A stretch of 64,000 nucleotides of DNA. Source: Acidobacteriota bacterium. Lineage in GTDB: Bacteria > Acidobacteriota > Holophagae > Holophagales > Holophagaceae. Made by a program: the position numbers and the translations under genes. Positions 1-64,000 of this stretch are shown piece after piece. The stretch is from NCBI GenBank assembly GCA_016195985.1, contig JACPYP010000031.1, positions 1 through 64,000 on the forward strand, read 5' to 3'. The notes under the pieces were generated by a model, which was not told the DNA's origin, did not search any database, and saw only the letters and a list, made by a program, of their open reading frames with translations. Within the stretch, counting starts at the first letter, position 1; each line of letters starts with the position of its first letter.

Positions 1-121
1 TAGCCGCCGCCCTGCGCGGCCAAAGGCCGCGTCAGGGGGTCTCAAGCGCTATACTGGTGTCTCGATCTTTGAAAAGCCTCGTCCCATAAGGGATTGCGCG
101 TCATCCGCGAGGAAACGGCGT

Positions 122-325
122 CAGGGCACAGAATCCGAGCAGACTGACCCGAGCGGGCTCATCTACATGCAGGCGCGGTTCTACGCGCCCTGGTATGGCA
201 GGTTCGATGTCGCCAGGAGCCCACCACTCGCTGACTTGGTTGCTTACCACCACGCCTTTCAGATCTGTCCCGGTTGTGTTCAGAAATGCCCTGCCTGCTA
301 TGCATGTCGGTGGGCACATGCATAG
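122..325 (+). pseudogene. RHS-repeat core domain remnant (C-terminal tip)
   Basis: Frame reads QGTESEQTDPSGLIYMQARFYAPWYGRFDVARS..., matching the RHS-associated core signature (DxxGLxYxxARxYxPxxGRF); no upstream RHS body in frame. Confidence 0.6.
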
Positions 326-453
326 AAAATCGAAAAAACCATGCATGTCCTTCTGGTCGCCCATCGGATGAGTTGCCTGGAAGGGAATATTAAAGGGAAT
401 CGGGGTTGCCCCATTGCCCAAAAAGGGTAAACTGATGGCAGAGGAGGTCCCCC

Positions 454-717
454 ATGATGCTCGTACCTGATGCTCGTCGTCGCGTAACGCTGCCTGCCAG
501 CTTCAAGGCGGGACAGCCCGTCAGTATTGAGCCCCTTGAGGATGGGACCTACCGCCTCGTGCCGATGGTCGCTATCCCCGAGAATCAGCTTTGGGCGTGG
601 CGCTCTGATGTCCAAGCGTCCGTTGAGACGTCCCTGTCGGAATACCACGATGGGGATGCCACCACCCTGGAGAGCCAGGAGGGTAAGAAGCTCCTACGGA
701 AGCTGGAAGGCAAATGA
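454..717 (+). CDS. AbrB/MazE-like antitoxin
   Basis: 87 aa, VPDARRRVTLPASFKAGQPVSIEPLEDGTYRLVP swapped-hairpin style N-terminus; 4-nt overlap with next ORF. Confidence 0.6.
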   Translation: MMLVPDARRRVTLPASFKAGQPVSIEPLEDGTYRLVPMVAIPENQLWAWRSDVQASVETSLSEYHDGDATTLESQEGKKLLRKLEGK

Positions 718-1004
718 GGGTCGTCTGCCCGCCCAACTTCGTTCGTGAAGCCCTGGCGCAGGAAGGACCCGTGCGCGATGGGCTCTCCAAGATGCTTAGG
801 ATTGCATCTGACCTGAGCTTTGCTGACCTTCTGAAGCATCAGGGCGTGCATCTGGAGAAGCTGACTGGGAAGACTGACCCCGTGACCAAGAAGCCGTTGT
901 ATTCGCTTCGTGCGACTCGTGCTGCACGGGTGATCGCCTTGGTGGATGGCGATACCCTGGTTCTGCTGACAGTCGTTTCAGACCACGACAAAGCCTACAA
1001 GTGA
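714..1004 (+). CDS. RelE/ParE-like toxin candidate
   Basis: 96 aa basic ORF overlapping antitoxin stop; C-terminal SLRATRAARVIALVDGDTLVLLTVVSDHDKAYK resembles RelE-type strand pattern. Confidence 0.55.
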   Translation: MRVVCPPNFVREALAQEGPVRDGLSKMLRIASDLSFADLLKHQGVHLEKLTGKTDPVTKKPLYSLRATRAARVIALVDGDTLVLLTVVSDHDKAYK

Positions 1005-1250
1005 AGGTCCGAGTTTAAGCCTCGCGCATGGTTCGGGTGGGAGTGATCGCGGAGAGCATCTCAGCCCAGCCACATATCGGCTCGCTTCTGCGCCCCCTGG
1101 CAGGGCGGTTCCCCGCCGGGCTCCGCGATGGATGCCTTCTCCCGGGCGGGCCCCAGGAAGGCCCCGGGTCTAGTCCATTCGGTGGAGGGGAAGGATGGAC
1201 CTTGAGCGCATACTCTTGGGGGCGCTTTCATCGGTCTTCTGGAGATTGCC

Positions 1251-1757
1251 ATGATCCGACCTGCTTTCATCCGACCCGCTTTCATCCGACCCGCTTTCAT
1301 CCTCGCTTTCCTGCTGGCGGCGGGGGCTTCTTCCGCCCGGGCGCAGGTCCATGTCCAGATCGAGCTGGGGCTCCCGGTGGCGCCGCCCCTGGTGGTGATC
1401 CAGCCGGGCCTGCAGGTGGTGGAAGGTTTCGATGAGGAGGTGTTCTTCCATGGGGGCTGGTACTGGTGCCGCCGCCACGATGGCTGGTACCGCGCCCGCT
1501 CGCCCCGCGCCCGCTTCGGCTGGGTGGAGGAGCGCCGCGTGCCGCGGATGCTGGTGGAGGTCCCCCGGGGCCACTACCGGAACTGGCACCACGACCGGGA
1601 TTTCCGGCACACGGAACGCCGCCGCGAGGCCTGGAGGGAGGAACGCCGGGATGACCGGCGCGACCTGCGCCGGGAAGAACGCCGGGAGGACCGCCGGGAG
1701 GACCGCCGGGAGGAGCGCGAAAGAGAGCATGACCGCGGCCGCCACCGCGACCATTAG
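1251..1757 (+). CDS. Hypothetical secreted protein with Arg/Glu/Asp-rich repetitive C-terminus
   Basis: Signal-peptide-like N-terminus with three IRPAF repeats; C-terminus RREERREDRREDRREERE. Confidence 0.55.
   Translation: MIRPAFIRPAFIRPAFILAFLLAAGASSARAQVHVQIELGLPVAPPLVVIQPGLQVVEGFDEEVFFHGGWYWCRRHDGWYRARSPRARFGWVEERRVPRMLVEVPRGHYRNWHHDRDFRHTERRREAWREERRDDRRDLRREERREDRREDRREEREREHDRGRHRDH
1256..1300 (+). repeat. 15-bp tandem repeat x3 (CCGACCYGCTTTCAT)
   Basis: Direct reading: ccgacctgctttcat ccgacccgctttcat ccgacccgctttcat. Confidence 0.9.
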
Positions 1758-1774
1758 CCGGAACGGGGGCTGCC

Positions 1775-2311
1775 TTGACCATTCACGTCGCGGGCATCGG
1801 AGGCTGGGCCGCAGCGGCCCTGCTTTCGGCGCCCGCGGCCGTTCAGGAGAAGAAGCCCGTGCCCGCCGAGATGATCTGGCGCTATGAGGCGCCCAGAGGG
1901 TTCAGCCTGCCGGAGCCCGCCTACCGCTTTCCCACTCAGATCAAGCAGGCCCTGGTCGACTACGTGCAGCCTTCGCCGGACCTCGTGCGGGCCTACGCGG
2001 AGGTGTGCCCGGACAAGCACCGCTTTGCCCAGTGGCTGAAGGAACTGCTGCTGGCGCGCAAGAAGGGGATGGCCTCCGCCGCCGACGCGAGCGTCACCGG
2101 AGGTGCCGGTGTCATTGGCGGCGCCGGTGTCATTGGAGGCGCCGCTGCGGGCCCGACGGTGCTCTCCACCCAGCCGGCGCGGATGGCGCCGGCCCCCGGG
2201 GGCACCGTCCGCTCCACGTCCCGCGCCCCCCAGGGGCGGACCCGGGTGGCGCGGGAACTGGAAGCCATCGAAGGCTATTTGATGGTGCTGAAACTCTGGG
2301 ATCCCGAGTAG
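1775..2311 (+). CDS. Hypothetical protein with GGAGVI repeats
   Basis: 178 aa ORF (TTG start). Confidence 0.45.
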   Translation: MTIHVAGIGGWAAAALLSAPAAVQEKKPVPAEMIWRYEAPRGFSLPEPAYRFPTQIKQALVDYVQPSPDLVRAYAEVCPDKHRFAQWLKELLLARKKGMASAADASVTGGAGVIGGAGVIGGAAAGPTVLSTQPARMAPAPGGTVRSTSRAPQGRTRVARELEAIEGYLMVLKLWDPE

Positions 2312-2317
2312 AACCGG

Positions 2318-3457
2318 TCAGCCCTTGGCCTTGGAGGCTTCCCGCCAGGCGGCGATGAGCTTGGCCTCCTGCTCGGCCTGGGGCCCGGCCAGCTTGTTGC
2401 GGCCCTTCTCCACCTTCTCCTGGGTCTTGAACCAGGCCAGGGTGTCCTTGACGGTCTCGGCGGCGGGGCGGAACTTCAGGCCCGCCTTCACGGCGCGGTC
2501 GTTGCGCCAGGTGTGGAAGCCCTTGGTCTCGCCGGCGTAGGGGGCCCAGATGGGGAATTCGAGGCCTTCCTGCTTGGCCACGAAGTCGGCGGGGATCCAC
2601 ACGGGCTTGGCGCTGGGATTGCCGTGCTTCTGGAAGGCGTCAACGAGGGTGCCCCAGGCCAGGCGCTTCTCGGGGCCGCAGGCGTTGAAGACACCCGTGG
2701 TGCCCTGTTCCACCAGGTGCACCAGCCAGGCGGCCAGATCGCGCACGTCGATGATCTCCACGGGATCACTGGGCGCGCCGGGCACGGCGAGTTCGCCGCC
2801 CTTGTCGAAGCGCACGGGCCAGTAGGTGAAGCGGCCCGTGGGATCGTCGGGCCCCACGATGTAGCCGGGGCGGATGATGGTGGCGCGGCCGGGCATGGCC
2901 TTCTGGGCCGCCTGCTCGCAGAGGGCCTTGAGGCCGCCGTAGTTCTGGAATTCCTTCCCCATCTCCTCCACGGCGGGATCCGCCAGGGTGGCGAGGGGTG
3001 CGTCTTCCGTGCCGTTCTCGGGGTTGGGTTCCTTGTAGGCGCTGATGCTGGAGATGTAGATGTACTGCTTGGCGAAGGGGGCCACCAGGGCGGCGGAAGC
3101 GCCCACCATGCGCGGGTAGTAGCCGCTGTTGTCGATGACGGCGTCCCACTTGCCGCCCTCCAGGGCCTTCAGGCCCTCGCCCTTTTTGGGATCGCGGTCG
3201 CCGTGCAGCTTCTCCACGCCGGGGAAGAGGTCGGGGCGCGTCCGCCCGCGGTTGAACATGGTCACGTGATGGCCGTGGGCCTGGGCGATCTCGATGGTGG
3301 CGGGGCCCAGGAAGCCGGTGCCGCCCAGGATGAGGATCTTCTTGGGCGCGACCTTGGCAGCTCCCGGGGCAGGCGCGGCGGAAAGGTCCAGGCCCGTGGC
3401 GGCCAGGGCGGTGGCCGCGGCGGACCACTGGATGAATTCTCGGCGGGACACGTTCAT
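2318..3457 (-). CDS. NAD-dependent epimerase/dehydratase with Tat signal
   Basis: SRREFIQWSAAATALA Tat motif; ILGGTGFLGPATIEIAQ Rossmann motif. Confidence 0.8.
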   Translation of the reverse strand: MNVSRREFIQWSAAATALAATGLDLSAAPAPGAAKVAPKKILILGGTGFLGPATIEIAQAHGHHVTMFNRGRTRPDLFPGVEKLHGDRDPKKGEGLKALEGGKWDAVIDNSGYYPRMVGASAALVAPFAKQYIYISSISAYKEPNPENGTEDAPLATLADPAVEEMGKEFQNYGGLKALCEQAAQKAMPGRATIIRPGYIVGPDDPTGRFTYWPVRFDKGGELAVPGAPSDPVEIIDVRDLAAWLVHLVEQGTTGVFNACGPEKRLAWGTLVDAFQKHGNPSAKPVWIPADFVAKQEGLEFPIWAPYAGETKGFHTWRNDRAVKAGLKFRPAAETVKDTLAWFKTQEKVEKGRNKLAGPQAEQEAKLIAAWREASKAKG

Positions 3458-3558
3458 GGAACCTCCGGCAGGACGCACACAGGATGGCTTGAATTAATGC
3501 ATCGTGAATTGATATATACTCCTTTCCGATTCCCCCGCAACCTCTTTCTGGATCGCCC

Positions 3559-4833
3559 ATGACACCCGCCCGCCTGCTTCGTCGCCTGGTGCTGCTCGAG
3601 GAGGGCGAAGCCCCGGGGCTGCTCTGGTCCACGCTGTACTTCTTCCTCCTGTTCTTCGGCTACTACCTGGTGCGCCCGGTGCGCGAGGCCATCGGCATCG
3701 CCCGGGGGGCGGACAAGCTGCCCTGGCTCATGACCGGCACCCTGTTGGTCATGGTGCTGGCCAACCCGGCCTTCGCCACCCTGGTGTCGAAGCTGCCGCG
3801 GCGGCGTTTCATTCCGCTGGCCTACCGGTTCTTCGCGGTGAACATGCTGGCCTTCTTCCTGGCCTTCCGGTTCCTGCCCCATCACGGCGGCGCGGCCCTG
3901 GGCTACGGCTTCTACATCTGGCTGAGCGTCTTCAATCTTTTCGTGGTGTCCGTGTTCTGGGGCTTCATGTCCGATGTGTGGTCCGAAGGCCAGGGCAAGC
4001 GGCTCTTCGGCTTCATCGCCACCGGCGGCACCCTGGGGGCCATCGCGGGCGCGGCGCTCACGGGGGTGCTCACCAAGGGCTTCGCCCTCGGCGCCATGAA
4101 GGTGAAGGTCGACCCGCTGTCGCTGCTGCTGGTTTCGGCACTGACGCTGGAGGCGGCGGTGTTCTGCGTGAAGCGGCTGATGGTCGTCTTCCATGTGGGA
4201 GAAGAGGCCCACGGCGCGAAGGAGCCGGGCCCCGGCCCCCTGGAGGGCCTGCGTCTCATCGCCACTTCGCGCTACCTGCAGCTCATCTGCCTCTACATCC
4301 TGCTCTACACCATCACCAGCACCTTCCTCTACCTGCAGCAGGGCAGCATCGTGGAGCGCACCTTCGCGGGCACCGCGGCCCGCACCGCAGCCTTCGCCCG
4401 CATCGATCTCTGGGTGAACGTGCTCACGCTGGTGACGCAGGTGCTCCTCACGGGCCGCCTCATCACGGCCCTGGGCATTCCCGCGGTGCTGTCCATCCTG
4501 CCAGTGCTCACGCTGGCGGGCTTCGGCGCCTTGTGGGCCTGGTCCACCTTCGGCGTCATGGCGCTCTTCCAGGTGCTGCGCCGGGGCCTGCACTACGCCC
4601 TGGACCGCCCGGCCCGCGAGATCCTCTACATTCCCCTCGGGCCGGAAGAGCGCTACAAGGCCAAGCCATTCATCGACACGTTCATCTACCGGGGCGGGGA
4701 CATGATGGGCGTTTGGGCTCCCACGGCGCTGGTGGCCCTGGCCATTCCGGTGGGTCTGGCCTCCGTGGGATGCTCGGGTCTGTGGTGGGCCAGCAGCCTG
4801 GCTCTGGGGCGCCGGGTGCGATTGGGAGGTTGA
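3559..4833 (+). CDS. MFS / NTP:NDP exchange-like membrane transporter
   Basis: Polytopic protein; FGYYLVRPVREAIG and KAKPFIDTFIYRGGDMMG resemble the ATP/ADP translocase-like MFS family. Confidence 0.65.
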   Translation: MTPARLLRRLVLLEEGEAPGLLWSTLYFFLLFFGYYLVRPVREAIGIARGADKLPWLMTGTLLVMVLANPAFATLVSKLPRRRFIPLAYRFFAVNMLAFFLAFRFLPHHGGAALGYGFYIWLSVFNLFVVSVFWGFMSDVWSEGQGKRLFGFIATGGTLGAIAGAALTGVLTKGFALGAMKVKVDPLSLLLVSALTLEAAVFCVKRLMVVFHVGEEAHGAKEPGPGPLEGLRLIATSRYLQLICLYILLYTITSTFLYLQQGSIVERTFAGTAARTAAFARIDLWVNVLTLVTQVLLTGRLITALGIPAVLSILPVLTLAGFGALWAWSTFGVMALFQVLRRGLHYALDRPAREILYIPLGPEERYKAKPFIDTFIYRGGDMMGVWAPTALVALAIPVGLASVGCSGLWWASSLALGRRVRLGG

Positions 4834-4865
4834 CCTTTTTTCCACCATCCCGGATGATGGCGGTC

Positions 4866-4994
4866 ATGCCCTTCACGCCGGACAGCCTCGCCTTCGCCCC
4901 GCAGATGCCTGCGGCCCTGGGCCTGCCCGTGTCCGGCATTACCCCCGTGTCTGGCATTACCACCGGTACCAATAGGGTCGCGCGGGGCACCTGA
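4866..4994 (+). CDS. thrL: Thr/Ile-rich leader peptide of the thr operon (start uncertain: 4866, 4905 or GTG 4929)
   Basis: In-frame ...LPVSGITPVSGITTGTNRVARGT*; Thr at 4941, 4959, 4962, 4968, 4989 and Ile at 4938, 4956; ends just before a strong terminator upstream of thrA. Confidence 0.75.
   Translation: MPFTPDSLAFAPQMPAALGLPVSGITPVSGITTGTNRVARGT
4981..4988 (+). promoter_or_regulatory. Putative antiterminator arm of thr attenuator
   Basis: CGCGGGGC is fully complementary to GCCCCGCG (5018-5025), the 5' arm of the terminator, and identical to the 3' arm (5034-5041). Confidence 0.7.
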
Positions 4995-5016
4995 CCTGAT
5001 CAGCACACTCAGACTC

Positions 5017-5046
5017 AGCCCCGCGCCTCACACCGCGGGGCTTTTT
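5017..5046 (+). terminator. Rho-independent terminator/attenuator upstream of thrA
   Basis: AGCCCCGCG-cctcacac-CGCGGGGCT followed by T-run. Confidence 0.85.
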
Positions 5047-5074
5047 CGTTTCGACCCACCTTGCCGGAGCGCCC

Positions 5075-7573
5075 TTGTCTTCTCAGCCCACCCACGTCTC
5101 TTCCCAGTCCATCCGCGTGATGAAATTCGGTGGCACCAGCCTCGCGGACGCGGACCGCTTCCGCAACGTGGCCGGCCTGGTGGCCCAGGCCTGCGCCGCG
5201 CACCGCATCTGCGTGGTGGCCTCGGCCATGGCTGGCGTCACCAACCTGCTGCTGCACGGCGGCCACGTGCCCAGCCGCGAGGAGGCCGATGGGTTGCTGC
5301 TGGCCTTCCACGGGCGCCACGCCCAGGTGGTGGCGGACCTGGCGGCGGATCTGGGCGCGGAGGCCGAAGCGGTCCGCGTCGAGCTGGATGCCCTGGAGAC
5401 TCTGGGGCGCCGGCTGCTCCACGGGATGGCGCTGCTGGAGGAGGGCCCGCCCTCGGTGCTGGCCCAGGTGTCCAGCCTGGGGGAGCGCGCCTCCTGCGCC
5501 ATCCTCACGGGCCTGCTGAAGGCCCGGGGGCTTCAGCCCCGCTTCCTCGATCCCGTGGAGCACGTGCGCGTGGAGGGCGATCCGCTGCAGGCGCGGCCCC
5601 GCATGGCGGACATCGAGGCGCGCTTCGCCGCAGTGAAGGCCGGGCCCGGAAACCTCTGGGTGCTGCCGGGCTTCTTCGGCGGCGACGGCCAGGGGCGCAT
5701 CCTCTCCCTGGGCCGGGGCGGCTCCGACCACAGCGCCGCGCTCGCGGCCGCGGCCCTCGGCGCCGACCTGCTGGAGATCTGGACGGACGTGGCCGGCCTC
5801 TACAGCGCCGATCCCTCCCTGGTACCCGACGCCTTTCCGCTGCCCGAGGCCAGCTTCGAAGAGGCCATGGAGCTTTCCTACTTCGGCGCCAAGGTGCTGC
5901 ACCCCAAGACCATCCCGCCCGTGCGTGAGCGGGGCATCCCCGTGCGCGTGTGCAGCAGCTTCGATCCCCAGCACCCGGGCACGGTGATCCGCGAGGCGGT
6001 GCCGCCGCCGCCCAGCGGCGTGCGGGGCATCTCCTTCCTGCGCGGCCTTTCGGTGGTGAACCTCACGGGTCCGGGCATGCCCGGCGTGCCCGGCATCGCG
6101 GGCCGCGTGTTCGGCGCCCTGGCCCGCAAGGGCATTTCCGTGGTGCTCATCACCCAGAGCTCGTCGGAACTCTCCATCTGCTTCGCCGTGCGGCGCGCCG
6201 ATGGGCCCGGGGCGGTGGAGGCCATCCAGGAGGCCTTCCCCGCGGAGCTGGCCGCCGGCTTCCTCGATCCCGTGGATCTGCGCCCGGGACTCGCGGTGCT
6301 CAGCATCGTGGGCGACGGCATGCGCACCCGGCCGGGCATCGCGGGCACCTTCTTCGACGCCCTTTCCGAAGTGGGCTGCAACGTGGTGGCCATCGCCCAG
6401 GGGGCCAGCGAGCGCATCATTTCCGCGGTGGTGGACGAGGCCGACGGCGCCCGCGCCATGGCCCACATCCACCGCCGGTTCTTCCAGGCCAAGGTGCTGC
6501 TGGATGTCCACCTGCTGGGCGCGGGCAACGTGGGCGGCAGCCTGTTGGGCCAGATCCAGCGCCAGCACGCCAATCTGCTGGCCCAGGGGCTGGATCTCCG
6601 CGTGGCCACGGTGGCCACGAGCCGCCGCATGCACATCGACACCCACGGCATCGACCTCGCGCACTGGCGTGAGGCCCTGGCCCAGGGTGGGCCAACCGAT
6701 TTGGACCACCTGCTGGACAAGGTGCGCAGCGGCCCGCCTTCCATGTCCGTGCTGGTGGACTGCAGCACCAGCGGCGACCTCGCCGCCCGCTACCTCGACA
6801 TCTTCGACGCGGGCTTCCACGTGGTGGCCGCCAACAAGAAGGCGAACAGCAGCACCCAGGCCTTCCACCGCGGCCTCCGGGAGCACGCCACGCGCAAGGG
6901 CCTGCGCTTCCTCTACGAGGCCAACGTGGGCGCGGGCCTGCCCATCATCGACACCGTGAAGAACCTGGTCATGACCGGGGACCGCGTGCTGCGGGCCGAG
7001 GGCATCCTGTCGGGCTCCATGTCCTACATCCTGGGCCTGCTGGGCGAAGGCGTGGCCCTTTCCGAAGCCGTGAACCGCGCCAAGGAAAGCGGCTTCACGG
7101 AACCGGATCCCCGCGACGATCTCAGCGGCATGGACGTGGCGCGCAAGCTGCTCATCCTGGCCCGGGAAATGGGCATGGAGCTGGAACTGGAGGACGTGGC
7201 GGTGGAGGGCCTGCTGCCGCCGGATTTCGACGCCAGCGGCAGCATCGACGCCTTTTTGGCCCGCCTGCCCCAGCTCGACGGGGCCTTCGCCCAGCGGCTG
7301 GCGGCGCTGAAGGCCGAAGGGAAGACGCTGCGCTACGTGGGCTCCCTTTCGGACCAGGGATGTCGCGTGGGCCTGCTGCCCGTGGACGCGGAGCACCCGC
7401 TCATCGCCATCAAGGGCGGCGAAAACGCCCTCACCCTGCTCACGGAGCGCTACCAGCCCCACCCCATGGTCATCCGCGGCTACGGCGCGGGGGCCGAAGT
7501 CACCGCCGCGGGCGTGCTGGCGGACATCCTGCGCCTGGTGCCGCCGGGGGCCCGGCCCGCGAGGAGGCTGTGA
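5075..7573 (+). CDS. thrA: Bifunctional aspartate kinase / homoserine dehydrogenase I
   Basis: [15 protein letters not shown] kinase motif; ACT domains; homoserine dehydrogenase C-terminus; TTG start with GGAG upstream. Confidence 0.92.
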
Positions 7574-8589
7574 TGGCGGGTGTTTCAGAGGGATTTTCGA
7601 AGGGACTGGCGGCCTACGCCCCCGCCAGCATCGGCAACGTGGCCGCGGGCTTCGACCTGCTGGGGGCGGCGCTGGCGCCCCTGGACGGCACCCTGCTGGG
7701 CGATCTGGTGCATGTGGCTCCCGCCGAAGAGGACACCTTCCAGATGACCGGCCCCTTCGCCTCGGCCCTGGCCGGCGACAGCCGCCCCAACCTGGCGCTG
7801 CGGGCCAGGGATCTTTTCGTGGAGGCGGCGCGGGCGGGTGGGCGGGAGGTGGGTCCCTTCGCCATCACCCTGGACAAGCGCCTGCCCGTGGCCAGCGGCC
7901 TGGGTTCCAGCGCCAGTTCCATCGTGGCCACCCTGGTGGCCTTGCAGGCCCTCTGCGGCGATCCGCTGAGCGGATCGGACCTGCTGGATCTCGCAGGCCG
8001 GGCCGAGGGCCTCACCAGCGGCGGCCGGCACCTGGACAACGTGGCGCCCTCCCTGCTGGGGGGACTGCAGCTCATGGTGCCGGGCCGCGAGGGCGCCCCC
8101 GCTACGCGGCGCCTGCCCTGGCCTTCGGACCTGCTGCTGGTGGTGGCGCATCCGGAATTCTGGCTGTCCACGGCGCAGAGCCGCGGCGTGCTGCCCGAAC
8201 GCCCCGGCTGGACCGAGGCCATCGATTTCGCGGGCAACCTGGCCAGCCTGGTGCAGGCCCTGCACAGCGGCGACCGAGCCCTGCTGGCGCGCTGCCTGCG
8301 CGATCCCATCGTGGAAGCGCACCGCGCGCCCCTGGTGCCGGGCTTCGCCGGCGTGAAGGCCGCGGCCCTGGATCAAGGCGCCCTGGGCTGCAGCCTGTCG
8401 GGCTCGGGCCCCTCAGTGTTCGCGGTGGCGGACGGCGAGGCCCGCGCCGAAGCCGTGTGCGGCGCCATGCGTGCCGCCTTTGCCCAGGCGGGCCTGGGAT
8501 CCCAGGGTTGGGTCTGCGCCCTGGATCCCGAAGGCGCCCGCGTGCTCACCCCTGGTTCGCGACACCCCTGGCGGGAGGCCCACCCATGA
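7573..8589 (+). CDS. thrB: Homoserine kinase
   Basis: GHMP motif LPVASGLGSSASSIVA; overlaps thrA stop. Confidence 0.92.
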   Translation: MAGVSEGFSKGLAAYAPASIGNVAAGFDLLGAALAPLDGTLLGDLVHVAPAEEDTFQMTGPFASALAGDSRPNLALRARDLFVEAARAGGREVGPFAITLDKRLPVASGLGSSASSIVATLVALQALCGDPLSGSDLLDLAGRAEGLTSGGRHLDNVAPSLLGGLQLMVPGREGAPATRRLPWPSDLLLVVAHPEFWLSTAQSRGVLPERPGWTEAIDFAGNLASLVQALHSGDRALLARCLRDPIVEAHRAPLVPGFAGVKAAALDQGALGCSLSGSGPSVFAVADGEARAEAVCGAMRAAFAQAGLGSQGWVCALDPEGARVLTPGSRHPWREAHP

Positions 8590-9866
8590 AGCTCATCAGC
8601 ACCCGCACGCCCATCGAGGCATCCACCGGGAGCGTCTCCTTCCAGGAAGCGGTTCAGGCGGGCCTGGCCCCGGACGGTGGCCTCTTCGTGCCGGTGGCCA
8701 CCCCCCATTTCGATGATGTTGCTGATTTGCTAAGGGCGGATTTCCCAGAGCGATCCATGGAAATCCTCCATCGGCTGCTGGGGGATGAGCTGCCCCGTGC
8801 CGTGATCGAGGACCTGGCGCGGTCCGCCTTCACCTTCCCGGCCCCCCTGGTGGAGGTGGACGGAGGGATCTCAGCCCTGGAGTTGTTCCACGGCCCCACC
8901 CTGGCCTTCAAGGATTTCGGCGCGCGCTTCCTGGCCCGGGTGTTGGCCCTGGGGGCGGGCGGCCAGCCCCGCACGGTGCTGACGGCCACCTCCGGCGACA
9001 CCGGCGCCGCCGTGGCCAGCGCCTTCTACGGCCTGCCCGGCGTGCGGGTGGTGGTGCTGTATCCGGCCGGCCGCGTGTCCCCCATGCAGGAACGGCAGTT
9101 CGCCACCTGCGGCGGCAATGTGCTGGCCCTGGCCGTGGAGGGCGTCTTCGACGACTGCCAGAGGCTGGTGAAGGGGGCCTTCGAGGATGCAGAGCTGACG
9201 ACGCGGCTGGGGCTCACCTCCGCCAACAGCATCAACATCGCCCGCCTGCTGGCCCAGACGCTCTACTACTTCGAGGCCGCGGCCCAGGCGGAGCCCGGTC
9301 GGCCGCTGGTGGTGTCCGTGCCCAGCGGCAACTTCGGCAACCTCACGGCGGGCCTGTGGGCCCAGCGGATGGGCGCGCCCGTCCAGGCCTTCGTGGCGGC
9401 CACCAACGCCAACCGCGTGGTGCCCGACTACCTGGATACGGGCAGGTACCAGCCCCGGCCTTCGGTGGCCACGCTGTCCAACGCCATGGACGTGGGCTCG
9501 CCCAGCAACTGGGAGCGCATCTTCGCGCTGTTCGGCGGCGATCACGGCGCCATGGTCGAGTCCCTGCGCTGGGGCAGCTGCACCGACGCCGAGACCGAAC
9601 AGGTGGTCATCGACCTCGACCGCCGGGGCTACCTGGCCGATCCCCATGGTGCCGTGGCCTACCAGGTGCTGCGGTCCAACCTGCGCGAGGGTGAGCAGGG
9701 GGTGTTCCTGGCCACGGCTCACCCCGCCAAGTTCCGGGAATCCCTGGCTCCGGCGCTGGGCCGGGAAATCCCGCTGCCGAAAACCCTGCTCGATCTGCTG
9801 GACAAGCCCCTGCTGTGCGAACCCCTTCCTGCGGACCAGGGCGCCCTCCGGCGGCGCCTGCTTTGA
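8586..9866 (+). CDS. thrC: Threonine synthase
   Basis: FHGPTLAFKDFGARF PLP motif; ATGA overlap with thrB. Confidence 0.92.
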   Translation: MKLISTRTPIEASTGSVSFQEAVQAGLAPDGGLFVPVATPHFDDVADLLRADFPERSMEILHRLLGDELPRAVIEDLARSAFTFPAPLVEVDGGISALELFHGPTLAFKDFGARFLARVLALGAGGQPRTVLTATSGDTGAAVASAFYGLPGVRVVVLYPAGRVSPMQERQFATCGGNVLALAVEGVFDDCQRLVKGAFEDAELTTRLGLTSANSINIARLLAQTLYYFEAAAQAEPGRPLVVSVPSGNFGNLTAGLWAQRMGAPVQAFVAATNANRVVPDYLDTGRYQPRPSVATLSNAMDVGSPSNWERIFALFGGDHGAMVESLRWGSCTDAETEQVVIDLDRRGYLADPHGAVAYQVLRSNLREGEQGVFLATAHPAKFRESLAPALGREIPLPKTLLDLLDKPLLCEPLPADQGALRRRLL

Positions 9867-9879
9867 ACCCGGAGGCCCC

Positions 9880-10239
9880 ATGACCCCCCGCGACCTCGTC
9901 ACCGCATGGGTGGCGGCCTTCAACCGGGCCGATGCCGAAGCCTTGGCCGCCTTCTACGCCGAAGACGCCATCAACCACCAGGTGGCTGAAGCCCCCGTGC
10001 AGGGCCGGGCGGCCATCCGCACGATGTTCGAAGAGGGCTTTGCCGCCGCCACGATGGTCTGCCTCGTGGAAAACCTCTTCGAGGACGGCGAGTGGGCCAT
10101 CCTCGAATGGCGCGATCCCTTGGGGCTGAGGGGTTGCGGGTTCTTCCACGTGGTGGACGGGAAGATCGCCTTCCAGCGCGGCTACTGGGACAAGCTGAGC
10201 TTCCTGCGCCAGCAGGGGCTTCCCATGCCCGCCGAGTAG
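9880..10239 (+). CDS. SnoaL-like / NTF2-fold protein
   Basis: VTAWVAAFNRADAEALAAFYAEDAINHQV. Confidence 0.75.
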   Translation: MTPRDLVTAWVAAFNRADAEALAAFYAEDAINHQVAEAPVQGRAAIRTMFEEGFAAATMVCLVENLFEDGEWAILEWRDPLGLRGCGFFHVVDGKIAFQRGYWDKLSFLRQQGLPMPAE

Positions 10240-10249
10240 GCGGGACCTC

Positions 10250-10909
10250 CTACAGGCCGTCGGCGATGAGCACCGCAGGGGTGAAGGGCAGGCCTTCGGC
10301 CTCGGCGGGGGTGCGCATGCCCCAGAGGGCCAGGCGCTGGGCATAGGGGGCCCACAGCTCGGGCCGGGCCTTCACTGCCTTGAGGGGCGGGTGGAACCAC
10401 AGGGCTTCGGGCAGGTCGGCCAGTTCCTCGGCGCTGAGCTCCATGGCCTCGTCGGCCTCCCACAGGAAGCCGCAGCGGGCGGTTTCGCAGGCGGCCCAGA
10501 GCTGCAGCACCTCGCTGTGCTCGAAGCTGCTGAACAGCACGCGGTCCAGGGCCTCGGCGGCCTCTACAGTGGCCAGGGCCTGCTGCCAGCCGGGCTCGCC
10601 CTTCAGCTCGACATTGATGAGCTTCGCGGGCAGATCCAACACGTCCGCTAGGCGGGGCAGGGGCTCTCCGTTCTTCAGGGCGGGCAGCTCAGCGGCTTTC
10701 ATTTGGCGGAGGAGCCCGCTGCCGTTGGCTGTGCGGCCCAGATCTTCGTCGTGCAGCACCAGGCACACCCCGTCGCGGGTGGGCTGCACGTCCAGCTCGA
10801 AGCCGTCCATGCCCGCGGCCAGGGCCGCCCGGAAGGCCTCCATGGAATTCTCCAGATGCTTCGCCGACAGGCCGCGGTGGCCAAGCAGAAGGGAACGGAC
10901 GGCGGACAT
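10250..10909 (-). CDS. Glycerophosphodiester phosphodiesterase
   Basis: LGHRGLSAKHLENSMEAFRAALAAGMDGFELDVQPTRDGVCLVLHD. Confidence 0.88.
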   Translation of the reverse strand: MSAVRSLLLGHRGLSAKHLENSMEAFRAALAAGMDGFELDVQPTRDGVCLVLHDEDLGRTANGSGLLRQMKAAELPALKNGEPLPRLADVLDLPAKLINVELKGEPGWQQALATVEAAEALDRVLFSSFEHSEVLQLWAACETARCGFLWEADEAMELSAEELADLPEALWFHPPLKAVKARPELWAPYAQRLALWGMRTPAEAEGLPFTPAVLIADGL

Positions 10910-11030
10910 GGCATCTCCCGGACTAAGCCTTGATTCTGACTGGAATCGGGCCGGCCGAGGGTGCCAGTCCGCAGGACTCGACTTTTGGGGGGAGGGGCCG
11001 ATACAGGGGGTCAGTGCGAAGGCGGAGGAT

Positions 11031-12227
11031 ATGCGGATCCTGCTGGCGGATGGAAACGGAGAGCTGCTGCAGGAGCTGCGGCGGTCTTTCTGGATGCGCC
11101 ACCGCCATTGGGAAGTCGTCATCGCCTCAAGCGGCGCCGAAGCCATCGAGGCCCTGGCCCGGGATCCCATGGACATCGTGGTGATCGATCTGGCGCTGGC
11201 CGACATGGACAGCAGATCCCTGATCCACCGGGTGCGGGAGGCGCAGCCGGAAGCGGTGCGGATCGCCCTGGCCGGTCCCGCGCAGGCCCAGTGGCAGGAA
11301 GAGGTTGAGGGCGATCTGCACCGCCTCTTCCTCAAGCCCGTGGAGGCGGAATTTCTCATCGGCGCCATCGAGAGCCTGGATATCGAGGATGACGAAACCA
11401 ATGTCCGCGCCATCCGGGCCTTCGTGGGGGGGCTCGGGCGCATCCCCAGCCTGCCGAGCCTCTACTCGGAACTGGTGGCCCTGCTGCAGCGGGAGGATGC
11501 AGGCATGGGCGAGGTGGCCCGGCTCATCCGCCACGATCTCGGGGTGGCCAGCCAGGTGCTCAAGCTGGCCAATTCCGTCCACAGCGGATCGAACCGCCCC
11601 GTGTCGGAGCTGGGCCAGGCCGTGGCCATGCTGGGGGTGGATTCGCTGCGCTCGCTGGTGCTGTTCCGGGGCCTCATCTCCGGCTTCAGCACCTCCAAGC
11701 CCCAAGGCCTGGATCTGGAGAAGCTGTGGCTCCACTCCTTCCATGTGGCCGCGGGCGTGCGCAAGCTGGCGGTGCTCGAAGGGGAGACTCGCCTGGCGGA
11801 TCTGGCCTTCTCCACAGGGCTGTTGCACGACGTGGGACTGGTGGTGCTGGCCACGGATCCCGCTGGCCGCTACCACGCAGTGCTGGAGCGGGCCCAGACC
11901 AGCCGCGTGCCGCTGTCGGTGCTGGAACACGAGGTCTACGGCGTCGACCATGCGCAGGTGGGCGCCCACCTGCTGAACCTCTGGGGCCTGCCTCCCGTCT
12001 TCTGCCGCCCGGTGCGGGAGCACCATGCCCCGCCTGGAAGTGGAGAGGATTTCCCCCTTTCCGTGGCGCTGCACTATTCCGATGCCCGGCACGGCGGCGG
12101 CGCGCTGGCCGGCATCTTCGCCGACGGGCGCTGGGGCCTGCACCCCCGGGCCCTGGAAGATCCCGAACGCCTGGCCCGCTGGAAAGCCAGCCTGGACGAT
12201 GGCAGCGAAGCCGCTCCGAACGGCTAG
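11031..12227 (+). CDS. Response-regulator receiver plus HDOD domain protein
   Basis: REC-like N-terminus; IPSLPSLYSELVALLQ...LLKLANSV-type HDOD motif. Confidence 0.82.
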   Translation: MRILLADGNGELLQELRRSFWMRHRHWEVVIASSGAEAIEALARDPMDIVVIDLALADMDSRSLIHRVREAQPEAVRIALAGPAQAQWQEEVEGDLHRLFLKPVEAEFLIGAIESLDIEDDETNVRAIRAFVGGLGRIPSLPSLYSELVALLQREDAGMGEVARLIRHDLGVASQVLKLANSVHSGSNRPVSELGQAVAMLGVDSLRSLVLFRGLISGFSTSKPQGLDLEKLWLHSFHVAAGVRKLAVLEGETRLADLAFSTGLLHDVGLVVLATDPAGRYHAVLERAQTSRVPLSVLEHEVYGVDHAQVGAHLLNLWGLPPVFCRPVREHHAPPGSGEDFPLSVALHYSDARHGGGALAGIFADGRWGLHPRALEDPERLARWKASLDDGSEAAPNG

Positions 12228-12284
12228 GACCCAAGCCAAGACTGAAGCCGCGAAAGGCGCGTACGGCGTTTCGCGGTGCTCTCA

Positions 12285-12684
12285 GACCCCGGCCGGCCGC
12301 TCGAGTTCGAGGTTGCCGTCCATGAATGTGAGCTTGAAGACCAGCCGGGAGATGCGTCACTGCTCGGCGGAGGCCTGCAACTGCAGCTCGTAGGTGCCTA
12401 CGAAGGCGCGGCCCTTGAGGCCGACGGCTTGACTCCGGTGATGGAAAGCCACCCCGTAGCATTGGATAAGTTTGGCTTCCGTCGACCTCCGTGCGCAGGT
12501 TGCCGATCAGATGGTGGGCGTGATCCAGTGGCTTGAAACCGGCGGCCCAGGCCTGAGCCATCTGGCCCGGCGTCATGTCCAGTGTGAAAGGATCCGTAAA
12601 GCAACGCTCAAGCGTCGGCCCATCCCGGTCTTCAGTGGCGACGAACCTCCGAATGAGCGCAAGGCTCGCAAAACTACTGGCCAT
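12285..12684 (-). pseudogene. Decayed SnoaL-like/NTF2-fold protein (frameshift plus premature TGA)
   Basis: N-part IRRFVATEDRDGPTLERCFTDPFTLDMTPGQMAQAWAAGFKPLDHAHHLIGN; C-part in another frame GRAFVGTYELQLQASAEQ*RISRLVFKLTFMDGNLELE. Confidence 0.65.
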
Positions 12685-12705
12685 ACCTAAGGAAGGCAGC
12701 TGACC

Positions 12706-12736
12706 GGCCCCACCTCCACGAGGCGCCGAGCGAGGC
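12706..12736. repeat. Intergenic attC-like element E1
   Basis: GGCCCCACCTCCACGAGGCGCCGAGCGAGGC, 26/31 identical to E2. Confidence 0.55.
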
Positions 12737-12744
12737 TGAATGAC

Positions 12745-13398
12745 TTAATTGACCCGCCCGATAAACGCCAATGCTGGAGATTCAATGTTTTGATCCAATG
12801 AAACACGCTCGCAGAACACCCTATTCATGGAAGCCTCATCGCACAACCTTGATACTTCGACGAGCTCTGCTTCGAGGAGGGTTGACCGATCACGGAACAG
12901 ATGGATGAAGTAAGCGGGGCAGCTGTTTTTGGCTTTTTTGAACTTTTCGATGTCACCAGCGAGATGCTTGGAGGCCCCATAGTCCAATCCAACCTCGATG
13001 ATCAGATCGGGGCTAGGTTCATGCCCGCTGTAAAACCGTTTCCACGAACTCACTTGATAAGGATCTCCGGGTCCTCGCTCCGGGAGAATGGCTAGATCAA
13101 AATTTCCGCGCCGCCATGTGTCTTCTGGTCGATCGTTCTTGGCTGGGGCCAAGGTTGATGCCGTCGGCCACTCTTTCTGGATTCGAGATACGGTCCACAC
13201 CTTTTGGGACGCGGCCATATCGGGGGCCGTGATTTGCAAAAAGGGCGTTGTTGTTAAATTTTCAGTTTTTAAAAGGGAATTAGCTATCTGAATATGAATG
13301 GAATGTTCACTGCGATGCTCAAATGGTTGCCTAAGGAACGAAACGCAGAATCGCGTGAGCTGTTCTTCAACCTGTCTGGTAAGAACCTCAATTGACAT
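12745..13398 (-). CDS. Hypothetical protein
   Basis: 217 aa ORF; NFDLAILPERG...PDLIIEVGLDYG faintly PD-(D/E)XK-like. Confidence 0.6.
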   Translation of the reverse strand: MSIEVLTRQVEEQLTRFCVSFLRQPFEHRSEHSIHIQIANSLLKTENLTTTPFLQITAPDMAASQKVWTVSRIQKEWPTASTLAPAKNDRPEDTWRRGNFDLAILPERGPGDPYQVSSWKRFYSGHEPSPDLIIEVGLDYGASKHLAGDIEKFKKAKNSCPAYFIHLFRDRSTLLEAELVEVSRLCDEASMNRVFCERVSLDQNIESPALAFIGRVN

Positions 13399-13424
13399 GA
13401 GGGTGTCTCCGGGAGCTCTTGATA

Positions 13425-13488
13425 GAAGGAAACCGGCAGGCCCCGCCTCTGCGAGGCGATGAGCGAGGCCAGGGCGGAGGGGCGTTGA
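13425..13488. repeat. Intergenic attC-like element E2
   Basis: 13439-13469 GGCCCCGCCTCTGCGAGGCGATGAGCGAGGC matches E1; CGCCT/AGGCG hairpin; ends ...GAAGGAAACCGG. Confidence 0.55.
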
Positions 13489-13547
13489 GAGGGGTGGTGG
13501 GCAATGTTGACAGGGGCCGGGTGGATTGGAAGGCCAGACGCTGGCCC

Positions 13548-14003
13548 CTATTCGGCAACTTTCGCCACGAGGCGATCACCAAGATAGATCTTGGCTGGAA
13601 AGTTGAGACGACCTGTCATGACATACTCGGTGCTCAATCGAGCAGCTGGGGCGATCCGGAAAGCCAGGGGAGTGCTGTCGTCGGCCTTGTTGATCTCATA
13701 TATGGGTAACACCTGGACTCCATCGCTCCCGACAAAGCAAAGATCAAAGGGGGAGAATGCTTGAAATGAAGTTCCTTTGTTTTCAATGCTCATCCTCACA
13801 CGAGCACGGCCTGCCCATCTGGGTACGGATGCAATCAGTTGGTGACCATTGAGCCCCGTGATGGTGATGGAAAGGCCATTGGCCTGGAGGGGGTGGGTGG
13901 CAAGCTCGCTGACCTTCAGGTTTTGGATTTCTTGAGCGCTCATGGGCTTGAAGGCAAGACAGAGGGTCACGGCCAAACCAAAGATGGATGTTGTTCGACG
14001 CAC
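13548..14003 (-). CDS. Hypothetical secreted protein
   Basis: 151 aa with signal peptide MRRTTSIFGLAVTLCLAFKPMSAQ. Confidence 0.6.
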   Translation of the reverse strand: MRRTTSIFGLAVTLCLAFKPMSAQEIQNLKVSELATHPLQANGLSITITGLNGHQLIASVPRWAGRARVRMSIENKGTSFQAFSPFDLCFVGSDGVQVLPIYEINKADDSTPLAFRIAPAARLSTEYVMTGRLNFPAKIYLGDRLVAKVAE

Positions 14004-14042
14004 GGTGTGTCTCCTGATGGTGGGCCTGTTGAAAATGGGTTG

Positions 14043-14090
14043 AGCGGACGGTTAGACGGGATGTGAAGCTCGTATGGGAGCGGCCTGGCC
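14043..14090. repeat. attC-like half element D
   Basis: Minus strand GTCTAACCGTCCGCTCAACCC resembles an attC R'' box plus spacer; flank CTCCCATACGAG shared with element C. Confidence 0.5.
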
Positions 14091-14240
14091 TGCGAAACCA
14101 GAATTTGAAGGATTGAAAGAACGAAGAGAATGGAGAGCTGAAGGTTTTAATGCTGATCGCTGACCCAGATTACCCACGACGATGACAGACGTTGGGCGTT
14201 TCTGGCCGAGTCCACCGCGAACGGTGCAGAAAGGCGGCGT

Positions 14241-14350
14241 GAAGCAAACCGCCTCCGCCTGCTCTGAAGTGGCGCGCGGAGCTGAAGAGGCGAGCGGTTG
14301 AGGGAGCGGAGGCCAAGGCATGGGGGCTCCGGGTTGGGTGGAAGGTTAGG
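14241..14350. repeat. attC-like element A
   Basis: GCCTCCGC (14251-14258) / GCGGAGGC (14306-14313) inverted repeat; minus strand ACCTAAC start and CGGTTTGCTTC end. Confidence 0.5.
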
Positions 14351-14669
14351 TGTTCGAGCTGGCCTTAGATTCAATGAGGGCGAGAACGCCATTTGGGATG
14401 GGCCTGCACGCGCATTGCTTAGAATGCTCCAGGTGCCACGCGATCCTTTGATCACTGGAAGCGTTTTTGGGCATTCTGTTCAGCTCGTGCCACCCCTTGT
14501 TGATTTGGCTCATCTTCATATCTCCCGAATCACCGAGACATGCATTCATACCGGGCTCAATGCTGAATGATAGGCCGATTCGGAAATCGGGGGAGCGCCC
14601 CTTCGTGGACTTCCTGCGCCCGAAGAGCGTCTTCGCAGGCATCGTGGTGATCTTTTCAAGCTGAGCCAT
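14346..14669 (-). CDS. Hypothetical protein
   Basis: 107 aa ORF, same orientation as neighbours. Confidence 0.45.
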   Translation of the reverse strand: MAQLEKITTMPAKTLFGRRKSTKGRSPDFRIGLSFSIEPGMNACLGDSGDMKMSQINKGWHELNRMPKNASSDQRIAWHLEHSKQCACRPIPNGVLALIESKASSNT

Positions 14670-14687
14670 GCCGATAAGCGAACCCCT

Positions 14688-15320
14688 TTATTGGCGCATT
14701 TTGGGGCGTCCACCCCGTTGCCAGCGGCTGAGTTCAAGCTGGTCCACGCAGAACTCGCTGAGATCCAGCAGTTCGCGTAGCGCGCGTTCCGCGGCTTCGG
14801 GCTTGAGGTCGGCAGCGGCGGCAAGGCCGGCGAATCCCATGTCGTCCGATTGAAGCAAACCCACAAAGACCCAGTGTTCGTTGCGGGAGGCCTCCCATTG
14901 CAGCCGCTCCATTTGCTTTGCATGGCAGGAACAGGCTGGCCAGCCGGCCCGCATGAAGGTGCTGTATTCAGGAAGTGAGGCCGGTGCGCGTTCCCACATG
15001 GTTTGACTGAGGAGGCCCCTGAAGGGGGTGACCGTCACGCTTGAGTAAAGGCCCGCCCGGCAATACGGTTCTTCGCGGGCGAAACGCTGCGCCTCCAGTG
15101 CGCTCGCAGACCTGATGATGTGGATGCTTCCGGTGTGTTCCTCGCCATCGGGCGACAGGAGCGGGCCTCGGGCAATGAGCTGGGACGCAAAACGATCCAT
15201 GTAATCCCAGTGAATCGTCGCACGCCTATCCAGTTCCTCTCCGACGCCTGCGGCATCCCTGCCGAGCACCAAGTAATCGGTTGGATGGTAATCGGCTGGA
15301 TGAGTGTGTTTCAGTGCCAT
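14688..15320 (-). CDS. YCII-related domain protein with extra C-terminal region
   Basis: DRFASQLIARGPLLSPDGEEHTGSIHIIRSASALEAQRFAREEPYCRAGLY. Confidence 0.65.
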   Translation of the reverse strand: MALKHTHPADYHPTDYLVLGRDAAGVGEELDRRATIHWDYMDRFASQLIARGPLLSPDGEEHTGSIHIIRSASALEAQRFAREEPYCRAGLYSSVTVTPFRGLLSQTMWERAPASLPEYSTFMRAGWPACSCHAKQMERLQWEASRNEHWVFVGLLQSDDMGFAGLAAAADLKPEAAERALRELLDLSEFCVDQLELSRWQRGGRPKMRQ

Positions 15321-15357
15321 CTCAACCTCGCGGTTCAACAATCACGTCACTGAAGGG

Positions 15358-15411
15358 GGCCTTGGAAGGTCCACCGGCGGGAGTTGGCGGGGGGAAAGGC
15401 CAAGGCCTAAC
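15358..15411. repeat. attC-like element with inverted repeat GGCCTTGG/CCAAGGCC and GCCTAAC box
   Basis: 15358-15365 and 15400-15407 perfect 8-bp inverted repeat; 15405-15411 GCCTAAC (minus GTTAGGC). Confidence 0.5.
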
Positions 15412-15494
15412 TGCTCTGCGATCGAATCCAAGGTGACCTTTGTGCGCAAGGGGTTCCAGGCCTCAGGACGGGACGGATCGCCTGGCACTGTGGA

Positions 15495-16235
15495 CTATGG
15501 CTCGAGCGCAAACGTGATGGTCACATTTGCCCGGATGCTCAAGGCGCCAGGCGCCACAGGTGCATCATCACTTGCTCTCATTGCAGAGGCGTCCTGGACG
15601 ACATTCTGGGACATGTTCTGGTACCCGCGGTTCCACCAGCCCCCATAGCTCGACCAATACCCGCCCGGGCCTTCCTGGATGAGTCTTGGTTTGCCGACTT
15701 TCTCGCCAAGTTCGGAAGCAAGGGCGATGGCTTTTTCCTTGGCGGCTTTCATGGCAAGCGACCTCGCTTCGTCTCGGTGCTTGCGCAATTCGCTGCTTCT
15801 GAAATCAATACCGTGGATGTACTCCGCCCCGGCTCGAAGAGCGGAAGAAATGAGAGGATCAAATTTGGAAATGTCCCTCAAGGTGACGACGATGGTGTTT
15901 TTTTGAACGTACCCAACAAATGTTCTTTGCCAGGATGATTGCTCATACTCCGGTTGAAGATTCAGGTAGTCCGTCTGCACATCCTTGTTAGCGACGCCCA
16001 TGGAAGTCAATGCCGATATGATCTCTCTGACTCTCTGATCATTCATTCGTTTCACTTCCGAAAGGTCCTTGTGCCGTGTTTCCACCCCGAGGGTCACGAG
16101 AACTTGATCTGGAGCGACCCTGACTTCGGCTTCTCCGGAAACGGTGATGGTTCTTGGCGCAAGGTCCTCCGTTGCCATGAGCGAGGAGTGGAAGCTCATG
16201 GCAGTGAACAACAGGGTGAAGAGGCTTTGTTTCAT
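15495..16235 (-). CDS. SIMPL (DUF541) domain protein, secreted
   Basis: RTITVSGEAEVRVAPDQVLVTLGVETRHKDLSEVKRMNDQ. Confidence 0.85.
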   Translation of the reverse strand: MKQSLFTLLFTAMSFHSSLMATEDLAPRTITVSGEAEVRVAPDQVLVTLGVETRHKDLSEVKRMNDQRVREIISALTSMGVANKDVQTDYLNLQPEYEQSSWQRTFVGYVQKNTIVVTLRDISKFDPLISSALRAGAEYIHGIDFRSSELRKHRDEARSLAMKAAKEKAIALASELGEKVGKPRLIQEGPGGYWSSYGGWWNRGYQNMSQNVVQDASAMRASDDAPVAPGALSIRANVTITFALEP

Positions 16236-16302
16236 GTGAACTCCTTCTGATGGCTTGTTGTTGTCCCGATTACGCCATGGCGGGGCCTGACTGAATATGG
16301 GA

Positions 16303-16731
16303 TCAGGCGGATGTTCGTGTCATGCCCTCTTGGATTGCCTGCTTGAGGGTATCCAGGCTGATATCCTTCAAGGCTTTGAACTTGATGCAATAGCCTGTGA
16401 TGCTGGCCTTTCCGATGGCATGCGTGTACTTTTCCCGCAAATAGCTCTTGTCGTCCATTCCCATGATGTAGACCGACAAACCCATTGAATTCGCGCTGAT
16501 GCCCACTTGATAAAAACTTTTGATGTTTCCGTCAGCGTATTTCTTGTGCAGCGTGCCATAACCGATGTTTGGGTTGGACACCACTTTGCCACTTTCGTCT
16601 TTGCCGTCCAGGAACCATAGCTGACAACCTGGATTCAACTCCAGAACGGCATCGTGGAGTTTTCTCATATCGGTTCGTTTGGGTTCTGGAATTGAGTCAA
16701 GATAACGGCTGATTTGATCATCAAGGGCCAT
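16303..16731 (-). CDS. DUF1801 domain protein
   Basis: DDQISRYLDSIPEPKRTDMRKLHDAVLELNP...IGYGTLH. Confidence 0.75.
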   Translation of the reverse strand: MALDDQISRYLDSIPEPKRTDMRKLHDAVLELNPGCQLWFLDGKDESGKVVSNPNIGYGTLHKKYADGNIKSFYQVGISANSMGLSVYIMGMDDKSYLREKYTHAIGKASITGYCIKFKALKDISLDTLKQAIQEGMTRTSA

Positions 16732-16852
16732 TGAACGCCTCCGGAAGGTATTGATCAAGGAGCTAATGGGAGGAGCCGATTGTTCTCAACGTGACGGCTG
16801 AAGCTGGAAGGCATGGGCAACTCTTGAGATCTGCGGCCGCTACAACGGGAGA

Positions 16853-17332
16853 TCAGCTGTTCGCATGGGGACTCTGGATGGGCTTGCGAAAGAAGACCTG
16901 CCTTCCGTTCCATCGCTTGGACACGGAATTGAACCCCAACTGGGTGTAGATTCTGGTGGAGGCGATGTTGAATTCATTCGTATCGAGGCAGACCGATAGA
17001 CAGCCTTGTTCTGCCGCGACCTGGAGTGCATATTCCATGAGTGAACGGCCAATGCCCTTCTTGCGCTGAGATGGGTCGACAAACAGGTCTTCGATCGTGG
17101 CCTCAGTGCCGCAAATCCACATGGAGTACCGGAACCGAATCAGGACATATCCAACCGGGCCTTCATCACCGGCGGCGATAAGGAAGCGAGCATCGGGCGA
17201 ATCAAGCAACACCGATACGCTGTGTTTGAACTGTGCTTGAGTTGGGTCCTTCCGTTCCAGGTGGTTCCGGAATGCCACTGCCATGGCCACAAGAGCAGAA
17301 GCATCATCTTTCGTTGCGGTGTGGATGTTCAT
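16853..17332 (-). CDS. GNAT family N-acetyltransferase
   Basis: ATIEDLFVDPSQRKKGIGRSLMEYALQVAAEQGCLSVCLDTNEFN. Confidence 0.85.
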   Translation of the reverse strand: MNIHTATKDDASALVAMAVAFRNHLERKDPTQAQFKHSVSVLLDSPDARFLIAAGDEGPVGYVLIRFRYSMWICGTEATIEDLFVDPSQRKKGIGRSLMEYALQVAAEQGCLSVCLDTNEFNIASTRIYTQLGFNSVSKRWNGRQVFFRKPIQSPHANS

Positions 17333-17401
17333 TGGAATGGTTCGCCCTTCATCTGGGTCAATCAATGCTCCACGATAGAGCACAGGGTAGAGGACGCCGC
17401 G

Positions 17402-17818
17402 CTAACAGCGTGCATGGTGCTTCGCCTTGGCAGCCTCCTCTACGAGTGCTGCCAGAACTTTTAAATCAACATCTGCAAGGCTGCGGATGTACAGGCACCC
17501 CTTGCCCGCTTTATGCTTTCCCAACTTCGAGATGAGATCGGCATGGCCAGGGGCGGCATTGAGCCCATAGATACTGATATCGCTTTTTCGAGAAGAGAAT
17601 CCGACGAGGCAAGTATCCCCTTCACGACCGCTCTCGTATGTGTAATGGTGGGTTCCGAAGCCGACGATGCTGGTGCCCCACATTTTCGGCGGTTCCTTCG
17701 TGGCCTTCGACACCAGCTCTGTCAAAGCCTCGCAGTCCTTCCGGCGGGATGGGTCCTGGATGCTCTCGATGTAGCTCGCGACACTTGCCTCGGTGGCCTT
17801 GGTTTTGTTCTCAGCCAT
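17402..17818 (-). CDS. DUF1801 domain protein
   Basis: VASYIESIQDPSRRKDCEALTELVSKATKEPPKMWGTSIVGFGTHHYTYESGREGD. Confidence 0.8.
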   Translation of the reverse strand: MAENKTKATEASVASYIESIQDPSRRKDCEALTELVSKATKEPPKMWGTSIVGFGTHHYTYESGREGDTCLVGFSSRKSDISIYGLNAAPGHADLISKLGKHKAGKGCLYIRSLADVDLKVLAALVEEAAKAKHHARC

Positions 17819-17850
17819 GGGGACTCCTGATGAACGCGGGAAGGCGCTTG

Positions 17851-17915
17851 ACGAGAAATGCGAAGCGGCCCTGATTACATCGAGGTGCCGAGCGGAGGGC
17901 CGCTAGACGTCTCGT
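17851..17915. repeat. attC-like element C
   Basis: Nested inverted repeat ACGAGA/TCTCGT plus perfect AGCGGCCCT (17864-17872) / AGGGCCGCT (17896-17904). Confidence 0.6.
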
Positions 17916-18141
17916 ATGGGAGGCTTGGATGGCTTGGTTTTCTTGCGTGCATTAAGAATATATGCCCCAGATTGAAGTCTGACTATATGGACTATTCAGT
18001 AGTAGGAAGCGTCTCGATAATGAAGCACTCCTTCTGAATGCCCTTTGATAAGTGAGTGCACGACAAGCCATGCCCCTATGAACAAAGGGAATGATCAGCA
18101 GTCCGAAGGTCCAAATGCGTTCTTCCATGGTGCGTTGGTTG

Positions 18142-18259
18142 AACTGAAAACGCCTAGTGAATGAAGCGAACCGGCCCCGACTGAGTCGAGACGCACAACA
18201 GAGCCAAGGAAGTTGGAGGTTGAGAGAGCGGGGGCCGAGTTGAGCCTAGGGTTAGTTCA
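18142..18259. repeat. attC-like element B
   Basis: Nested inverted repeats GAACT/AGTTC, CCTAG/CTAGG, CGGCCCC (18173-18179)/GGGGCCG (18232-18238). Confidence 0.6.
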
Positions 18260-18299
18260 CACGGAGGCGAACCATATGCAGGATCGGCCTTGGGTGCGT

Positions 18300-18815
18300 T
18301 CATCGGCGGCGGCCCATGAAAGGAGGAGCCTCGGTTAAAGAAGGGGTTCGAATCCCTCCAGGGTTCGCACTGCCGTAGCGGCTCAGCATGTTCTGGACAT
18401 TTACCATGTCGATGCCAGCTGTGCTGCCGTGCGTAGCCATGTAGTCCATCAGGATCGACAGGTCATAGCTCGCATAGCTCATGGGAGCGTGCTGGTAGGC
18501 CTTTCGGAGGCTCCTGTGAAGACGCTCGTTGAAAGCCACGAACGTCTCGAAGGTCTGGAACCCGGGGAGGGCATAATCCCAGACCTCCACCGTCATCTCT
18601 CGAGTGCCTTTGCGCTCTCGCTTCGTTGTATGAATGGGACCACTTAAAAGGATCCTTGTACTCCAACCAGGAGCAGTCAGTTGGATCTCTACGCTTGGGG
18701 TAAGGCTGAAGGGGGTGAGGAAAGCCTGGTCCGAATATGTTCGAGCGGACTGTGCGATCAGAACTGTGGCCGAGAGTGGCCAGAAAAGAACGCGAAGAAG
18801 GGTGGAAGTGGGCAT
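18300..18815 (-). CDS. Hypothetical protein
   Basis: ORF from MPTSTLLRVLFWPLSATVLIAQSARTYSDQ; longer upstream extension looks like repeat translation. Confidence 0.45.
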   Translation of the reverse strand: MPTSTLLRVLFWPLSATVLIAQSARTYSDQAFLTPFSLTPSVEIQLTAPGWSTRILLSGPIHTTKRERKGTREMTVEVWDYALPGFQTFETFVAFNERLHRSLRKAYQHAPMSYASYDLSILMDYMATHGSTAGIDMVNVQNMLSRYGSANPGGIRTPSLTEAPPFMGRRR

Positions 18816-19183
18816 TGAACGGGCTAACGAAAATTGGAGAGCAGGTGATTGGGGAGTGATGATTCGTCTGGCTTCGGAGAAGGTGAACTGGGTGGACCGT
18901 GCTGGCCGCGTGAAAAGCAATGGATCGGGCAATGCCTGCTGTCGAGGTTGGAAGATCGGCTCCAAGGTTAGCGCGATGGGCGGACGCTTGGGGGTGGATC
19001 GGGATGTTTCGGAGTCCGTGCGATGCCCCGGCCTTAGGCCGCTGTTGACCGAGGTCGGGTTTGCGCTGGACCATCTGGATCGAACCGGCCCCACGGAGGG
19101 CCTGCCTTCCATCCCTGTCCATCCGCGTTCATCCCGTTTTTCCATTCACGGGCCGCGCCGAGGTCTGGCGAGTCCGGGGCCTG

Positions 19184-20521
19184 TCAAATCACTTTGCCGG
19201 GGTTGAAGATGCCGCAGGGGTCCATGGCCTGCTTGAGGGCGCGGAGGGCCTGGATCTGGGCGGGGTCGCCGAGGGCCAGGAAGGCTTCGCGCTTGGCGAG
19301 GCCGATGCCGTGCTCGCCGCTGAGGGTGCCGCCCAGGTTCACGGCGAGGCGGAACAGGTCCATGAGCTGGCGCTCCAGGAGGGCGGGCTCGGTGTCGCCC
19401 GCGGCCAGGAGGTTCACGTGCAGGTTGCCGTCCCCAAGGTGGCCGTAGGTCACAGCGGGGCAGCCCAAGCGGTCCAGTCCTTCGAAGAATTCGCGCAGCC
19501 GGCTGCGGGGCACGACGATGTCTTCGCTCACCTTCTTCGGGTGGCGCTCCTTGAGGAACACGCTGGTCATGCGGCGCACGGCCCAGATGTTCTGGCGCTG
19601 GCGTTCGTCGGAGGCGATCTCCAATCCCTCCGCCATGGGTCCGAGCAGGTCGAGCAGGCCTTCGAGATAGGCCTCGGAGGTGCTACCCCGTTCGTCGAAC
19701 TCGAGGATGGCCAGGGCCTCGCCGGGCAGGCGCCGCGCGGTTTCCGGGCCATGGGCGCGGAGTTCGGCCAGCACGGCGGGGTCGAAGAATTCGAAGGCGC
19801 TGGGCAGGTAGCCGTCGCCGCAGAGGCGGCCCGGGAGATCCAGGAGGTCCTCCCAGCGCTTCACGGGCAGCAGCAGGGTGGTGTGCTCCCGGGGCTGGGG
19901 GATGAGCCGCAGGGTGGCGCCCACGATGAAGCCGAAGAGGCCCTCGCTGCCAATGAAGAGCTGGCTCAGGGCGGGGCCGGCGTTGGCCTTCACGCTGCTG
20001 ATGCCGAAGGTGTGGATCTCTCCGTCTTCCAGCAGCACGTCCACGGCCAGCACCCAATGGCGCGTCATGCCGTATTTGCATGCATTGGGGCCCCCGGCGT
20101 TGGTGGCCAGGGTGCCGCCCAGGGCGCAGCTTTCCCAGGAGTTGGGATCCGGAGGGTAGAACAGGCCCTGGGCCTGGGCCGCGGCTTTCACCTCCCGCAA
20201 GGGGGCGCTGGCGGGGGCGCTGAGGCAGAGATCCTGGGGCGAGACCCGGATGTCGCCGGGCCACTGGGAGAAGTCCACCACCACGCTGCGCGGCGTGGGC
20301 AGGCAGCCGCCGGCCTTGCCCGTGCCCGCACCCCGGGGCACCAGCCCGAAGCCTTCGGTCTTGGCCAGGCGCACCAGCTCGCGCAGGGCCGCAGGGCCGT
20401 GGGGTTTCACCACGGCCAGGGGAGGGAGGCCCACCATGTGGGATTCGTCGCGGAGGAAGGGCTCCAGATCGCTGGAGTCGTGGATGACGGTGGCTTCGGG
20501 CAGGCCCTTGAGTTCGTCCAT
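19184..20521 (-). CDS. FAD-binding oxidoreductase (GlcD/D-lactate dehydrogenase-like)
   Basis: VPRGAGTGKAGGCLP FAD motif; GEHGIGLAKREAF C-terminal motif. Confidence 0.88.
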   Translation of the reverse strand: MDELKGLPEATVIHDSSDLEPFLRDESHMVGLPPLAVVKPHGPAALRELVRLAKTEGFGLVPRGAGTGKAGGCLPTPRSVVVDFSQWPGDIRVSPQDLCLSAPASAPLREVKAAAQAQGLFYPPDPNSWESCALGGTLATNAGGPNACKYGMTRHWVLAVDVLLEDGEIHTFGISSVKANAGPALSQLFIGSEGLFGFIVGATLRLIPQPREHTTLLLPVKRWEDLLDLPGRLCGDGYLPSAFEFFDPAVLAELRAHGPETARRLPGEALAILEFDERGSTSEAYLEGLLDLLGPMAEGLEIASDERQRQNIWAVRRMTSVFLKERHPKKVSEDIVVPRSRLREFFEGLDRLGCPAVTYGHLGDGNLHVNLLAAGDTEPALLERQLMDLFRLAVNLGGTLSGEHGIGLAKREAFLALGDPAQIQALRALKQAMDPCGIFNPGKVI

Positions 20522-20567
20522 GCTTCCAGTGTGACGGAACGCCGTCCGCCCAGGTAAGCTGGCCCCC

Positions 20568-23084
20568 ATGCCACCCGCCCACCCACAGTCCCCCCGGACC
20601 CGCCGGAGAAGGATGTTCCATCTCCTGGGCCATGCGGCGCCCTGGATGGTGCTCTTCCTGGGCCTCGCGGGAACCCTTTGGGTCTGGCGGGCCTTGGATC
20701 TGCAGGAGCAGGCCTTCCTGGCGGGCCGGTTGGACGGGGCCATGGCCCAAACCCGGGAGGCGGTGGATCACCGCCTTGAGGAGCAGACCAAGCTCCTGAT
20801 CGCGGCCAAAGGATTTGTCTTGAGCCGGCCGAGGGTGGCCCCGGAGGATTGGCGGGTCTTCAATGCGGGCCTGGAACCCCGGCGGCTTTCCCCTGGAACC
20901 CGCGTCATGGGCTACCTTTCCCGGGAGGCTTTGGAGGGCGGCAAGGACGCCTTGCCGCTGCTGGAGCCGGACTTTGAGGCGGCCCTGATGGGCCCTCAGG
21001 GGAAAAGCCTTCTGCAGCATCCGGCCTTTGTGGACGCGGCGGCCCGCGCCCGGGACCGGGGCGAATTCGCCGTGAGCGGGTGCCTGAGGCTGCCGGGGGA
21101 GCAGACACACTCGGTCGCCTTCCTCCTGCCGGTCTTCCGGGAAGGGTTGGTTCCCAACACTGCGGCGGACCGCCAAGGAGCCTTCCAGGGACTGGTGCTG
21201 CTCCTCGCGGGGGGGAAGGATCTGTTCCGCACCATGTACGGGGCGATTCCCATCGCGGATCTGGACGTGGAAATCTACGACGACCCCTCCTGCCGGGAGG
21301 AGGGCCTGATCTACGACCGAGCGCTCTGCCAGGCGGGCCACGGCCCGGCCATGGCGGCCCGTCCCGAGGGCCGGCACATGCCCTTGAGGATCGGGGGACG
21401 CCAGTGGGACCTGGTGGCGGGCTTTGTCCCGGGGGTGGCGGGCTTCCGCGAAAGCCGGCCGAAGATGGTGGCCCTGGGCGGCCTGGTCTTGAGCTTGCTG
21501 GCTTTCGGGCTGACGCTCTTCCTGTCCTACAGCCGCTCGCGCCTCGAGGCCATGGCCCACCAGCTGCGCGAGAGCGAGGCGCGCTTCCGTTCAGTGGCGG
21601 AGACGGCCTCCTGCGCCATCTTCATCTACGCCGATCACGTCGAGTACATGAACGAGGCGGGCACGCGCATCACGGGTTACGCCCTGGAGGAGATCCTCGG
21701 CCACCCGCTGCTGAACCTGGTGCACCCTGATGACCGCAGCCTGGTGCGCTCCCGGGCGAGGGCGCGGCTCCGCGGGGACACCGTGCCGCTGCGCTACGAG
21801 TTCCGCCTGCTCACCAAGTCGGGAGAGGTGCGCTGGATCGACTTCGCGGCGGGCACCGTGATGCTGGGGGGCCGGGTGCTCGGTCTGGGCACGGCCTTCG
21901 ATGTCACCGAGAGGGTGAAGGCCAACGGGGCGCGCCTGAAGGCCGAGCGCAAGCTGCTGGGAGCCCAGAAGCTCGAAAGCCTGGGCCTGCTCGCCGGCGG
22001 CGTGGCCCACGACTTCAACAACCTGCTCACAGTCATCCAGGGGAACGCGGGCATGCTGCGCGATGCCATGGACGAGCCGGAGATCGCCCAGAGTTGCCTC
22101 CGCAACATCGAGGAGACCTGCCGCCGCGCCGCGGGCCTGGTGAGCCAGATGCTCGCCTATTCGGGCCGGGGCCGGGGCCAGGTGCACCTGCTGGATCTGA
22201 ACCGCCTCATCCAGGAGATCGCGCAGCTGCTGAGCGTTTCCATTCCGAAAGCCATCCAGGTCGAGTACCGGCTGGCAGGCGACCTGCCGCCCGTTCTGGG
22301 CGACACGGCCCAGTTGCAGCAGGTGGTGATGAACCTGGTCACCAACGCCTCCGAGGCCATCGGCGAGGCCGAAGGCCGCATCACCTTGCGTTCAGGCTTC
22401 CAGGTGCTGGGCGAGACCGACGCGACCGGCCTGCGCGTGGCCGAGGGCGTGGATTCGGGCCCCTTCGTGTTCTTCGAGGTGGCCGACACGGGCGCGGGCA
22501 TGGACGCGGCCACCCTGACCCGGATCTTCGATCCTTTCTTCACCACCAAGTTCACGGGCCGGGGCCTTGGGCTCGCCGCCATGCAGGGCATCGTGCGGGG
22601 CCACGGTGGTGGCGTGGAAATCCAGAGCAGCCCTGGCGAGGGCACCACCTTCCGCGTGTACCTGCCCGCCCAGAGCGGCGCCATCCTTCCCGGGGTGGAG
22701 GATCCGCGGAGCGAGGCGCCCCTGTTGAGCGGCGAGGGCCTGGTGTTGGTGGCGGACGATGAGTCGGGCATCCGCGACTTCGTGAAGCAGGCCATGGTGA
22801 GGGCGGGCTTTGAGGTGATCACGGCGGCGGACGGGGTGGACGCCATCGAGCAGGTGCGCGCCCACCAGAGCGAACTGCGGCTGGTGCTGCTGGACCTCAC
22901 CATGCCGCGACTGGGAGGGGACGAGGCCTTGGTGGATATCCGCGCCCTGGGCTACAGCGGCCCCGTCATCCGCTGGACCGGCTACGCGCTGTCGGACGGC
23001 ACGCCCGATTCCCGCGCCGTGTTTCTGCGCAAGCCCTTCAGCGCGGAGGAGCTGCTCGCCCAGGTGGCGAAGGCCCTCGGCTAG
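20568..23084 (+). CDS. CHASE-PAS hybrid sensor histidine kinase
   Basis: CHASE-like N-terminus, PAS, GGVAHDFNNLLTVIQGN H-box, DTGAGM G-box, C-terminal REC. Confidence 0.88.
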   Translation: MPPAHPQSPRTRRRRMFHLLGHAAPWMVLFLGLAGTLWVWRALDLQEQAFLAGRLDGAMAQTREAVDHRLEEQTKLLIAAKGFVLSRPRVAPEDWRVFNAGLEPRRLSPGTRVMGYLSREALEGGKDALPLLEPDFEAALMGPQGKSLLQHPAFVDAAARARDRGEFAVSGCLRLPGEQTHSVAFLLPVFREGLVPNTAADRQGAFQGLVLLLAGGKDLFRTMYGAIPIADLDVEIYDDPSCREEGLIYDRALCQAGHGPAMAARPEGRHMPLRIGGRQWDLVAGFVPGVAGFRESRPKMVALGGLVLSLLAFGLTLFLSYSRSRLEAMAHQLRESEARFRSVAETASCAIFIYADHVEYMNEAGTRITGYALEEILGHPLLNLVHPDDRSLVRSRARARLRGDTVPLRYEFRLLTKSGEVRWIDFAAGTVMLGGRVLGLGTAFDVTERVKANGARLKAERKLLGAQKLESLGLLAGGVAHDFNNLLTVIQGNAGMLRDAMDEPEIAQSCLRNIEETCRRAAGLVSQMLAYSGRGRGQVHLLDLNRLIQEIAQLLSVSIPKAIQVEYRLAGDLPPVLGDTAQLQQVVMNLVTNASEAIGEAEGRITLRSGFQVLGETDATGLRVAEGVDSGPFVFFEVADTGAGMDAATLTRIFDPFFTTKFTGRGLGLAAMQGIVRGHGGGVEIQSSPGEGTTFRVYLPAQSGAILPGVEDPRSEAPLLSGEGLVLVADDESGIRDFVKQAMVRAGFEVITAADGVDAIEQVRAHQSELRLVLLDLTMPRLGGDEALVDIRALGYSGPVIRWTGYALSDGTPDSRAVFLRKPFSAEELLAQVAKALG

Positions 23085-23094
23085 CAGGGCGCGC

Positions 23095-23799
23095 TCAGTG
23101 GACCAGCGTGCCCACGGCCTCGCCCTTGACGGCGGCCACGAGGTTGCCGGGCTTGTTCATGTCGAAGACGAGGATGGGCAGCTTGTTGTCCATGCAGAGC
23201 GCGATCGCTGGTGCATCCATGACCTTGAGCCCCTTTTCCAGCACCTCCTGGAAGGTGATCTTGTCGAACCGCGTGGCGCTTGAATCCTTCTTGGGATCCG
23301 CCGTGTAGATGCCATCGACGTTGGTGGCCTTCATGACCACTTCGGCGTTGATCTCGTTGCCCCGCAGGGCCGCCGCGGTGTCAGTGCTGAAGTAGGGGTT
23401 GCCGGTGCCGGCGCCGAAGATGACCACGCGGCCCTTCTCCAGGTGGCGGGTGGCGCGGCGGCGGATGTAGGTCTCGGTGACCTTGGGCATCTCCAGGCCG
23501 GAGAGGGTGCGGGTGTGCACGCCCTTGTGCTCCAGGGCGTCCTGCAGGGCCAGGGCGTTGATCATGGTGGCCAGCATGCCCATGTGGTCGGCGGTGGTGC
23601 GGTCCATGCCCTTGGTGGCGCCGGCGATGCCGCGGAAGATGTTGCCGCCGCCGATGACGAGGGCCACTTCCACGCCCATCTCCTGGATGGCCTTCACCTG
23701 GTCGGCGATCATGGAGACCACGGCGGGATCGATGCCGCCCTTCAGCTCGCCCATCAGGGCTTCGCCGGAGAGTTTCAGGAGGATGCGCTTGAATTTCAT
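23095..23799 (-). CDS. pyrH: UMP kinase
   Basis: [13 protein letters not shown]...[10 protein letters not shown]. Confidence 0.95.
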
Positions 23800-23826
23800 C
23801 GAGGCTCCGGTTCGGATGGAGGCTTA

Positions 23827-23867
23827 GCTACAAAAGGGGCGGCCGAAACGGCCGCCCCTTTTGTAGC
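23827..23867. terminator. Perfect 19-bp hairpin between tsf and pyrH
   Basis: GCTACAAAAGGGGCGGCCG-AAA-CGGCCGCCCCTTTTGTAGC. Confidence 0.75.
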
Positions 23868-23879
23868 AGGAAAAGGATC

Positions 23880-24530
23880 CTACTTGGCGGCGGCCACTTC
23901 GGCGGCGAAGTTCTCGCTGCGCTTCTCGAGGCCTTCTCCCATGATGTATTTCGTGAAGCGGCGGATGCTCAGCTTCTCGCCGATCTCCGCGGTCTTCTGG
24001 GAGAGGTACTGCTGGATGGTGAGGTCGGGGTTCATGATGAAGGGCTGTTCGAGGAGGCAGACTTCCTTGAAGATGCTGTTCATCTTGCCTTCGACGATCT
24101 TCTCGACGATGTTGGCGGGCTTGCCGGTGGCCAGGGCCTGCTCGGTGGCGATGCGCTTTTCGATGTCGAGGAATTCCTGGGTGACCTCTTCCTTGGTGAC
24201 GAAGCGGGGCGCGGGGTCGGCGGCCGCGATGTGCATCGCTATTTCCTTCACCAGGCGCTGGAAGGCCTCGTTGCGGGCCACGAAATCAGTCTCGGAGTTC
24301 ACTTCGACCAGCACTCCGACGCGGCCGCCGGGGTGGATGTAGGCCTCCACGATGCCTTCGGCGGCGATGCGGTCGGCCTTCTTGGCGGAAGCGGCCATGC
24401 CCTTCTTGCGCAGCCACTCGATGGACTGCTCCATGTCGCCGTTGTTCTCTTCCAGGGCCTTCTTGCAGTCCATCATGCCGAGGCCGGTCTTTTCGCGAAG
24501 GGTCTTCACGTCATTGGCGGTGAATGCCAT
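23880..24530 (-). CDS. tsf: Translation elongation factor Ts
   Basis: [22 protein letters not shown]. Confidence 0.95.
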
Positions 24531-24618
24531 GGGTCATCTCCTGAAGCATAGGGGGATTCAAACCATCAGCCACCAGCGGGCGGACCCTCTGATGGCTGAC
24601 GAATGGGCGGAAAAGGGT

Positions 24619-25371
24619 CTAGCCCTCGACTTCCATCTTCTCGGCCATCATCTTCTTCATGTCGTCGCTGTCGCCCTTGTCGCGGAAGGACTGGCGGCCT
24701 TCGAGGATCGAATCGGCCACGCGCTCGGAGAAGAGGAGGATGGAGCGGATCGCGTCGTCATTGGCGGGGATCACGTAGTCCACCATGTCGGGATCGCAGT
24801 TGGTGTCGACGATGCCCACGACCTTGATGCCGAGCTTCTTGGCTTCGGTAACGGCGATGTCTTCGCGGTGGGGATCGATGACGAAGATGACATCGGGCAG
24901 GGCGCGCATGTCGCGGATGCCGTGGAAGCTGGCTTCCAGCTTCAGGCGGGTGCGGTTCAGCGTGAGCAGTTCCTTCTTGGAGAGCAGGGCCGTACGGGCG
25001 GGATCGGCCAGGGTGGCTTCGATCTCGCGGAACTTCTCAAGGCTCTTCTTGATGGTGGAGAAGTTGGTCAGCATGCCGCCCAGCCAGCGGTTGTTGACGT
25101 AGAAGGCGCCGCAGCGGGCGGCCTGCTCGGCGATGAGCTCCTGGGCCTGGGGCTTGGTGGCCACGAAGAGGAAGCTCTTGCCTTCGCCGGCGGCCTTCGT
25201 GAGGAAGTTGGCGGCGGTGTTCCAGAGGCGCAGGGTCTTCTGGAGGTCGATGATGTAGATGCTGTTGCGGGCGCCGAAGATGAACTTCTTCATCTTGGGG
25301 TTCCAACGCTTGGTCTGGTGCCCAAAGTGGGCGCCGGCCTCGAGGAGTTCCTTCATTTGGATGGCAGCCAT
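24619..25371 (-). CDS. rpsB: 30S ribosomal protein S2
   Basis: MKELLEAGAHFGHQTKRWNPKMKKFIFGARN. Confidence 0.95.
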   Translation of the reverse strand: MAAIQMKELLEAGAHFGHQTKRWNPKMKKFIFGARNSIYIIDLQKTLRLWNTAANFLTKAAGEGKSFLFVATKPQAQELIAEQAARCGAFYVNNRWLGGMLTNFSTIKKSLEKFREIEATLADPARTALLSKKELLTLNRTRLKLEASFHGIRDMRALPDVIFVIDPHREDIAVTEAKKLGIKVVGIVDTNCDPDMVDYVIPANDDAIRSILLFSERVADSILEGRQSFRDKGDSDDMKKMMAEKMEVEG

Positions 25372-25485
25372 GCTGGCCTCCCTGGTCAAGCGGCGAATCG
25401 AAGGTGCCGCGGGTGGGATGAAAGGCGTCGGGTTGGTTCCCTCGGCCCGAATCGTCCACGGCATTCCGTGGACCGGAAAAGCAGA

Positions 25486-25513
25486 AGGGGGAACCGGATG
25501 GCTCCCCCTTCCA
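25486..25513 (-). terminator. Hairpin between rpsI and rpsB
   Basis: GAAGGGGGA...TCCCCCTTC inverted repeat. Confidence 0.55.
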
Positions 25514-25521
25514 GAGACGGA

Positions 25522-25914
25522 CTAGCGCTTGCTGAACTGGAAGCGGCGACGGGCGGCCTTGCGACCGGGCTTCTTGCGCTCCTTCATGCGGGGGTCGCGG
25601 GTCAGGAGGCCAGCGCCGCGCAGGAGGGACTTGAGCTGCTCGTTGTAGCCCAGCAGCGCGCGGGAGATGCCCATGCGGATGGCCGAGGCCTGGCCGGCGG
25701 GGCCGCCGCCGGTGACGCTGATGACCATGTCGAACTTGCCGTCGAGGTCGGCCAGCACCAGGGGCTGGTGGACCATCATGCGAAGCACGGCATTGGGGAA
25801 GTAGCTTTCGAGGCTGCGTCCGTTGACGGTGATCTTGCCGGTGCCGGGGCGCAGGAAGGCGCGAGCGGCCGCGCTCTTGCGGCGACCGGTTCCGTAGTTC
25901 TGGGAAATGGCCAT
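25522..25914 (-). CDS. rpsI: 30S ribosomal protein S9
   Basis: [17 protein letters not shown]...[25 protein letters not shown]. Confidence 0.95.
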
Positions 25915-25927
25915 GGGGTCCTCGCCT

Positions 25928-26362
25928 CTACTTCTGGATGGTCAGGATCTGGGGCTGCTGGGCGGACTGATCGTGCTCGGGGCCTGCGTAGACCTTGAGC
26001 TTGCGATACATCGCCCGGCCGAGGGGGCCCTTGGGCAGCATGCCCTTGACGGCGCTCTCGATGATGCGCTCGGGGAAGGTGGCCTGCATCACCTCGGCGC
26101 GGACTTCCTTCATGGAGCCAGGCTGGGTGGTGGTGCGGCGGTAGAACTTCTGCACGCCCTTCTTGCCGGTGAGGATGGCCTTGTCGGCGTTGATGACGAC
26201 GACATGGTCGCCGGTGTCGAGGAAGGGGGTCCAGGTCGGCTTGTTCTTGCCGGAAAGGACGTCCGCGACGGCGGTGCTCAGGCGGCCGACGGGAATCCCG
26301 GTGGCATCCACCAGGAACCACTGGCGCTTGAGATCATTGGCTTTCGGGAAGTACGTGCTCAT
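25928..26362 (-). CDS. rplM: 50S ribosomal protein L13
   Basis: [27 protein letters not shown]. Confidence 0.95.
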
Positions 26363-26476
26363 GGCCTGCTCCGGTTTCACAATCGCGCAGCGAAGACACC
26401 ACCCCAGGGGCGGCGAATCCACAGAAGGGAAAGCTTATCGTTGAGCGGCCGGGGGGTCAAGCTGGGATTTCCGGAA

Positions 26477-27550
26477 TCAGCGCTCCGCCAGCTTCCACAA
26501 CTCCTGGGCGATGCGGGAGGCCGCCATGCCGTCCACCAGGGCCATGCCGTCGCGGACCTGCTCCTGGCGGTTGTCCTGGCCTTCGGGGCCCAGCCACTGG
26601 GCTAGGGCCTCGCGGGTCATGGCGAGATCCGCCCCGGGGCCTTCGCCCAGGTCGAAGCATCCGTTGGCCAGCGCCAGGTCGGCCAGAAGACCGTGCTGGC
26701 GCTCGTTCTGGCCCCACACCGCGGTCGGGATGCCCATGCAGAGGGCCTCGGCCAGGGTGACGCCGGCCGAGCACCAGAGCGCGTCGAAGTCGGGTATGCG
26801 CCGCGTGAGGCCCGGCAGGCCGCGAAGCACGGTGCAGCCGGGGAAGGGATCGCCCTGGATGCCGTTGGGCGCCAGCAGCGTGCAGCTGCCGCGCCAGCGG
26901 TCTTCGGCGACCAGTCCCGCGAGCGCGTCGAAGGCCTTCTGGGCCAGGTTGGGACCGTCGCTGCCGCCGAAGGTCACCAGCAGCCTGTGGACCGCCAGCG
27001 GCTGAAGGGGCACCCGCTTGGGGCGCAGGTCCAGGGCGGTCTTGTCCACGACGATGAAGTTCGATCCGCGGAGCACGCGGCAGGCGCCGGAGGTGGTCTC
27101 GAAGGGGCGCACCTTGTGCCCGTTCACCACCTTCACCGGATGGTCCGGCCACCTCACGCCTTCCAGATAGGGCTGGAAGAGGAGGTCCGCCGTTTCATGG
27201 GCATCGGTGTCGTCTTCCATGACGGCCACCTTGAGGGGGCGAAGGGCCTGGAGGAAGGCGGCGCTGGTGTCCCACTGGTCCACGAGCGCCAGGGAGGCCC
27301 GGGACGCCAGCTCCTTCGACAACGGCGTGTGCAGATCTTCGCCGAGGTAGGTTGCTTCGCAAGGCAGGGGCTGGTCCAGGAATGGATGCAGACCGCCGCC
27401 CACCCGGCGGGCGCGGTCGTCCCCGGAGATGGCGATGCTGGCCTGGCCGCCGAGGGCCCGCCAGGATTCTTGAAGGGCCAGGGCCCGGGCGACATGGCCC
27501 AGCCCAAGACGCAGATCGGCGTGAACGCGGAGAATCAACAGCGGGGACAT
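26477..27550 (-). CDS. PseG-like nucleotide-sugar hydrolase / glycosyltransferase-fold protein
   Basis: LRVHADLRLGLGHVARALALQESW; VTFGGSDGPNLAQKA. Confidence 0.7.
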   Translation of the reverse strand: MSPLLILRVHADLRLGLGHVARALALQESWRALGGQASIAISGDDRARRVGGGLHPFLDQPLPCEATYLGEDLHTPLSKELASRASLALVDQWDTSAAFLQALRPLKVAVMEDDTDAHETADLLFQPYLEGVRWPDHPVKVVNGHKVRPFETTSGACRVLRGSNFIVVDKTALDLRPKRVPLQPLAVHRLLVTFGGSDGPNLAQKAFDALAGLVAEDRWRGSCTLLAPNGIQGDPFPGCTVLRGLPGLTRRIPDFDALWCSAGVTLAEALCMGIPTAVWGQNERQHGLLADLALANGCFDLGEGPGADLAMTREALAQWLGPEGQDNRQEQVRDGMALVDGMAASRIAQELWKLAER

Positions 27551-27653
27551 GATCGGGAAAGTCTACCCGTCCCCGCAAGGGATGGGGAGGGGGGATGATC
27601 ATGGCGGTTCATCCCGGGTCTGTGGAATCCTGATTCCTTATCCGGGAGCGCAC

Positions 27654-28412
27654 ATGTCCGATCCATATCCGTCACAAACGCCCATCGGCCTGGAGCCGGC
27701 GCCGGGCGCCAAGGCCGCCAAGGCCTGCGGCATTCTCGCCATTGTGTTCGCGCTCACCTGTGCGGGCATTCCCGTCGCCATCGTCCTGGGCATCGTGGCG
27801 CTGGTGCAGCAGGGCAAGGCCAAGCGGCTGGCCAAGGCCCAGCCCGATGTCTATGCGCCGGTGACGGCCACCGGCCTGGTCACGGGCATCATCGGCCTGG
27901 TGCTGCCCGTGCTGATGATTCCATTCGTCGGCATCGTCAGCGCCGTGGCGATTCCCGCCCTGCTGGTGCAGCGCGAGCGGGCCCGGGAAATCGCCGTGCA
28001 GTCGAACCTGAACGTCGCCCGCTCCCGGGCCGAGGCCGCGCTGCAGGCCATCCAGGCCAAGGCCCCCGGACAGGTTCCCTCCCAGGACGCCATCTTCCAG
28101 GCCCTGGCGCAGGATCCGCTCGTCCAGGCCCTCAAGAACCCCCTCACGCCGGGCGCTCCGGCCCTGCAGCGCGGCGCCGCGGGCCCCCTGGGCACCGTGA
28201 TGGTCTACGGCGATCAGGAACAGGAAGGCGGCGTTACCACCTGGACCCTGCAGTTCCGGGCCGTGATCAAGCTGTCCGGGCAGGAGAAGACGCTGCGGGA
28301 GGAACTGGTCACCCACACCCAGGAACAGGTGCAGGGCCGCACCGAGGACGGATGGGAAGTGGTGCAGCCGGCGCCCGAAGCGCCCGCGCCAGCACCTGCG
28401 CCTCAGCAGTAG
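27654..28412 (+). CDS. DUF4190-type membrane protein
   Basis: ACGILAIVFALTCAGIPVAIVLGIVALVQQGKAKRLA. Confidence 0.6.
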   Translation: MSDPYPSQTPIGLEPAPGAKAAKACGILAIVFALTCAGIPVAIVLGIVALVQQGKAKRLAKAQPDVYAPVTATGLVTGIIGLVLPVLMIPFVGIVSAVAIPALLVQRERAREIAVQSNLNVARSRAEAALQAIQAKAPGQVPSQDAIFQALAQDPLVQALKNPLTPGAPALQRGAAGPLGTVMVYGDQEQEGGVTTWTLQFRAVIKLSGQEKTLREELVTHTQEQVQGRTEDGWEVVQPAPEAPAPAPAPQQ

Positions 28413-28418
28413 CGACCG

Positions 28419-29006
28419 TCACGGATAGGGATGCCCCTCGGCGAAACCAGGCTGGGGGGCATCTGTTTTTGGGGCTTCCGCCACGGGCCAGCCGTCGAGG
28501 AAGTAGGCCTCCTTGTAGCGGACGTAGCGGGTCCAGACGCTGGCCGCCAGCTGCCGCTGCTTCTCGCTGAGCGGCCCCTTCACCTGGGCAGGCCAGCCGG
28601 CCACCAGGCTGTGGGGCGGAGCCTTGAAGCCCTCGCGCACCAGGCTGCCCGCGGCCACGAGGCAGCCCTCGCCGATCTCGGCACCATCCATGATGGTGGT
28701 GCTCATGCCGATGAGGGCGTTGCGGCGGATGGTGCAGCCGTGCAGCATCACGTTGTGGGCGATGCTCACCTCCTCCTCGATGAGCAGGGGGTGCTTCTCG
28801 TTGGTGACATGCAGGCAGCAGGCATCCTGGATGTTGGTGCGCGCGCCGATGCGGATCCAGTTCACGTCGCCGCGGATGGCGCAGTTGAACCAGACGCTGA
28901 CATCGTCGCCGAGGGTGACATCGCCGAGGATCAGCGCGCTGTCCGGCACGAACACGCGGGAACCGATCCTGGGAACCATGCCTTGGAAGGGGCGGATCAT
29001 GGGCAT
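28419..29006 (-). CDS. Gamma carbonic anhydrase family protein
   Basis: Left-handed beta-helix hexapeptides; LILGDVTLGDDVSVWFNCAIRGDVNWIRIG. Confidence 0.9.
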   Translation of the reverse strand: MPMIRPFQGMVPRIGSRVFVPDSALILGDVTLGDDVSVWFNCAIRGDVNWIRIGARTNIQDACCLHVTNEKHPLLIEEEVSIAHNVMLHGCTIRRNALIGMSTTIMDGAEIGEGCLVAAGSLVREGFKAPPHSLVAGWPAQVKGPLSEKQRQLAASVWTRYVRYKEAYFLDGWPVAEAPKTDAPQPGFAEGHPYP

Positions 29007-29021
29007 CTCCAGCGGGAGAGT

Positions 29022-29999
29022 CTACCCCACGACGAGCAGGCCGAGCTTCAGGGCCCCCCAGCTCAGGGATGCGGCCATGAGCCAGAGCAGGAGGCCCTGG
29101 AAAAAGGGGCGCGGGCCCACGTCCCGCAGGGCGGTGCGGCTGAGGCCGGCGCCAATGAGGAAGAGGGTCAGCACCAGCGCCCGCCGGGCGGCGAAGGCGG
29201 CGAGATGGCCCGCGCCCCGCAGTGCGGGAAAGAAGGTCACCAGGGCCGCGGCGGCCAGAAAGCCCAGGATGAACCAGGGCCGCTTCGCAGGGGGCGCCTC
29301 GGGATGAGCTTGCCCCCGCCGCGCCGCCAGCCAGCCGATGCCGAAGGAGAGGCCCAAGGTGAGGGGCACGATCCAGAGCGCACGGGCCAGCTTCACCGTG
29401 GTGGCGATCTCCAGGGCCCGCGGGCCGTAGGCCAGTCCCGCGCCCACCACAGAACTGGTGTCGTGGATGGCCAGGGCCGACCAGAGGCCGAAGGCCTCCT
29501 GGCTCAGTCCCGTGGCGTGGCCGATGGCGGGGAAGACCACCAGCGCCACGGCATTGAGGAGGAAGACCGTGGCCAGGGCCACCGACATCTCGTGTTCCTT
29601 GCTGCGCAGCACCGGCGCCACGGCGGCGATGGCGCTGCCGCCGCAGATGGCCGTTCCCACGGAGATGAGCAGGCCCGTGTCCCGGGGCACCTTCAGCAGG
29701 CGGGCGAGAGCCCAGCCCAGGGTCAGCACCATGGCGATGCTGAGGACGGTGTAGCCCAGGCCGTGCAGGCCCGCCCTTGCCACGGCGCGCAGATCCATGT
29801 CCGCTCCCAGTCCCACCACGGAGAGGGGCAATAACCGGCGGGCCCAGGCTTGGACCCTTTCCGGCCAGGGGTTGCCCAGGCTGAGCGCCAGGAACGCGCC
29901 GCCCGCCAGGGCCGCGGCCGATGGCGTGAAGGGGGCCAGGGAGGCCAGCGCGCCGAGGATCAGGAGGAAGGAGGCAGCCCGTTTCATGGGCAAGAGCAT
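29022..29999 (-). CDS. YeiH family putative sulfate exporter
   Basis: VGTAICGGSAIAAVAPVLRSKEHEMSVALATVFLLN. Confidence 0.88.
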   Translation of the reverse strand: MLLPMKRAASFLLILGALASLAPFTPSAAALAGGAFLALSLGNPWPERVQAWARRLLPLSVVGLGADMDLRAVARAGLHGLGYTVLSIAMVLTLGWALARLLKVPRDTGLLISVGTAICGGSAIAAVAPVLRSKEHEMSVALATVFLLNAVALVVFPAIGHATGLSQEAFGLWSALAIHDTSSVVGAGLAYGPRALEIATTVKLARALWIVPLTLGLSFGIGWLAARRGQAHPEAPPAKRPWFILGFLAAAALVTFFPALRGAGHLAAFAARRALVLTLFLIGAGLSRTALRDVGPRPFFQGLLLWLMAASLSWGALKLGLLVVG

Positions 30000-30067
30000 G
30001 CAATCGAATCATCAGAAAAAATAATAGTGATAATGTATATGGTATCAAAAAAACAGATGAGGCCGGT

Positions 30068-30991
30068 TTGCTCCCAGAGATCGATTCACGCCGCCTTGAA
30101 ACGTTCAGGGTGGTGGCGCAGGAAGGCCAGGTATCCGCGGCCGCCAGAACCCTGAACCTGTCGCAGCCGGCGGTGACGGCCCAGATCCGGCAGTTGGAGG
30201 CGGACCTGGGCAAGCCGCTCTTCATGCGCCACGCCTCGGGCGTGCAGCTCACGGAGGCGGGGCGGGTCCTCCTGGACTACGCCCGGAAAGTCCGGCGGCT
30301 GCTGGAGGAGGCGGGCCAGCGGGTCCAGGCCGGGGAATCCGCGGCGGGTGAACTCCGGTTGGGAGCGAGCACCACCGCCGCGGCCTACATCCTGCCTCCG
30401 CTGATCCGTTCGTTCCTTGCGCGGCACCGCGCCGCGCCCTTGGCCGTGGAGGTGGCCAACACCGACGAGGTGCTGACCCGGGTGCGGGAGGGCCGGATGC
30501 CCCTGGCGCTGGTGGAGGGGCTCACGCGGGCGCCGGGCCTTTCGCTGCGCCCCTACCTGCGGGACGAGCTGGTGGCGGTGCGGGCAGCCCGGGCCCCGGC
30601 CGTCCTGGCGGAAGTCCACTCCCTGGCCGGGCTCGCCGCGGTTCCCCTGATCTGGCGAGAGGCGGGATCCGGCACACGGGTGGTGGTGGAACGGGCCCTG
30701 CGCCGGGCGCGGGCGATCGCTGGGCCCCGGGACTCGGACCTGGTGGTGGGCGATACGGAGAGCATCAAATCGTGCGTGATCGAGGGACTGGGCATCGGCT
30801 TCCTGTCCCGGTGGAGCGTTCACCGCGAACTGGCGCGGCGCGAGCTGGAAGAGATCTCCCTGCCGGGCCTGTCCATCCAGCGGACCTTTTCCTGGGTGCA
30901 GACCGGCGGCGGATTGGCCGGGCAGGCCGCGGCCTTCCTGCGCCACGCCCAGCAACATCCACCCGTGCCCGCGCGGAGCTCCGGGCGCTAA
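30068..30991 (+). CDS. LysR family transcriptional regulator
   Basis: RRLETFRVVAQEGQVSAAARTLNLSQPAVTAQIRQLEADLGKPLF; divergent from YeiH. Confidence 0.9.
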   Translation: MLPEIDSRRLETFRVVAQEGQVSAAARTLNLSQPAVTAQIRQLEADLGKPLFMRHASGVQLTEAGRVLLDYARKVRRLLEEAGQRVQAGESAAGELRLGASTTAAAYILPPLIRSFLARHRAAPLAVEVANTDEVLTRVREGRMPLALVEGLTRAPGLSLRPYLRDELVAVRAARAPAVLAEVHSLAGLAAVPLIWREAGSGTRVVVERALRRARAIAGPRDSDLVVGDTESIKSCVIEGLGIGFLSRWSVHRELARRELEEISLPGLSIQRTFSWVQTGGGLAGQAAAFLRHAQQHPPVPARSSGR

Positions 30992-31000
30992 GGTAGAGGC

Positions 31001-32218
31001 ATGACCGCCCAGCTCATTCCCACCCGACGCAGTTTTCCGGCGGATGATCCCATCTTCGCCCTCAACGCCGAGGCCATGGCGCGGAAAGCCGCGGGCGAAT
31101 CCGTGCTGAACGCCACGGTGGGAGCGCTGCTGGATGAATCCGGGCAGCTGGTGGTGCTGGATTCCGTCATGGAGCTTTGGCGGGAGCTGGGCACCATGGA
31201 GGTGGCGCCCTACGCGCCCATCGCGGGCGATCCCGCCTTTCTCAAGGCCCTGGTGCGGCGGCACTGGCCGCAGCTCGATGGCCCCGGCGCGGCCTGCGCC
31301 ACCCCCGGCGGCAGCGGCGCCCTGGCCCTGTCCCTGAAGAACTTCCTGGAACCGGGCCAGAGCCTGCTCACCACCGCGCCCTTCTGGGGGCCCTACGCCA
31401 CCCTGGCGGCGGAGAACGGCATGGGGCTGGCGACGGCGCCCTGGCCCGAGGCGGGCGGGCCGCTGGATGCGGGGGCCTGGCATGCGGCGCTGCGCCAGCT
31501 CATGAAGCGGCAGGGCCGCGTGCTGCTGTGGCTCAACGATCCCTGCCACAACCCCACAGGACGCAGCTTGTCCGCCGAGGACCGCGCGATCCTCCTGGAT
31601 CTGCTGCGCGGCCTGTCGTCCTTGGGGCCGGTCACGCTGCTGCTGGATTTCGCCTACCTGGACTACACCCGGGAGCCTGAAGCGGTGGAGGCGGCGCTGG
31701 GGGACTACGCGGCTTTCGGCGCCGAAGGCTGCGTGTTGGTGGGCGCCTCCCTCTCGCTGTCGAAATCCATGACGCTCTATGGCGCGCGCTGCGGCGCCAT
31801 CGCCTTTCCCTGGCGCGCCGAGCCCGCCCTACAGGCCGCGCTCACGCAGTCCTGCCGGGGCACCTGGTCCAACTGCGCCAAGGCGCCCCAGTCCCTCCTG
31901 CTGAGGCTGGAGAAGGACGGCAAAGCCCAGGCCCGCCTGGCGGCAGAGCATCGCCATTGGTCGGAGGTGCTCGCCGCCCGCGCCCAGGCGCTGGACGCGG
32001 CCCTCGCGGCGGAAGGGATGAAGGCGCTGCACTGGCAGGGCGGCTTCTTTGTGACCGTCGCCACGGCCGGATCCGAGGCTGTCTGCGGAGGGCTGAAGGC
32101 CGAAGGCGTGTTCACCGTTCCCCTGCCCGAAGGTTTGCGGGTGGGCATCTGCGGCATGCGGGCAAGCGAGGCGCCGAGGTTTGCGAAGGCGCTCCGCAAG
32201 GTCCTGGGCGCTTCCTGA
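31001..32218 (+). CDS. Class I/II aminotransferase
   Basis: LWLNDPCHNPTGRSLS; SLSLSKSMTLYGARCG PLP-lysine region. Confidence 0.85.
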   Translation: MTAQLIPTRRSFPADDPIFALNAEAMARKAAGESVLNATVGALLDESGQLVVLDSVMELWRELGTMEVAPYAPIAGDPAFLKALVRRHWPQLDGPGAACATPGGSGALALSLKNFLEPGQSLLTTAPFWGPYATLAAENGMGLATAPWPEAGGPLDAGAWHAALRQLMKRQGRVLLWLNDPCHNPTGRSLSAEDRAILLDLLRGLSSLGPVTLLLDFAYLDYTREPEAVEAALGDYAAFGAEGCVLVGASLSLSKSMTLYGARCGAIAFPWRAEPALQAALTQSCRGTWSNCAKAPQSLLLRLEKDGKAQARLAAEHRHWSEVLAARAQALDAALAAEGMKALHWQGGFFVTVATAGSEAVCGGLKAEGVFTVPLPEGLRVGICGMRASEAPRFAKALRKVLGAS

Positions 32219-32264
32219 TTCAGGCTTGGAAAAGCTCCGGTCCTGAGGTATTCTGTTCGACCGC

Positions 32265-32339
32265 GGGCGTATAACTCAGCGGTAGAGTGCTACCTTCACA
32301 CGGTAGAAGTCCCAGGTTCGAATCCTGGTACGCCCACCA
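32265..32339 (+). tRNA. tRNA-Val(CAC), CCA encoded
   Basis: GGGCGTA acceptor / TACGCCC; anticodon loop TTCACAC; T-arm CCAGGTTCGAATCCTGG; ACCA. Confidence 0.95.
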
Positions 32340-32413
32340 CTCCAAGCCAAGGCCCTGATCGTGATCGGGGCCTTTTCTTCTTCGAGCCTTCCTCTTCCCT
32401 CCGGGAGTCCCCC

Positions 32414-32980
32414 ATGCCTTTCATCAACGCCACCCAGGTCCGCGCCGGGATGATCGTCAACTTCGAGAACGAGCTCTGCCGCGTCATCAGCGTCGAGCAC
32501 CAGACGCCCGGCAACCTGCCGGCCCGCGTGGTGGTGAAGATGAAGCGGCTGAAGGACGGCATCAACCGCGAGAACCGCTTCGGCAGCGCCGACAAGGTGG
32601 ACAAGGCCAGCCTTGAGCAGCACATGCTGGAATACCTCTACGAGGACGGCAACAACCTCGTCTTCATGAACAACGAGACCTACGAGCAACTGGAAGTGAA
32701 CAAAGAGATCCTGGGCGACGACCTGGTCTTCCTCGAAGCCAACATGCAGGTGGAGATCGAGTTCTACGAGGGCCAGGCCATGAGCGCCACCCTGCCTCCC
32801 AGCGTGGTGCTGGAGATCCTCGAGACCGATCCGGTCATGAAGAACGCCAACGCCACTGGTTCCTACAAGCCCGCCAAGCTCGACAACGGCATCACCGTGG
32901 GCGTCCCGCCCTACATGGAAGCGGGCCAAAAAATCCGCGTGAACACTGTGGACCGCACCTTCATGGAGCGGGTGAAGTAG
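32414..32980 (+). CDS. efp: Elongation factor P
   Basis: MPFINATQVRAGMIVNFENELCRVISVEHQTPGNLPARVVVKMK. Confidence 0.93.
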   Translation: MPFINATQVRAGMIVNFENELCRVISVEHQTPGNLPARVVVKMKRLKDGINRENRFGSADKVDKASLEQHMLEYLYEDGNNLVFMNNETYEQLEVNKEILGDDLVFLEANMQVEIEFYEGQAMSATLPPSVVLEILETDPVMKNANATGSYKPAKLDNGITVGVPPYMEAGQKIRVNTVDRTFMERVK

Positions 32981-33126
32981 GCCTTTGTCGCCGATCTTCA
33001 CGTTTATAGGACTCCGGCCGATGAGACCCCGGTAGGCAGATGCCGCCGGGGTCTTGTCTTGCGTGAATTCGGCCAGACGAAATTCCAACCTCGCGGTAAA
33101 GTACTGGTCGCTAGGTTCCCGGGTGC

Positions 33127-33140
33127 GTGACCGAGGTCAC
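33127..33140. promoter_or_regulatory. Crp-like palindrome GTGA-N6-TCAC
   Basis: gtgaccgaggtcac, ~50 bp upstream of the Crp/Fnr gene. Confidence 0.5.
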
Positions 33141-33190
33141 AAGAATCGGGAAACATGAGATAACAGTCCCAATCTCTCCGGTGGAGCCCC

Positions 33191-33865
33191 ATGCCTCAAG
33201 CAGTCCTCAATCTGAGACGGATCGAGTTCCTGGCCGGGCTGCCAATGAACGCGGCTGAAGAGTTGGCAAGCATCGCGGAACTTCGCCGGTACCCGGACGG
33301 AGCGCGGGTCTACACCCAGGGCGATTCCATTCCCGGCGTCTATGTGGTGGTCAAGGGGGGCCTGAAGGTCTTCCGCACCGACGGGCGCGGCCGGGTCCAG
33401 GTGCTCCAGTTCCTGAAGGTGGGGGACTGCGTGGGCGAAGTGTCGGTCTTCGACGGCGCGTCTTCGGCCTCCAGCGCGGAATCCCATGGCGAGACCGAGT
33501 GCTGGCTCATCCCCTCGGCGCCCCTGCGCCAGATCGTCCACCGCCATCCTGAAGTGGCCGAGATGATCATCCATCACTTCACCGCCAAGGTGCGCCACTT
33601 GGTGACCCTGGTGGAGACCCTCAGTCTGCACAGCGTGCCCGAGCGCGTGGCCCAGCTGCTGCTTGAGGCCCACGAAGCCAACCCCATGCGGTCCCTGGTG
33701 GAGTTCCAGGAGACCCAGGAGGATCTGGCCCAGTGCATCGGAGCCAGCCGCGAAGCCTTCAGCCGGGCCCTGCGTCTGCTGACGGACCTGGGCCTCATCC
33801 AGAGCACCTTCCCCGTGGTGCGCATCCTGGATCTCGGGAAGCTGCAGCGGTACGCCAAGGGCTGA
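33191..33865 (+). CDS. Crp/Fnr family transcriptional regulator
   Basis: cNMP-binding fold plus ETQEDLAQCIGASREAFSRALRLLTDLGLI HTH. Confidence 0.9.
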   Translation: MPQAVLNLRRIEFLAGLPMNAAEELASIAELRRYPDGARVYTQGDSIPGVYVVVKGGLKVFRTDGRGRVQVLQFLKVGDCVGEVSVFDGASSASSAESHGETECWLIPSAPLRQIVHRHPEVAEMIIHHFTAKVRHLVTLVETLSLHSVPERVAQLLLEAHEANPMRSLVEFQETQEDLAQCIGASREAFSRALRLLTDLGLIQSTFPVVRILDLGKLQRYAKG

Positions 33866-33882
33866 AGAAGCCCTGGAGAACG

Positions 33883-34851
33883 CTATTTGGCCCGGCAGGC
33901 CAGATAGGCTTCGAGGAAGGCCCTCGGACCGGCCTTGATCAGGGCCGTCACCGCCGCGCGGCCGCGTTGTCGCTCAATCTGGCGGGCGGCATAGGCGCCG
34001 AAGCGGTAGAAGACCCGGTCCCGGTCGTACAGACCCATCATCAGGGCCCGCGTGGCCGGGTCAGCGGGTCCCGGGTTCGAGGCGCTGGCCTTCAGCGCCT
34101 GATGCACCTCCATGAAGCGCCGCTCCAGGCGCTGGATCTGGGCTTCGTCGCGCAGCACGCGGTAGTCTTCGTCTCCATCCAGGCCGCCTTCTTTCTCCCG
34201 GCAGTCCCAGGCCGCCCAGGTGGCCATGCCCTCCAGCTGCAGGGCGTACTCGGCCAGGGCCTGGAGCTGCGCGGCGCTGTGCACGGAATCCATGGCCGGA
34301 GGCGGCTGGTAGGTCATGAAGACGGCGTGCTGGCATTCATGGATGGCCATGTAGCGCAGCTCCCGGAGGTCCCGGTGGAAGGCCGTATGGGCCGCGTTCA
34401 GGCTGGCGGTGCCGGGGCAGGCCACGCCACTGTCGTAGCCGAAGGTGAGGAAGAGCGTCACCGGCTGGGTGGCGTCCGGAGGAAGGGCGCGCCTCACTTC
34501 GGCGGTCCAGCTGGAATCCGCGTTCAAGGCTCCCTGAAAATAGGCCAGGGCTTTGCGCGCCCCCTCGGCCCGGGCCATCCGGGCCTCCCGGGGGGTGACC
34601 AGGGATTGGAGCAAAGCCCGGGCGGAGTCCCGCGGCACCTCGTAATGCCAATTGCGGGCGTGGGTGAGCAGGTGCGCCGCCGCGGGGGTGGCGGCCATTT
34701 CATCGAGAAGGGATTCCTGGCCCGAGCGGAGGTAGTCCAGGGAAAGTTCGGCCAGGCGGGCGTCCAGGCGCACCTGGACGCTTGGGGTTTCAGCCTGGGC
34801 CCCAGGCAGGAATGCTGTGGCCAAAGCCAGGGAGGCATTGCGGATCCACAT
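33883..34851 (-). CDS. Secreted HExxH putative zinc protease
   Basis: YMAIHECQHAVF zincin motif, signal peptide. Confidence 0.6.
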   Translation of the reverse strand: MWIRNASLALATAFLPGAQAETPSVQVRLDARLAELSLDYLRSGQESLLDEMAATPAAAHLLTHARNWHYEVPRDSARALLQSLVTPREARMARAEGARKALAYFQGALNADSSWTAEVRRALPPDATQPVTLFLTFGYDSGVACPGTASLNAAHTAFHRDLRELRYMAIHECQHAVFMTYQPPPAMDSVHSAAQLQALAEYALQLEGMATWAAWDCREKEGGLDGDEDYRVLRDEAQIQRLERRFMEVHQALKASASNPGPADPATRALMMGLYDRDRVFYRFGAYAARQIERQRGRAAVTALIKAGPRAFLEAYLACRAK

Positions 34852-34948
34852 AGACGGTCCCTTGCGGTCGATCGGGAACATCCTTCGACCTGCTCGGGCT
34901 ACGGGAAAGAAGATGGCATGGTTAGGATATATCGCTGATCCGCTGGAG

Positions 34949-36088
34949 CTACACGACCATCACGTAACGCGTTTTGACGCCCGTTTCCAGGCCGCCCGGC
35001 TCGATCCACGCGTAGGCGTCGGCCTGTCCCAGCGTGACCAGGTCGGCGGAGCCCTTGCCTGGCAGGGGGTCGAGGCGGCCTTCCCCCAGCCGGCAGGGGT
35101 GCAGGAGGGGGCGGTCGCCCTTGTTCTTCACGGGGCCCAGCAGGCGGCCGCGGCGCCAGGGATCAGGGGCGGCGCGGCCCTCCAGACGGGCCAGGGCCTG
35201 GGCCAGGAAGAGCAGCCCGTTGATGTAGGCCGATACGGGATTGCCTGGCAGGCCGAGGATGAGCAGGTCGCCCAGCAGGGCCGCCAGCATGGGTTTGCCG
35301 GGCTTGAGGCGGATCTTGTGGAAGAGGATGGTGGCGCCCAGCTCCCGCAGTACCGAGGGCAGGTGGTCGTGGTCGCCCATGCTCACGCCGCCGGAGGTGA
35401 GCAGGATGCGGATGTCGCCGGTGCTTTGCAGGGCCGCCGCCAGGGCGGGCGGATCATCCGGCAGGGACGAGCGCAGCGTCACCTCGGCGCCCAGGGCGTG
35501 GGCCAGGGCGGCGAGCATGGGGCCGTTGGAATCGCGGATCTGGTGAGGCGCGGGGTCCGCCACCAGCTCGTCGCCCGTGGAGGCGACGCCCACGCGGATG
35601 CGCGCCAGGGGCGGGACGGGGGCCCCCTCCTGGGCCAGCAGGGCCACCCGGGCGGCGCTAAGGGGCGCTCCCGCGGGCAGCAGCAGGTCGCCGCACCGGG
35701 CCTGCTCCCCCCGGGGACGGACGTGGTCGCCCGCTTCGGGGGCGGCGGTGGGGCGCACGATGGTTCCGGAGATTTCCAGCTGTTCCACCGGCACGATGGC
35801 ATCGGCCCCGGCGGGCATCGCCGCGCCGGTCATGACGCGCACGGCGGTTCCCGGTCCCACCGTGAAGGCGGCCGGATCACTGCCGGCGTAGAGGGTGCCC
35901 AGCAGCTGGCGCGGCGAACGGCCCTCCGAGGCCCGCAGGGCCACGCCGTCCATGCTGGCGCGATCCGTGGCCGGATCATCCCGGCCGGCCCGCAGCTCCG
36001 GCGAGCCGGGCCCGGGCAGGGCCTCCCAAAGGCGCCGCAGGGCCTCCTCCAGGGGCAGCAGATCGGGGTGGTCGCAACTCATGGCCAT
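34949..36088 (-). CDS. moeA: Molybdopterin molybdotransferase
   Basis: RASMDGVALR...VMTGAAMPAGADAIVPVE...TSGGVSMGDHDH...GLPGNPVS. Confidence 0.93.
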   Translation of the reverse strand: MAMSCDHPDLLPLEEALRRLWEALPGPGSPELRAGRDDPATDRASMDGVALRASEGRSPRQLLGTLYAGSDPAAFTVGPGTAVRVMTGAAMPAGADAIVPVEQLEISGTIVRPTAAPEAGDHVRPRGEQARCGDLLLPAGAPLSAARVALLAQEGAPVPPLARIRVGVASTGDELVADPAPHQIRDSNGPMLAALAHALGAEVTLRSSLPDDPPALAAALQSTGDIRILLTSGGVSMGDHDHLPSVLRELGATILFHKIRLKPGKPMLAALLGDLLILGLPGNPVSAYINGLLFLAQALARLEGRAAPDPWRRGRLLGPVKNKGDRPLLHPCRLGEGRLDPLPGKGSADLVTLGQADAYAWIEPGGLETGVKTRYVMVV

Positions 36089-36210
36089 GTCGTTGATCTT
36101 AGGTGGTTCCTTGATCATTTTATCGAACGCGATGGCGCCCATCGGGTTGGTTCAAGGTTCTTTACTTCTGTTTATGTCATTCATGGATAAACCTAGAGCC
36201 ACCTTCCCAT

Positions 36211-36699
36211 ATGGATCCTCTCCGCAACCCCTATTCCCCGGGCGCTGGCGCACCGCCCCCGGAACTGGCCGGGCGCGAATCCATCCTCGAAGAGGCCCGG
36301 ATCGCCCCGGGGCGGACCAGGGCCGGAAGGATCTCGCTCCGCATCGATCCGGAACCGGGGACCTCGGACAGCGGAGACTTGGAAGCGGATCTGGCCCCAT
36401 TGTTCGTGGCCATCGAAGAGGCGGCCGCGGACCGCGCCGCCGCCGCCGCGATCTGCATCGATGAGCTGCAGTACCTGAAAGAGGTGGAGCGCAGCGCCTT
36501 CATCATGGCGGTCCGCCGGGTATCGCAGCGAAGCCTCCCGCTGATCCTGATCGGGGTTAAGGTTCAAACCGTCGCGCCCCTTCGCGCGGGTCTGATCCGG
36601 AAAGGGATGATTTACAGCCCTTCCTGCGGGGATACCGAATTCACGGTTCCCCTCTTCGATGAGTCCATGAAGGGGATGATACCGGCCATGATCTCCTAG
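36211..36699 (+). pseudogene. Internally deleted AAA+/ORC-like ATPase
   Basis: N-terminus MDPLRNPYSPGAGAPPPELAGRESILEEARIA and ICIDELQYLKEVERSAFIMAVRRVSQRSLPLILIG with no Walker A. Confidence 0.6.
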
Positions 36700-36713
36700 G
36701 CGCTCAACCGGAA

Positions 36714-37157
36714 TCAGCCGCGCTTTCCGCTGCGGCCTTCGGCTTCCTTCAGATGCCGGATGTCCATGAGCTGCAAGTCGCGGATGGTGGCTTCGGTCAT
36801 GGAACTGGTCACCTGCGTTTTCACGGCGCCCCAGGCATCGTGCAGGGGGCAGGGATGATCGCCGCCACAGGTGGGAAAGCCCATGATGCACCCCTCCATG
36901 GCATCCGGGCCCTCCAGCGCAGAGACCACTTCTCCGACGGTGATCCGGTGGGAGGGGCGCGTGAGGCGGAAGCCGCCCTTGGGGCCGCGGACGGATTCGA
37001 GGATGTCGCCCTGCACCAGGCCCTGGAGGATCTTCGCCAGGTAGGGCCCGGGGAGGTTCAGTTTCGACGAGAGATCCTTCGCCAGACTGTAACTCCCGTC
37101 TTCTGGAAGGGCCGCGAGGGCGCGGAGGGCATAACCGGTGGCAGTGGAGAAGAGCAT
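36714..37157 (-). CDS. Rrf2 family regulator with three cysteines
   Basis: GYALRALAALPEDGSYSLAKDLSSKLNLPGPYLAKILQGL; CIMGFPTCGGDHPCPLHDAW. Confidence 0.9.
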   Translation of the reverse strand: MLFSTATGYALRALAALPEDGSYSLAKDLSSKLNLPGPYLAKILQGLVQGDILESVRGPKGGFRLTRPSHRITVGEVVSALEGPDAMEGCIMGFPTCGGDHPCPLHDAWGAVKTQVTSSMTEATIRDLQLMDIRHLKEAEGRSGKRG

Positions 37158-37241
37158 TCCGGAATCCTTTGCACGTTTTAGGATCGGGCCCTTGGATTTC
37201 GGAGTCCAGCCCCATTGTGACCGATGTGGATCAACATTGAA

Positions 37242-38021
37242 TCAGGCAAGGGCCCGCCAGAGCAGCACGAGTCCGATGGCGCTCAGTCCTCCTTCTCGCC
37301 ATCCCAGGCGGCGGGCCGGCATGGGCCGGTAGGGGGCGAGGGCCCTCAGGTAGAGCAGCAGGGTCCAGGCCGTCCAGATGGATCCGGCCAGGTTGCGGGC
37401 GCCGAGCAGCCAGAGGGAGCTGGCGACGAGCAGACCGTGCAGGAGATGGACGGCCATCCGCCGCTGGCGGAGCTCCTTCGCCTCCATTCCATGGGCCTGG
37501 CCCAGGAAGCGCCGCACATGGGCCAGGTTGGCGGCGCCCACGAGGGTGATGAGCCACCAGGCGCGGGTGGCGGCGCCGAGGGAGCCGCCGCCTGCCATGA
37601 GCATGGCCGCCGCCAGTCCGGCGAAGGCGCCTTGGGCGGCGATCTCGACGGGAAGGGAGCGCACGGCGCGGTCCAGATCCGCCCTCAAGGCCAGAAACAC
37701 CAAGGGAGAAATGAGGGCCAGGGGAATCAGGAATTTAAAATCTGAAAAAAACCAGGCCAAGAGGCCGAACCCGGCGACCAGGCCTCCCAGCAGGCACAAA
37801 GCCCGGAACTGGGCGGGATCCTTCTGGCCGTTCAGCACCCGTCGAAGGGCGGGGCGGCTCAGGAAAAAAGCCCCAGCGGCCAGGCCGAGGCTCAGCCCCG
37901 CGAGGCTGGGCTTCAGCAAGAGGCCCAGCACCAGCGGAAATCCCAACATGAACCAAGTCCCGTGCTCGGCGGGAAGCAGGGTGCGCAGGGGCGGCAGGAG
38001 TCGGGTCATTTCGGCATCCAA
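37242..38021 (-). CDS. YwiC-like membrane protein
   Basis: LLPAEHGTWFMLGFPLVLGLL. Confidence 0.75.
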   Translation of the reverse strand: MDAEMTRLLPPLRTLLPAEHGTWFMLGFPLVLGLLLKPSLAGLSLGLAAGAFFLSRPALRRVLNGQKDPAQFRALCLLGGLVAGFGLLAWFFSDFKFLIPLALISPLVFLALRADLDRAVRSLPVEIAAQGAFAGLAAAMLMAGGGSLGAATRAWWLITLVGAANLAHVRRFLGQAHGMEAKELRQRRMAVHLLHGLLVASSLWLLGARNLAGSIWTAWTLLLYLRALAPYRPMPARRLGWREGGLSAIGLVLLWRALA

Positions 38022-38071
38022 AGTCCGAAATAGAGTCTGACCCGGTTTCCGGCCTTACGCCATGCGTTGGA

Positions 38072-40225
38072 TCACACCTCGGAGGCGATGAGGCGCAGGC
38101 CTTCCAGGGCCTCTTCCATGGTGAGGAAGACGGGCAGGTTGGCGGCGCGGAGGCCCTGGCGGTAGAGGTCGAAGAGGGGGCCGCCCTCCACGGCCACGCC
38201 CACCCACTTGCCCGAGGCCTGGGCCAGCCGTGACAGCTCCGTGGCGAAGGCCGTGATGGCCGCGAGGTCCGTGGTGTTCAGCCGCACCGTGAGGGGCACC
38301 AGGCCCACCACCACTGCGTCGGCCTCGGAGGCCATCAGCAGCTTGGCCGTGGCCAGGTAGGCGGCTTCGTTGGCCATGGGGGTGAGGTCCAGGGGCAGGC
38401 GGGCGCTGACGAGGCCCGCGAGGCCTTCGGCTTCGATGGCGGCGGCCAGGGCGGCGGTTTCGGCTTCCGTCAGTTTGGAACCGCGGAAGGGCCCGGTGAG
38501 CAGGTCCGCCGAAGCCACGGACTCGAACCCGGCATTGGTCATGATGGCGACCGTCTTGGGCGAGCCCTTGGGATAGGCGCCCAGCCAGGCCAGGGCCGCA
38601 TCGAAGGTCTCCATGCGCTCGGCGAGCATGACGCCCGCCTGGCGCAGCACGGCGGCCTGCAGGGCGTGGTCGCCCGCGAGCGCGCCCGTGTGGCTGCTGG
38701 CGGCGGCCATGCCTTCCTGGCTGCGGCCCCCCTTGTAGAGGAGCACACGGCGGCCTGAGGCGCGCAGGGTTTTGGCGGCTTCCGCGGTGGCTTGCAGGTC
38801 GCCGGGGGCGAAGCCTTCCAGATAGGCCCCCACCACTTTCACGGCGGGATCGGACGCGAAACCCTTGAAGAAATCAGAGCAGCGCAGGTCCATCTGGTTG
38901 CCGATGGCCACGGCAGCCCGCAGGCCCAGTTCGGCGCGGCGGCTGAGACGGGTGATGAGGAAGGCGCCGCTCTGGCTCACCAGGGCCAGGTGCCCGGGCT
39001 TGGCGGTCAGGGGCAGCTTCACGCCGGGGATGAACAGTGTGTTGAGCGCCTGGTCGGGGCTGAAGAGGCCCAGGCCGTTGGGGCCCACGATGGCGGGGGT
39101 CCACTTGCCGGCGCGGCGGTGCTCGTCGAGGCAAGCCACCAGGCGCTTGCCCAGGCCCTCGGTGTCGGCGCCGTCGCCCAGGCCGCCGGCCACGAGGTAG
39201 ACCACGGTGGCGCCACCGCCCTGGCGGCAGAGCTGCTCCACCACTTCCAGGGTCTGGGGCGCGGGCAGGGACAGGATGAGCTGGTCCGCGGGAGCGGCAG
39301 CCAGATCCGCCACGGAGGCGAGGCAGGGCAGGCCGAGGAATTCCGTGGCGCCGGGCTTGATGAGGCGCAGGGAGCTTTCCGGCAGCTTCGACTGGCGCAC
39401 ATTTTCGAGGATGATGCGGCCCACGGTGCCTTCGCGGCTGGAGACGCCCGCGATGACGAGACGCTGGGGGTTCACCAGGGCCTGGTACCAGGCCGGATCG
39501 GGCGATGCGATGGCGGCTGCCTTGGTCGCGTCCAGGGTGCCCACGCCATCCAAGGCCGTGGGCAGGCCTTCGCTGTCCAGCACGATGGGATTGAGTTCCA
39601 GCAGGGTGACGCCTTCGCGGTCGAGGCCCGCCACGGCGCGCCAGAGGCCCTGTAGGAAGCCCAGGAGCTTCGGTTCGTCGGTGAGCGCCTCGGTGCCCCG
39701 CTGATGGCCCAGCCAGGTGCGGCCCAGCCAATGGGCGCGCAGGTCGGCCAGGGCTTGCTCGGGCGTGACGAGGGCGATGGGCCAGATCATGGGCGGCGCC
39801 ATGGGAGCCCAGGCATCCGCCTGCAGGCCGCCGATGCCGAAGACGACGAGCCAGCCCGCGTCGGGATCGCGCTTGAGGGACACCAACGCTTCCGTGGGCA
39901 GCCCCGACAGCTTCTTGAAGGCCACCTTCTCGCAGACGAGTCCGCCGATCCAGGGGTGCTCGGGCACGCGCTGCTTCATGGCGGCGGCTTCGGCCTTCAG
40001 GGCCTCCACCTCGAAGGCGCCGAAATGCACGGCGCCCTTGTCAGACTTGTGCCACAGCTCGTCCGCGATGCCCTTCAGCACGATGGGCTCGCCGGGGGCG
40101 AAGGGCAGATCGCCGGTTCCGGCGAAGGCCCCGTCGATGAACGCATGGCGGGGCACGCGCAAGCCCGCGGCTGCGAGCAGGCCATAGGCCCGCCCCTCGT
40201 GGAGAAAACCGGTCTTGTGAGTCAT
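38072..40225 (-). CDS. ADP-forming acyl-CoA synthetase (acetate-CoA ligase family), ATP-grasp domain N-terminal
   Basis: ATP-grasp-like N-terminus; VIAGVSSREGTVGRIILENV CoA-binding; ASSHTGALAGDHALQAAVLRQAGVM. Confidence 0.88.
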   Translation of the reverse strand: MTHKTGFLHEGRAYGLLAAAGLRVPRHAFIDGAFAGTGDLPFAPGEPIVLKGIADELWHKSDKGAVHFGAFEVEALKAEAAAMKQRVPEHPWIGGLVCEKVAFKKLSGLPTEALVSLKRDPDAGWLVVFGIGGLQADAWAPMAPPMIWPIALVTPEQALADLRAHWLGRTWLGHQRGTEALTDEPKLLGFLQGLWRAVAGLDREGVTLLELNPIVLDSEGLPTALDGVGTLDATKAAAIASPDPAWYQALVNPQRLVIAGVSSREGTVGRIILENVRQSKLPESSLRLIKPGATEFLGLPCLASVADLAAAPADQLILSLPAPQTLEVVEQLCRQGGGATVVYLVAGGLGDGADTEGLGKRLVACLDEHRRAGKWTPAIVGPNGLGLFSPDQALNTLFIPGVKLPLTAKPGHLALVSQSGAFLITRLSRRAELGLRAAVAIGNQMDLRCSDFFKGFASDPAVKVVGAYLEGFAPGDLQATAEAAKTLRASGRRVLLYKGGRSQEGMAAASSHTGALAGDHALQAAVLRQAGVMLAERMETFDAALAWLGAYPKGSPKTVAIMTNAGFESVASADLLTGPFRGSKLTEAETAALAAAIEAEGLAGLVSARLPLDLTPMANEAAYLATAKLLMASEADAVVVGLVPLTVRLNTTDLAAITAFATELSRLAQASGKWVGVAVEGGPLFDLYRQGLRAANLPVFLTMEEALEGLRLIASEV

Positions 40226-40252
40226 GGTCGGGCTCCAATCAAAACGAATGCA

Positions 40253-40345
40253 CCACGGAGGCACGGAGGACACTGAGAAAAACGCGCGGAGAAAGGCAGA
40301 TCTTCAGCTCCCCGTGTTTCCTCCGCGCCCTCCGCGCCTCCGTGG
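40253..40345. repeat. Palindromic intergenic element CCACGGAGGC...GCCTCCGTGG
   Basis: Perfect 10-bp inverted repeat with internal CGGAGG/CCTCCG copies. Confidence 0.75.
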
Positions 40346-40354
40346 CGGATCTTT

Positions 40355-40960
40355 TCAGGCCGGCACGGGAATCAAGCCTCGGCCCGCCTGGAAGGCTTCG
40401 ATGTTCTTCTCCGTGACGCTGACACCCTTGGCTTCGAAGCGCTGGCGGATGACGTCGAACCAGACCTCGTTGGTGACGGGCAGGAACATGGAGGCCATGC
40501 CCAGCAGGGCCATGCCCCCCGCCTGCTTGTGCTTGAGCCTGCGGGCCAGATCTTCGGTGTCGATCAGGTGGGCGCCGCGCACGGCCTTCAAGGCCGCATA
40601 GACATCGTCGATGGGCGGGTAGGCCTCCATGCTCATCTGGGGTTCTTCGGAGACCACCAGGTGGCCGTCCATGCGCAGCATGGAGACGTAGCGGAGGGCT
40701 TCCAGCGGTTCCAGGGCGATGAGCAGGTCGGCGGAGCCTTCGTCAATGATGGGCGAGGTCAGCGGCACCTGGGAAAAGCAGACCATGGCGTGGACGCTGC
40801 CGCCCCGCTGGCTCATGCCGTGGATTTCGGATTGCAGAGCATGGAGACCGCTGCGGCGCAGGGCCTCGAGGAGGATCTGGGCGAGGGAGAGAACTCCCTG
40901 GCCGCCGACGCCGGACAGGACGATGCCGTGGATTCGGCTATTGGTGCGGGGATCGCTCAT
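40355..40960 (-). CDS. iorB: Indolepyruvate oxidoreductase subunit beta
   Basis: LSGVGGQGVLSLAQILLEALRRSGLHALQSEIHGMSQRGGSVHAMV. Confidence 0.92.
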   Translation of the reverse strand: MSDPRTNSRIHGIVLSGVGGQGVLSLAQILLEALRRSGLHALQSEIHGMSQRGGSVHAMVCFSQVPLTSPIIDEGSADLLIALEPLEALRYVSMLRMDGHLVVSEEPQMSMEAYPPIDDVYAALKAVRGAHLIDTEDLARRLKHKQAGGMALLGMASMFLPVTNEVWFDVIRQRFEAKGVSVTEKNIEAFQAGRGLIPVPA

Positions 40961-42636
40961 GGGCGGGCCTCCGAGGTGGCGCTGGCGGGTTCGCTGCAGC
41001 AGGCCTGCTCTGCGCAGGCTTTGAGTTCACGGTCATGTTCTTTCAGGACGCCCCGCCGCATGGATTGGATGCATTCGCGCCGGAAGATGAGCACGGAAGG
41101 GCCAGGATGGCGCAGGGCGCTTTCCACGGCCTTGACGTTGGCGTCGTGCTGCTTGGGCAGGGGCGTCAGCGTCTGGACCTGGCTCTGGGGGATACCCATG
41201 CCCAAAACCATGCGCTCCACCTGGTCGAGGGCCTGGCTCACCTGTTGCCCCGTCATGCCCACCACCCGGTTGTCGAGGATCATGACGGTGACGTTCACGC
41301 CGGAATCCGCAGCGGTGAGCAGGGCGGGCAGGCCGCTATGGCCGAATGTGGAATCGCCGATGACGGCCACAGAGGGCGTCTGGCCCGCCATGGCGGCGCC
41401 CACGGCCATGCTGATGCTGGCGCCCATTTCCACCACGGCGTGGATGGCGCCCATGGGCTCCTGGGCCGCCAGGGTGTAGCAGCCGATGTCGCCGAAGACG
41501 CGGGTTTCAGGGGCACCGACGTTCTTGAGGGCCTCCTGCATGGCCTCGTAGGCGTCCACGTGGCCGCAGCCGTCGCAGAAGCGGGGCGCGCGCACGGGCA
41601 GGTCGAGGGCGATGGCTTCCCGGCTTTCTGAGACGATGAGGCTCAAGGCATTTTTGAGCTGGCGGGGAGTCAGCTCGCCCGTGCGGGGCACGGCGCCATC
41701 CAGGCGGCCATGGACCTTGGCGGAGCCGCGCAGGCCCAACCGCTCCTCCAGCACCGGATAGTCCTCCTCGAAGACGAACACGTCGTCGACCTGGGCCAGG
41801 AAGGCCTGCTCCAGCTGGGGATCCACCGGGTAGGCGGCCACTTCCAGGCGGGGCAGGGCGGTCAGGGCCGGGTACTCCAGCAGCAGCTGGTTGAAGTAGG
41901 CGCGGCCCATGCCGGCCACGGCCACGCCCTGGCGGCTGGTGCCGGGGACCAACTGGTTCATGGAGGAGAGATTCTCGACGAGCCTGGGCTGCTTGGCCAG
42001 GAGGTCCAGGTAGCGGCGGCGGGCATTGGAGGGGATCAGCACCCAGTCCTGGATGGTGTTTTTCGGTGCGACGCCCAGGCCCGTGGGGGCCAGAATCGGC
42101 CGGCGCAGCAGGGCGGCGCGGCAATGAGCCAGGCGGGTCACCAAACGGATCATCACGGGCACCTGCAGGGCCTCGGACAACTCGAAGGCCTTCCATGTGA
42201 AGTCGTAGCATTCCTGGACTGTGCTGGGCTCGAGGCAGGGCAGCCAGGCGAATTCGGCCAGCTTGCGGCTGTCCTGCTCATTCTGGCTGCTGTGCATGCC
42301 GGGATCATCGGCCACCAGCAACACCAGGCCGCCGCGAACGCCGGTCAGTGCCGAATTGGCGTAGGCATCCATGGCCACGTTCAGGCCCACGTGCTTCATG
42401 GTGACGAAGGTGCGGTGCCCGGCGTAGCTCACGCCCATGGCCATGTCGTAGGCCACCTTTTCATTGGCGGCCCAGTGGGCCACCCGGCCTTCCGGAGCCG
42501 CATGGATCATAGCCTCGACATACTCGAACCCCTCGGTGGATGGCGTGCCGGGATACCCGAACGCCCCCTTGATGCCCGCGTCGAAGGCGGCGCAGCCGAT
42601 CGCCTCCACCCCGAGGGCCAACGTGCTCTGATCCAT
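40957..42636 (-). CDS. iorA: Indolepyruvate oxidoreductase subunit alpha (lacks C-terminal ferredoxin domain)
   Basis: AFGYPGTPSTE; FCDGCGH; IGDSTFGHSGLPALLTA; 4-nt overlap with iorB. Confidence 0.92.
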   Translation of the reverse strand: MDQSTLALGVEAIGCAAFDAGIKGAFGYPGTPSTEGFEYVEAMIHAAPEGRVAHWAANEKVAYDMAMGVSYAGHRTFVTMKHVGLNVAMDAYANSALTGVRGGLVLLVADDPGMHSSQNEQDSRKLAEFAWLPCLEPSTVQECYDFTWKAFELSEALQVPVMIRLVTRLAHCRAALLRRPILAPTGLGVAPKNTIQDWVLIPSNARRRYLDLLAKQPRLVENLSSMNQLVPGTSRQGVAVAGMGRAYFNQLLLEYPALTALPRLEVAAYPVDPQLEQAFLAQVDDVFVFEEDYPVLEERLGLRGSAKVHGRLDGAVPRTGELTPRQLKNALSLIVSESREAIALDLPVRAPRFCDGCGHVDAYEAMQEALKNVGAPETRVFGDIGCYTLAAQEPMGAIHAVVEMGASISMAVGAAMAGQTPSVAVIGDSTFGHSGLPALLTAADSGVNVTVMILDNRVVGMTGQQVSQALDQVERMVLGMGIPQSQVQTLTPLPKQHDANVKAVESALRHPGPSVLIFRRECIQSMRRGVLKEHDRELKACAEQACCSEPASATSEARP

Positions 42637-42719
42637 GTCAAACCTCCAGCCATGCCAAGCCGGAAGTATGGTGGGCGCGGCCAGTGGCAGGGATCACACG
42701 GAGGGGACCCGCTGTCCGG

Positions 42720-42735
42720 TGTGCGCGGAGTCACA
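42720..42735. promoter_or_regulatory. Crp-like site TGTGC-N6-TCACA
   Basis: tgtgcgcggagtcaca upstream of iorA. Confidence 0.4.
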
Positions 42736-42785
42736 GGCTGGAGGGTCCAGGGAAAAAACCAGGGCCGCCCCGGGAACTTTCTCCA

Positions 42786-42801
42786 GTGCCTCAAGTCACA
42801 A
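42786..42801. promoter_or_regulatory. Crp-like site GTGC-N6-TCACAA
   Basis: gtgcctcaagtcacaa in iorA/cytochrome intergenic region. Confidence 0.4.
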
Positions 42802-43183
42802 GTTTGTCTGAACCGGGAATTCTTGAAAGAATCTGTAATTTCATCAATGCCTTTTTTTTACAGTTTGACTTAAACATAAAATATGAAAATAAGATTGATA
42901 CCCAAATAACCAAATTGTCACGAATAAGTACGTTCCTCACTCTCATCAACCATTCGGACATGTGGACTTGTGCATTCTCTCTCTTGAGGTCCGCTAATTT
43001 CAGGCCTAGTGTCGTTCCTGACTCATGCATCAGCTGTTTTCGCTCGATCCCATTTCCATCACCTGCCCCCAGGAGGTTCCCGCATGACCCCAACTGCCAT
43101 CGGTAGGAATCCCCGGCCCGGCTCCCCGGCACCACTCGTCTAATACGGCCCAGCGCACAGCGCATTGCGAGATGAGGCGAAAC

Positions 43184-44566
43184 ATGAAACGACACACCTA
43201 CGTGGCCCTGCTTGCCACCCTGATGTCTGCCTCCGCTTGGGGCCAGGAGGTCAGCCTCTACGGCACGACCATGGCCCAGATGTGGAAGCAGGAGACCCCG
43301 GGGTTCGACAAGAGCACCTACACGCCGGCGACCCAGTACTTGGGCATCGACGCCACGAAGCTGGGCAACGACAACCTGTCGCTGCACCTCTTCGGATGGG
43401 GCCGGACCGATCTGAGCGACGCCAGCAATTTTGACGGCTCGAAGTCCTCCGGCTATCTCAACTACGGCTACCTCCAGTACCGGTTCAACCAGGCCAATGC
43501 CGAGGTCAAGGCCGGCCGCTTCACCGTGAACCAGAGCACCGGCTTCGAGCAGGTCGACGGCGTCAGCGTCCGCACCGACCTCCGCGGCGGCTTCACCTTC
43601 TCCGCCTTCGGCGGCAAGCCGGTGCACTACAAGGTGGTGGACCCCCGCGACCAGTACGACCTCGACTTCCAGCAGGACATGATCTTCGGCACCCGCTTCG
43701 GCTGGCGCATGCCCAAGGTGGGCGAGATCGGCGTGAGCTACCTCCAGGACGGCTCCAAGGCCGCCAAGGACCTGACCTACCCCATGCCGGTGGACTACAC
43801 CCGCAAGCAGGTGGGCATGGACATCCTCATCGCCCCCGTCTCCATCTTCAACCTGACGGGCCGCACGGTGCTCGACGTGGCCAAGCACCCCGATCAGGCC
43901 CCGGGTTCCCCCTCGCGGTCCAAGATTGCCGAGCACGATTACACCGCCACCGTGAAGGTGAGCGACCAGGTCAGCGTGTCGGGCAACTTCGCCGAGCGGA
44001 ACTTCTTCGCCTACTTCGCGGGCACCAACCTGCCCTCCCTGTTCCGCCAGAACGACAACGACATGTTCAAGGGCTGGGGCGGAAGCGTCACCTGGAACAC
44101 CACGGCCTCCTTCCAGCTGGTGGCCGACTACCGCCACATGAGCCGCCAGACCTTCGGCAACGTGAACCGCGCCGGCGGCGAGATGCGCTGGTCCTTCAAC
44201 GAAAAGGCCGTGCTGCTGGGTGTGGGCGCCCACTGGGCTAACGCGGTGGACACGAAGTTCGTCGATCCGGCAGCGCCCTCCCGGAGCCTGAGCCACAAGG
44301 AGGCCCGCATCTGGACCATGGCCACCAAGGGCAAGTTCACGGCAAGCCTGGACGGCATCCTGCAGCGCTATGAAAGCGGGAACCCCTACCTGGCAGGCAT
44401 GCGCAACGTCTGGGAGACCGTGGCCTCGCTCGGCTACCAGGCCACCAACAACATCAAGGTGTCCGGCGACGTCAGCTACGGCAGCACCCCCATCGCCAAG
44501 CACGAAACGCGGGCGCTGCTGCGGGCCGAATACCGCTTCGGCTTCGCTAAGAAGGGAGGCAAGTAA
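43184..44566 (+). CDS. Outer-membrane beta-barrel (porin-like) protein of a cytochrome conduit
   Basis: Signal peptide; alternating beta-strand pattern; C-terminal AEYRFGF; heads a multiheme cytochrome operon. Confidence 0.8.
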   Translation: MKRHTYVALLATLMSASAWGQEVSLYGTTMAQMWKQETPGFDKSTYTPATQYLGIDATKLGNDNLSLHLFGWGRTDLSDASNFDGSKSSGYLNYGYLQYRFNQANAEVKAGRFTVNQSTGFEQVDGVSVRTDLRGGFTFSAFGGKPVHYKVVDPRDQYDLDFQQDMIFGTRFGWRMPKVGEIGVSYLQDGSKAAKDLTYPMPVDYTRKQVGMDILIAPVSIFNLTGRTVLDVAKHPDQAPGSPSRSKIAEHDYTATVKVSDQVSVSGNFAERNFFAYFAGTNLPSLFRQNDNDMFKGWGGSVTWNTTASFQLVADYRHMSRQTFGNVNRAGGEMRWSFNEKAVLLGVGAHWANAVDTKFVDPAAPSRSLSHKEARIWTMATKGKFTASLDGILQRYESGNPYLAGMRNVWETVASLGYQATNNIKVSGDVSYGSTPIAKHETRALLRAEYRFGFAKKGGK

Positions 44567-45039
44567 TGGTCCGGAAGTCCGTTCTGCAGATTCTCGGCGC
44601 CGTGCTGGGTCTTGGGATGCTCATGGCCTGCGGCCTGGTCTCCCCCGAGACGAGTTTCGCGGCGACCCATCCTGATGGCGTCGGCGCCGGCCGCCCCGTG
44701 TGCTCCGAGTGCCACAGCAATGACGTGGCCAAGGGCGCCCTCAAGCCCTACGCCTCCTTCGACCACACGCCCGCCTTCGTGAAGGACCACAAGTTCCAGG
44801 CGAACCAGGACCGCAACACCTGCGCCTCCTGCCACGCCCCGTCCTTCTGCGTGGATTGCCACGGCGGCAAGGTACCCGTGAAGCCCGCCACCCGCCTGAG
44901 CGGAAGCCCGGACCGGCTGGCCCCCCACCGCGGCGATTTCATGACCCTGCACCGCATCGAAGGCAAGCTGGATCCCTCCAGCTGCTATGCGTGCCACGGC
45001 CGCGCCAACAACGACAAGTGCCGCGCTTGTCATCGGTAG
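44566..45039 (+). CDS. Pentaheme c-type cytochrome, putative lipoprotein
   Basis: CSECH, CASCH, CVDCH, CYACH, CRACH; lipobox-like LMAC. Confidence 0.88.
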   Translation: MVRKSVLQILGAVLGLGMLMACGLVSPETSFAATHPDGVGAGRPVCSECHSNDVAKGALKPYASFDHTPAFVKDHKFQANQDRNTCASCHAPSFCVDCHGGKVPVKPATRLSGSPDRLAPHRGDFMTLHRIEGKLDPSSCYACHGRANNDKCRACHR

Positions 45040-45068
45040 TCATCCGCTGAATGTCGAAGGGGAACACC

Positions 45069-45695
45069 ATGAGCAAACTCAAATGGATGGCGGGTAGCTG
45101 CTTCGCGATGGCCCTCGGGCTCCTCGCCCTGGGCTGCGCCGGGAAAGCCGGGGATGCCGTCTCGCTGAGCCCTTCCAAGGCTCAGCACGCGGCGGACTGG
45201 ATGACGACCCACTACGCCGAGTACGTGAAGAAGCCCGACCAATGCCTTTCCTGCCACGGATCCACCAGCGATCCGGCCCAGGCCGGCGGCGTGTCCAAGG
45301 TGAGCTGCTTCGGTTGCCACACGGCGGTCAACCATCCCGCCAACTGGGCCGACCCCGCGCAGCATGGCCGTCTCGGGGCGCAGCTGCCGCCCAGCGCCGA
45401 TCCCAAGGCCATGGTCGGCTTCGCCCATTGCGCCAAGTGCCACGGGGATGATTACTCGGGCGGCCTCTCCAAGGTCTCCTGCACGGCCTGCCACACCAAG
45501 GCCCCGCATCCCGACAAGCCCTGGCACGGCACCACGGCGACGAAGACGAACCACACCGCCACCAACTTCAACAGCGCGCCCGAGTGCTACAAGTGCCACA
45601 AGGACGGCGCCAACTCGACCCTCAAGCCCCTCGCGGCTCCCGCCGCCGGAGCGCAGCCTGGCTGCTTCAACAACACCATGTGCCACGCGCTATAG
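45069..45695 (+). CDS. Multiheme c-type cytochrome: five CXXCH plus one CX5CH
   Basis: CLSCH, CFGCH, CAKCH, CTACH, CYKCH; C-terminal CFNNTMCH; LALGC lipobox-like. Confidence 0.88.
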   Translation: MSKLKWMAGSCFAMALGLLALGCAGKAGDAVSLSPSKAQHAADWMTTHYAEYVKKPDQCLSCHGSTSDPAQAGGVSKVSCFGCHTAVNHPANWADPAQHGRLGAQLPPSADPKAMVGFAHCAKCHGDDYSGGLSKVSCTACHTKAPHPDKPWHGTTATKTNHTATNFNSAPECYKCHKDGANSTLKPLAAPAAGAQPGCFNNTMCHAL

Positions 45696-45836
45696 CGTGT
45701 TGTCCAGGCCCGCTGGATCCTCTGCGGGCCCGGGCAGCCAGGCCATCACACAGGAGGTGGATATCTGGCGAACCGAACCCACTCTTATCCCCCACAGCCC
45801 TCAAACGCTTCACCCACTAACCATGGAGATTGGAAT

Positions 45837-48782
45837 ATGAAGCATCGTCCCCTGAAACAGCTCTGCGGGCTATTCGCCTCCGCAGCGATCGCCCTGGTGC
45901 TGATCGGTTGTAACGGGAAGGCCGGCCAGAACGGCACGAACGGCACTCCCGGCACTCCGGGCACGCCCGGCACGAATTACGCCCTGGACATCACCACCCT
46001 GTCCGCCGACGAATGGGCGGGCCTGACCCTGAACGGCCAGATCACCAAGGTGACCATGGGCGCCGCGCCCGTCGTCAACTTCACCATCACCGACGGCCAC
46101 AACGTTCCCGTGAAGGGCTTCGGCCAGTTCACTTCCTGGGACAAGACCAAGGCCCTCTACGCCAGCTATCCCAACCTGGGCCTCAGCGTGGCCAAGCTGG
46201 TGCCCGGCACCGCCGGCAGCCCCGACCGCTGGGTCAACTACATCGTGACCAGTGTTCCCACCGTCGCCGCGCCCACCGTCTGGACGCCCGGCAAGCCGAA
46301 CACCGAAAACAACGGCACCCTGGTGGATAACGGTGACGGTTCCTACTCCTACACCTTCCGCCACGACCTCACCCAGATTGCCGCGCAGCTGGCGGCCTTC
46401 ACCTACACCGGCAACAACGTCCAGGCCGATCTGGATGACGTGAGCTACCAGCCCACGTTGAACCACCGCCTCACCCTGTACGTGGGCGGCATCGCCCGCG
46501 GCACTGGTTCCGCCGCCGCGGGGGACCGGTCCTTCAACACGCCCACGGGCGCGGACAGCGGCGTCAAGGGTGTCTACATCCTGAACCCCGCCAACACCGT
46601 TTACGACTTCGTGCCCAGCACCGGCGCGGTGGTGGCCTCCGGCAAGGAGATCACCTCCGTCGACAAGTGCTTCACCTGCCACGCCAAGTTCGAATTCCAC
46701 GCCGGCGGGCGGCAGGACACCCGCTACTGCGTGGTGTGCCACACCGACCAGCGCAAGTACAGCGTGAAGGACGCCACGATCACCGTGACGCCCGGAACCG
46801 GCGGCGCGGCCGACACCATCGCGGTCACCGGCGAATCCGGCAAGTTCCGCGGCCAGGCCACGGGCAATTTCACCAGCTACATCCACCGCCTGCACCGCGG
46901 CGAGATGCTGGACGTCAAGGGCTACGGCTACCCGGGCGTGGGCGAGGCCACCTATCCCCAGGACCTCCGCAACTGCGTGAAGTGCCACACCGCTTCCACG
47001 GCCACGCCCCAGGGCGACAACTGGAACCTGAAGCCCAGCCGCATGGCCTGCGGCGGATGCCACGACAAGGTCGATTTCGCAACCGGCTATGGCCACCCGA
47101 ACCCCGTGACCGGCCAGCCCAATCCCCAGCTGACCGACACGAACTGCTCCGCTTCTGAGTGCCACACCTCATCCAGCATCAAGATCAGCCACCTCGCCGT
47201 GGTCGCTCCTGATCCGAACAACGCCTGGAAGGTTTCCGGCGGCAACAGCAACACCAACGCCTCCTTCGTGGCCGCCTTCTCCGACAACCTGCCGCCCCCA
47301 GCCAAGTACGTCACCTGGGATCTCAGCAGCGTGACCCTGAACGCCAGCCAGCAGCCGGTCTTCAAGTTCCGCTTCATGGACAGCACCAAGAGCCCGGCAG
47401 TGCCCATCGTGCTCAATGCGGCCCCGGCCGCGGCCGATGCCACCGTCGAACTCTTCACCCTGCCTGACGGCACCCAGTTCGTGGGCGGCCCCAGCCTCTA
47501 CCTCGCCTTCGCCATGCCCCAGGACGGCATCACCGCTCCTGCCGATCCCAACGCCACCGTCAGCGTCTACATCCGGAACCTCTGGAACAAGACCGCCGTG
47601 GTGAACACCGCCACCGCAGGCGGCGCTGCTGCCAATGTGGCAGCCGGCACCATGACGGGGCCCGATGCCAGTGGCTACTACACGGCCATCCTCACGGCCT
47701 ACAAGATTCCCACCAGCGCCACCATGCTGACCGGCGGCATCGGCTACACCTACGGCATCGGCAAAATCACCGACGCGACCAACACCCAGCCCCTGACCCA
47801 GGTCAGCAACCTCAGCGCCGGCCTGCCCGTCTGGATGGCCAACCTCTACACCTACACGCCCAAGACCACCACGCCGGGCACGGGCCAGGGCGGCCTTTCC
47901 GTTCCCGCCCCCAATGTCTGGAAGCTGGTCAGCGGCACCCTGCCCACGGGCTTCGCCGCCCAGGCTTCCCGCCGCAAGATCGTGGACAACGCCCTCTGCA
48001 ACAACTGCCACGGCAAGATGGGCGTGTTCACGGAGAAGGTCTTCCATGCCGGCCAGCGCAACGACGTGGATACCTGCGTCTGGTGCCACAACACCGACCG
48101 CGTCAACAGCGGCTGGGGCGTGAACATCAAGGATGCCGTGCACGCCATCCACGGCGCCGGCAAGCGCGCGAACAAGTATTCCTGGGAATACACCGCTGGG
48201 GACACCTACTGGAAGACCACCTACCCCAGCCCGCTCAACAACTGCGAAATCTGCCACGTTCCGGGGTCCTATGACTTCGACAACGCCAAGAACGCGGGTG
48301 CTGTGCCCAACCTGCTGTGGACCACGACGGCCACCGCCCAGTCCACCACCACCGCCACGGGAACCTACCTGGGCGTGGGCAGCACCACCGGCTACGGCGC
48401 GGGCAGCCTGGTCATCAAGACGGGCACGGAAGTGATCACCACGGGCAACCAGGCCATTTCGCCCTTCGTGACCGCCGGCAGCAACTACGGCGCTGGCTAT
48501 GCCACCAACTTCCTGGCCGCCAACACCGGTGCCAACACCCGTGAAGCCGCCGGCACCACGCTGGTCAACTCGCCCTACGTGGGCGCCTGCACCGGCTGCC
48601 ACGACAGCAACATGGCCCTCGACCACATGCGGACCAATGGCGGCTCCTTCTACGCCACCCGCAGCTCCGTGATCGATCCCACGACCAACACGTTCGACGT
48701 CAAGAAGATCGAACAGTGCTTCCTCTGCCACTCCGCCGGCAAGGTCGCGGACGTGCAGAAGGTCCACATGAACTTCAAGTGA
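45837..48782 (+). CDS. OmcA/MtrC-family decaheme c-type cytochrome lipoprotein
   Basis: LVLIGC lipobox; nine CXXCH (CFTCH, CVVCH, CVKCH, CGGCH, CNNCH, CVWCH, CEICH, CTGCH, CFLCH) plus CSASECH (CX4CH); 5+5 arrangement. Confidence 0.9.
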   Translation: MKHRPLKQLCGLFASAAIALVLIGCNGKAGQNGTNGTPGTPGTPGTNYALDITTLSADEWAGLTLNGQITKVTMGAAPVVNFTITDGHNVPVKGFGQFTSWDKTKALYASYPNLGLSVAKLVPGTAGSPDRWVNYIVTSVPTVAAPTVWTPGKPNTENNGTLVDNGDGSYSYTFRHDLTQIAAQLAAFTYTGNNVQADLDDVSYQPTLNHRLTLYVGGIARGTGSAAAGDRSFNTPTGADSGVKGVYILNPANTVYDFVPSTGAVVASGKEITSVDKCFTCHAKFEFHAGGRQDTRYCVVCHTDQRKYSVKDATITVTPGTGGAADTIAVTGESGKFRGQATGNFTSYIHRLHRGEMLDVKGYGYPGVGEATYPQDLRNCVKCHTASTATPQGDNWNLKPSRMACGGCHDKVDFATGYGHPNPVTGQPNPQLTDTNCSASECHTSSSIKISHLAVVAPDPNNAWKVSGGNSNTNASFVAAFSDNLPPPAKYVTWDLSSVTLNASQQPVFKFRFMDSTKSPAVPIVLNAAPAAADATVELFTLPDGTQFVGGPSLYLAFAMPQDGITAPADPNATVSVYIRNLWNKTAVVNTATAGGAAANVAAGTMTGPDASGYYTAILTAYKIPTSATMLTGGIGYTYGIGKITDATNTQPLTQVSNLSAGLPVWMANLYTYTPKTTTPGTGQGGLSVPAPNVWKLVSGTLPTGFAAQASRRKIVDNALCNNCHGKMGVFTEKVFHAGQRNDVDTCVWCHNTDRVNSGWGVNIKDAVHAIHGAGKRANKYSWEYTAGDTYWKTTYPSPLNNCEICHVPGSYDFDNAKNAGAVPNLLWTTTATAQSTTTATGTYLGVGSTTGYGAGSLVIKTGTEVITTGNQAISPFVTAGSNYGAGYATNFLAANTGANTREAAGTTLVNSPYVGACTGCHDSNMALDHMRTNGGSFYATRSSVIDPTTNTFDVKKIEQCFLCHSAGKVADVQKVHMNFK

Positions 48783-48838
48783 TGTCCCCTCCAGGGCGCG
48801 GCTTGCCGCGTCCTGGAACGCTCTGAACGGCAGTGCGG

Positions 48839-48877
48839 AACGACCCCGATGCCCCCCAGGCGCCGGGGTCGTTTTCT
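48839..48877 (+). terminator. Rho-independent terminator after cytochrome operon
   Basis: AACGACCCCG...CGGGGTCGTT then TTCTTT. Confidence 0.8.
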
Positions 48878-48961
48878 TTGGGGAAGGCGGGCCTGGATCC
48901 ACATGTGACGGGAGCCGCGCAGCCCTGTGCGAACATGAATGCTGCTTCGACGAGGTGCGCG

Positions 48962-49444
48962 ATGACCCGTTATTCCATCCGGTCCATTCTGGCGGCGGCG
49001 GTCCTCCTGCTTGCCCCTGGGTTCGCACTGAGGGCGCAGGATCCCAAGCCGGCTCCGGCTCCCCGCAAAGGCTCCAAGCCCGCTGACAAGAAAGGGGGCA
49101 AGAAGGCGGCCAAGCCCCAGCCGAACTACAACCTGGGCGAGGCCCCGGAACCGATCAAGCCTTCGGCCAAATCTGCGGCGAAGCCGGTCCATCCGAAGGG
49201 CAGGTCCCGCCGGTCGTCTTCCAAGCTCCCGGTGAGCCAGCGCATCGACATCAATTCGGCCACCAAGGAGGAGCTCATGAAGCTTCCTGGCATCTTCGCC
49301 GCCGAGGCGGACAAGATCATCGCCCACCGTCCCTATGGGACCAAGACCGGGCTGCTGGAATTCGCGGGGCTCACCGGCGCGCAGTACTTCGGCATCAAGG
49401 ACCTGGTTCGCACGGGGGGCGGGTCGCCCCAGCCACCCAAATGA
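48962..49444 (+). CDS. Secreted helix-hairpin-helix (ComEA-like) protein
   Basis: Signal peptide; RIDINSATKEELMKLPGIFAAEADKIIAHRPYGTKTGLLEF. Confidence 0.8.
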   Translation: MTRYSIRSILAAAVLLLAPGFALRAQDPKPAPAPRKGSKPADKKGGKKAAKPQPNYNLGEAPEPIKPSAKSAAKPVHPKGRSRRSSSKLPVSQRIDINSATKEELMKLPGIFAAEADKIIAHRPYGTKTGLLEFAGLTGAQYFGIKDLVRTGGGSPQPPK

Positions 49445-49465
49445 GCGGTCCCGGTTCCCGTTGAA

Positions 49466-49494
49466 AGAAAGCCCCAGACGGGGCTTTCTTTTTT
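49466..49494 (+). terminator. Rho-independent terminator
   Basis: AGAAAGCCCC-AGAC-GGGGCTTTCT plus T-run. Confidence 0.85.
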
Positions 49495-49524
49495 ACTAGT
49501 CTGCCTCACTTTAGCCCTGACGCG

Positions 49525-49540
49525 GTGATGCCGATCACAA
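49525..49540. promoter_or_regulatory. Crp-like site GTGA-N6-TCACAA
   Basis: gtgatgccgatcacaa upstream of Rrf2 gene. Confidence 0.5.
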
Positions 49541-49605
49541 GGTGGTTGACTCGTTAGATTACCGGAGCATCTTCATTGATAAGCTTTGCTCTGGCTTGAT
49601 CTTTC

Positions 49606-50112
49606 ATGGAGGTTCCGATGCTCCCACTGTCCCAGACCACGGGCTATGCAGTGCGAGCTCTGCGCTGCCTCCAGGAGCCTGGGGGCCATCCAGTCCTGGT
49701 GGAGGAGGTGGCTGAGTACACGGGCATCCCCCGCTCGTACTTGTCGAAGCTCATCCACAAGCTGGCCAAGAAGGGCCTGGTGGTGGCCCGCCGCGGCCAC
49801 CACGGCGGGGTGGTGCTGGCGCGCCCCTCCACGGAGATCACGCTGGAGGATCTGTCCGAGGCCATCGATGGCGTGGCCTGGCGCAAGCGCTGCCTCATGG
49901 GCCTGCTGGGGTGCACGGACCTCACGCCCTGCGTGCTGCATGATTTCTGGCACGAGACCCTGGATCAGATCCTGGCGCGCCTGCGCTCAGTGTCGCTGGC
50001 AGATCTGGCGCAGAACCCGGACCCCGGGGTGGAGCGTTTCCGGGCGGATCACGGACTGCAGAACCGCCCTGACCCGGTGGTGGAGGAACACCTGCCTGCC
50101 GGGGTGCATTGA
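49606..50112 (+). CDS. Rrf2 family regulator
   Basis: LSQTTGYAVRALRCLQEPGGHPVLVEEVAEYTGIPRSYLSKLIHKLAKKGL; CLMGLLGCTDLTPC. Confidence 0.9.
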   Translation: MEVPMLPLSQTTGYAVRALRCLQEPGGHPVLVEEVAEYTGIPRSYLSKLIHKLAKKGLVVARRGHHGGVVLARPSTEITLEDLSEAIDGVAWRKRCLMGLLGCTDLTPCVLHDFWHETLDQILARLRSVSLADLAQNPDPGVERFRADHGLQNRPDPVVEEHLPAGVH

Positions 50113-50148
50113 AGCGGGGCCACCCGCCATCCGCCACGCGCCGCCTGA

Positions 50149-50184
50149 ACGCGAAGAGGCCGCCTTCTGGCGGCCTCTTCGCGT
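50149..50184. terminator. Bidirectional hairpin between convergent Rrf2 genes
   Basis: ACGCGAAGAGGCCGCC-TTCT-GGCGGCCTCTTCGCGT, perfect 16-bp stem. Confidence 0.75.
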
Positions 50185-50199
50185 CTGAGAGGGCAGTTA

Positions 50200-50748
50200 T
50201 TAAAGCGGTTTCTTGATCGGGGCCCTCTTGGGGGCGGCGGGCTTCTTGGCGGCGGGTTTGGCGGCCTTCTTGGCCCGGGGTTTGACCTTCCGCTCGGGAA
50301 GAGCATCGGCCAGGCGCCAGGTGCGGCTGTTCTGCTCGAAGGTGCGGATCTCTTCCAGGGAGATGTCCTTCAGGCAGCGGTAGATGTGGTCGCGCTCGGC
50401 CTTCCAGAAGGTGTGCGACGGGCAGGCGCGCTCGTCGGAGCAATCCTTGAAGCCGAGCAGGCACTGGTTGCGCCATTCAGAGCCATCCACGGCCTCGGCG
50501 ATGAGGTCGAGGGTGATCTCTTTGGCGGCCAAGGCCAACACCACGCCGCCCTTGTTGCCGCGCTTCGCCATGACCAGGCCCACCTTCGCGAGCTTGTGGA
50601 TCATCTTGGAGAGGTAGGGCCTGGGGAAGCCAGTGCGCGCCGCCACATCGACCACGAGCGTGGGCTTGCCGCCCGGGTCTTCGAGGCAGCTCATGGCCAG
50701 AACCGCGTAACCGGAGGACTGGGACAAGGGAAGCATGGTCACCTGCAC
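50200..50748 (-). CDS. Rrf2 family regulator with Lys/Ala/Pro-rich C-terminal tail
   Basis: LSQSSGYAVLAMSCLEDPGGKPTLVVDVAARTGFPRPYLSKMIHKLAKVGL; tail KVKPRAKKAAKPAAKKPAAPKRAPIKKPL. Confidence 0.9.
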   Translation of the reverse strand: MQVTMLPLSQSSGYAVLAMSCLEDPGGKPTLVVDVAARTGFPRPYLSKMIHKLAKVGLVMAKRGNKGGVVLALAAKEITLDLIAEAVDGSEWRNQCLLGFKDCSDERACPSHTFWKAERDHIYRCLKDISLEEIRTFEQNSRTWRLADALPERKVKPRAKKAAKPAAKKPAAPKRAPIKKPL

Positions 50749-50879
50749 AGATGAAATGGGGGGATGTCTGGTACAAATAATAGACGATCGTCAGGTCAAA
50801 CACATTCAAAGACTGTGATTTCATGCACAATAAGCAAGACCCCCAGTCGCCCGGGGGTCTAGTGGGAAAAAATAGCCCG

Positions 50880-51872
50880 TCAGGGCTTCCATCCGTTGAG
50901 GATTCGCATGTAGTTGGCGCGGGTGAAGGCCTGGGGATTGGGGGACTTCAGCAGGCTCATGCTGCCCTTGGCCTGGGCCAGGGATTCGTACTCATGCTCT
51001 TCCAGCCACTGGCTGAGGGTATCGAGGGTCTGCGCCAGGCGCTCGGGGCCGTGGATGAGCAGGGCCGAAACCATCTGCACCGCGTCTGCGCCAGCCATGA
51101 TGGCCTTGAGGGCGCCGAAGCCGTCATGCACCCCGCCGGTGACGGCAAGGCTGCCCTTGACGTGGCCGTGCAGCACCGCCAGCCAGCGCAGCCGGAGGAG
51201 GAGGTCCGCGGGGCTGGACAGCTGCAGGCTGGGTTCGGCCAGCAGCTCTTCCACGTTGATGTCAGGCTGGAAGAACCGGTTGAAGAGCACCAGGCCATCG
51301 GCGCCCGCCGCTTCCAGCTCCACGGCGAAATGTGCCAGGGCGGAGAAGAAGGGCGAGAGTTTCACGGCGACGGGGATCTTCACCTCGGACTTCACGGCCC
51401 TCACGATGTCGAGGGTGCGCTTCTCCACGTCGGCGGCGGTTTCCTTCGCGTCCGTGGGGATGTAGTAGACGTTCAGCTCCAGGGCGTCGGCGCCGGCCTC
51501 TTCCATGAGCTTGCCGTGGTGCAGCCAGCCCGCGGGCGTGGTGCCGTTGAGCGAGGCGATGACGGGAACGTCCACGGCGGCCTTGATGCGGCGGATCTGT
51601 TCCAGGTACTTCTCGGGGCCCAGGCGGAATTCATCGGGCGCGGGAAAGTAGGAGAGGGCCTCGGCGCTGGTGTTGGAGGACAGCGCCATGTCCATGATGG
51701 TGCCTTCCTCTTCGCGGGTGATCTGCTCCTCGAAGAGGCTGTGCATCACGATGGCCGAGGCGCCCGCGTCTTCCAGGCGCTTCACCATGCCCATGTCATC
51801 GACCATGGGGGAGGCGCCCGCCATCAGAGGGTGCTTGAGCTTGAGGCCGAGGTAGGTGGTTGAGAGTCTCAT
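50880..51872 (-). CDS. Dihydroorotate dehydrogenase-like protein
   Basis: TTYLGLKLKHPLMAGASPMVD; LELNVYYIPTD; VAVKLSPFFSALAH. Confidence 0.88.
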   Translation of the reverse strand: MRLSTTYLGLKLKHPLMAGASPMVDDMGMVKRLEDAGASAIVMHSLFEEQITREEEGTIMDMALSSNTSAEALSYFPAPDEFRLGPEKYLEQIRRIKAAVDVPVIASLNGTTPAGWLHHGKLMEEAGADALELNVYYIPTDAKETAADVEKRTLDIVRAVKSEVKIPVAVKLSPFFSALAHFAVELEAAGADGLVLFNRFFQPDINVEELLAEPSLQLSSPADLLLRLRWLAVLHGHVKGSLAVTGGVHDGFGALKAIMAGADAVQMVSALLIHGPERLAQTLDTLSQWLEEHEYESLAQAKGSMSLLKSPNPQAFTRANYMRILNGWKP

Positions 51873-51888
51873 GTCGTCACCTTCACCT

Positions 51889-55443
<3,555 letters not shown>

Positions 55444-55531
55444 GGTTCACTCCTTCCGGGAATCCTCGGGACCTTGCCGGCGATGGGCATCAGGGCAGGA
55501 AACACGTCAATACATGATACGGGATGGTCCG

Positions 55532-55548
55532 GTCACTTTCGTCACAAG
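55532..55548. promoter_or_regulatory. Crp-like site GTCA-N6-TCACAAG
   Basis: gtcactttcgtcacaag upstream of nifJ. Confidence 0.35.
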
Positions 55549-55560
55549 GGGGGTCAGTGG

Positions 55561-58332
55561 TCAGACCGCAGGCTGGGGGGTCTCCACCAGGCGCTGGTGG
55601 ATGGCCGCGGCGGCCCGGCGGCCCTGGCCCATGGCCAAAATGACCGTGGCGCCGCCGGTGATGACATCGCCTCCGGCAAAAACGCCCGGGATGGACGTCT
55701 CGCCCGTGTCGTTGTCCACCACAACAACCCCGCCCTTGAGGGTCTTCAGGCCCTTGTCGGTCATGGCGATGAGGGGGTTCACGTCGAAGCCCAGGGCCAC
55801 CACCAGGGTGTCGCAGGGGATCATGATCCGCTCGTCGGTCATCTTGGGGCTGCGGCGGCCGTCGGGTCCGGGCTCGCCCAGTTCCATGACGGCGCACTCG
55901 GCGTGGGTCATCCAGCCTTTGTCGTTGCCGTGCAGCTGCACTGGGGTGCAGAGGAACTTGAATTCCACGCCTTCCTCGTGAGCGTGCTCCAGTTCCTCCT
56001 TGCGGGCGGTGGATTCCTTGATGGTGCGGCGGTAGACCACGGTCACATGCTCGGCGCCCATGCGGCGGGCGGCGCGGGCCGCGTCCATGGCCGTGTTGCC
56101 CGCGCCCACGATGACGACGTGCTTGCCGACGGTTACCGGGGTGCCGTAGGCGGGAAACAGATCGGCGCGCATGAGGTTGATGCGGGTGAGGAATTCGTTG
56201 GCGGTGTAGACGCCCTTGTACTCCTCGCCGGGAATGCCCATCATCTTGGGCAGGCCGGCCCCGGTGCCCATGAAGATGGCGTCATTGTCCTTGCGGAGGT
56301 CCTCCAGCGTCATGCTGCGGCCCACGAGGGTGTTCATGACGAAGGTGACGCCCAGGCCGCGCAGGGTGGAGACTTCCTGGTCCACGATGGCATTGGGCAG
56401 GCGGAACTCGGGGATGCCGTAGAGCATCACGCCGCCAGGTTTGTGGAAGGCGTCGTAGACCGTGACCTGATGGCCCTTCTTCACCAGCTCGCCCGCCACG
56501 GTGAGGCCCGCGGGGCCGGCGCCGATGACGGCCACCTTCTTGCCCGTGGGCGGCTCCACCGGAGGCAGCTCGTCGGAGCCGAGCATCGAGTCGCTGGCGA
56601 AGCGCTCCAGGCGGCCGATGGACACGGGCAGGCCCTTGATGCCCACCACGCACTTGATCTCGCACTGCTTCTCCTGGGGGCAGACGCGGCCGCAGACCGA
56701 GCCCAGGGAGGAGCTTTCCTTGATGATGCGGGCCGCGGCCTTGGGATCGCCGTTGACGATCTGCTGCAGGAAGGCCGGGATGTTGATGCTCACGGGGCAG
56801 CCTTCGATACAGGCGGGGTGCTTGCACATGATGCAGCGGGCCGCTTCCAGCTTGGCCTGCTCGGGGGACAGGCCCAGGCTCACCTCGTCGAAGTTGCACA
56901 CGCGCAATTCCGGCGGCTGGCAGGCCATCTCTTGGCGGGGGATCTTCATCTTCTGGCTGGGCTTGATGGAGCCCAGGTCGAGGTTCTGCCAATCCAGTTC
57001 TGTGACAGGCTCGTTCAGGTACTGGGAGTAGTCCACAGGGCCCGTGGCGGCCACGCGGCCGATCTTGCACTCGTGGGGGTCGCACTGCTCTTCCGCTTTG
57101 TACCAGTCGGAGCGCATGCGCAGCATGTTGAAGTCCACCTGGTGGCCGTCGAAGTCGGGGCCGTCGAAGCACGCGAACTTGGTCTGGCCGCCCACGGTGA
57201 CGCGGCAGCCGCCGCACATGCCGGTGCCGTCCACCATCAGCGCGTTGAGGCTCACCAGGGTGAAGATGCCGTGGGGCTTCGTCAGGTCCGAGACGGCGCG
57301 CATCATGGGCAGCGGGCCCACAGCCACCACCTCGGCGACTTTCTCGCGGGCGATGATGTCCTTGAGGGCGTCGGTCACCAGGCCCTTGCGGCCCAAGGTG
57401 CCGTCGTCGGTGGTGATGATGAGTTCGGCAGAGGCGGCGCCCAGCTCCTCGGCCAGCAGCACGCGCTCCTTGCTCCGTCCGCCCAGGATGGTGATGACGC
57501 GGCGGCCCTTGGCGTGCAGCTCCTCGGCGGCGGGCAGGATGGCGGCACTGCCGTAGCCGCCCGCCATCAGCACGATGGTGCCCTCTTCCGCCAATTCCGT
57601 GGGGGTGCCCATGGGACCGGCCACGGCGTAGAGGCGGTCGCCGGCGCTGAGCTTGCCCATGGCCTTCGTGGTGGCGCCCACCTCCTGCATGATGAAGTGG
57701 ATGTAGCCCTTGCGCGCGTCGCCGCCCGCCAGCGTGAGGGGGATGCGCTCGCTCTCGGGGAAGGGGGCCACCATGAAGAACTGGCCCGGCTTGCGTCCGC
57801 GGGCCACCTGGGGCGCCTGCACGATGAAGGACCAGGTTTCCGGGGCGATGAGTTTCTTCTCCAGGATGAGGTAGCCGTCCTGGGTTTCGGCGTCGGAGCA
57901 GTAGAGCGACCGGCCCTTGAGCAGGGGCAGCATGAGTTCTTCTTCGGCCTCGATGTGGTCGCGGATCAGGTCCACCAGGCGCTGGCCAAGCAGCGTGAGG
58001 GAGCGCGGGGCGCGGACGGAGCCTTCGGTGATCTCCGCGAGCAGCTGCAAGGTGAGGTCCCACATCTGGCGGTGGTCCTCATGCAGGCGCTGGTGGAGGG
58101 CTTCGGCGCCGATCTCCTCCAGCAGCGGGAACAGCTCCCGCTCTTCGGCCTCGTTGTGGGGCCGCAGCACCTCGTAGATCCACTTGGCGCCCAGATCCAC
58201 GCCCTTCCAGTCACCGGCGCCGAGGGCCTCGGCCATCCGCGTCAGCCGCCCCTGGGCTTCCTCGTGCGTGGCATGCCAATTGGGCGCGGGCAGATTGCCG
58301 GAGCTGATCAGCTGAGTGATCGAATCGGACAT
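55561..58332 (-). CDS. Hemerythrin + NfnA/SudB-like FNR + GltD/SudA-like fusion
   Basis: N-term WHATHEE...RPHNEAEERELFPLL...LHEDHRQM...DHIEAEEELMLPLL; middle GTGMCGGCRVTVGGQTKFACFDGPDFDGH; C-term CIMCKHPACIEGCPVSINIP...VAVIGAGPAGLTVAGEL. Confidence 0.9.
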   Translation of the reverse strand: MSDSITQLISSGNLPAPNWHATHEEAQGRLTRMAEALGAGDWKGVDLGAKWIYEVLRPHNEAEERELFPLLEEIGAEALHQRLHEDHRQMWDLTLQLLAEITEGSVRAPRSLTLLGQRLVDLIRDHIEAEEELMLPLLKGRSLYCSDAETQDGYLILEKKLIAPETWSFIVQAPQVARGRKPGQFFMVAPFPESERIPLTLAGGDARKGYIHFIMQEVGATTKAMGKLSAGDRLYAVAGPMGTPTELAEEGTIVLMAGGYGSAAILPAAEELHAKGRRVITILGGRSKERVLLAEELGAASAELIITTDDGTLGRKGLVTDALKDIIAREKVAEVVAVGPLPMMRAVSDLTKPHGIFTLVSLNALMVDGTGMCGGCRVTVGGQTKFACFDGPDFDGHQVDFNMLRMRSDWYKAEEQCDPHECKIGRVAATGPVDYSQYLNEPVTELDWQNLDLGSIKPSQKMKIPRQEMACQPPELRVCNFDEVSLGLSPEQAKLEAARCIMCKHPACIEGCPVSINIPAFLQQIVNGDPKAAARIIKESSSLGSVCGRVCPQEKQCEIKCVVGIKGLPVSIGRLERFASDSMLGSDELPPVEPPTGKKVAVIGAGPAGLTVAGELVKKGHQVTVYDAFHKPGGVMLYGIPEFRLPNAIVDQEVSTLRGLGVTFVMNTLVGRSMTLEDLRKDNDAIFMGTGAGLPKMMGIPGEEYKGVYTANEFLTRINLMRADLFPAYGTPVTVGKHVVIVGAGNTAMDAARAARRMGAEHVTVVYRRTIKESTARKEELEHAHEEGVEFKFLCTPVQLHGNDKGWMTHAECAVMELGEPGPDGRRSPKMTDERIMIPCDTLVVALGFDVNPLIAMTDKGLKTLKGGVVVVDNDTGETSIPGVFAGGDVITGGATVILAMGQGRRAAAAIHQRLVETPQPAV

Positions 58333-58407
58333 GGATGCCTCCAGATCCGTTCAGCATGATCTGGAGATGGCCTGAATCCTTTGTCTAAAAACCTAAATGG
58401 GGCCAGT

Positions 58408-58423
58408 TGTGACCCATGCCACA
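58408..58423. promoter_or_regulatory. Crp-like site TGTGA-N6-CCACA
   Basis: tgtgacccatgccaca upstream of the Nfn fusion. Confidence 0.45.
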
Positions 58424-58474
58424 GGGCGTTGGCATCGCAAGGACTTAGCTAATGTTTTTTGTATTCACTATTGG

Positions 58475-61084
<2,610 letters not shown>

Positions 61085-61146
61085 CTGTGGGCTCGGATCC
61101 CGTTCATGGTAACGGTCTTTGATGGATCCCGGGGGGAAGGCCGGAG

Positions 61147-61644
61147 GTGCCCCGGATCCCGGGCTGCGGTAGGGTGAAGGTATCCGGAGAACGCCGCTTG
61201 GAACTGATCGAGGAATTCCTGCCCTACGCCCAGAGCTGCCTCCGCCATCCCTCGGAGCGGGCGCGCCTGGCGGCCATCCTCGCCCATTGGGCCTCGAAGT
61301 GGAAGGGCAAGCACCGTCTCTTCGACTATTCCCGCAGCCACCATGGCGCCTACCTCCATTTCAACCAGCTCATGGATGGGAAATGGGTGCAGGCGTTCAC
61401 CTTCGTGGCCACCAAGCGGGAAGGGGTGTGCCTGCGGGGCCCCGATCCGGATCGCGCCCGGAAATCCCACAAATTCCGTCACAACCCCCTGGACGCCGCG
61501 CCCCTGGATGCCCTCTTCGAGGCCTGGTCGGCGCATCCCGAACACCGCCCCAGCGGCCACGCCGTGGAGTTCTTCCTGGAAGAGACCCCCGACGACACCT
61601 GGACCGCCTGCCTGCAGGAAGCCCTGACCCATCTGGGTGCCTGA
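61147..61644 (+). CDS. Hypothetical protein
   Basis: ~150 aa ORF; alternative GTG start at 61174. Confidence 0.55.
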   Translation: MPRIPGCGRVKVSGERRLELIEEFLPYAQSCLRHPSERARLAAILAHWASKWKGKHRLFDYSRSHHGAYLHFNQLMDGKWVQAFTFVATKREGVCLRGPDPDRARKSHKFRHNPLDAAPLDALFEAWSAHPEHRPSGHAVEFFLEETPDDTWTACLQEALTHLGA

Positions 61645-61753
61645 GGGCAAACCGCACTTAGGGGCCAGAAAGACCCCCACGAAGATCACCCTTCGTGTCT
61701 ACACATCGGCTCTTGCGGAAGCGCCTCCGATCAGGCATCGTTTCAGGACTGCC

Positions 61754-61822
61754 ATGCTGACCTCCCGCTTCTATTTCGCCTTTAGCTTTCGCACCTCGGG
61801 TGCGAGGGTAGGCGGCGTCTAG
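61754..61822 (+). CDS. pheL: Phe-rich leader peptide MLTSRFYFAFSFRTSGARVGGV
   Basis: 22-aa ORF, AGGA 5 nt upstream of ATG, FYFAFSF cluster, followed by terminator then pheA. Confidence 0.75.
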   Translation: MLTSRFYFAFSFRTSGARVGGV

Positions 61823-61845
61823 AACCGGAACCGCTTCGACCATCG

Positions 61846-61874
61846 CCCCCGAGACCTCACGGCTCGGGGGTTTT
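61846..61874 (+). terminator. Attenuator terminator upstream of pheA
   Basis: CCCCCGAG-acctcacgg-CTCGGGGG-TTTT. Confidence 0.85.
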
Positions 61875-61879
61875 CGCAT

Positions 61880-62998
61880 GTGGGAGAACCCATGACTCAG
61901 ACCGGTCCACCCTCTCTCGCCCAGCTCCGCCAGGGCATCGACGCCGTGGATGACCAGGTGCTGGCCCTGCTCAACCGGCGGGCGGCCCTGGCCGCCGAAG
62001 TGGGGCGCCTGAAGGCGGAGGTCGCGCCAGCGGGCCTTTTCCATGTGCCCAGGCGCGAGCGGGAGATCCTGGCCCGGCTGGAGGCGGCCAACGCCGGCCC
62101 CTTCCCGGATGCCGCCGTGCGCACCATCTTCCAGGAAATCATGAGCGCCTGCCTCAGCCTGGAGAAGCCGCTGCGGGTGGCCTTCCTGGGGCCCGAAGGC
62201 ACCTTCACGCACCTCGCGGCCCGGCAGCAGTTCGGCGGCTCCAGCCAGGCCCTGCCCCAGGGCACCATCCAGGCCGTGTTCCAGGCCGTGGAACGGGCCC
62301 GGGCCGACTACGGCGTGGTGCCCGTGGAAAACGCCACCGAAGGCGCGGTCGATTCCACCCTCGATGCCTTCCTCGACAGCCCCCTGCGCATCTGCGCGGA
62401 GATCCTGCTGGCCGTGGATCAGGCCCTGCTGCTGAGGCCAGAGCTGGACCTGGGCGGCGTCCGGCGCGTCTACTCCCATCCTCAGGCCCTGGGCCAATGC
62501 CGGCGCTGGCTGGAAGCCCACCTGCCGCAGGCGGACCGCATCGAGGCGCCCTCCACGTCCGAGGCCGCCCGGTTGGCGCGGGAGGATGGGGAGGGCGCCG
62601 CCGTGGCCTCGGAGCTGGCCGCGGAACTCTTCGGCCTGCGCGTGGCCGAGGCGCGCATTCAGGATCTGGCGGCCAACGCCACCCGCTTCGTGGTGCTGGG
62701 GCCCAAGGCCGCCGAGCCCACGGGCCGCGACCGCACCACCCTGGTGGCCATGGCCCAGGATGGCCCCGGCGCCCTGCTGCGCCTGCTCGAACCCCTGGCC
62801 CGCCGCGGCCTGAACCTGAGCCGCATCCAGAGCCGCCCCACGCGGCGCAAGCTCTGGGAATACGCCTTCTTCCTCGACGTGGAGGGCCACGCCGAAGATC
62901 CCGCCATGGCCGAGGCCCTGGCCGAACTCCAAACCGCCTGCGCCTCCCTGAAGGTGCTGGGCAGCTACCCGCAAGCGGCCATGGAAGGTGTGCGATGA
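61880..62998 (+). CDS. pheA: Bifunctional chorismate mutase / prephenate dehydratase
   Basis: LRQGIDAVDDQVLALLNRRAALAAEVGRLK; FLGPEGTFTHLAARQQF; VPVENATEGAVDSTLDAF; ACT domain. Confidence 0.93.
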   Translation: MGEPMTQTGPPSLAQLRQGIDAVDDQVLALLNRRAALAAEVGRLKAEVAPAGLFHVPRREREILARLEAANAGPFPDAAVRTIFQEIMSACLSLEKPLRVAFLGPEGTFTHLAARQQFGGSSQALPQGTIQAVFQAVERARADYGVVPVENATEGAVDSTLDAFLDSPLRICAEILLAVDQALLLRPELDLGGVRRVYSHPQALGQCRRWLEAHLPQADRIEAPSTSEAARLAREDGEGAAVASELAAELFGLRVAEARIQDLAANATRFVVLGPKAAEPTGRDRTTLVAMAQDGPGALLRLLEPLARRGLNLSRIQSRPTRRKLWEYAFFLDVEGHAEDPAMAEALAELQTACASLKVLGSYPQAAMEGVR

Positions 62999-64000
62999 AG
63001 CCCTGGCAGCCGGACTCCTGGCGGAGCCTTTCTGCGGCGCAGCAGCCCGTCTACCGCGATGCGGCCGCTGTCGGCCCCGTGTTGGCCGAGCTGGCCGAAC
63101 TGCCGCCCCTGGTGGTGGCCGAAGAGGTGGATGCGCTGCAGCGCCTGCTGGCCGAGGCCGCCGAAGGCAAGCGCTTCCTGCTGCAGGGCGGAGACTGTGC
63201 CGAGGCCTTCGCCGACTGCCGGGGCGCCATCATCCAGGACAAGCTCCGCGTGCTGCTGCAGATGTCCGTGCTCATCACCCACGGCGGGCGCACCGGCGTC
63301 ATCCACCTGGGGCGCATCGCGGGACAGTACGCCAAGCCCCGCAGCGGCACCACGGAGCGCATCGAGGGGCGGGAGGTGCCCGTCTACCGCGGCGACCTCA
63401 TCAACGGCCTCGCCCCCGATCAGCGGGAGGCCGATCCGAATCGGCTGTTGGAGGCCTATCACCGCGCCGCCGCCACCCTGAACCACCTGCGGGCCCTGGT
63501 GGATGGCGGGTTTGCGGACCTGCAGCATCCCGAACACTGGGATCTGTCCTGGAGCCGGGAGGACGCGGGCCACTACCTGGAGACCCTCGACCAGGTGCAG
63601 AACTCCCTGAACTTCGTCCAGCGGCTGGGCGGGCTGCCCGAGCACCTGCGCACGGGGGAGCTCTTCACCAGCCACGAGGCCCTGCACCTGCCCTTCGAGA
63701 CGGCCCTCACGCGCTTCGTGCCGGAGTACGACCGCCACTACAACCTGGGCGCCCATTTCCTGTGGGTGGGCGAGCGCACCCGCCAGCTGGACGGCGCCCA
63801 TCTGGAGTACATCCGCGGCATCGCCAATCCCATCGGCCTGAAAGTGGGCGCCTCCATGACGCCTGATACGTTGCGACAGGCGCTGTCCAAGCTGGATCCG
63901 GAGCGGCGCCCCGGGCGCCTCACCCTCATCACCCGTTTCGGCGCCGGCAAGGCCGAGGCCGTGCTGCCCGCCCTCATCGAAGCGGCCCGGGCCGAAGGCC
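62995..64000 (+). CDS. Class II (plant-type) DAHP synthase, truncated by window end
   Basis: PWQPDSWRSLSAAQQPVY; LLQGGDCAEAFADC; GRIAGQYAKPRS; not listed as an open-ended ORF in the track; ATG overlaps pheA stop. Confidence 0.93.
   Translation, partial: MKPWQPDSWRSLSAAQQPVYRDAAAVGPVLAELAELPPLVVAEEVDALQRLLAEAAEGKRFLLQGGDCAEAFADCRGAIIQDKLRVLLQMSVLITHGGRTGVIHLGRIAGQYAKPRSGTTERIEGREVPVYRGDLINGLAPDQREADPNRLLEAYHRAAATLNHLRALVDGGFADLQHPEHWDLSWSREDAGHYLETLDQVQNSLNFVQRLGGLPEHLRTGELFTSHEALHLPFETALTRFVPEYDRHYNLGAHFLWVGERTRQLDGAHLEYIRGIANPIGLKVGASMTPDTLRQALSKLDPERRPGRLTLITRFGAGKAEAVLPALIEAARAEG

Follow-up and report, generated by a model that had tools for sequence, protein, structure and literature searches.

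A conserved, apparently leaderless thr attenuator with a predicted amino-acid response in front of thrABC in Holophagaceae (Acidobacteriota)

The window analysed here is a stretch of 64,000 nucleotides from a soil or sediment bacterium. On its forward strand it carries the threonine genes thrA, thrB and thrC, each of which scores above the cut-off of its curated NCBIfam model. The first gene, thrA (5075–7573; NF006959, 958.6 bits against a cut-off of 726), encodes a bifunctional aspartate kinase/homoserine dehydrogenase I and has a TTG start. It is followed by thrB (homoserine kinase, 7573–8589, TIGR00191), whose start overlaps the thrA stop, and by thrC (threonine synthase, 8586–9866, TIGR00260), whose start overlaps the thrB stop. 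By eye, GGAG at 5066–5069 is the likely Shine-Dalgarno sequence of thrA, and most same-genus relatives carry CGGAG upstream of the thrA ATG. Matches to ThrA in named genomes come from Geothrix (G. fermentans, G. limicola, G. campi, G. terrae and others) and from Holophagaceae MAGs, nearly all of them with an identity of 81–86%; judged by this identity, the source lineage is a Geothrix-type member of Holophagaceae, Acidobacteriota. The plasmid collection was also searched and gave no match. Upstream on the same strand lies a transporter-like gene (3559–4833), whose match to the NTP/NDP exchange transporter superfamily is weak (39.8 bits, under the cut-off).

In front of thrA, direct reading reveals a short ORF of 42 codons plus stop on the forward strand, from the ATG at 4866 to the TGA at 4992–4994, encoding MPFTPDSLAFAPQMPAALGLPVSGITPVSGITTGTNRVARGT. 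Near its end, between 4938 and 4970, are two Ile codons (ATT at 4938 and 4956) and four Thr codons (ACC at 4941, 4959, 4962 and 4968). The ORF is followed by an intrinsic terminator (5017–5046), with a 9-bp stem (5017–5025/5034–5042; z = -2.9 for the stem region), an 8-nt loop and a T run at 5042–5046. The sequence CGCGGGGC at 4981–4988 is identical to 5034–5041 and complementary to 5018–5025. In the folding, positions 4980–4988 within the last leader codons (region 2 hereafter) pair with 5018–5026, which yields a predicted antiterminator hairpin (4980–5026) made of GCGCGGGGC..GCCCCGCGC and of internal pairs between UGA/CUGA and UCAG/UCA. The first-pass annotation of this DNA had placed the leader ORF, the Ile/Thr codons, the repeat arm and the terminator at these positions, and we have re-read all of them on the sequence, base for base.

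We have compared the upstream DNA of all genomes with a bifunctional ThrA in a family sample of 78 genomes, 57 in number. The arrangement of a short ORF with a Thr-rich end, a terminator and then thrA is found in 56 of them, the window's own included, covering 8 genera. The lone exception (G054) has thrA directly behind another gene and no leader. The leaders vary from 23 to 48 codons in length, and each of them stays in frame from its ATG up to a stop adjoining region 2. What the first-pass annotation had named as evidence against attenuation was a terminator kept in relatives that have lost the ORF or the complementary arm; we have observed the opposite, since Thr-rich ORF, complementary arm and terminator are retained jointly in the 56 genomes. 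Each of 31 Geothrix-genus genomes has a single match, just 5' of thrA, to a degenerate motif that starts at the leader stop and reaches the terminator arm. Its reversed pattern, used as a control, has 0 matches in the Geothrix-genus genomes, and the motif itself is not found in the genus members without thrA. Extending the search to the order has added no further cases, the order being represented by this family alone in the sample. As a separate observation, five genomes of the same genus (G014, G023, G031, G032 and G035; 96–100% complete) have neither a bifunctional thrA match nor the thr leader motif, and show aspartate-kinase-type matches only. It is possible that they have lost threonine synthesis or that they use separate divergent enzymes.

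The promoter is conserved together with the leader. The window has a -35 element TTGACC (4830–4835) and a -10 element GATGAT (4853–4858) with a 17-nt spacer, and the transcription start is predicted at 4865/4866. TTGAC lies 35 or 36 nt 5' of the leader ATG in 52 of the 56 genomes (L006 was scored by its first TTGAC; the contig of L056 begins too near the leader for the -35 box to be visible). At the -10 position most same-genus genomes have GATGAT, GAAGAT or GAAAAT, and in most of the 56 a -10-like hexamer ends 6–7 nt 5' of the ATG. Shine-Dalgarno-like bases between -15 and -3 of the leader ATG are present in 0 of the 56 genomes. Since ordinary promoter geometry applied to this TTGAC/-10 spacing lets the transcript begin at the ATG or one base earlier, the leader ORF is apparently leaderless, with the A of its ATG or the base before it as the first RNA base. 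The coincidence of ORF start and predicted transcription start had been missed in the first-pass annotation.

To describe the codon content, we have used 23 leaders that are less than 72% identical to each other, and defined the control region as residues -19 to -5 from the leader end. The share of Thr is 32.5% in the control region and 6.2% in the N-terminal parts of these leaders, a 5-fold enrichment (odds ratio 7.3, Fisher p 6e-22, a value that ignores relatedness among the leaders). With the same reservation on p, the corresponding proportions are 8.7% and 4.1% for Ile (p 0.01), 7.2% and 3.4% for Met (p 0.02), and 4.9% and 2.5% for Asn (p 0.08). Read in its two alternative frames, the same leader DNA gives 7.6% and 1.2% Thr. 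Across the whole set, Thr is present in 56 of 56 control regions and Ile is missing from 8, so the constant signal, as read from the codons, is Thr, with Ile and Met secondary. The earlier description of a Thr/Ile leader thus holds for Thr, but not for Ile as an essential part. On codon choice, we have also noted that Ile in the control regions of the 56 leaders is written ATT 51 times and ATC 22 times, compared with 2 and 33 in thrA, and that AAT, ACT and GGT are likewise over-used there. A bias of substitutions among codon positions was tested for and is absent; as substitutions fall evenly, the leaders have no synonymous-site signature. This is not surprising in a leader peptide, because the frame and the type of a few codons should be all that matters.

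The secondary codons raise the question of which amino acids are sensed. ThrA also supplies homoserine for Met, and a variant of attenuation can be considered in which the leader responds to several homoserine-derived amino acids (Thr, Ile and Met) instead of Thr with Ile. The enrichment of Met in the control region is 2.2-fold, equal to that of Ile, and certain relatives have leaders with Met and Thr in which Ile is scarce or absent, such as MTGMTGMT in L015 and L018 and MTMIMTT in L050. On the other hand, the Met p value is just 0.02 from leaders that are not independent, and the window's own control region is without Met, the sole internal Met of its leader lying outside. Overall, we consider this broader sensing a tentative possibility.

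The window's leader has a further feature, an 18-bp tandem duplication on the forward strand (4926–4961) that encodes PVSGIT twice, the units 4926–4943 and 4944–4961 agreeing at 17 of 18 positions. It had been proposed to be a duplicated sensing motif. We have found the duplication in none of the other family leaders, and even the nearest genome, with a ThrA 95% identical, reads RSFGITSGTTTTNTVARGT at this region. A conserved sensing motif is therefore ruled out, and the repeat is private to the window's species.

The codon pattern also bears on a simpler explanation of the terminator, namely that it merely ends transcription of the transporter-like gene and that the ORF is open by chance. That gene does lie on the same strand and ends 183 bp 5' of the terminator. 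However, promoter, ORF and antiterminator persist beside different upstream genes (in the Geothrix-genus genomes L017, L021 and L027 the upstream gene differs and direct reading still finds the leader), the Thr codons are enriched in a single frame, and the leader motif follows the presence of thrA. This explanation is hardly credible in our view.

To evaluate the RNA switch, we have folded one stretch per genome, beginning 24 nt before the leader stop and ending at the loop of the terminator. The 5' arm of the terminator is paired with the last codons of the leader in all of the 56 genomes; an antiterminator z below -1 is reached by 52 genomes, and one below -2 by 41. The window's stretch folds at -25.5 kcal/mol, compared with -17.4 for shuffled sequences (z -2.5), and its antiterminator stem is prolonged by further pairs around the leader stop codon. 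When the part expected to be covered by a ribosome at the stop codon is removed, the terminator is the sole strong fold left. Over its whole length, the leader has a minimum-energy fold that is unremarkable (z -1.4). Region 2 itself differs by genus, reading CGCGGGGC in g1, CGGGGGU in g3, GCGGGGACGG in g9, GCGGCCGG in g6 and GGGCUGGUC in g4. Drawing one genome per genus each time, native pairs of region 2 and terminator arm are stronger than deranged between-genus pairs in 300 of 300 draws; by this comparison of sequences, the two elements co-vary between genera. In g7 and a few others, cross-genus pairs or shuffles do at least as well as the native antiterminator pairing.

A terminator/antiterminator pair by itself would fit an RNA that senses a metabolite or tRNA independently of translation, i.e., a riboswitch or T-box. 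Yet no Rfam riboswitch or T-box reaches threshold, nor does Rfam reveal a conserved aptamer or specifier loop, and the primary sequence from the ATG to region 2 is poorly conserved, with codon type and frame alone being kept. An Rfam search of the leader stretch at relaxed E-value has returned Thr_leader and unrelated weak matches, and nothing else. We therefore hold a translation-independent sensor to be highly improbable.

Based on the above analyses, we interpret the locus as a ribosome-mediated transcription attenuator of the thrABC operon, with a probability of roughly 0.93. A short ORF contains a cluster of codons for the operon's amino acid, and that amino acid is the product of the downstream thrABC, as identified with NCBIfam. 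A terminator stands between the leader ORF and the first structural gene in 56 genomes. A mutually exclusive antiterminator, with a 5' arm that a ribosome at the leader stop could cover, is indicated by computed pairing and co-variation. These parts and their joint conservation are observed, and the stalling, the switching and the amino-acid response are modelled on thr and trp attenuation biology. Leader and terminator very probably switch thrABC on at low threonine. In this scheme, RNA polymerase would start at the leader ATG or one base earlier, judged from promoter spacing, and therefore the ribosome would load on a leaderless mRNA. If charged tRNA-Thr were scarce, the ribosome would stall on the control codons at 4938–4970; scarcity of tRNA-Ile would be secondary, as perhaps would that of tRNA-Met in relatives. 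The stalled ribosome would leave region 2 (4980–4988) exposed for pairing with the 5' arm of the terminator (5018–5026), so that the antiterminator would form and thrABC would be transcribed. If the control codons were read fast, the ribosome would reach the stop at 4992 and cover region 2, the terminator would form, and transcription would stop near 5046.

Attenuation would not exclude an additional action in trans of the attenuated leader RNA or its peptide, like that of rnTrpL/peTrpL in Sinorhizobium (PMC10117765 and papers cited there). With this precedent, the predicted product, a small terminated leaderless RNA of ~180 nt, would suit such a role. Against it, conservation of the peptide sequence is not seen outside the control codons, and we regard a trans function as improbable.

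The apparently leaderless design is not unique to thr, because trpE has the same layout in the same genome. Upstream of trpE, TTGACA and a -10-like box are directly followed by an ORF encoding MLLSFPVPCQGLSSEAWWWRMGSDGSLREA, which includes WWW, and then by a terminator made of AGCCCGACC..GGTCGGGCT and a T run. This predicted leaderless trp attenuator lies outside the window, on the reverse strand (G000:C18 ~478281–478600, locus L174). The upstream regions of ilvB and hisG in the same genome show no attenuator, both genes being directly behind other genes. Beyond the family, we have sampled ~40 other Acidobacteriota with bifunctional ThrA across many families, and in most of them a leader before thrA is not seen. 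By eye and pattern, Thr-rich leader ORFs occur in the four f24 genomes L093, L103, L104 and L105, e.g., MLIVPVRPTMTRTTTITTGDSSGG; in all four the leader end GCGGATGA is exactly complementary to TCATCCGC within the next terminator. L107, from another family, has an MTSTTTT leader and a terminator found in the same manner. In these five genomes the leader ORFs are very near their -10-like boxes, and the antiterminator arm overlaps the stop. A lineage-wide variant may be conceived, in which Acidobacteriota use leaderless thr (and trp) attenuators, and the thr leader of Holophagaceae responds jointly to the supply of Thr, Ile and Met, the codon identity drifting among homoserine-derived amino acids with the frame and the RNA switch kept. 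We offer this extension as speculative, and rather doubt it.

A survey in 2010 had reported that almost no predicted attenuators of Acidobacteria had an associated function (PMC2965389); the thr leader is one with a clear predicted function. Because it is kept in 56 genomes that include cultured Geothrix species, it is amenable to testing. In the apparently leaderless form, the ribosome would have to load on a bare 5' end with the polymerase still nearby, and the leader may be a convenient system for studying how leaderless initiation keeps up with transcription. In the open-access literature we have found no previous account of an acidobacteriotal thr attenuator, and the open-access papers on Geothrix and attenuation all concern environmental attenuation.

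Overall, what we describe is a real, conserved thr attenuator, apparently leaderless by its promoter spacing and with a predicted amino-acid response. Its mechanism class is known. Leaderless attenuators are already known from Actinobacteria (PMC8079986) and Sinorhizobium (PMC10117765). In Streptomyces lividans, the leader peptides leuL, trpL, ilvL, metL and thrL are transcribed leaderless, although its thrL precedes thrS, with two Thr codons and no clear terminator (PMC8079986). Sinorhizobium meliloti trpL/rnTrpL, translated leaderless according to Ribo-seq, shares with the predicted thr leader attenuation and an ORF at the mRNA 5' end, but it senses Trp, is 14 aa long and belongs to another phylum (PMC10117765). 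Rfam Thr_leader (RF00506), the family of enterobacterial thrL, is the best Rfam match over exactly the leader stretch, though at 25.7 bits (E 0.009 in a 421-base search) it is below the gathering score of 55. The enterobacterial thrL peptide has 21 aa. The peptide here has 42, is predicted to be leaderless without a Shine-Dalgarno sequence, holds the antiterminator arm inside its last codons, and has Met codons in many relatives. The two are alike in the Thr/Ile-rich leader peptide, the competing antiterminator and terminator, and a thrABC operon with bifunctional ThrA. By this analogy, the leader would work like enterobacterial thrL without being an RF00506 member by score, and the logic of thr attenuation appears to extend to an unrelated phylum distant from the enterobacteria, where it looks leaderless.

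Follow-up and report, generated by a model that had tools for sequence, protein, structure and literature searches.

The genome of an Acidobacteriota bacterium of the Holophagaceae encodes a single polypeptide in which a hemerythrin (HHE) domain is joined to both parts of Nfn, the electron-bifurcating transhydrogenase that connects NADH, NADPH and ferredoxin. The same fusion recurs in other genomes of the genus and in further genera of the family. As a tentative explanation, and the best of those that we have weighed, we propose that the di-iron domain serves as an electron sink: supplied by Nfn, it would clear O2, peroxide or NO from around iron-sulfur enzymes.

A hemerythrin-Nfn fusion gene

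The gene lies at 55561..58332 on the minus strand of the window, by which we mean the whole 64,000-nucleotide stretch of contig JACPYP010000031.1 that was analysed; it runs from an ATG at 58332 to a stop codon ending at 55561 and encodes 923 amino acids. A GGAGG ribosome-binding-like site (58338..58342, minus strand) lies 5 bases upstream of this ATG, so translation plausibly begins ahead of the hemerythrin part, and since there is no ATG from codon 134 to codon 187, the linker offers no such start from which an Nfn lacking the hemerythrin (Hr) domain could be made. Pfam matches, all above cut-off, place Hemerythrin at residues 18-138, DHODB_Fe-S_bind at 364-400, Fer4_20 at 478-583 and Pyr_redox_2 at 598-904, and together with the matches to solved Nfn structures described below they bear out the three-module order hemerythrin-NfnA-NfnB that a first-pass annotation had proposed. 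A scan for promoters and terminators returned nothing exceeding chance. The opposite strand carries a 991-aa open reading frame (55384-58359, plus strand), which we take to be a high-GC mirror frame; the homologs belong to the minus-strand protein.

The objection that the annotation itself had raised was that a sequencing error might have joined the frame. The architecture was therefore sought in other genomes, and it recurs: the frame is whole or nearly so, with no stop and at 89-96% identity, in 38 genomes of the genus (this one included), several of which are in one or two contigs, and it is unbroken in several further genera. This recurrence across genus and family refutes a sequencing-error join, and fusion of two genes by any error of sequencing or assembly is exceedingly improbable. 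Nothing was found in its favour, and the draft genome G051 shows the opposite, the same gene with the same order (L039:2142-4824, minus strand) but with its frame interrupted where NfnA gives way to NfnB, at about residues 431-443. In the first search for relatives most other genomes of the genus were cut at contig ends, and the incomplete genome G046 shows no Hr-Nfn.

The Nfn modules

The NfnA/SudB-like module spans residues 154-420 (57073..57873, minus strand), with an ERxPxT motif at 195-200 and [2Fe-2S] ligands D368, C373, C376 and C388, the last of which is followed by F, not V. The NfnB/SudA-like module spans residues 466-916 (55585..56937, minus strand) and contains the [4Fe-4S] ligands C500, C503, C508, C512, C551, C557, C561 and E576 together with FAD and NADP(H) domains. 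By sequence, the first module matches 5jca_S over residues 155-416 (E=1.8e-75) and the second 4ylf_B over residues 466-916 (E=1.8e-144), and a fold search with the full model ranks the large subunits 5jca_L, 5jfc_L and 4ylf_B first. The cofactor motifs that we inspected were taken from a review (PMC6405883). Of the 41 sequences aligned, 40 or all 41 retain each of their ligands and E576, which lines up with P. furiosus E126, the residue that provides the proximal cluster with its Glu ligand (PMC9503767). The candidate phosphate-binding residues R768, R769 and R777 are likewise conserved and line up with the P. furiosus NfnL sequence. Because all of the inspected ligands are conserved, the chain looks like a complete bifurcating Nfn. 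It is also the sole NfnA-like match in its genome, and this, the conserved ligands and the agreement with NfnI/NfnAB in sequence and fold all favour the proposal that Nfn feeds the attached domain.

The union of NfnA and NfnB in one frame had been presented by the first-pass annotation as a departure from the normal two subunits. The union is real, but it is no novelty: single-frame NfnA-NfnB has been described as Pattern B (PMC6405883), and the fusion without an Hr domain is general in Bacteroidales.

The hemerythrin domain

The Hr domain occupies residues 18-138 (57919..58281, minus strand) and passes the PF01814 gathering cut-off of 25.3 bits both in the whole protein (44.6 bits) and alone (49.3 bits). 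It is followed by a linker (residues 139-153; 57874..57918, minus strand), of which residues 142-151 are of low confidence in the predicted structure. The strings HNEAE, HEDHRQM and HIEAEEE that had been read as hemerythrin motifs are present at residues 59, 84 and 126, and conservation of the metal ligands is upheld, although the ligand set needs correcting. Six putative di-iron ligands, H23, H59, E63, H87, H126 and E130, show no variation among the 40 sequences that have and cover the domain, a set that counts near-copies (39 sequences for H23); just one of the two His residues of HEDHRQM is kept, H87 being conserved and H84 variable. An invariant W91 stands at the position of the second His of HxxxH, and helix 4 reads HxxxEE. 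The pattern H23-H59/E63-H87-H126/E130 is thus H-HxxxE-H-HxxxE and not the canonical O2-binding one, and HHE proteins with these ligands either act on NO, nitrite, O2 or peroxide or donate iron. A canonical O2-carrier hemerythrin is ruled out by the ligand set together with the score against the bacteriohemerythrin model NF033749 (14.2 bits, cut-off 84). The RIC models are likewise missed (TIGR03652, 13.4 vs 204.7 bits; PRK10992, 14.7 vs 254 bits), and since both sets of cut-offs are missed we regard this as a generic HHE domain.

An AlphaFold2 model of the domain (pLDDT 82.7) consists of four long helices, and its ligands point the way that their positions in the helices predict. In a fold search of the PDB with this model no structure reached E <= 0.001, and 3cax came closest (E=0.079, TM 0.70); the weak matches include DcrH-Hr (prob 0.96-0.97) and YtfE (7bhb, prob 0.66), and because all are weak this support reaches the bundle topology only. 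Comparison of the domain by sequence with solved structures gave no hemerythrin match.

Pairwise dN/dS in 30 congeneric comparisons is about 0.13 for the Hr domain, 0.11 for NfnA and 0.10 for NfnB. By these rates the domain is under purifying selection, and the closeness of its rate to those of the Nfn modules indicates that it is maintained, not decaying; together with the invariant ligands, this is in keeping with an electron sink. It has to be asked whether the domain could be a structural or stabilising appendage, a helix bundle that helps the fused Nfn to fold or oligomerise and whose metal site is structural only. It is indeed a terminal helical bundle, and NfnA-NfnB fusions exist without it in Bacteroidales and Holophagales, so it appears dispensable to the core. 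The six ligands nonetheless remain invariant while the rest of the Hr sequence diverges to 50-56% identity between genera, and we consider an appendage of this sort decidedly improbable.

Distribution and origin of the fusion

Beyond the genus, Hr-Nfn is present at about 69-82% identity in other genera of the family (G049, G050, G053, G055, G056 and G059), and the named Holophagaceae assemblies L047-L050 and L052 also carry it. A profile of Hr plus NfnA matches 156 of 396 Acidobacteriota genomes; among the matches listed, coverage of the Hr part is limited to the family of the window (Holophagaceae-like genomes), and the others start at query residue 134 at the earliest. A profile of Hr alone behaves similarly, with strong matches limited to the family; next in line are the family's cupin-HHE proteins and, in other genomes, short HHE proteins that stand alone. 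Among the best 80 relatives listed, the Hr extension occurs nowhere outside Holophagaceae-type genomes, and a plasmid collection contained no Hr-Nfn. Three candidate carriers suggested by an early tblastn start (L063, L066 and L070) proved to be without the Hr domain.

In a tree of the Nfn part, the sampled Hr-less member of the family (L038, G047) lies outside the Hr-bearing group (support 93/84) with one change, indicating either a single gain or a single loss of Hr. Within the family, the Hr domain is most closely related to proteins of ~270 aa with a C-terminal HHE domain (L137:3420-4232, plus strand; L138:3355-4179, minus strand), with a weakly cupin-like N-terminal part in L137. These proteins are a possible source of the fused domain.

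A parallel arrangement is seen in other Acidobacteriota families (G127, G235, G389 and G282), in which NfnA-NfnB is followed by a C-terminal rubredoxin-like stretch and a rubrerythrin-type domain (L158:1-2757, plus strand; L169:820-3825, L170:776-3772 and L171:901-4110, minus strand). These fusions resemble NCBIfam NF009413/PRK12775, yet score under its cut-off. In G142 the rubrerythrin-type protein is encoded apart, by an ORF of its own (L164:2359-3018, plus strand) adjoining the Nfn gene. Because the rubrerythrin fusions use the opposite end of Nfn and a different fold, they are independent of Hr-Nfn. Di-iron domains have joined Nfn at least twice, which suggests that a di-iron domain joined to Nfn is a useful arrangement and counts in favour of the electron sink.

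Gene neighbourhood and genome context

Downstream of Hr-Nfn by 117 bases is a nifJ-like gene for pyruvate:ferredoxin (flavodoxin) oxidoreductase (PFOR; 51889..55443, minus strand; TIGR02176, 1792.6 bits), followed after 16 bases by a gene for a dihydroorotate dehydrogenase (DHOD)-like protein (50880..51872, minus strand; PRK07565, 436.5 bits, cut-off 303). Beside this cluster are two paralogous, divergent Rrf2-family regulators (49606-50112, plus strand; 50200-50748, minus strand), conserved genus-wide. Directly upstream of Hr-Nfn is a gene for a hybrid histidine kinase (CHASE-PAS-HisKA-HATPase-receiver; 58475-61084, minus strand), which is conserved in the genus and faster evolving (65-89% identity), and then one for a 165-aa protein (61147-61644, plus strand), also genus-conserved and with no Pfam or NCBIfam match. 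The gene order around Hr-Nfn is kept in the five loci of the genus whose flanks are long enough to show it, and in G049 nifJ, the DHOD-like gene and Hr-Nfn are adjacent but rearranged. PFOR is a likely functional partner of Hr-Nfn, and its conserved proximity argues for an electron sink; set against this, PFOR does not adjoin Hr-Nfn in G050 or G053, and the linkage is not seen in G055.

This neighbourhood bears also on a rather different role, in which the domain would behave as a YtfE/RIC-like protein and supply iron to the clusters of Nfn (and PFOR), or mend them, when they have suffered oxidative or nitrosative damage. There are three Fe-S clusters in the Nfn part and PFOR is next door, and the nearby Rrf2-family regulators have similarity, below threshold, to IscR and NsrR. 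RIC proteins carry a ScdA_N domain, however, for which the fused protein has no match, Hr beginning at residue 18, and the Hr domain scores far under the RIC models. The ligand pattern is identical to that of YtfE (H84, H129/E133, H160 and H204/E208 in that protein; PMC9268430), but the C. jejuni hemerythrin HerA prevents damage rather than repairing it (PMC4257069), and we think it unlikely that repair is the function of the fusion.

The genome itself (G000) is hemerythrin-rich, with 14 PF01814 matches in 4.26 Mb. It has a cytochrome bd oxidase and four matches to the heme-copper oxidase superfamily, to which NO reductases also belong. Hr-Nfn genomes have 3-5 heme-copper superfamily genes, whereas two family members with an Hr-less NfnAB (G047 and G057) have none and 0-1 hemerythrins, with cytochrome bd kept. 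The correlation is what would be expected of an electron sink, but it is a single evolutionary contrast.

A proposed function for the fused domain

In the mechanism that we favour, the NfnAB part would perform the usual electron-bifurcating transhydrogenase reaction, and the ferredoxin that it uses would come reduced from the neighbouring PFOR. Less certainly, the di-iron domain may draw electrons off the high-potential NfnA branch (a-FAD/[2Fe-2S]). The reduced domain would then reduce O2, H2O2 or NO, with Nfn as its built-in reductase, and would thereby shield the Fe-S clusters of both Nfn and its partner, which are labile to O2 and NO, during oxic or nitrosative transients. The di-iron potentials of YtfE are +110 and +260 mV, and its physiological reductant is thought to be ferredoxin (PMC9052748); with the NfnA [2Fe-2S] potential at about +80 mV (PMC6405883), the transfer would, by analogy, be downhill. 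There is precedent for such protection in C. jejuni, where HerA and HerB shield Por/Oor from oxygen damage (PMC4257069). The proposal has to accommodate an Hr-NfnA linker of low predicted confidence, ligands that differ from those of proven O2-binding hemerythrins, and the diversity of HHE activities.

The first-pass annotation had spoken of an O2/NO sensor or scavenger, and on the sequence a role of that kind is plausible. Sensing is the chief rival to the electron sink: oxidation or ligation of the di-iron site would shift the conformation of the N-terminal domain and throttle or uncouple Nfn, keeping the use of NADPH and ferredoxin in step with oxygen. The Hr domain is terminal, sits behind the low-confidence linker and has invariant ligands, and the multidomain hemerythrins DcrH, Bhr-DGC and Bhr-HD-GYP are redox switches of the attached enzyme, not acting via ligand binding (PMC9388753). 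Those sensors, however, have the canonical ligand set, which the Hr domain does not, and their partners are signalling output domains; Nfn, by contrast, is an enzyme of metabolism and can itself provide electrons. We judge sensing to be somewhat unlikely. We also think it rather doubtful that the protein is a self-sufficient bifurcating enzyme with Hr as a fourth redox outlet, a built-in terminal acceptor on the high-potential branch. In that case O2, NO or nitrite would take the place of NAD+ in accepting electrons exergonically; oxidising NADPH while reducing O2 or NO could then drive ferredoxin reduction, or bifurcation could be uncoupled on purpose under oxic exposure.

The covalent fusion names a candidate reductase for HHE di-iron proteins such as YtfE, for which ferredoxin has been suspected (PMC9052748), and the question of the reductant for HHE proteins becomes testable in one purified protein. 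It also raises the question of how Nfn, an enzyme of anaerobes with oxygen-labile Fe-S clusters, is run in a lineage with heme-copper-superfamily oxidases. Within one phylum, separate families have di-iron domains of different folds at opposite ends of Nfn, and this suggests that selection has coupled low-potential electron exchange to O2/peroxide/NO chemistry.

Comparison with known systems

The protein shares with NfnAB/NfnSL (SudBA; T. maritima 4ylf, P. furiosus NfnI 5jca) both modules and all inspected ligands, including the [2Fe-2S] Asp and the proximal-[4Fe-4S] Glu, but it is one chain rather than two and has the additional N-terminal hemerythrin domain. The Pattern B proteins (PRK12778/NF009414) of Clostridium, Bacteroidales and Fusobacteria have the same NfnA-then-NfnB frame without the extra Hr, and the window protein falls below their cut-off (942.3 bits vs 1103). 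It falls further below that of the Nfn-ferritin trifunctional protein (PRK12775/NF009413; 764.8 vs 1895 bits), whose C-terminal domain it lacks. The Nfn-rubrerythrin proteins of the same phylum resemble it in having a di-iron-type domain on NfnA-NfnB, but theirs has a rubrerythrin/ferritin-like fold with a rubredoxin-like stretch and is C-terminal.

Among hemerythrin-like proteins, YtfE/RIC has the H-HxxxE-H-HxxxE pattern that is found in the Hr domain, which differs in being without ScdA_N, in scoring far under the family cut-offs and in being fused to an oxidoreductase. Bacteriohemerythrins and the sensors DcrH and Bhr-DGC have in common with it PF01814, a four-helix bundle and modular use in multidomain proteins; of the canonical O2-binding set, H-HxxxE-HxxxH-HxxxxD (PMC9388753), the Hr domain lacks the second His of HxxxH (W91 instead) and the Asp of HxxxxD. 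HerA and HerB of C. jejuni are also hemerythrins that protect Fe-S enzymes, the counterpart in the window being the neighbouring PFOR, but they are stand-alone proteins with no fused electron-supplying enzyme. The FDPF of Trichomonas, a flavodiiron-rubredoxin-NADH:rubredoxin oxidoreductase fusion, is a self-sufficient O2 reductase (PMC9364112) and similarly carries a di-iron domain and the NAD(P)H reductase for it on a single chain, although its domains are unrelated and it is without electron bifurcation. In the literature searched there is no description of a hemerythrin-Nfn fusion; among the papers listed, one (PMC5640608) names both, but apart. Neither half of the protein is new in itself, and di-iron domains on Nfn are familiar in principle; on that literature, what seems new is the placing of a hemerythrin domain on Nfn.

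Follow-up and report, generated by a model that had tools for sequence, protein, structure and literature searches.

Most of what is known of leader-peptide attenuation comes from Proteobacteria and Actinobacteria, and some cases are known in Firmicutes. In enterobacteria, the phenylalanine leader pheL combines a Phe-rich short open reading frame (ORF) with alternative antiterminator and terminator structures, and its target gene encodes a bifunctional chorismate mutase-prephenate dehydratase. A survey of Actinobacteria found no conserved RNA element upstream of phenylalanine operons (PMC1262725), and in 2010 it was stated that almost no attenuator predicted in Acidobacteria had an associated function (PMC2965389). 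The trpL RNA of Sinorhizobium meliloti begins with its ATG, which is a precedent for a near-leaderless leader (PMC7298713). In Salmonella, the Pro codons within the leader ORFs mgtP and mgtL govern whether transcription continues into the gene (PMC3641672).

Here we analyse a candidate attenuator upstream of pheA in Acidobacteriota. It was originally described as working like pheL without being related to it in sequence, and this description holds. Positions 61640-61920 have no Rfam match near or above the gathering threshold, and no homology to a described leader RNA family was found.

The pheA operon and its leader peptide

The window, that is, the whole 64-kb stretch of DNA that was analysed, belongs to a Geothrix assembly of 4.26 Mb (Holophagaceae, Acidobacteriota). 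The host is a bacterium of soil and sediment. Judged by pheA, the closest named relatives are G. limicola, G. campi, G. terrae, G. fermentans and others. All features of this locus lie on the forward strand. The product of pheA (61892..62998) consists of chorismate mutase, prephenate dehydratase and ACT domains (Pfam CM_2 5e-21, PDT 2e-62, ACT 1e-12; NCBIfam prephenate dehydratase 4.8e-85). The second gene of the operon encodes a class II DAHP synthase (62995..64000, continuing beyond the window end; DAHP_synth_2 match 5.7e-176 on L032), and its start overlaps the pheA stop by 4 nt (ATGA). The genes under the candidate attenuator thus encode committed enzymes of phenylalanine and aromatic biosynthesis. 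The ribosome-binding site of pheA predicted from the sequence, GGGAG (61882..61886), lies 3' of the terminator and is free of its pairing.

The leader ORF (61754..61822) has 22 codons, with ATG at 61754-61756 and the stop codon TAG at 61820-61822, and encodes MLTSRFYFAFSFRTSGARVGGV. The regulatory codons, positions 61769..61789, are F6 (TTC), Y7 (TAT), F8 (TTC), A9, F10 (TTT), S11 and F12 (TTT). Among the 671 short ORFs of the window (10-40 aa, both strands), this is the sole one with at least four Phe in seven residues, and the same ORF also precedes a strong GC-rich hairpin with a T run. The leader ORF, hairpin arms, TTTT and pheA are all present as first described.

Relatives of pheA were gathered by whole-genome search and a scan of named genomes, and 34 Geothrix leaders were aligned. 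They comprise 28 distinct peptides of 21-22 codons each, and the frame is intact in all 34. The original prediction had named a lack of conservation of the Phe codons as an observation that would count against it; the codons proved to be conserved. Phe is kept at codon 8 in 33 leaders (the remaining one has Tyr), at codon 10 in 33, and at codon 12 in all 34. Every leader has three to five Phe codons; that of G. rubra (L051) has three only, with other spacing. Both TTT and TTC occur at the conserved Phe codons, so in the 5' part of the Phe run it is the amino acid that is kept. Beside the hairpin TTT is strongly preferred (31/34 at F10 and 33/34 at F12, versus 9% TTT among the Phe codons of Geothrix pheA); either RNA pairing or a role as a sensitive sensor codon would account for this. 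Over the C-terminal half of the leader, third codon positions are no less conserved than first and second ones, as would be expected if RNA structure is the constraint. The pattern suggests that the Phe codons are under selection.

The predicted promoter (61713..61741) consists of TTGCGG (61713-61718), a 17-nt spacer and CATCGT (61736-61741). A promoter-like element of this form, TTG-N3, then 17-18 nt, then (C/T)ANNNT, is found at all 34 Geothrix leaders; the spacer is 17 nt in 31 of them and 18 nt in the others. Counting 7 nt on from the -10 box, the base is always A and lies 3-7 nt before the leader ATG. In the window genome this gives a predicted transcription start at A61748 and a predicted 5'UTR of 6 nt. 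Simple scans for the sigma-70 consensus promoter and for terminators yielded nothing at the pheA leader locus, because the T tract consists of just four bases and the -10 box is atypical; the promoter call therefore rests on conservation. With a start predicted 3-7 nt before the ATG, we infer that the leader mRNA is near-leaderless. AGGA (61745-61748), previously taken for a Shine-Dalgarno box, is not conserved: the relatives have AGGA, AGCA, ATCA, AAGA, TGCA, TCTA, TAGA or GGAA at this position, and in the window genome transcription is predicted to start at the final A of AGGA. From the fixed distance between promoter and ATG, a prediction on leaderless translation in attenuators follows directly.

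Alternative RNA structures and proposed mode of regulation

The candidate intrinsic terminator (region 3:4 with the T tract, 61845..61874) lies between the leader ORF and the structural gene. Its stem pairs 61845-61855 with 61862-61871 (-21.4 kcal/mol) and includes CCCCCGAG (61846-61853), nine nucleotides, CTCGGGGG (61863-61870) and TTTT (61871-61874). In the 34 sequences 100% of its alignment cells are paired. The T tract is short, and is poor in one lineage (GGGGGCTTCG in L055, L058, L059). The region 1:2 hairpin, at 61777..61814 in the window genome (-23.1 kcal/mol), has a conserved core, CGCACC (61790-61795) with GGTGCG (61799-61804), paired in 99% of cells of the same alignment. The antiterminator (region 2:3, 61795..61853, -29.8 kcal/mol) is formed by CTCGGG.GCGA.. 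with ..TCGC.CCCGAG and an inner GGCGG:CCGC helix. Its outer helix, with 94.1% of cells paired in the 34 sequences, contains the complementary segments CTCGGG (61795-61800) and CCCGAG (61848-61853), a pairing that had been proposed from the start. On the other hand, the alternative pairing proposed along with it, GGGTAGGCG with CGCCCCC, is absent from the folds, where GGCGG (61811-61815) pairs with CCGC(TT) (61831-61836) instead.

The whole antiterminator is 90% paired, compared with 40-49% when it is slid by 1-3 columns. Its significance was assessed by fixing the 5' arm of the terminator and shuffling the sequence ahead of this arm with dinucleotides preserved. For the window sequence the antiterminator half was better than all 100 shuffles, and p was at most 0.05 in 31 of the 34 Geothrix sequences. 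The fold of the leader RNA has z = -2.8 against dinucleotide shuffles. The antiterminator and the terminator are mutually exclusive, and region 1 lies near the regulatory codons. No two-sided compensatory base-pair change occurs in the 34 sequences: the stems are nearly invariant or show G-U variation only, and thus covariation neither proves nor refutes the helices. The sequence itself directly shows the leader and its conserved Phe codons, together with the terminator and the pairings that exclude one another.

From these features we infer the start site, stalling, termination and response to phenylalanine as follows. RNA polymerase would start 6 nt ahead of the leader ATG, and a ribosome would load onto the near-leaderless message. 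If Phe-tRNA is ample, the ribosome would reach the stop codon at 61820, inside the antiterminator loop, and cover region 2; region 3 would then pair with region 4, and transcription would stop. If Phe-tRNA is scarce, the ribosome would stall at F10 or F12, covering region 1 (CGCACC) and freeing region 2 (CTCGGGTGCGAGGGTAGGCGG). The latter would pair with region 3 (CCGCTT...TCGCCCCCGAG), no terminator would form, and pheA would be transcribed. Without translation, the 1:2 hairpin would form and the terminator would win.

Stalling was simulated with a ribosome footprint of 12 nt from the A site. With the ribosome at F8, region 3 is paired with region 2 before region 4 exists in 31 of 33 sequences, and with the ribosome at F10 in 27 of 28; with the ribosome at the stop codon, no antiterminator forms in any of the 34. 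A ribosome stalled at F6 would leave the 1:2 core uncovered. Folding of the complete RNA at equilibrium nearly always gives the terminator, even with a ribosome on a Phe codon, and thus the switch must work kinetically.

Inheritance with pheA and alternative explanations

R1, the covariance model of the Geothrix pheA leader, finds the leader in 38 of 47 genomes of the genus at E <= 1e-25. Five leader-less genomes of the genus were tested (G009, G010, G017, G019, G028), and none has a full-length pheA. In G011 an intact leader precedes a truncated pheA; G021, which has no pheA, retains a decayed leader that lacks a terminator. As leader and pheA are lost together, or the leader is left only as a relic, the sensor appears to go with the enzyme. 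Full-length pheA has been lost in several genomes of the genus (G009, G017, G019, G028, G011, G021), some of them 93-99% complete; this suggests phenylalanine auxotrophy.

R1 and gene searches revealed Phe/Tyr-rich leaders in six further genera of Holophagaceae, where they stand ahead of either pheA or DAHP synthase. They are MAACRFSFFYFSFRTPGAGAALT and MTSRALYFAFSYAPSGAWTGGASN in genus g19, MNLSLYSFSFFSFRASGAWAGGVLN in g24, MTPPCTFFYYFGFRTPVRVGGVLR ahead of DAHP synthase in g20, and leaders such as MTTTTFSFTYAYRYFIGGGRVRVGGALN ahead of a different pheA (33-38% identical) in g17, g21 and g23. No leader is found directly upstream of pheA in the sister family f3 (about 50% identical) or at L266-L268 within Holophagaceae. 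No such leader precedes pheA of Anaeromyxobacter oryzae (L061) or the relatives in Myxococcota and Gammaproteobacteria. The A. oryzae (Myxococcota) pheA is 61% identical to that of Geothrix; the gene may have been transferred horizontally and the attenuator left behind.

If the hairpin were merely the terminator of the upstream gene, the Phe-rich ORF would be incidental. Indeed, a 165-aa ORF on the same strand ends at 61644, some 200 nt ahead of the hairpin. However, the sequence between this gene and the promoter is wholly divergent in close relatives, whereas the leader is almost invariant. Given also the selection on Phe codons and the presence of the leader-terminator unit ahead of pheA in other genera, this explanation is scarcely credible. 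Translational control, with the leader ORF acting via reinitiation or masking of the pheA ribosome-binding site, is very improbable as well: although a leader peptide close to a gene can be a source of reinitiation (PMC4833913), here 69 nt separate the leader stop codon from the pheA ATG, the terminator lies in between, and the ribosome-binding site is outside the hairpins.

Two further explanations retain the attenuator. One is that the leader RNA or peptide, once released, has an additional function in trans, as in rhizobial trpL; the leaderless trpL of S. meliloti yields both a trans-acting RNA and a trans-acting peptide (PMC7298713). The strong conservation of the leader's C-terminal half in Geothrix would agree with such a role, but base pairing explains it, because conservation there extends equally to third codon positions, and we consider an added trans function quite improbable. 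The other concerns specificity, as the interspersed Tyr codons could mean that the leader senses tyrosine or the general aromatic supply and not phenylalanine alone. The window genome has Y7, Tyr occupies position 7 or 8 in 6 of the 34 leaders, and it is commoner in other genera and before DAHP synthase. In most Geothrix leaders, however, the run is of Phe only, and of the two codons adjacent to the hairpin, codon 10 is Phe in 33 leaders and codon 12 in all 34; broader sensing is unlikely. The original reading of this region as a pheA attenuator is backed by the Phe codons, by the conserved terminator, 1:2 hairpin and antiterminator, by the downstream chorismate mutase-prephenate dehydratase gene and by the joint loss of leader and pheA. 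The region thus very probably controls the pheA-DAHP synthase operon through ribosome-mediated transcription attenuation that responds specifically to Phe.

Leaders of other amino acids and comparison with known systems

Leaders of other amino acids were reached via weak R1 matches. Some of the weak matches were rejected: a second match in the genome of the window (L127, E 0.2) lies inside a protein-coding frame, and L111, L112, L115 and L116, having no amino-acid leader, were taken as chance. The genome of the window has Phe, Trp, proB and proC leaders. Trp leaders with a clear antiterminator/terminator pair precede trpE in Geothrix itself and in at least four further genera; that of the window genome (L229, G000:C18) is MLLSFPVPCQGLSSEAWWWRMGSDGSLREA. 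Across several genera of Holophagaceae (L221-L234) the Trp leaders are of the types WWW, WRWW and WNWCWW, with a terminator. They are probably leaderless. His-rich leaders (SCHHARHHVAH, LHHPHHRASH) with terminators precede hisG in genera g21 and g23 (L108/L217, L219, L220); none was found ahead of hisG in the Geothrix genomes examined.

Pro-rich leaders (e.g. MIPVATLNPPPSQPTSGAPAGGV) with GC-rich terminators were observed ahead of proB in all 27 Geothrix loci examined (L245, G000:C26 in the window genome, encoding MSRLLTPNPRPSHSQPVAGGSV; the other loci are in L176-L191, L246-L256). Each has three to six Pro, with PxP in 26 of the 27, and in 26 a promoter is predicted 9 nt before the start codon. 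The antiterminator is significant in only 7 of the 27 by the shuffle test used for the Phe leaders, and thus the Pro mechanism is less well supported than the Phe one; for the Pro leaders we propose only the candidate leader, its codons, the predicted promoter and the terminator. Leaders of the HPRPS/DPRPS type with a terminator precede proC in many Geothrix genomes, including that of the window (L158, G000:C13; others at L120, L123-L125, L134, L142, L143, L145, L148, L154, L160, L161). They are absent at other Geothrix loci, where proC directly follows another gene. No report of leader peptides for proline biosynthesis was found in the open-library papers searched.

An Asn-rich leader, MLKTSLTRQNNRNNANPSTDRAWGGEALV (NNRNNANPS), with a terminator occurs in a single g19 genome (L114, G077:C9:53016-53159), ahead of the gene for a probable asparagine synthetase, which resembles asparagine synthetase A (NF005054, E 7.8e-28, below the curated cut-off). 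No Asn-rich leader was observed ahead of asnA genes of the TIGR00669 type, and no Leu leader ahead of leuA in Geothrix. A Val/Leu-rich short ORF, VVGLLLLGSAGPE, upstream of ilvB in genus g17 (L324, L326) is a weak candidate for a branched-chain leader. Ten of the other-leader loci had no match in Rfam.

The units are built alike: the spacing between promoter and ATG is fixed, the regulatory codons sit at a hairpin's foot, and there is a GC-rich terminator. The specificity of the sensor may have been swapped by codon change on this common scaffold. On balance, we slightly favour the view that Holophagaceae possess a set of near-leaderless leader-peptide attenuators for Phe/Tyr, Trp, His and, newly, proline (proB, proC), as judged from these sequence patterns.

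The Geothrix pheA leader shares with enterobacterial pheL the Phe-rich short leader ORF, the alternative antiterminator and terminator, and the type of target enzyme. It differs in having no Rfam match, in being near-leaderless (as predicted) and in its phylum, Acidobacteriota, and we do not claim homology; the 1:2 hairpin is inside the ORF directly after the Phe codons, and the operon also contains class II DAHP synthase. The result is a concrete, conserved and testable candidate Phe attenuator with cultured hosts, such as Geothrix fermentans DSM 14018, in a phylum where such systems have scarcely been described. The general mechanism, outside Proteobacteria, is shared with the trp, leu and ilv leaders of Actinobacteria and the hisS/hisZ leaders of Bacilli (PMC1262725, PMC2965389). 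With rhizobial trpL (rnTrpL of S. meliloti) it has in common a leader ORF placed at the transcript's 5' end, as predicted for Geothrix (PMC7298713); however, trpL senses tryptophan, not phenylalanine, and trans-acting roles have been described in S. meliloti. The family-wide set seems to include attenuators of proline biosynthesis. The proB and proC leaders resemble Salmonella mgtP and mgtL in the Pro codons of the leader ORF (PMC3641672), but the Salmonella leaders govern Mg2+ transport and virulence genes, whereas the Geothrix leaders precede genes of proline biosynthesis and could be a new variant.
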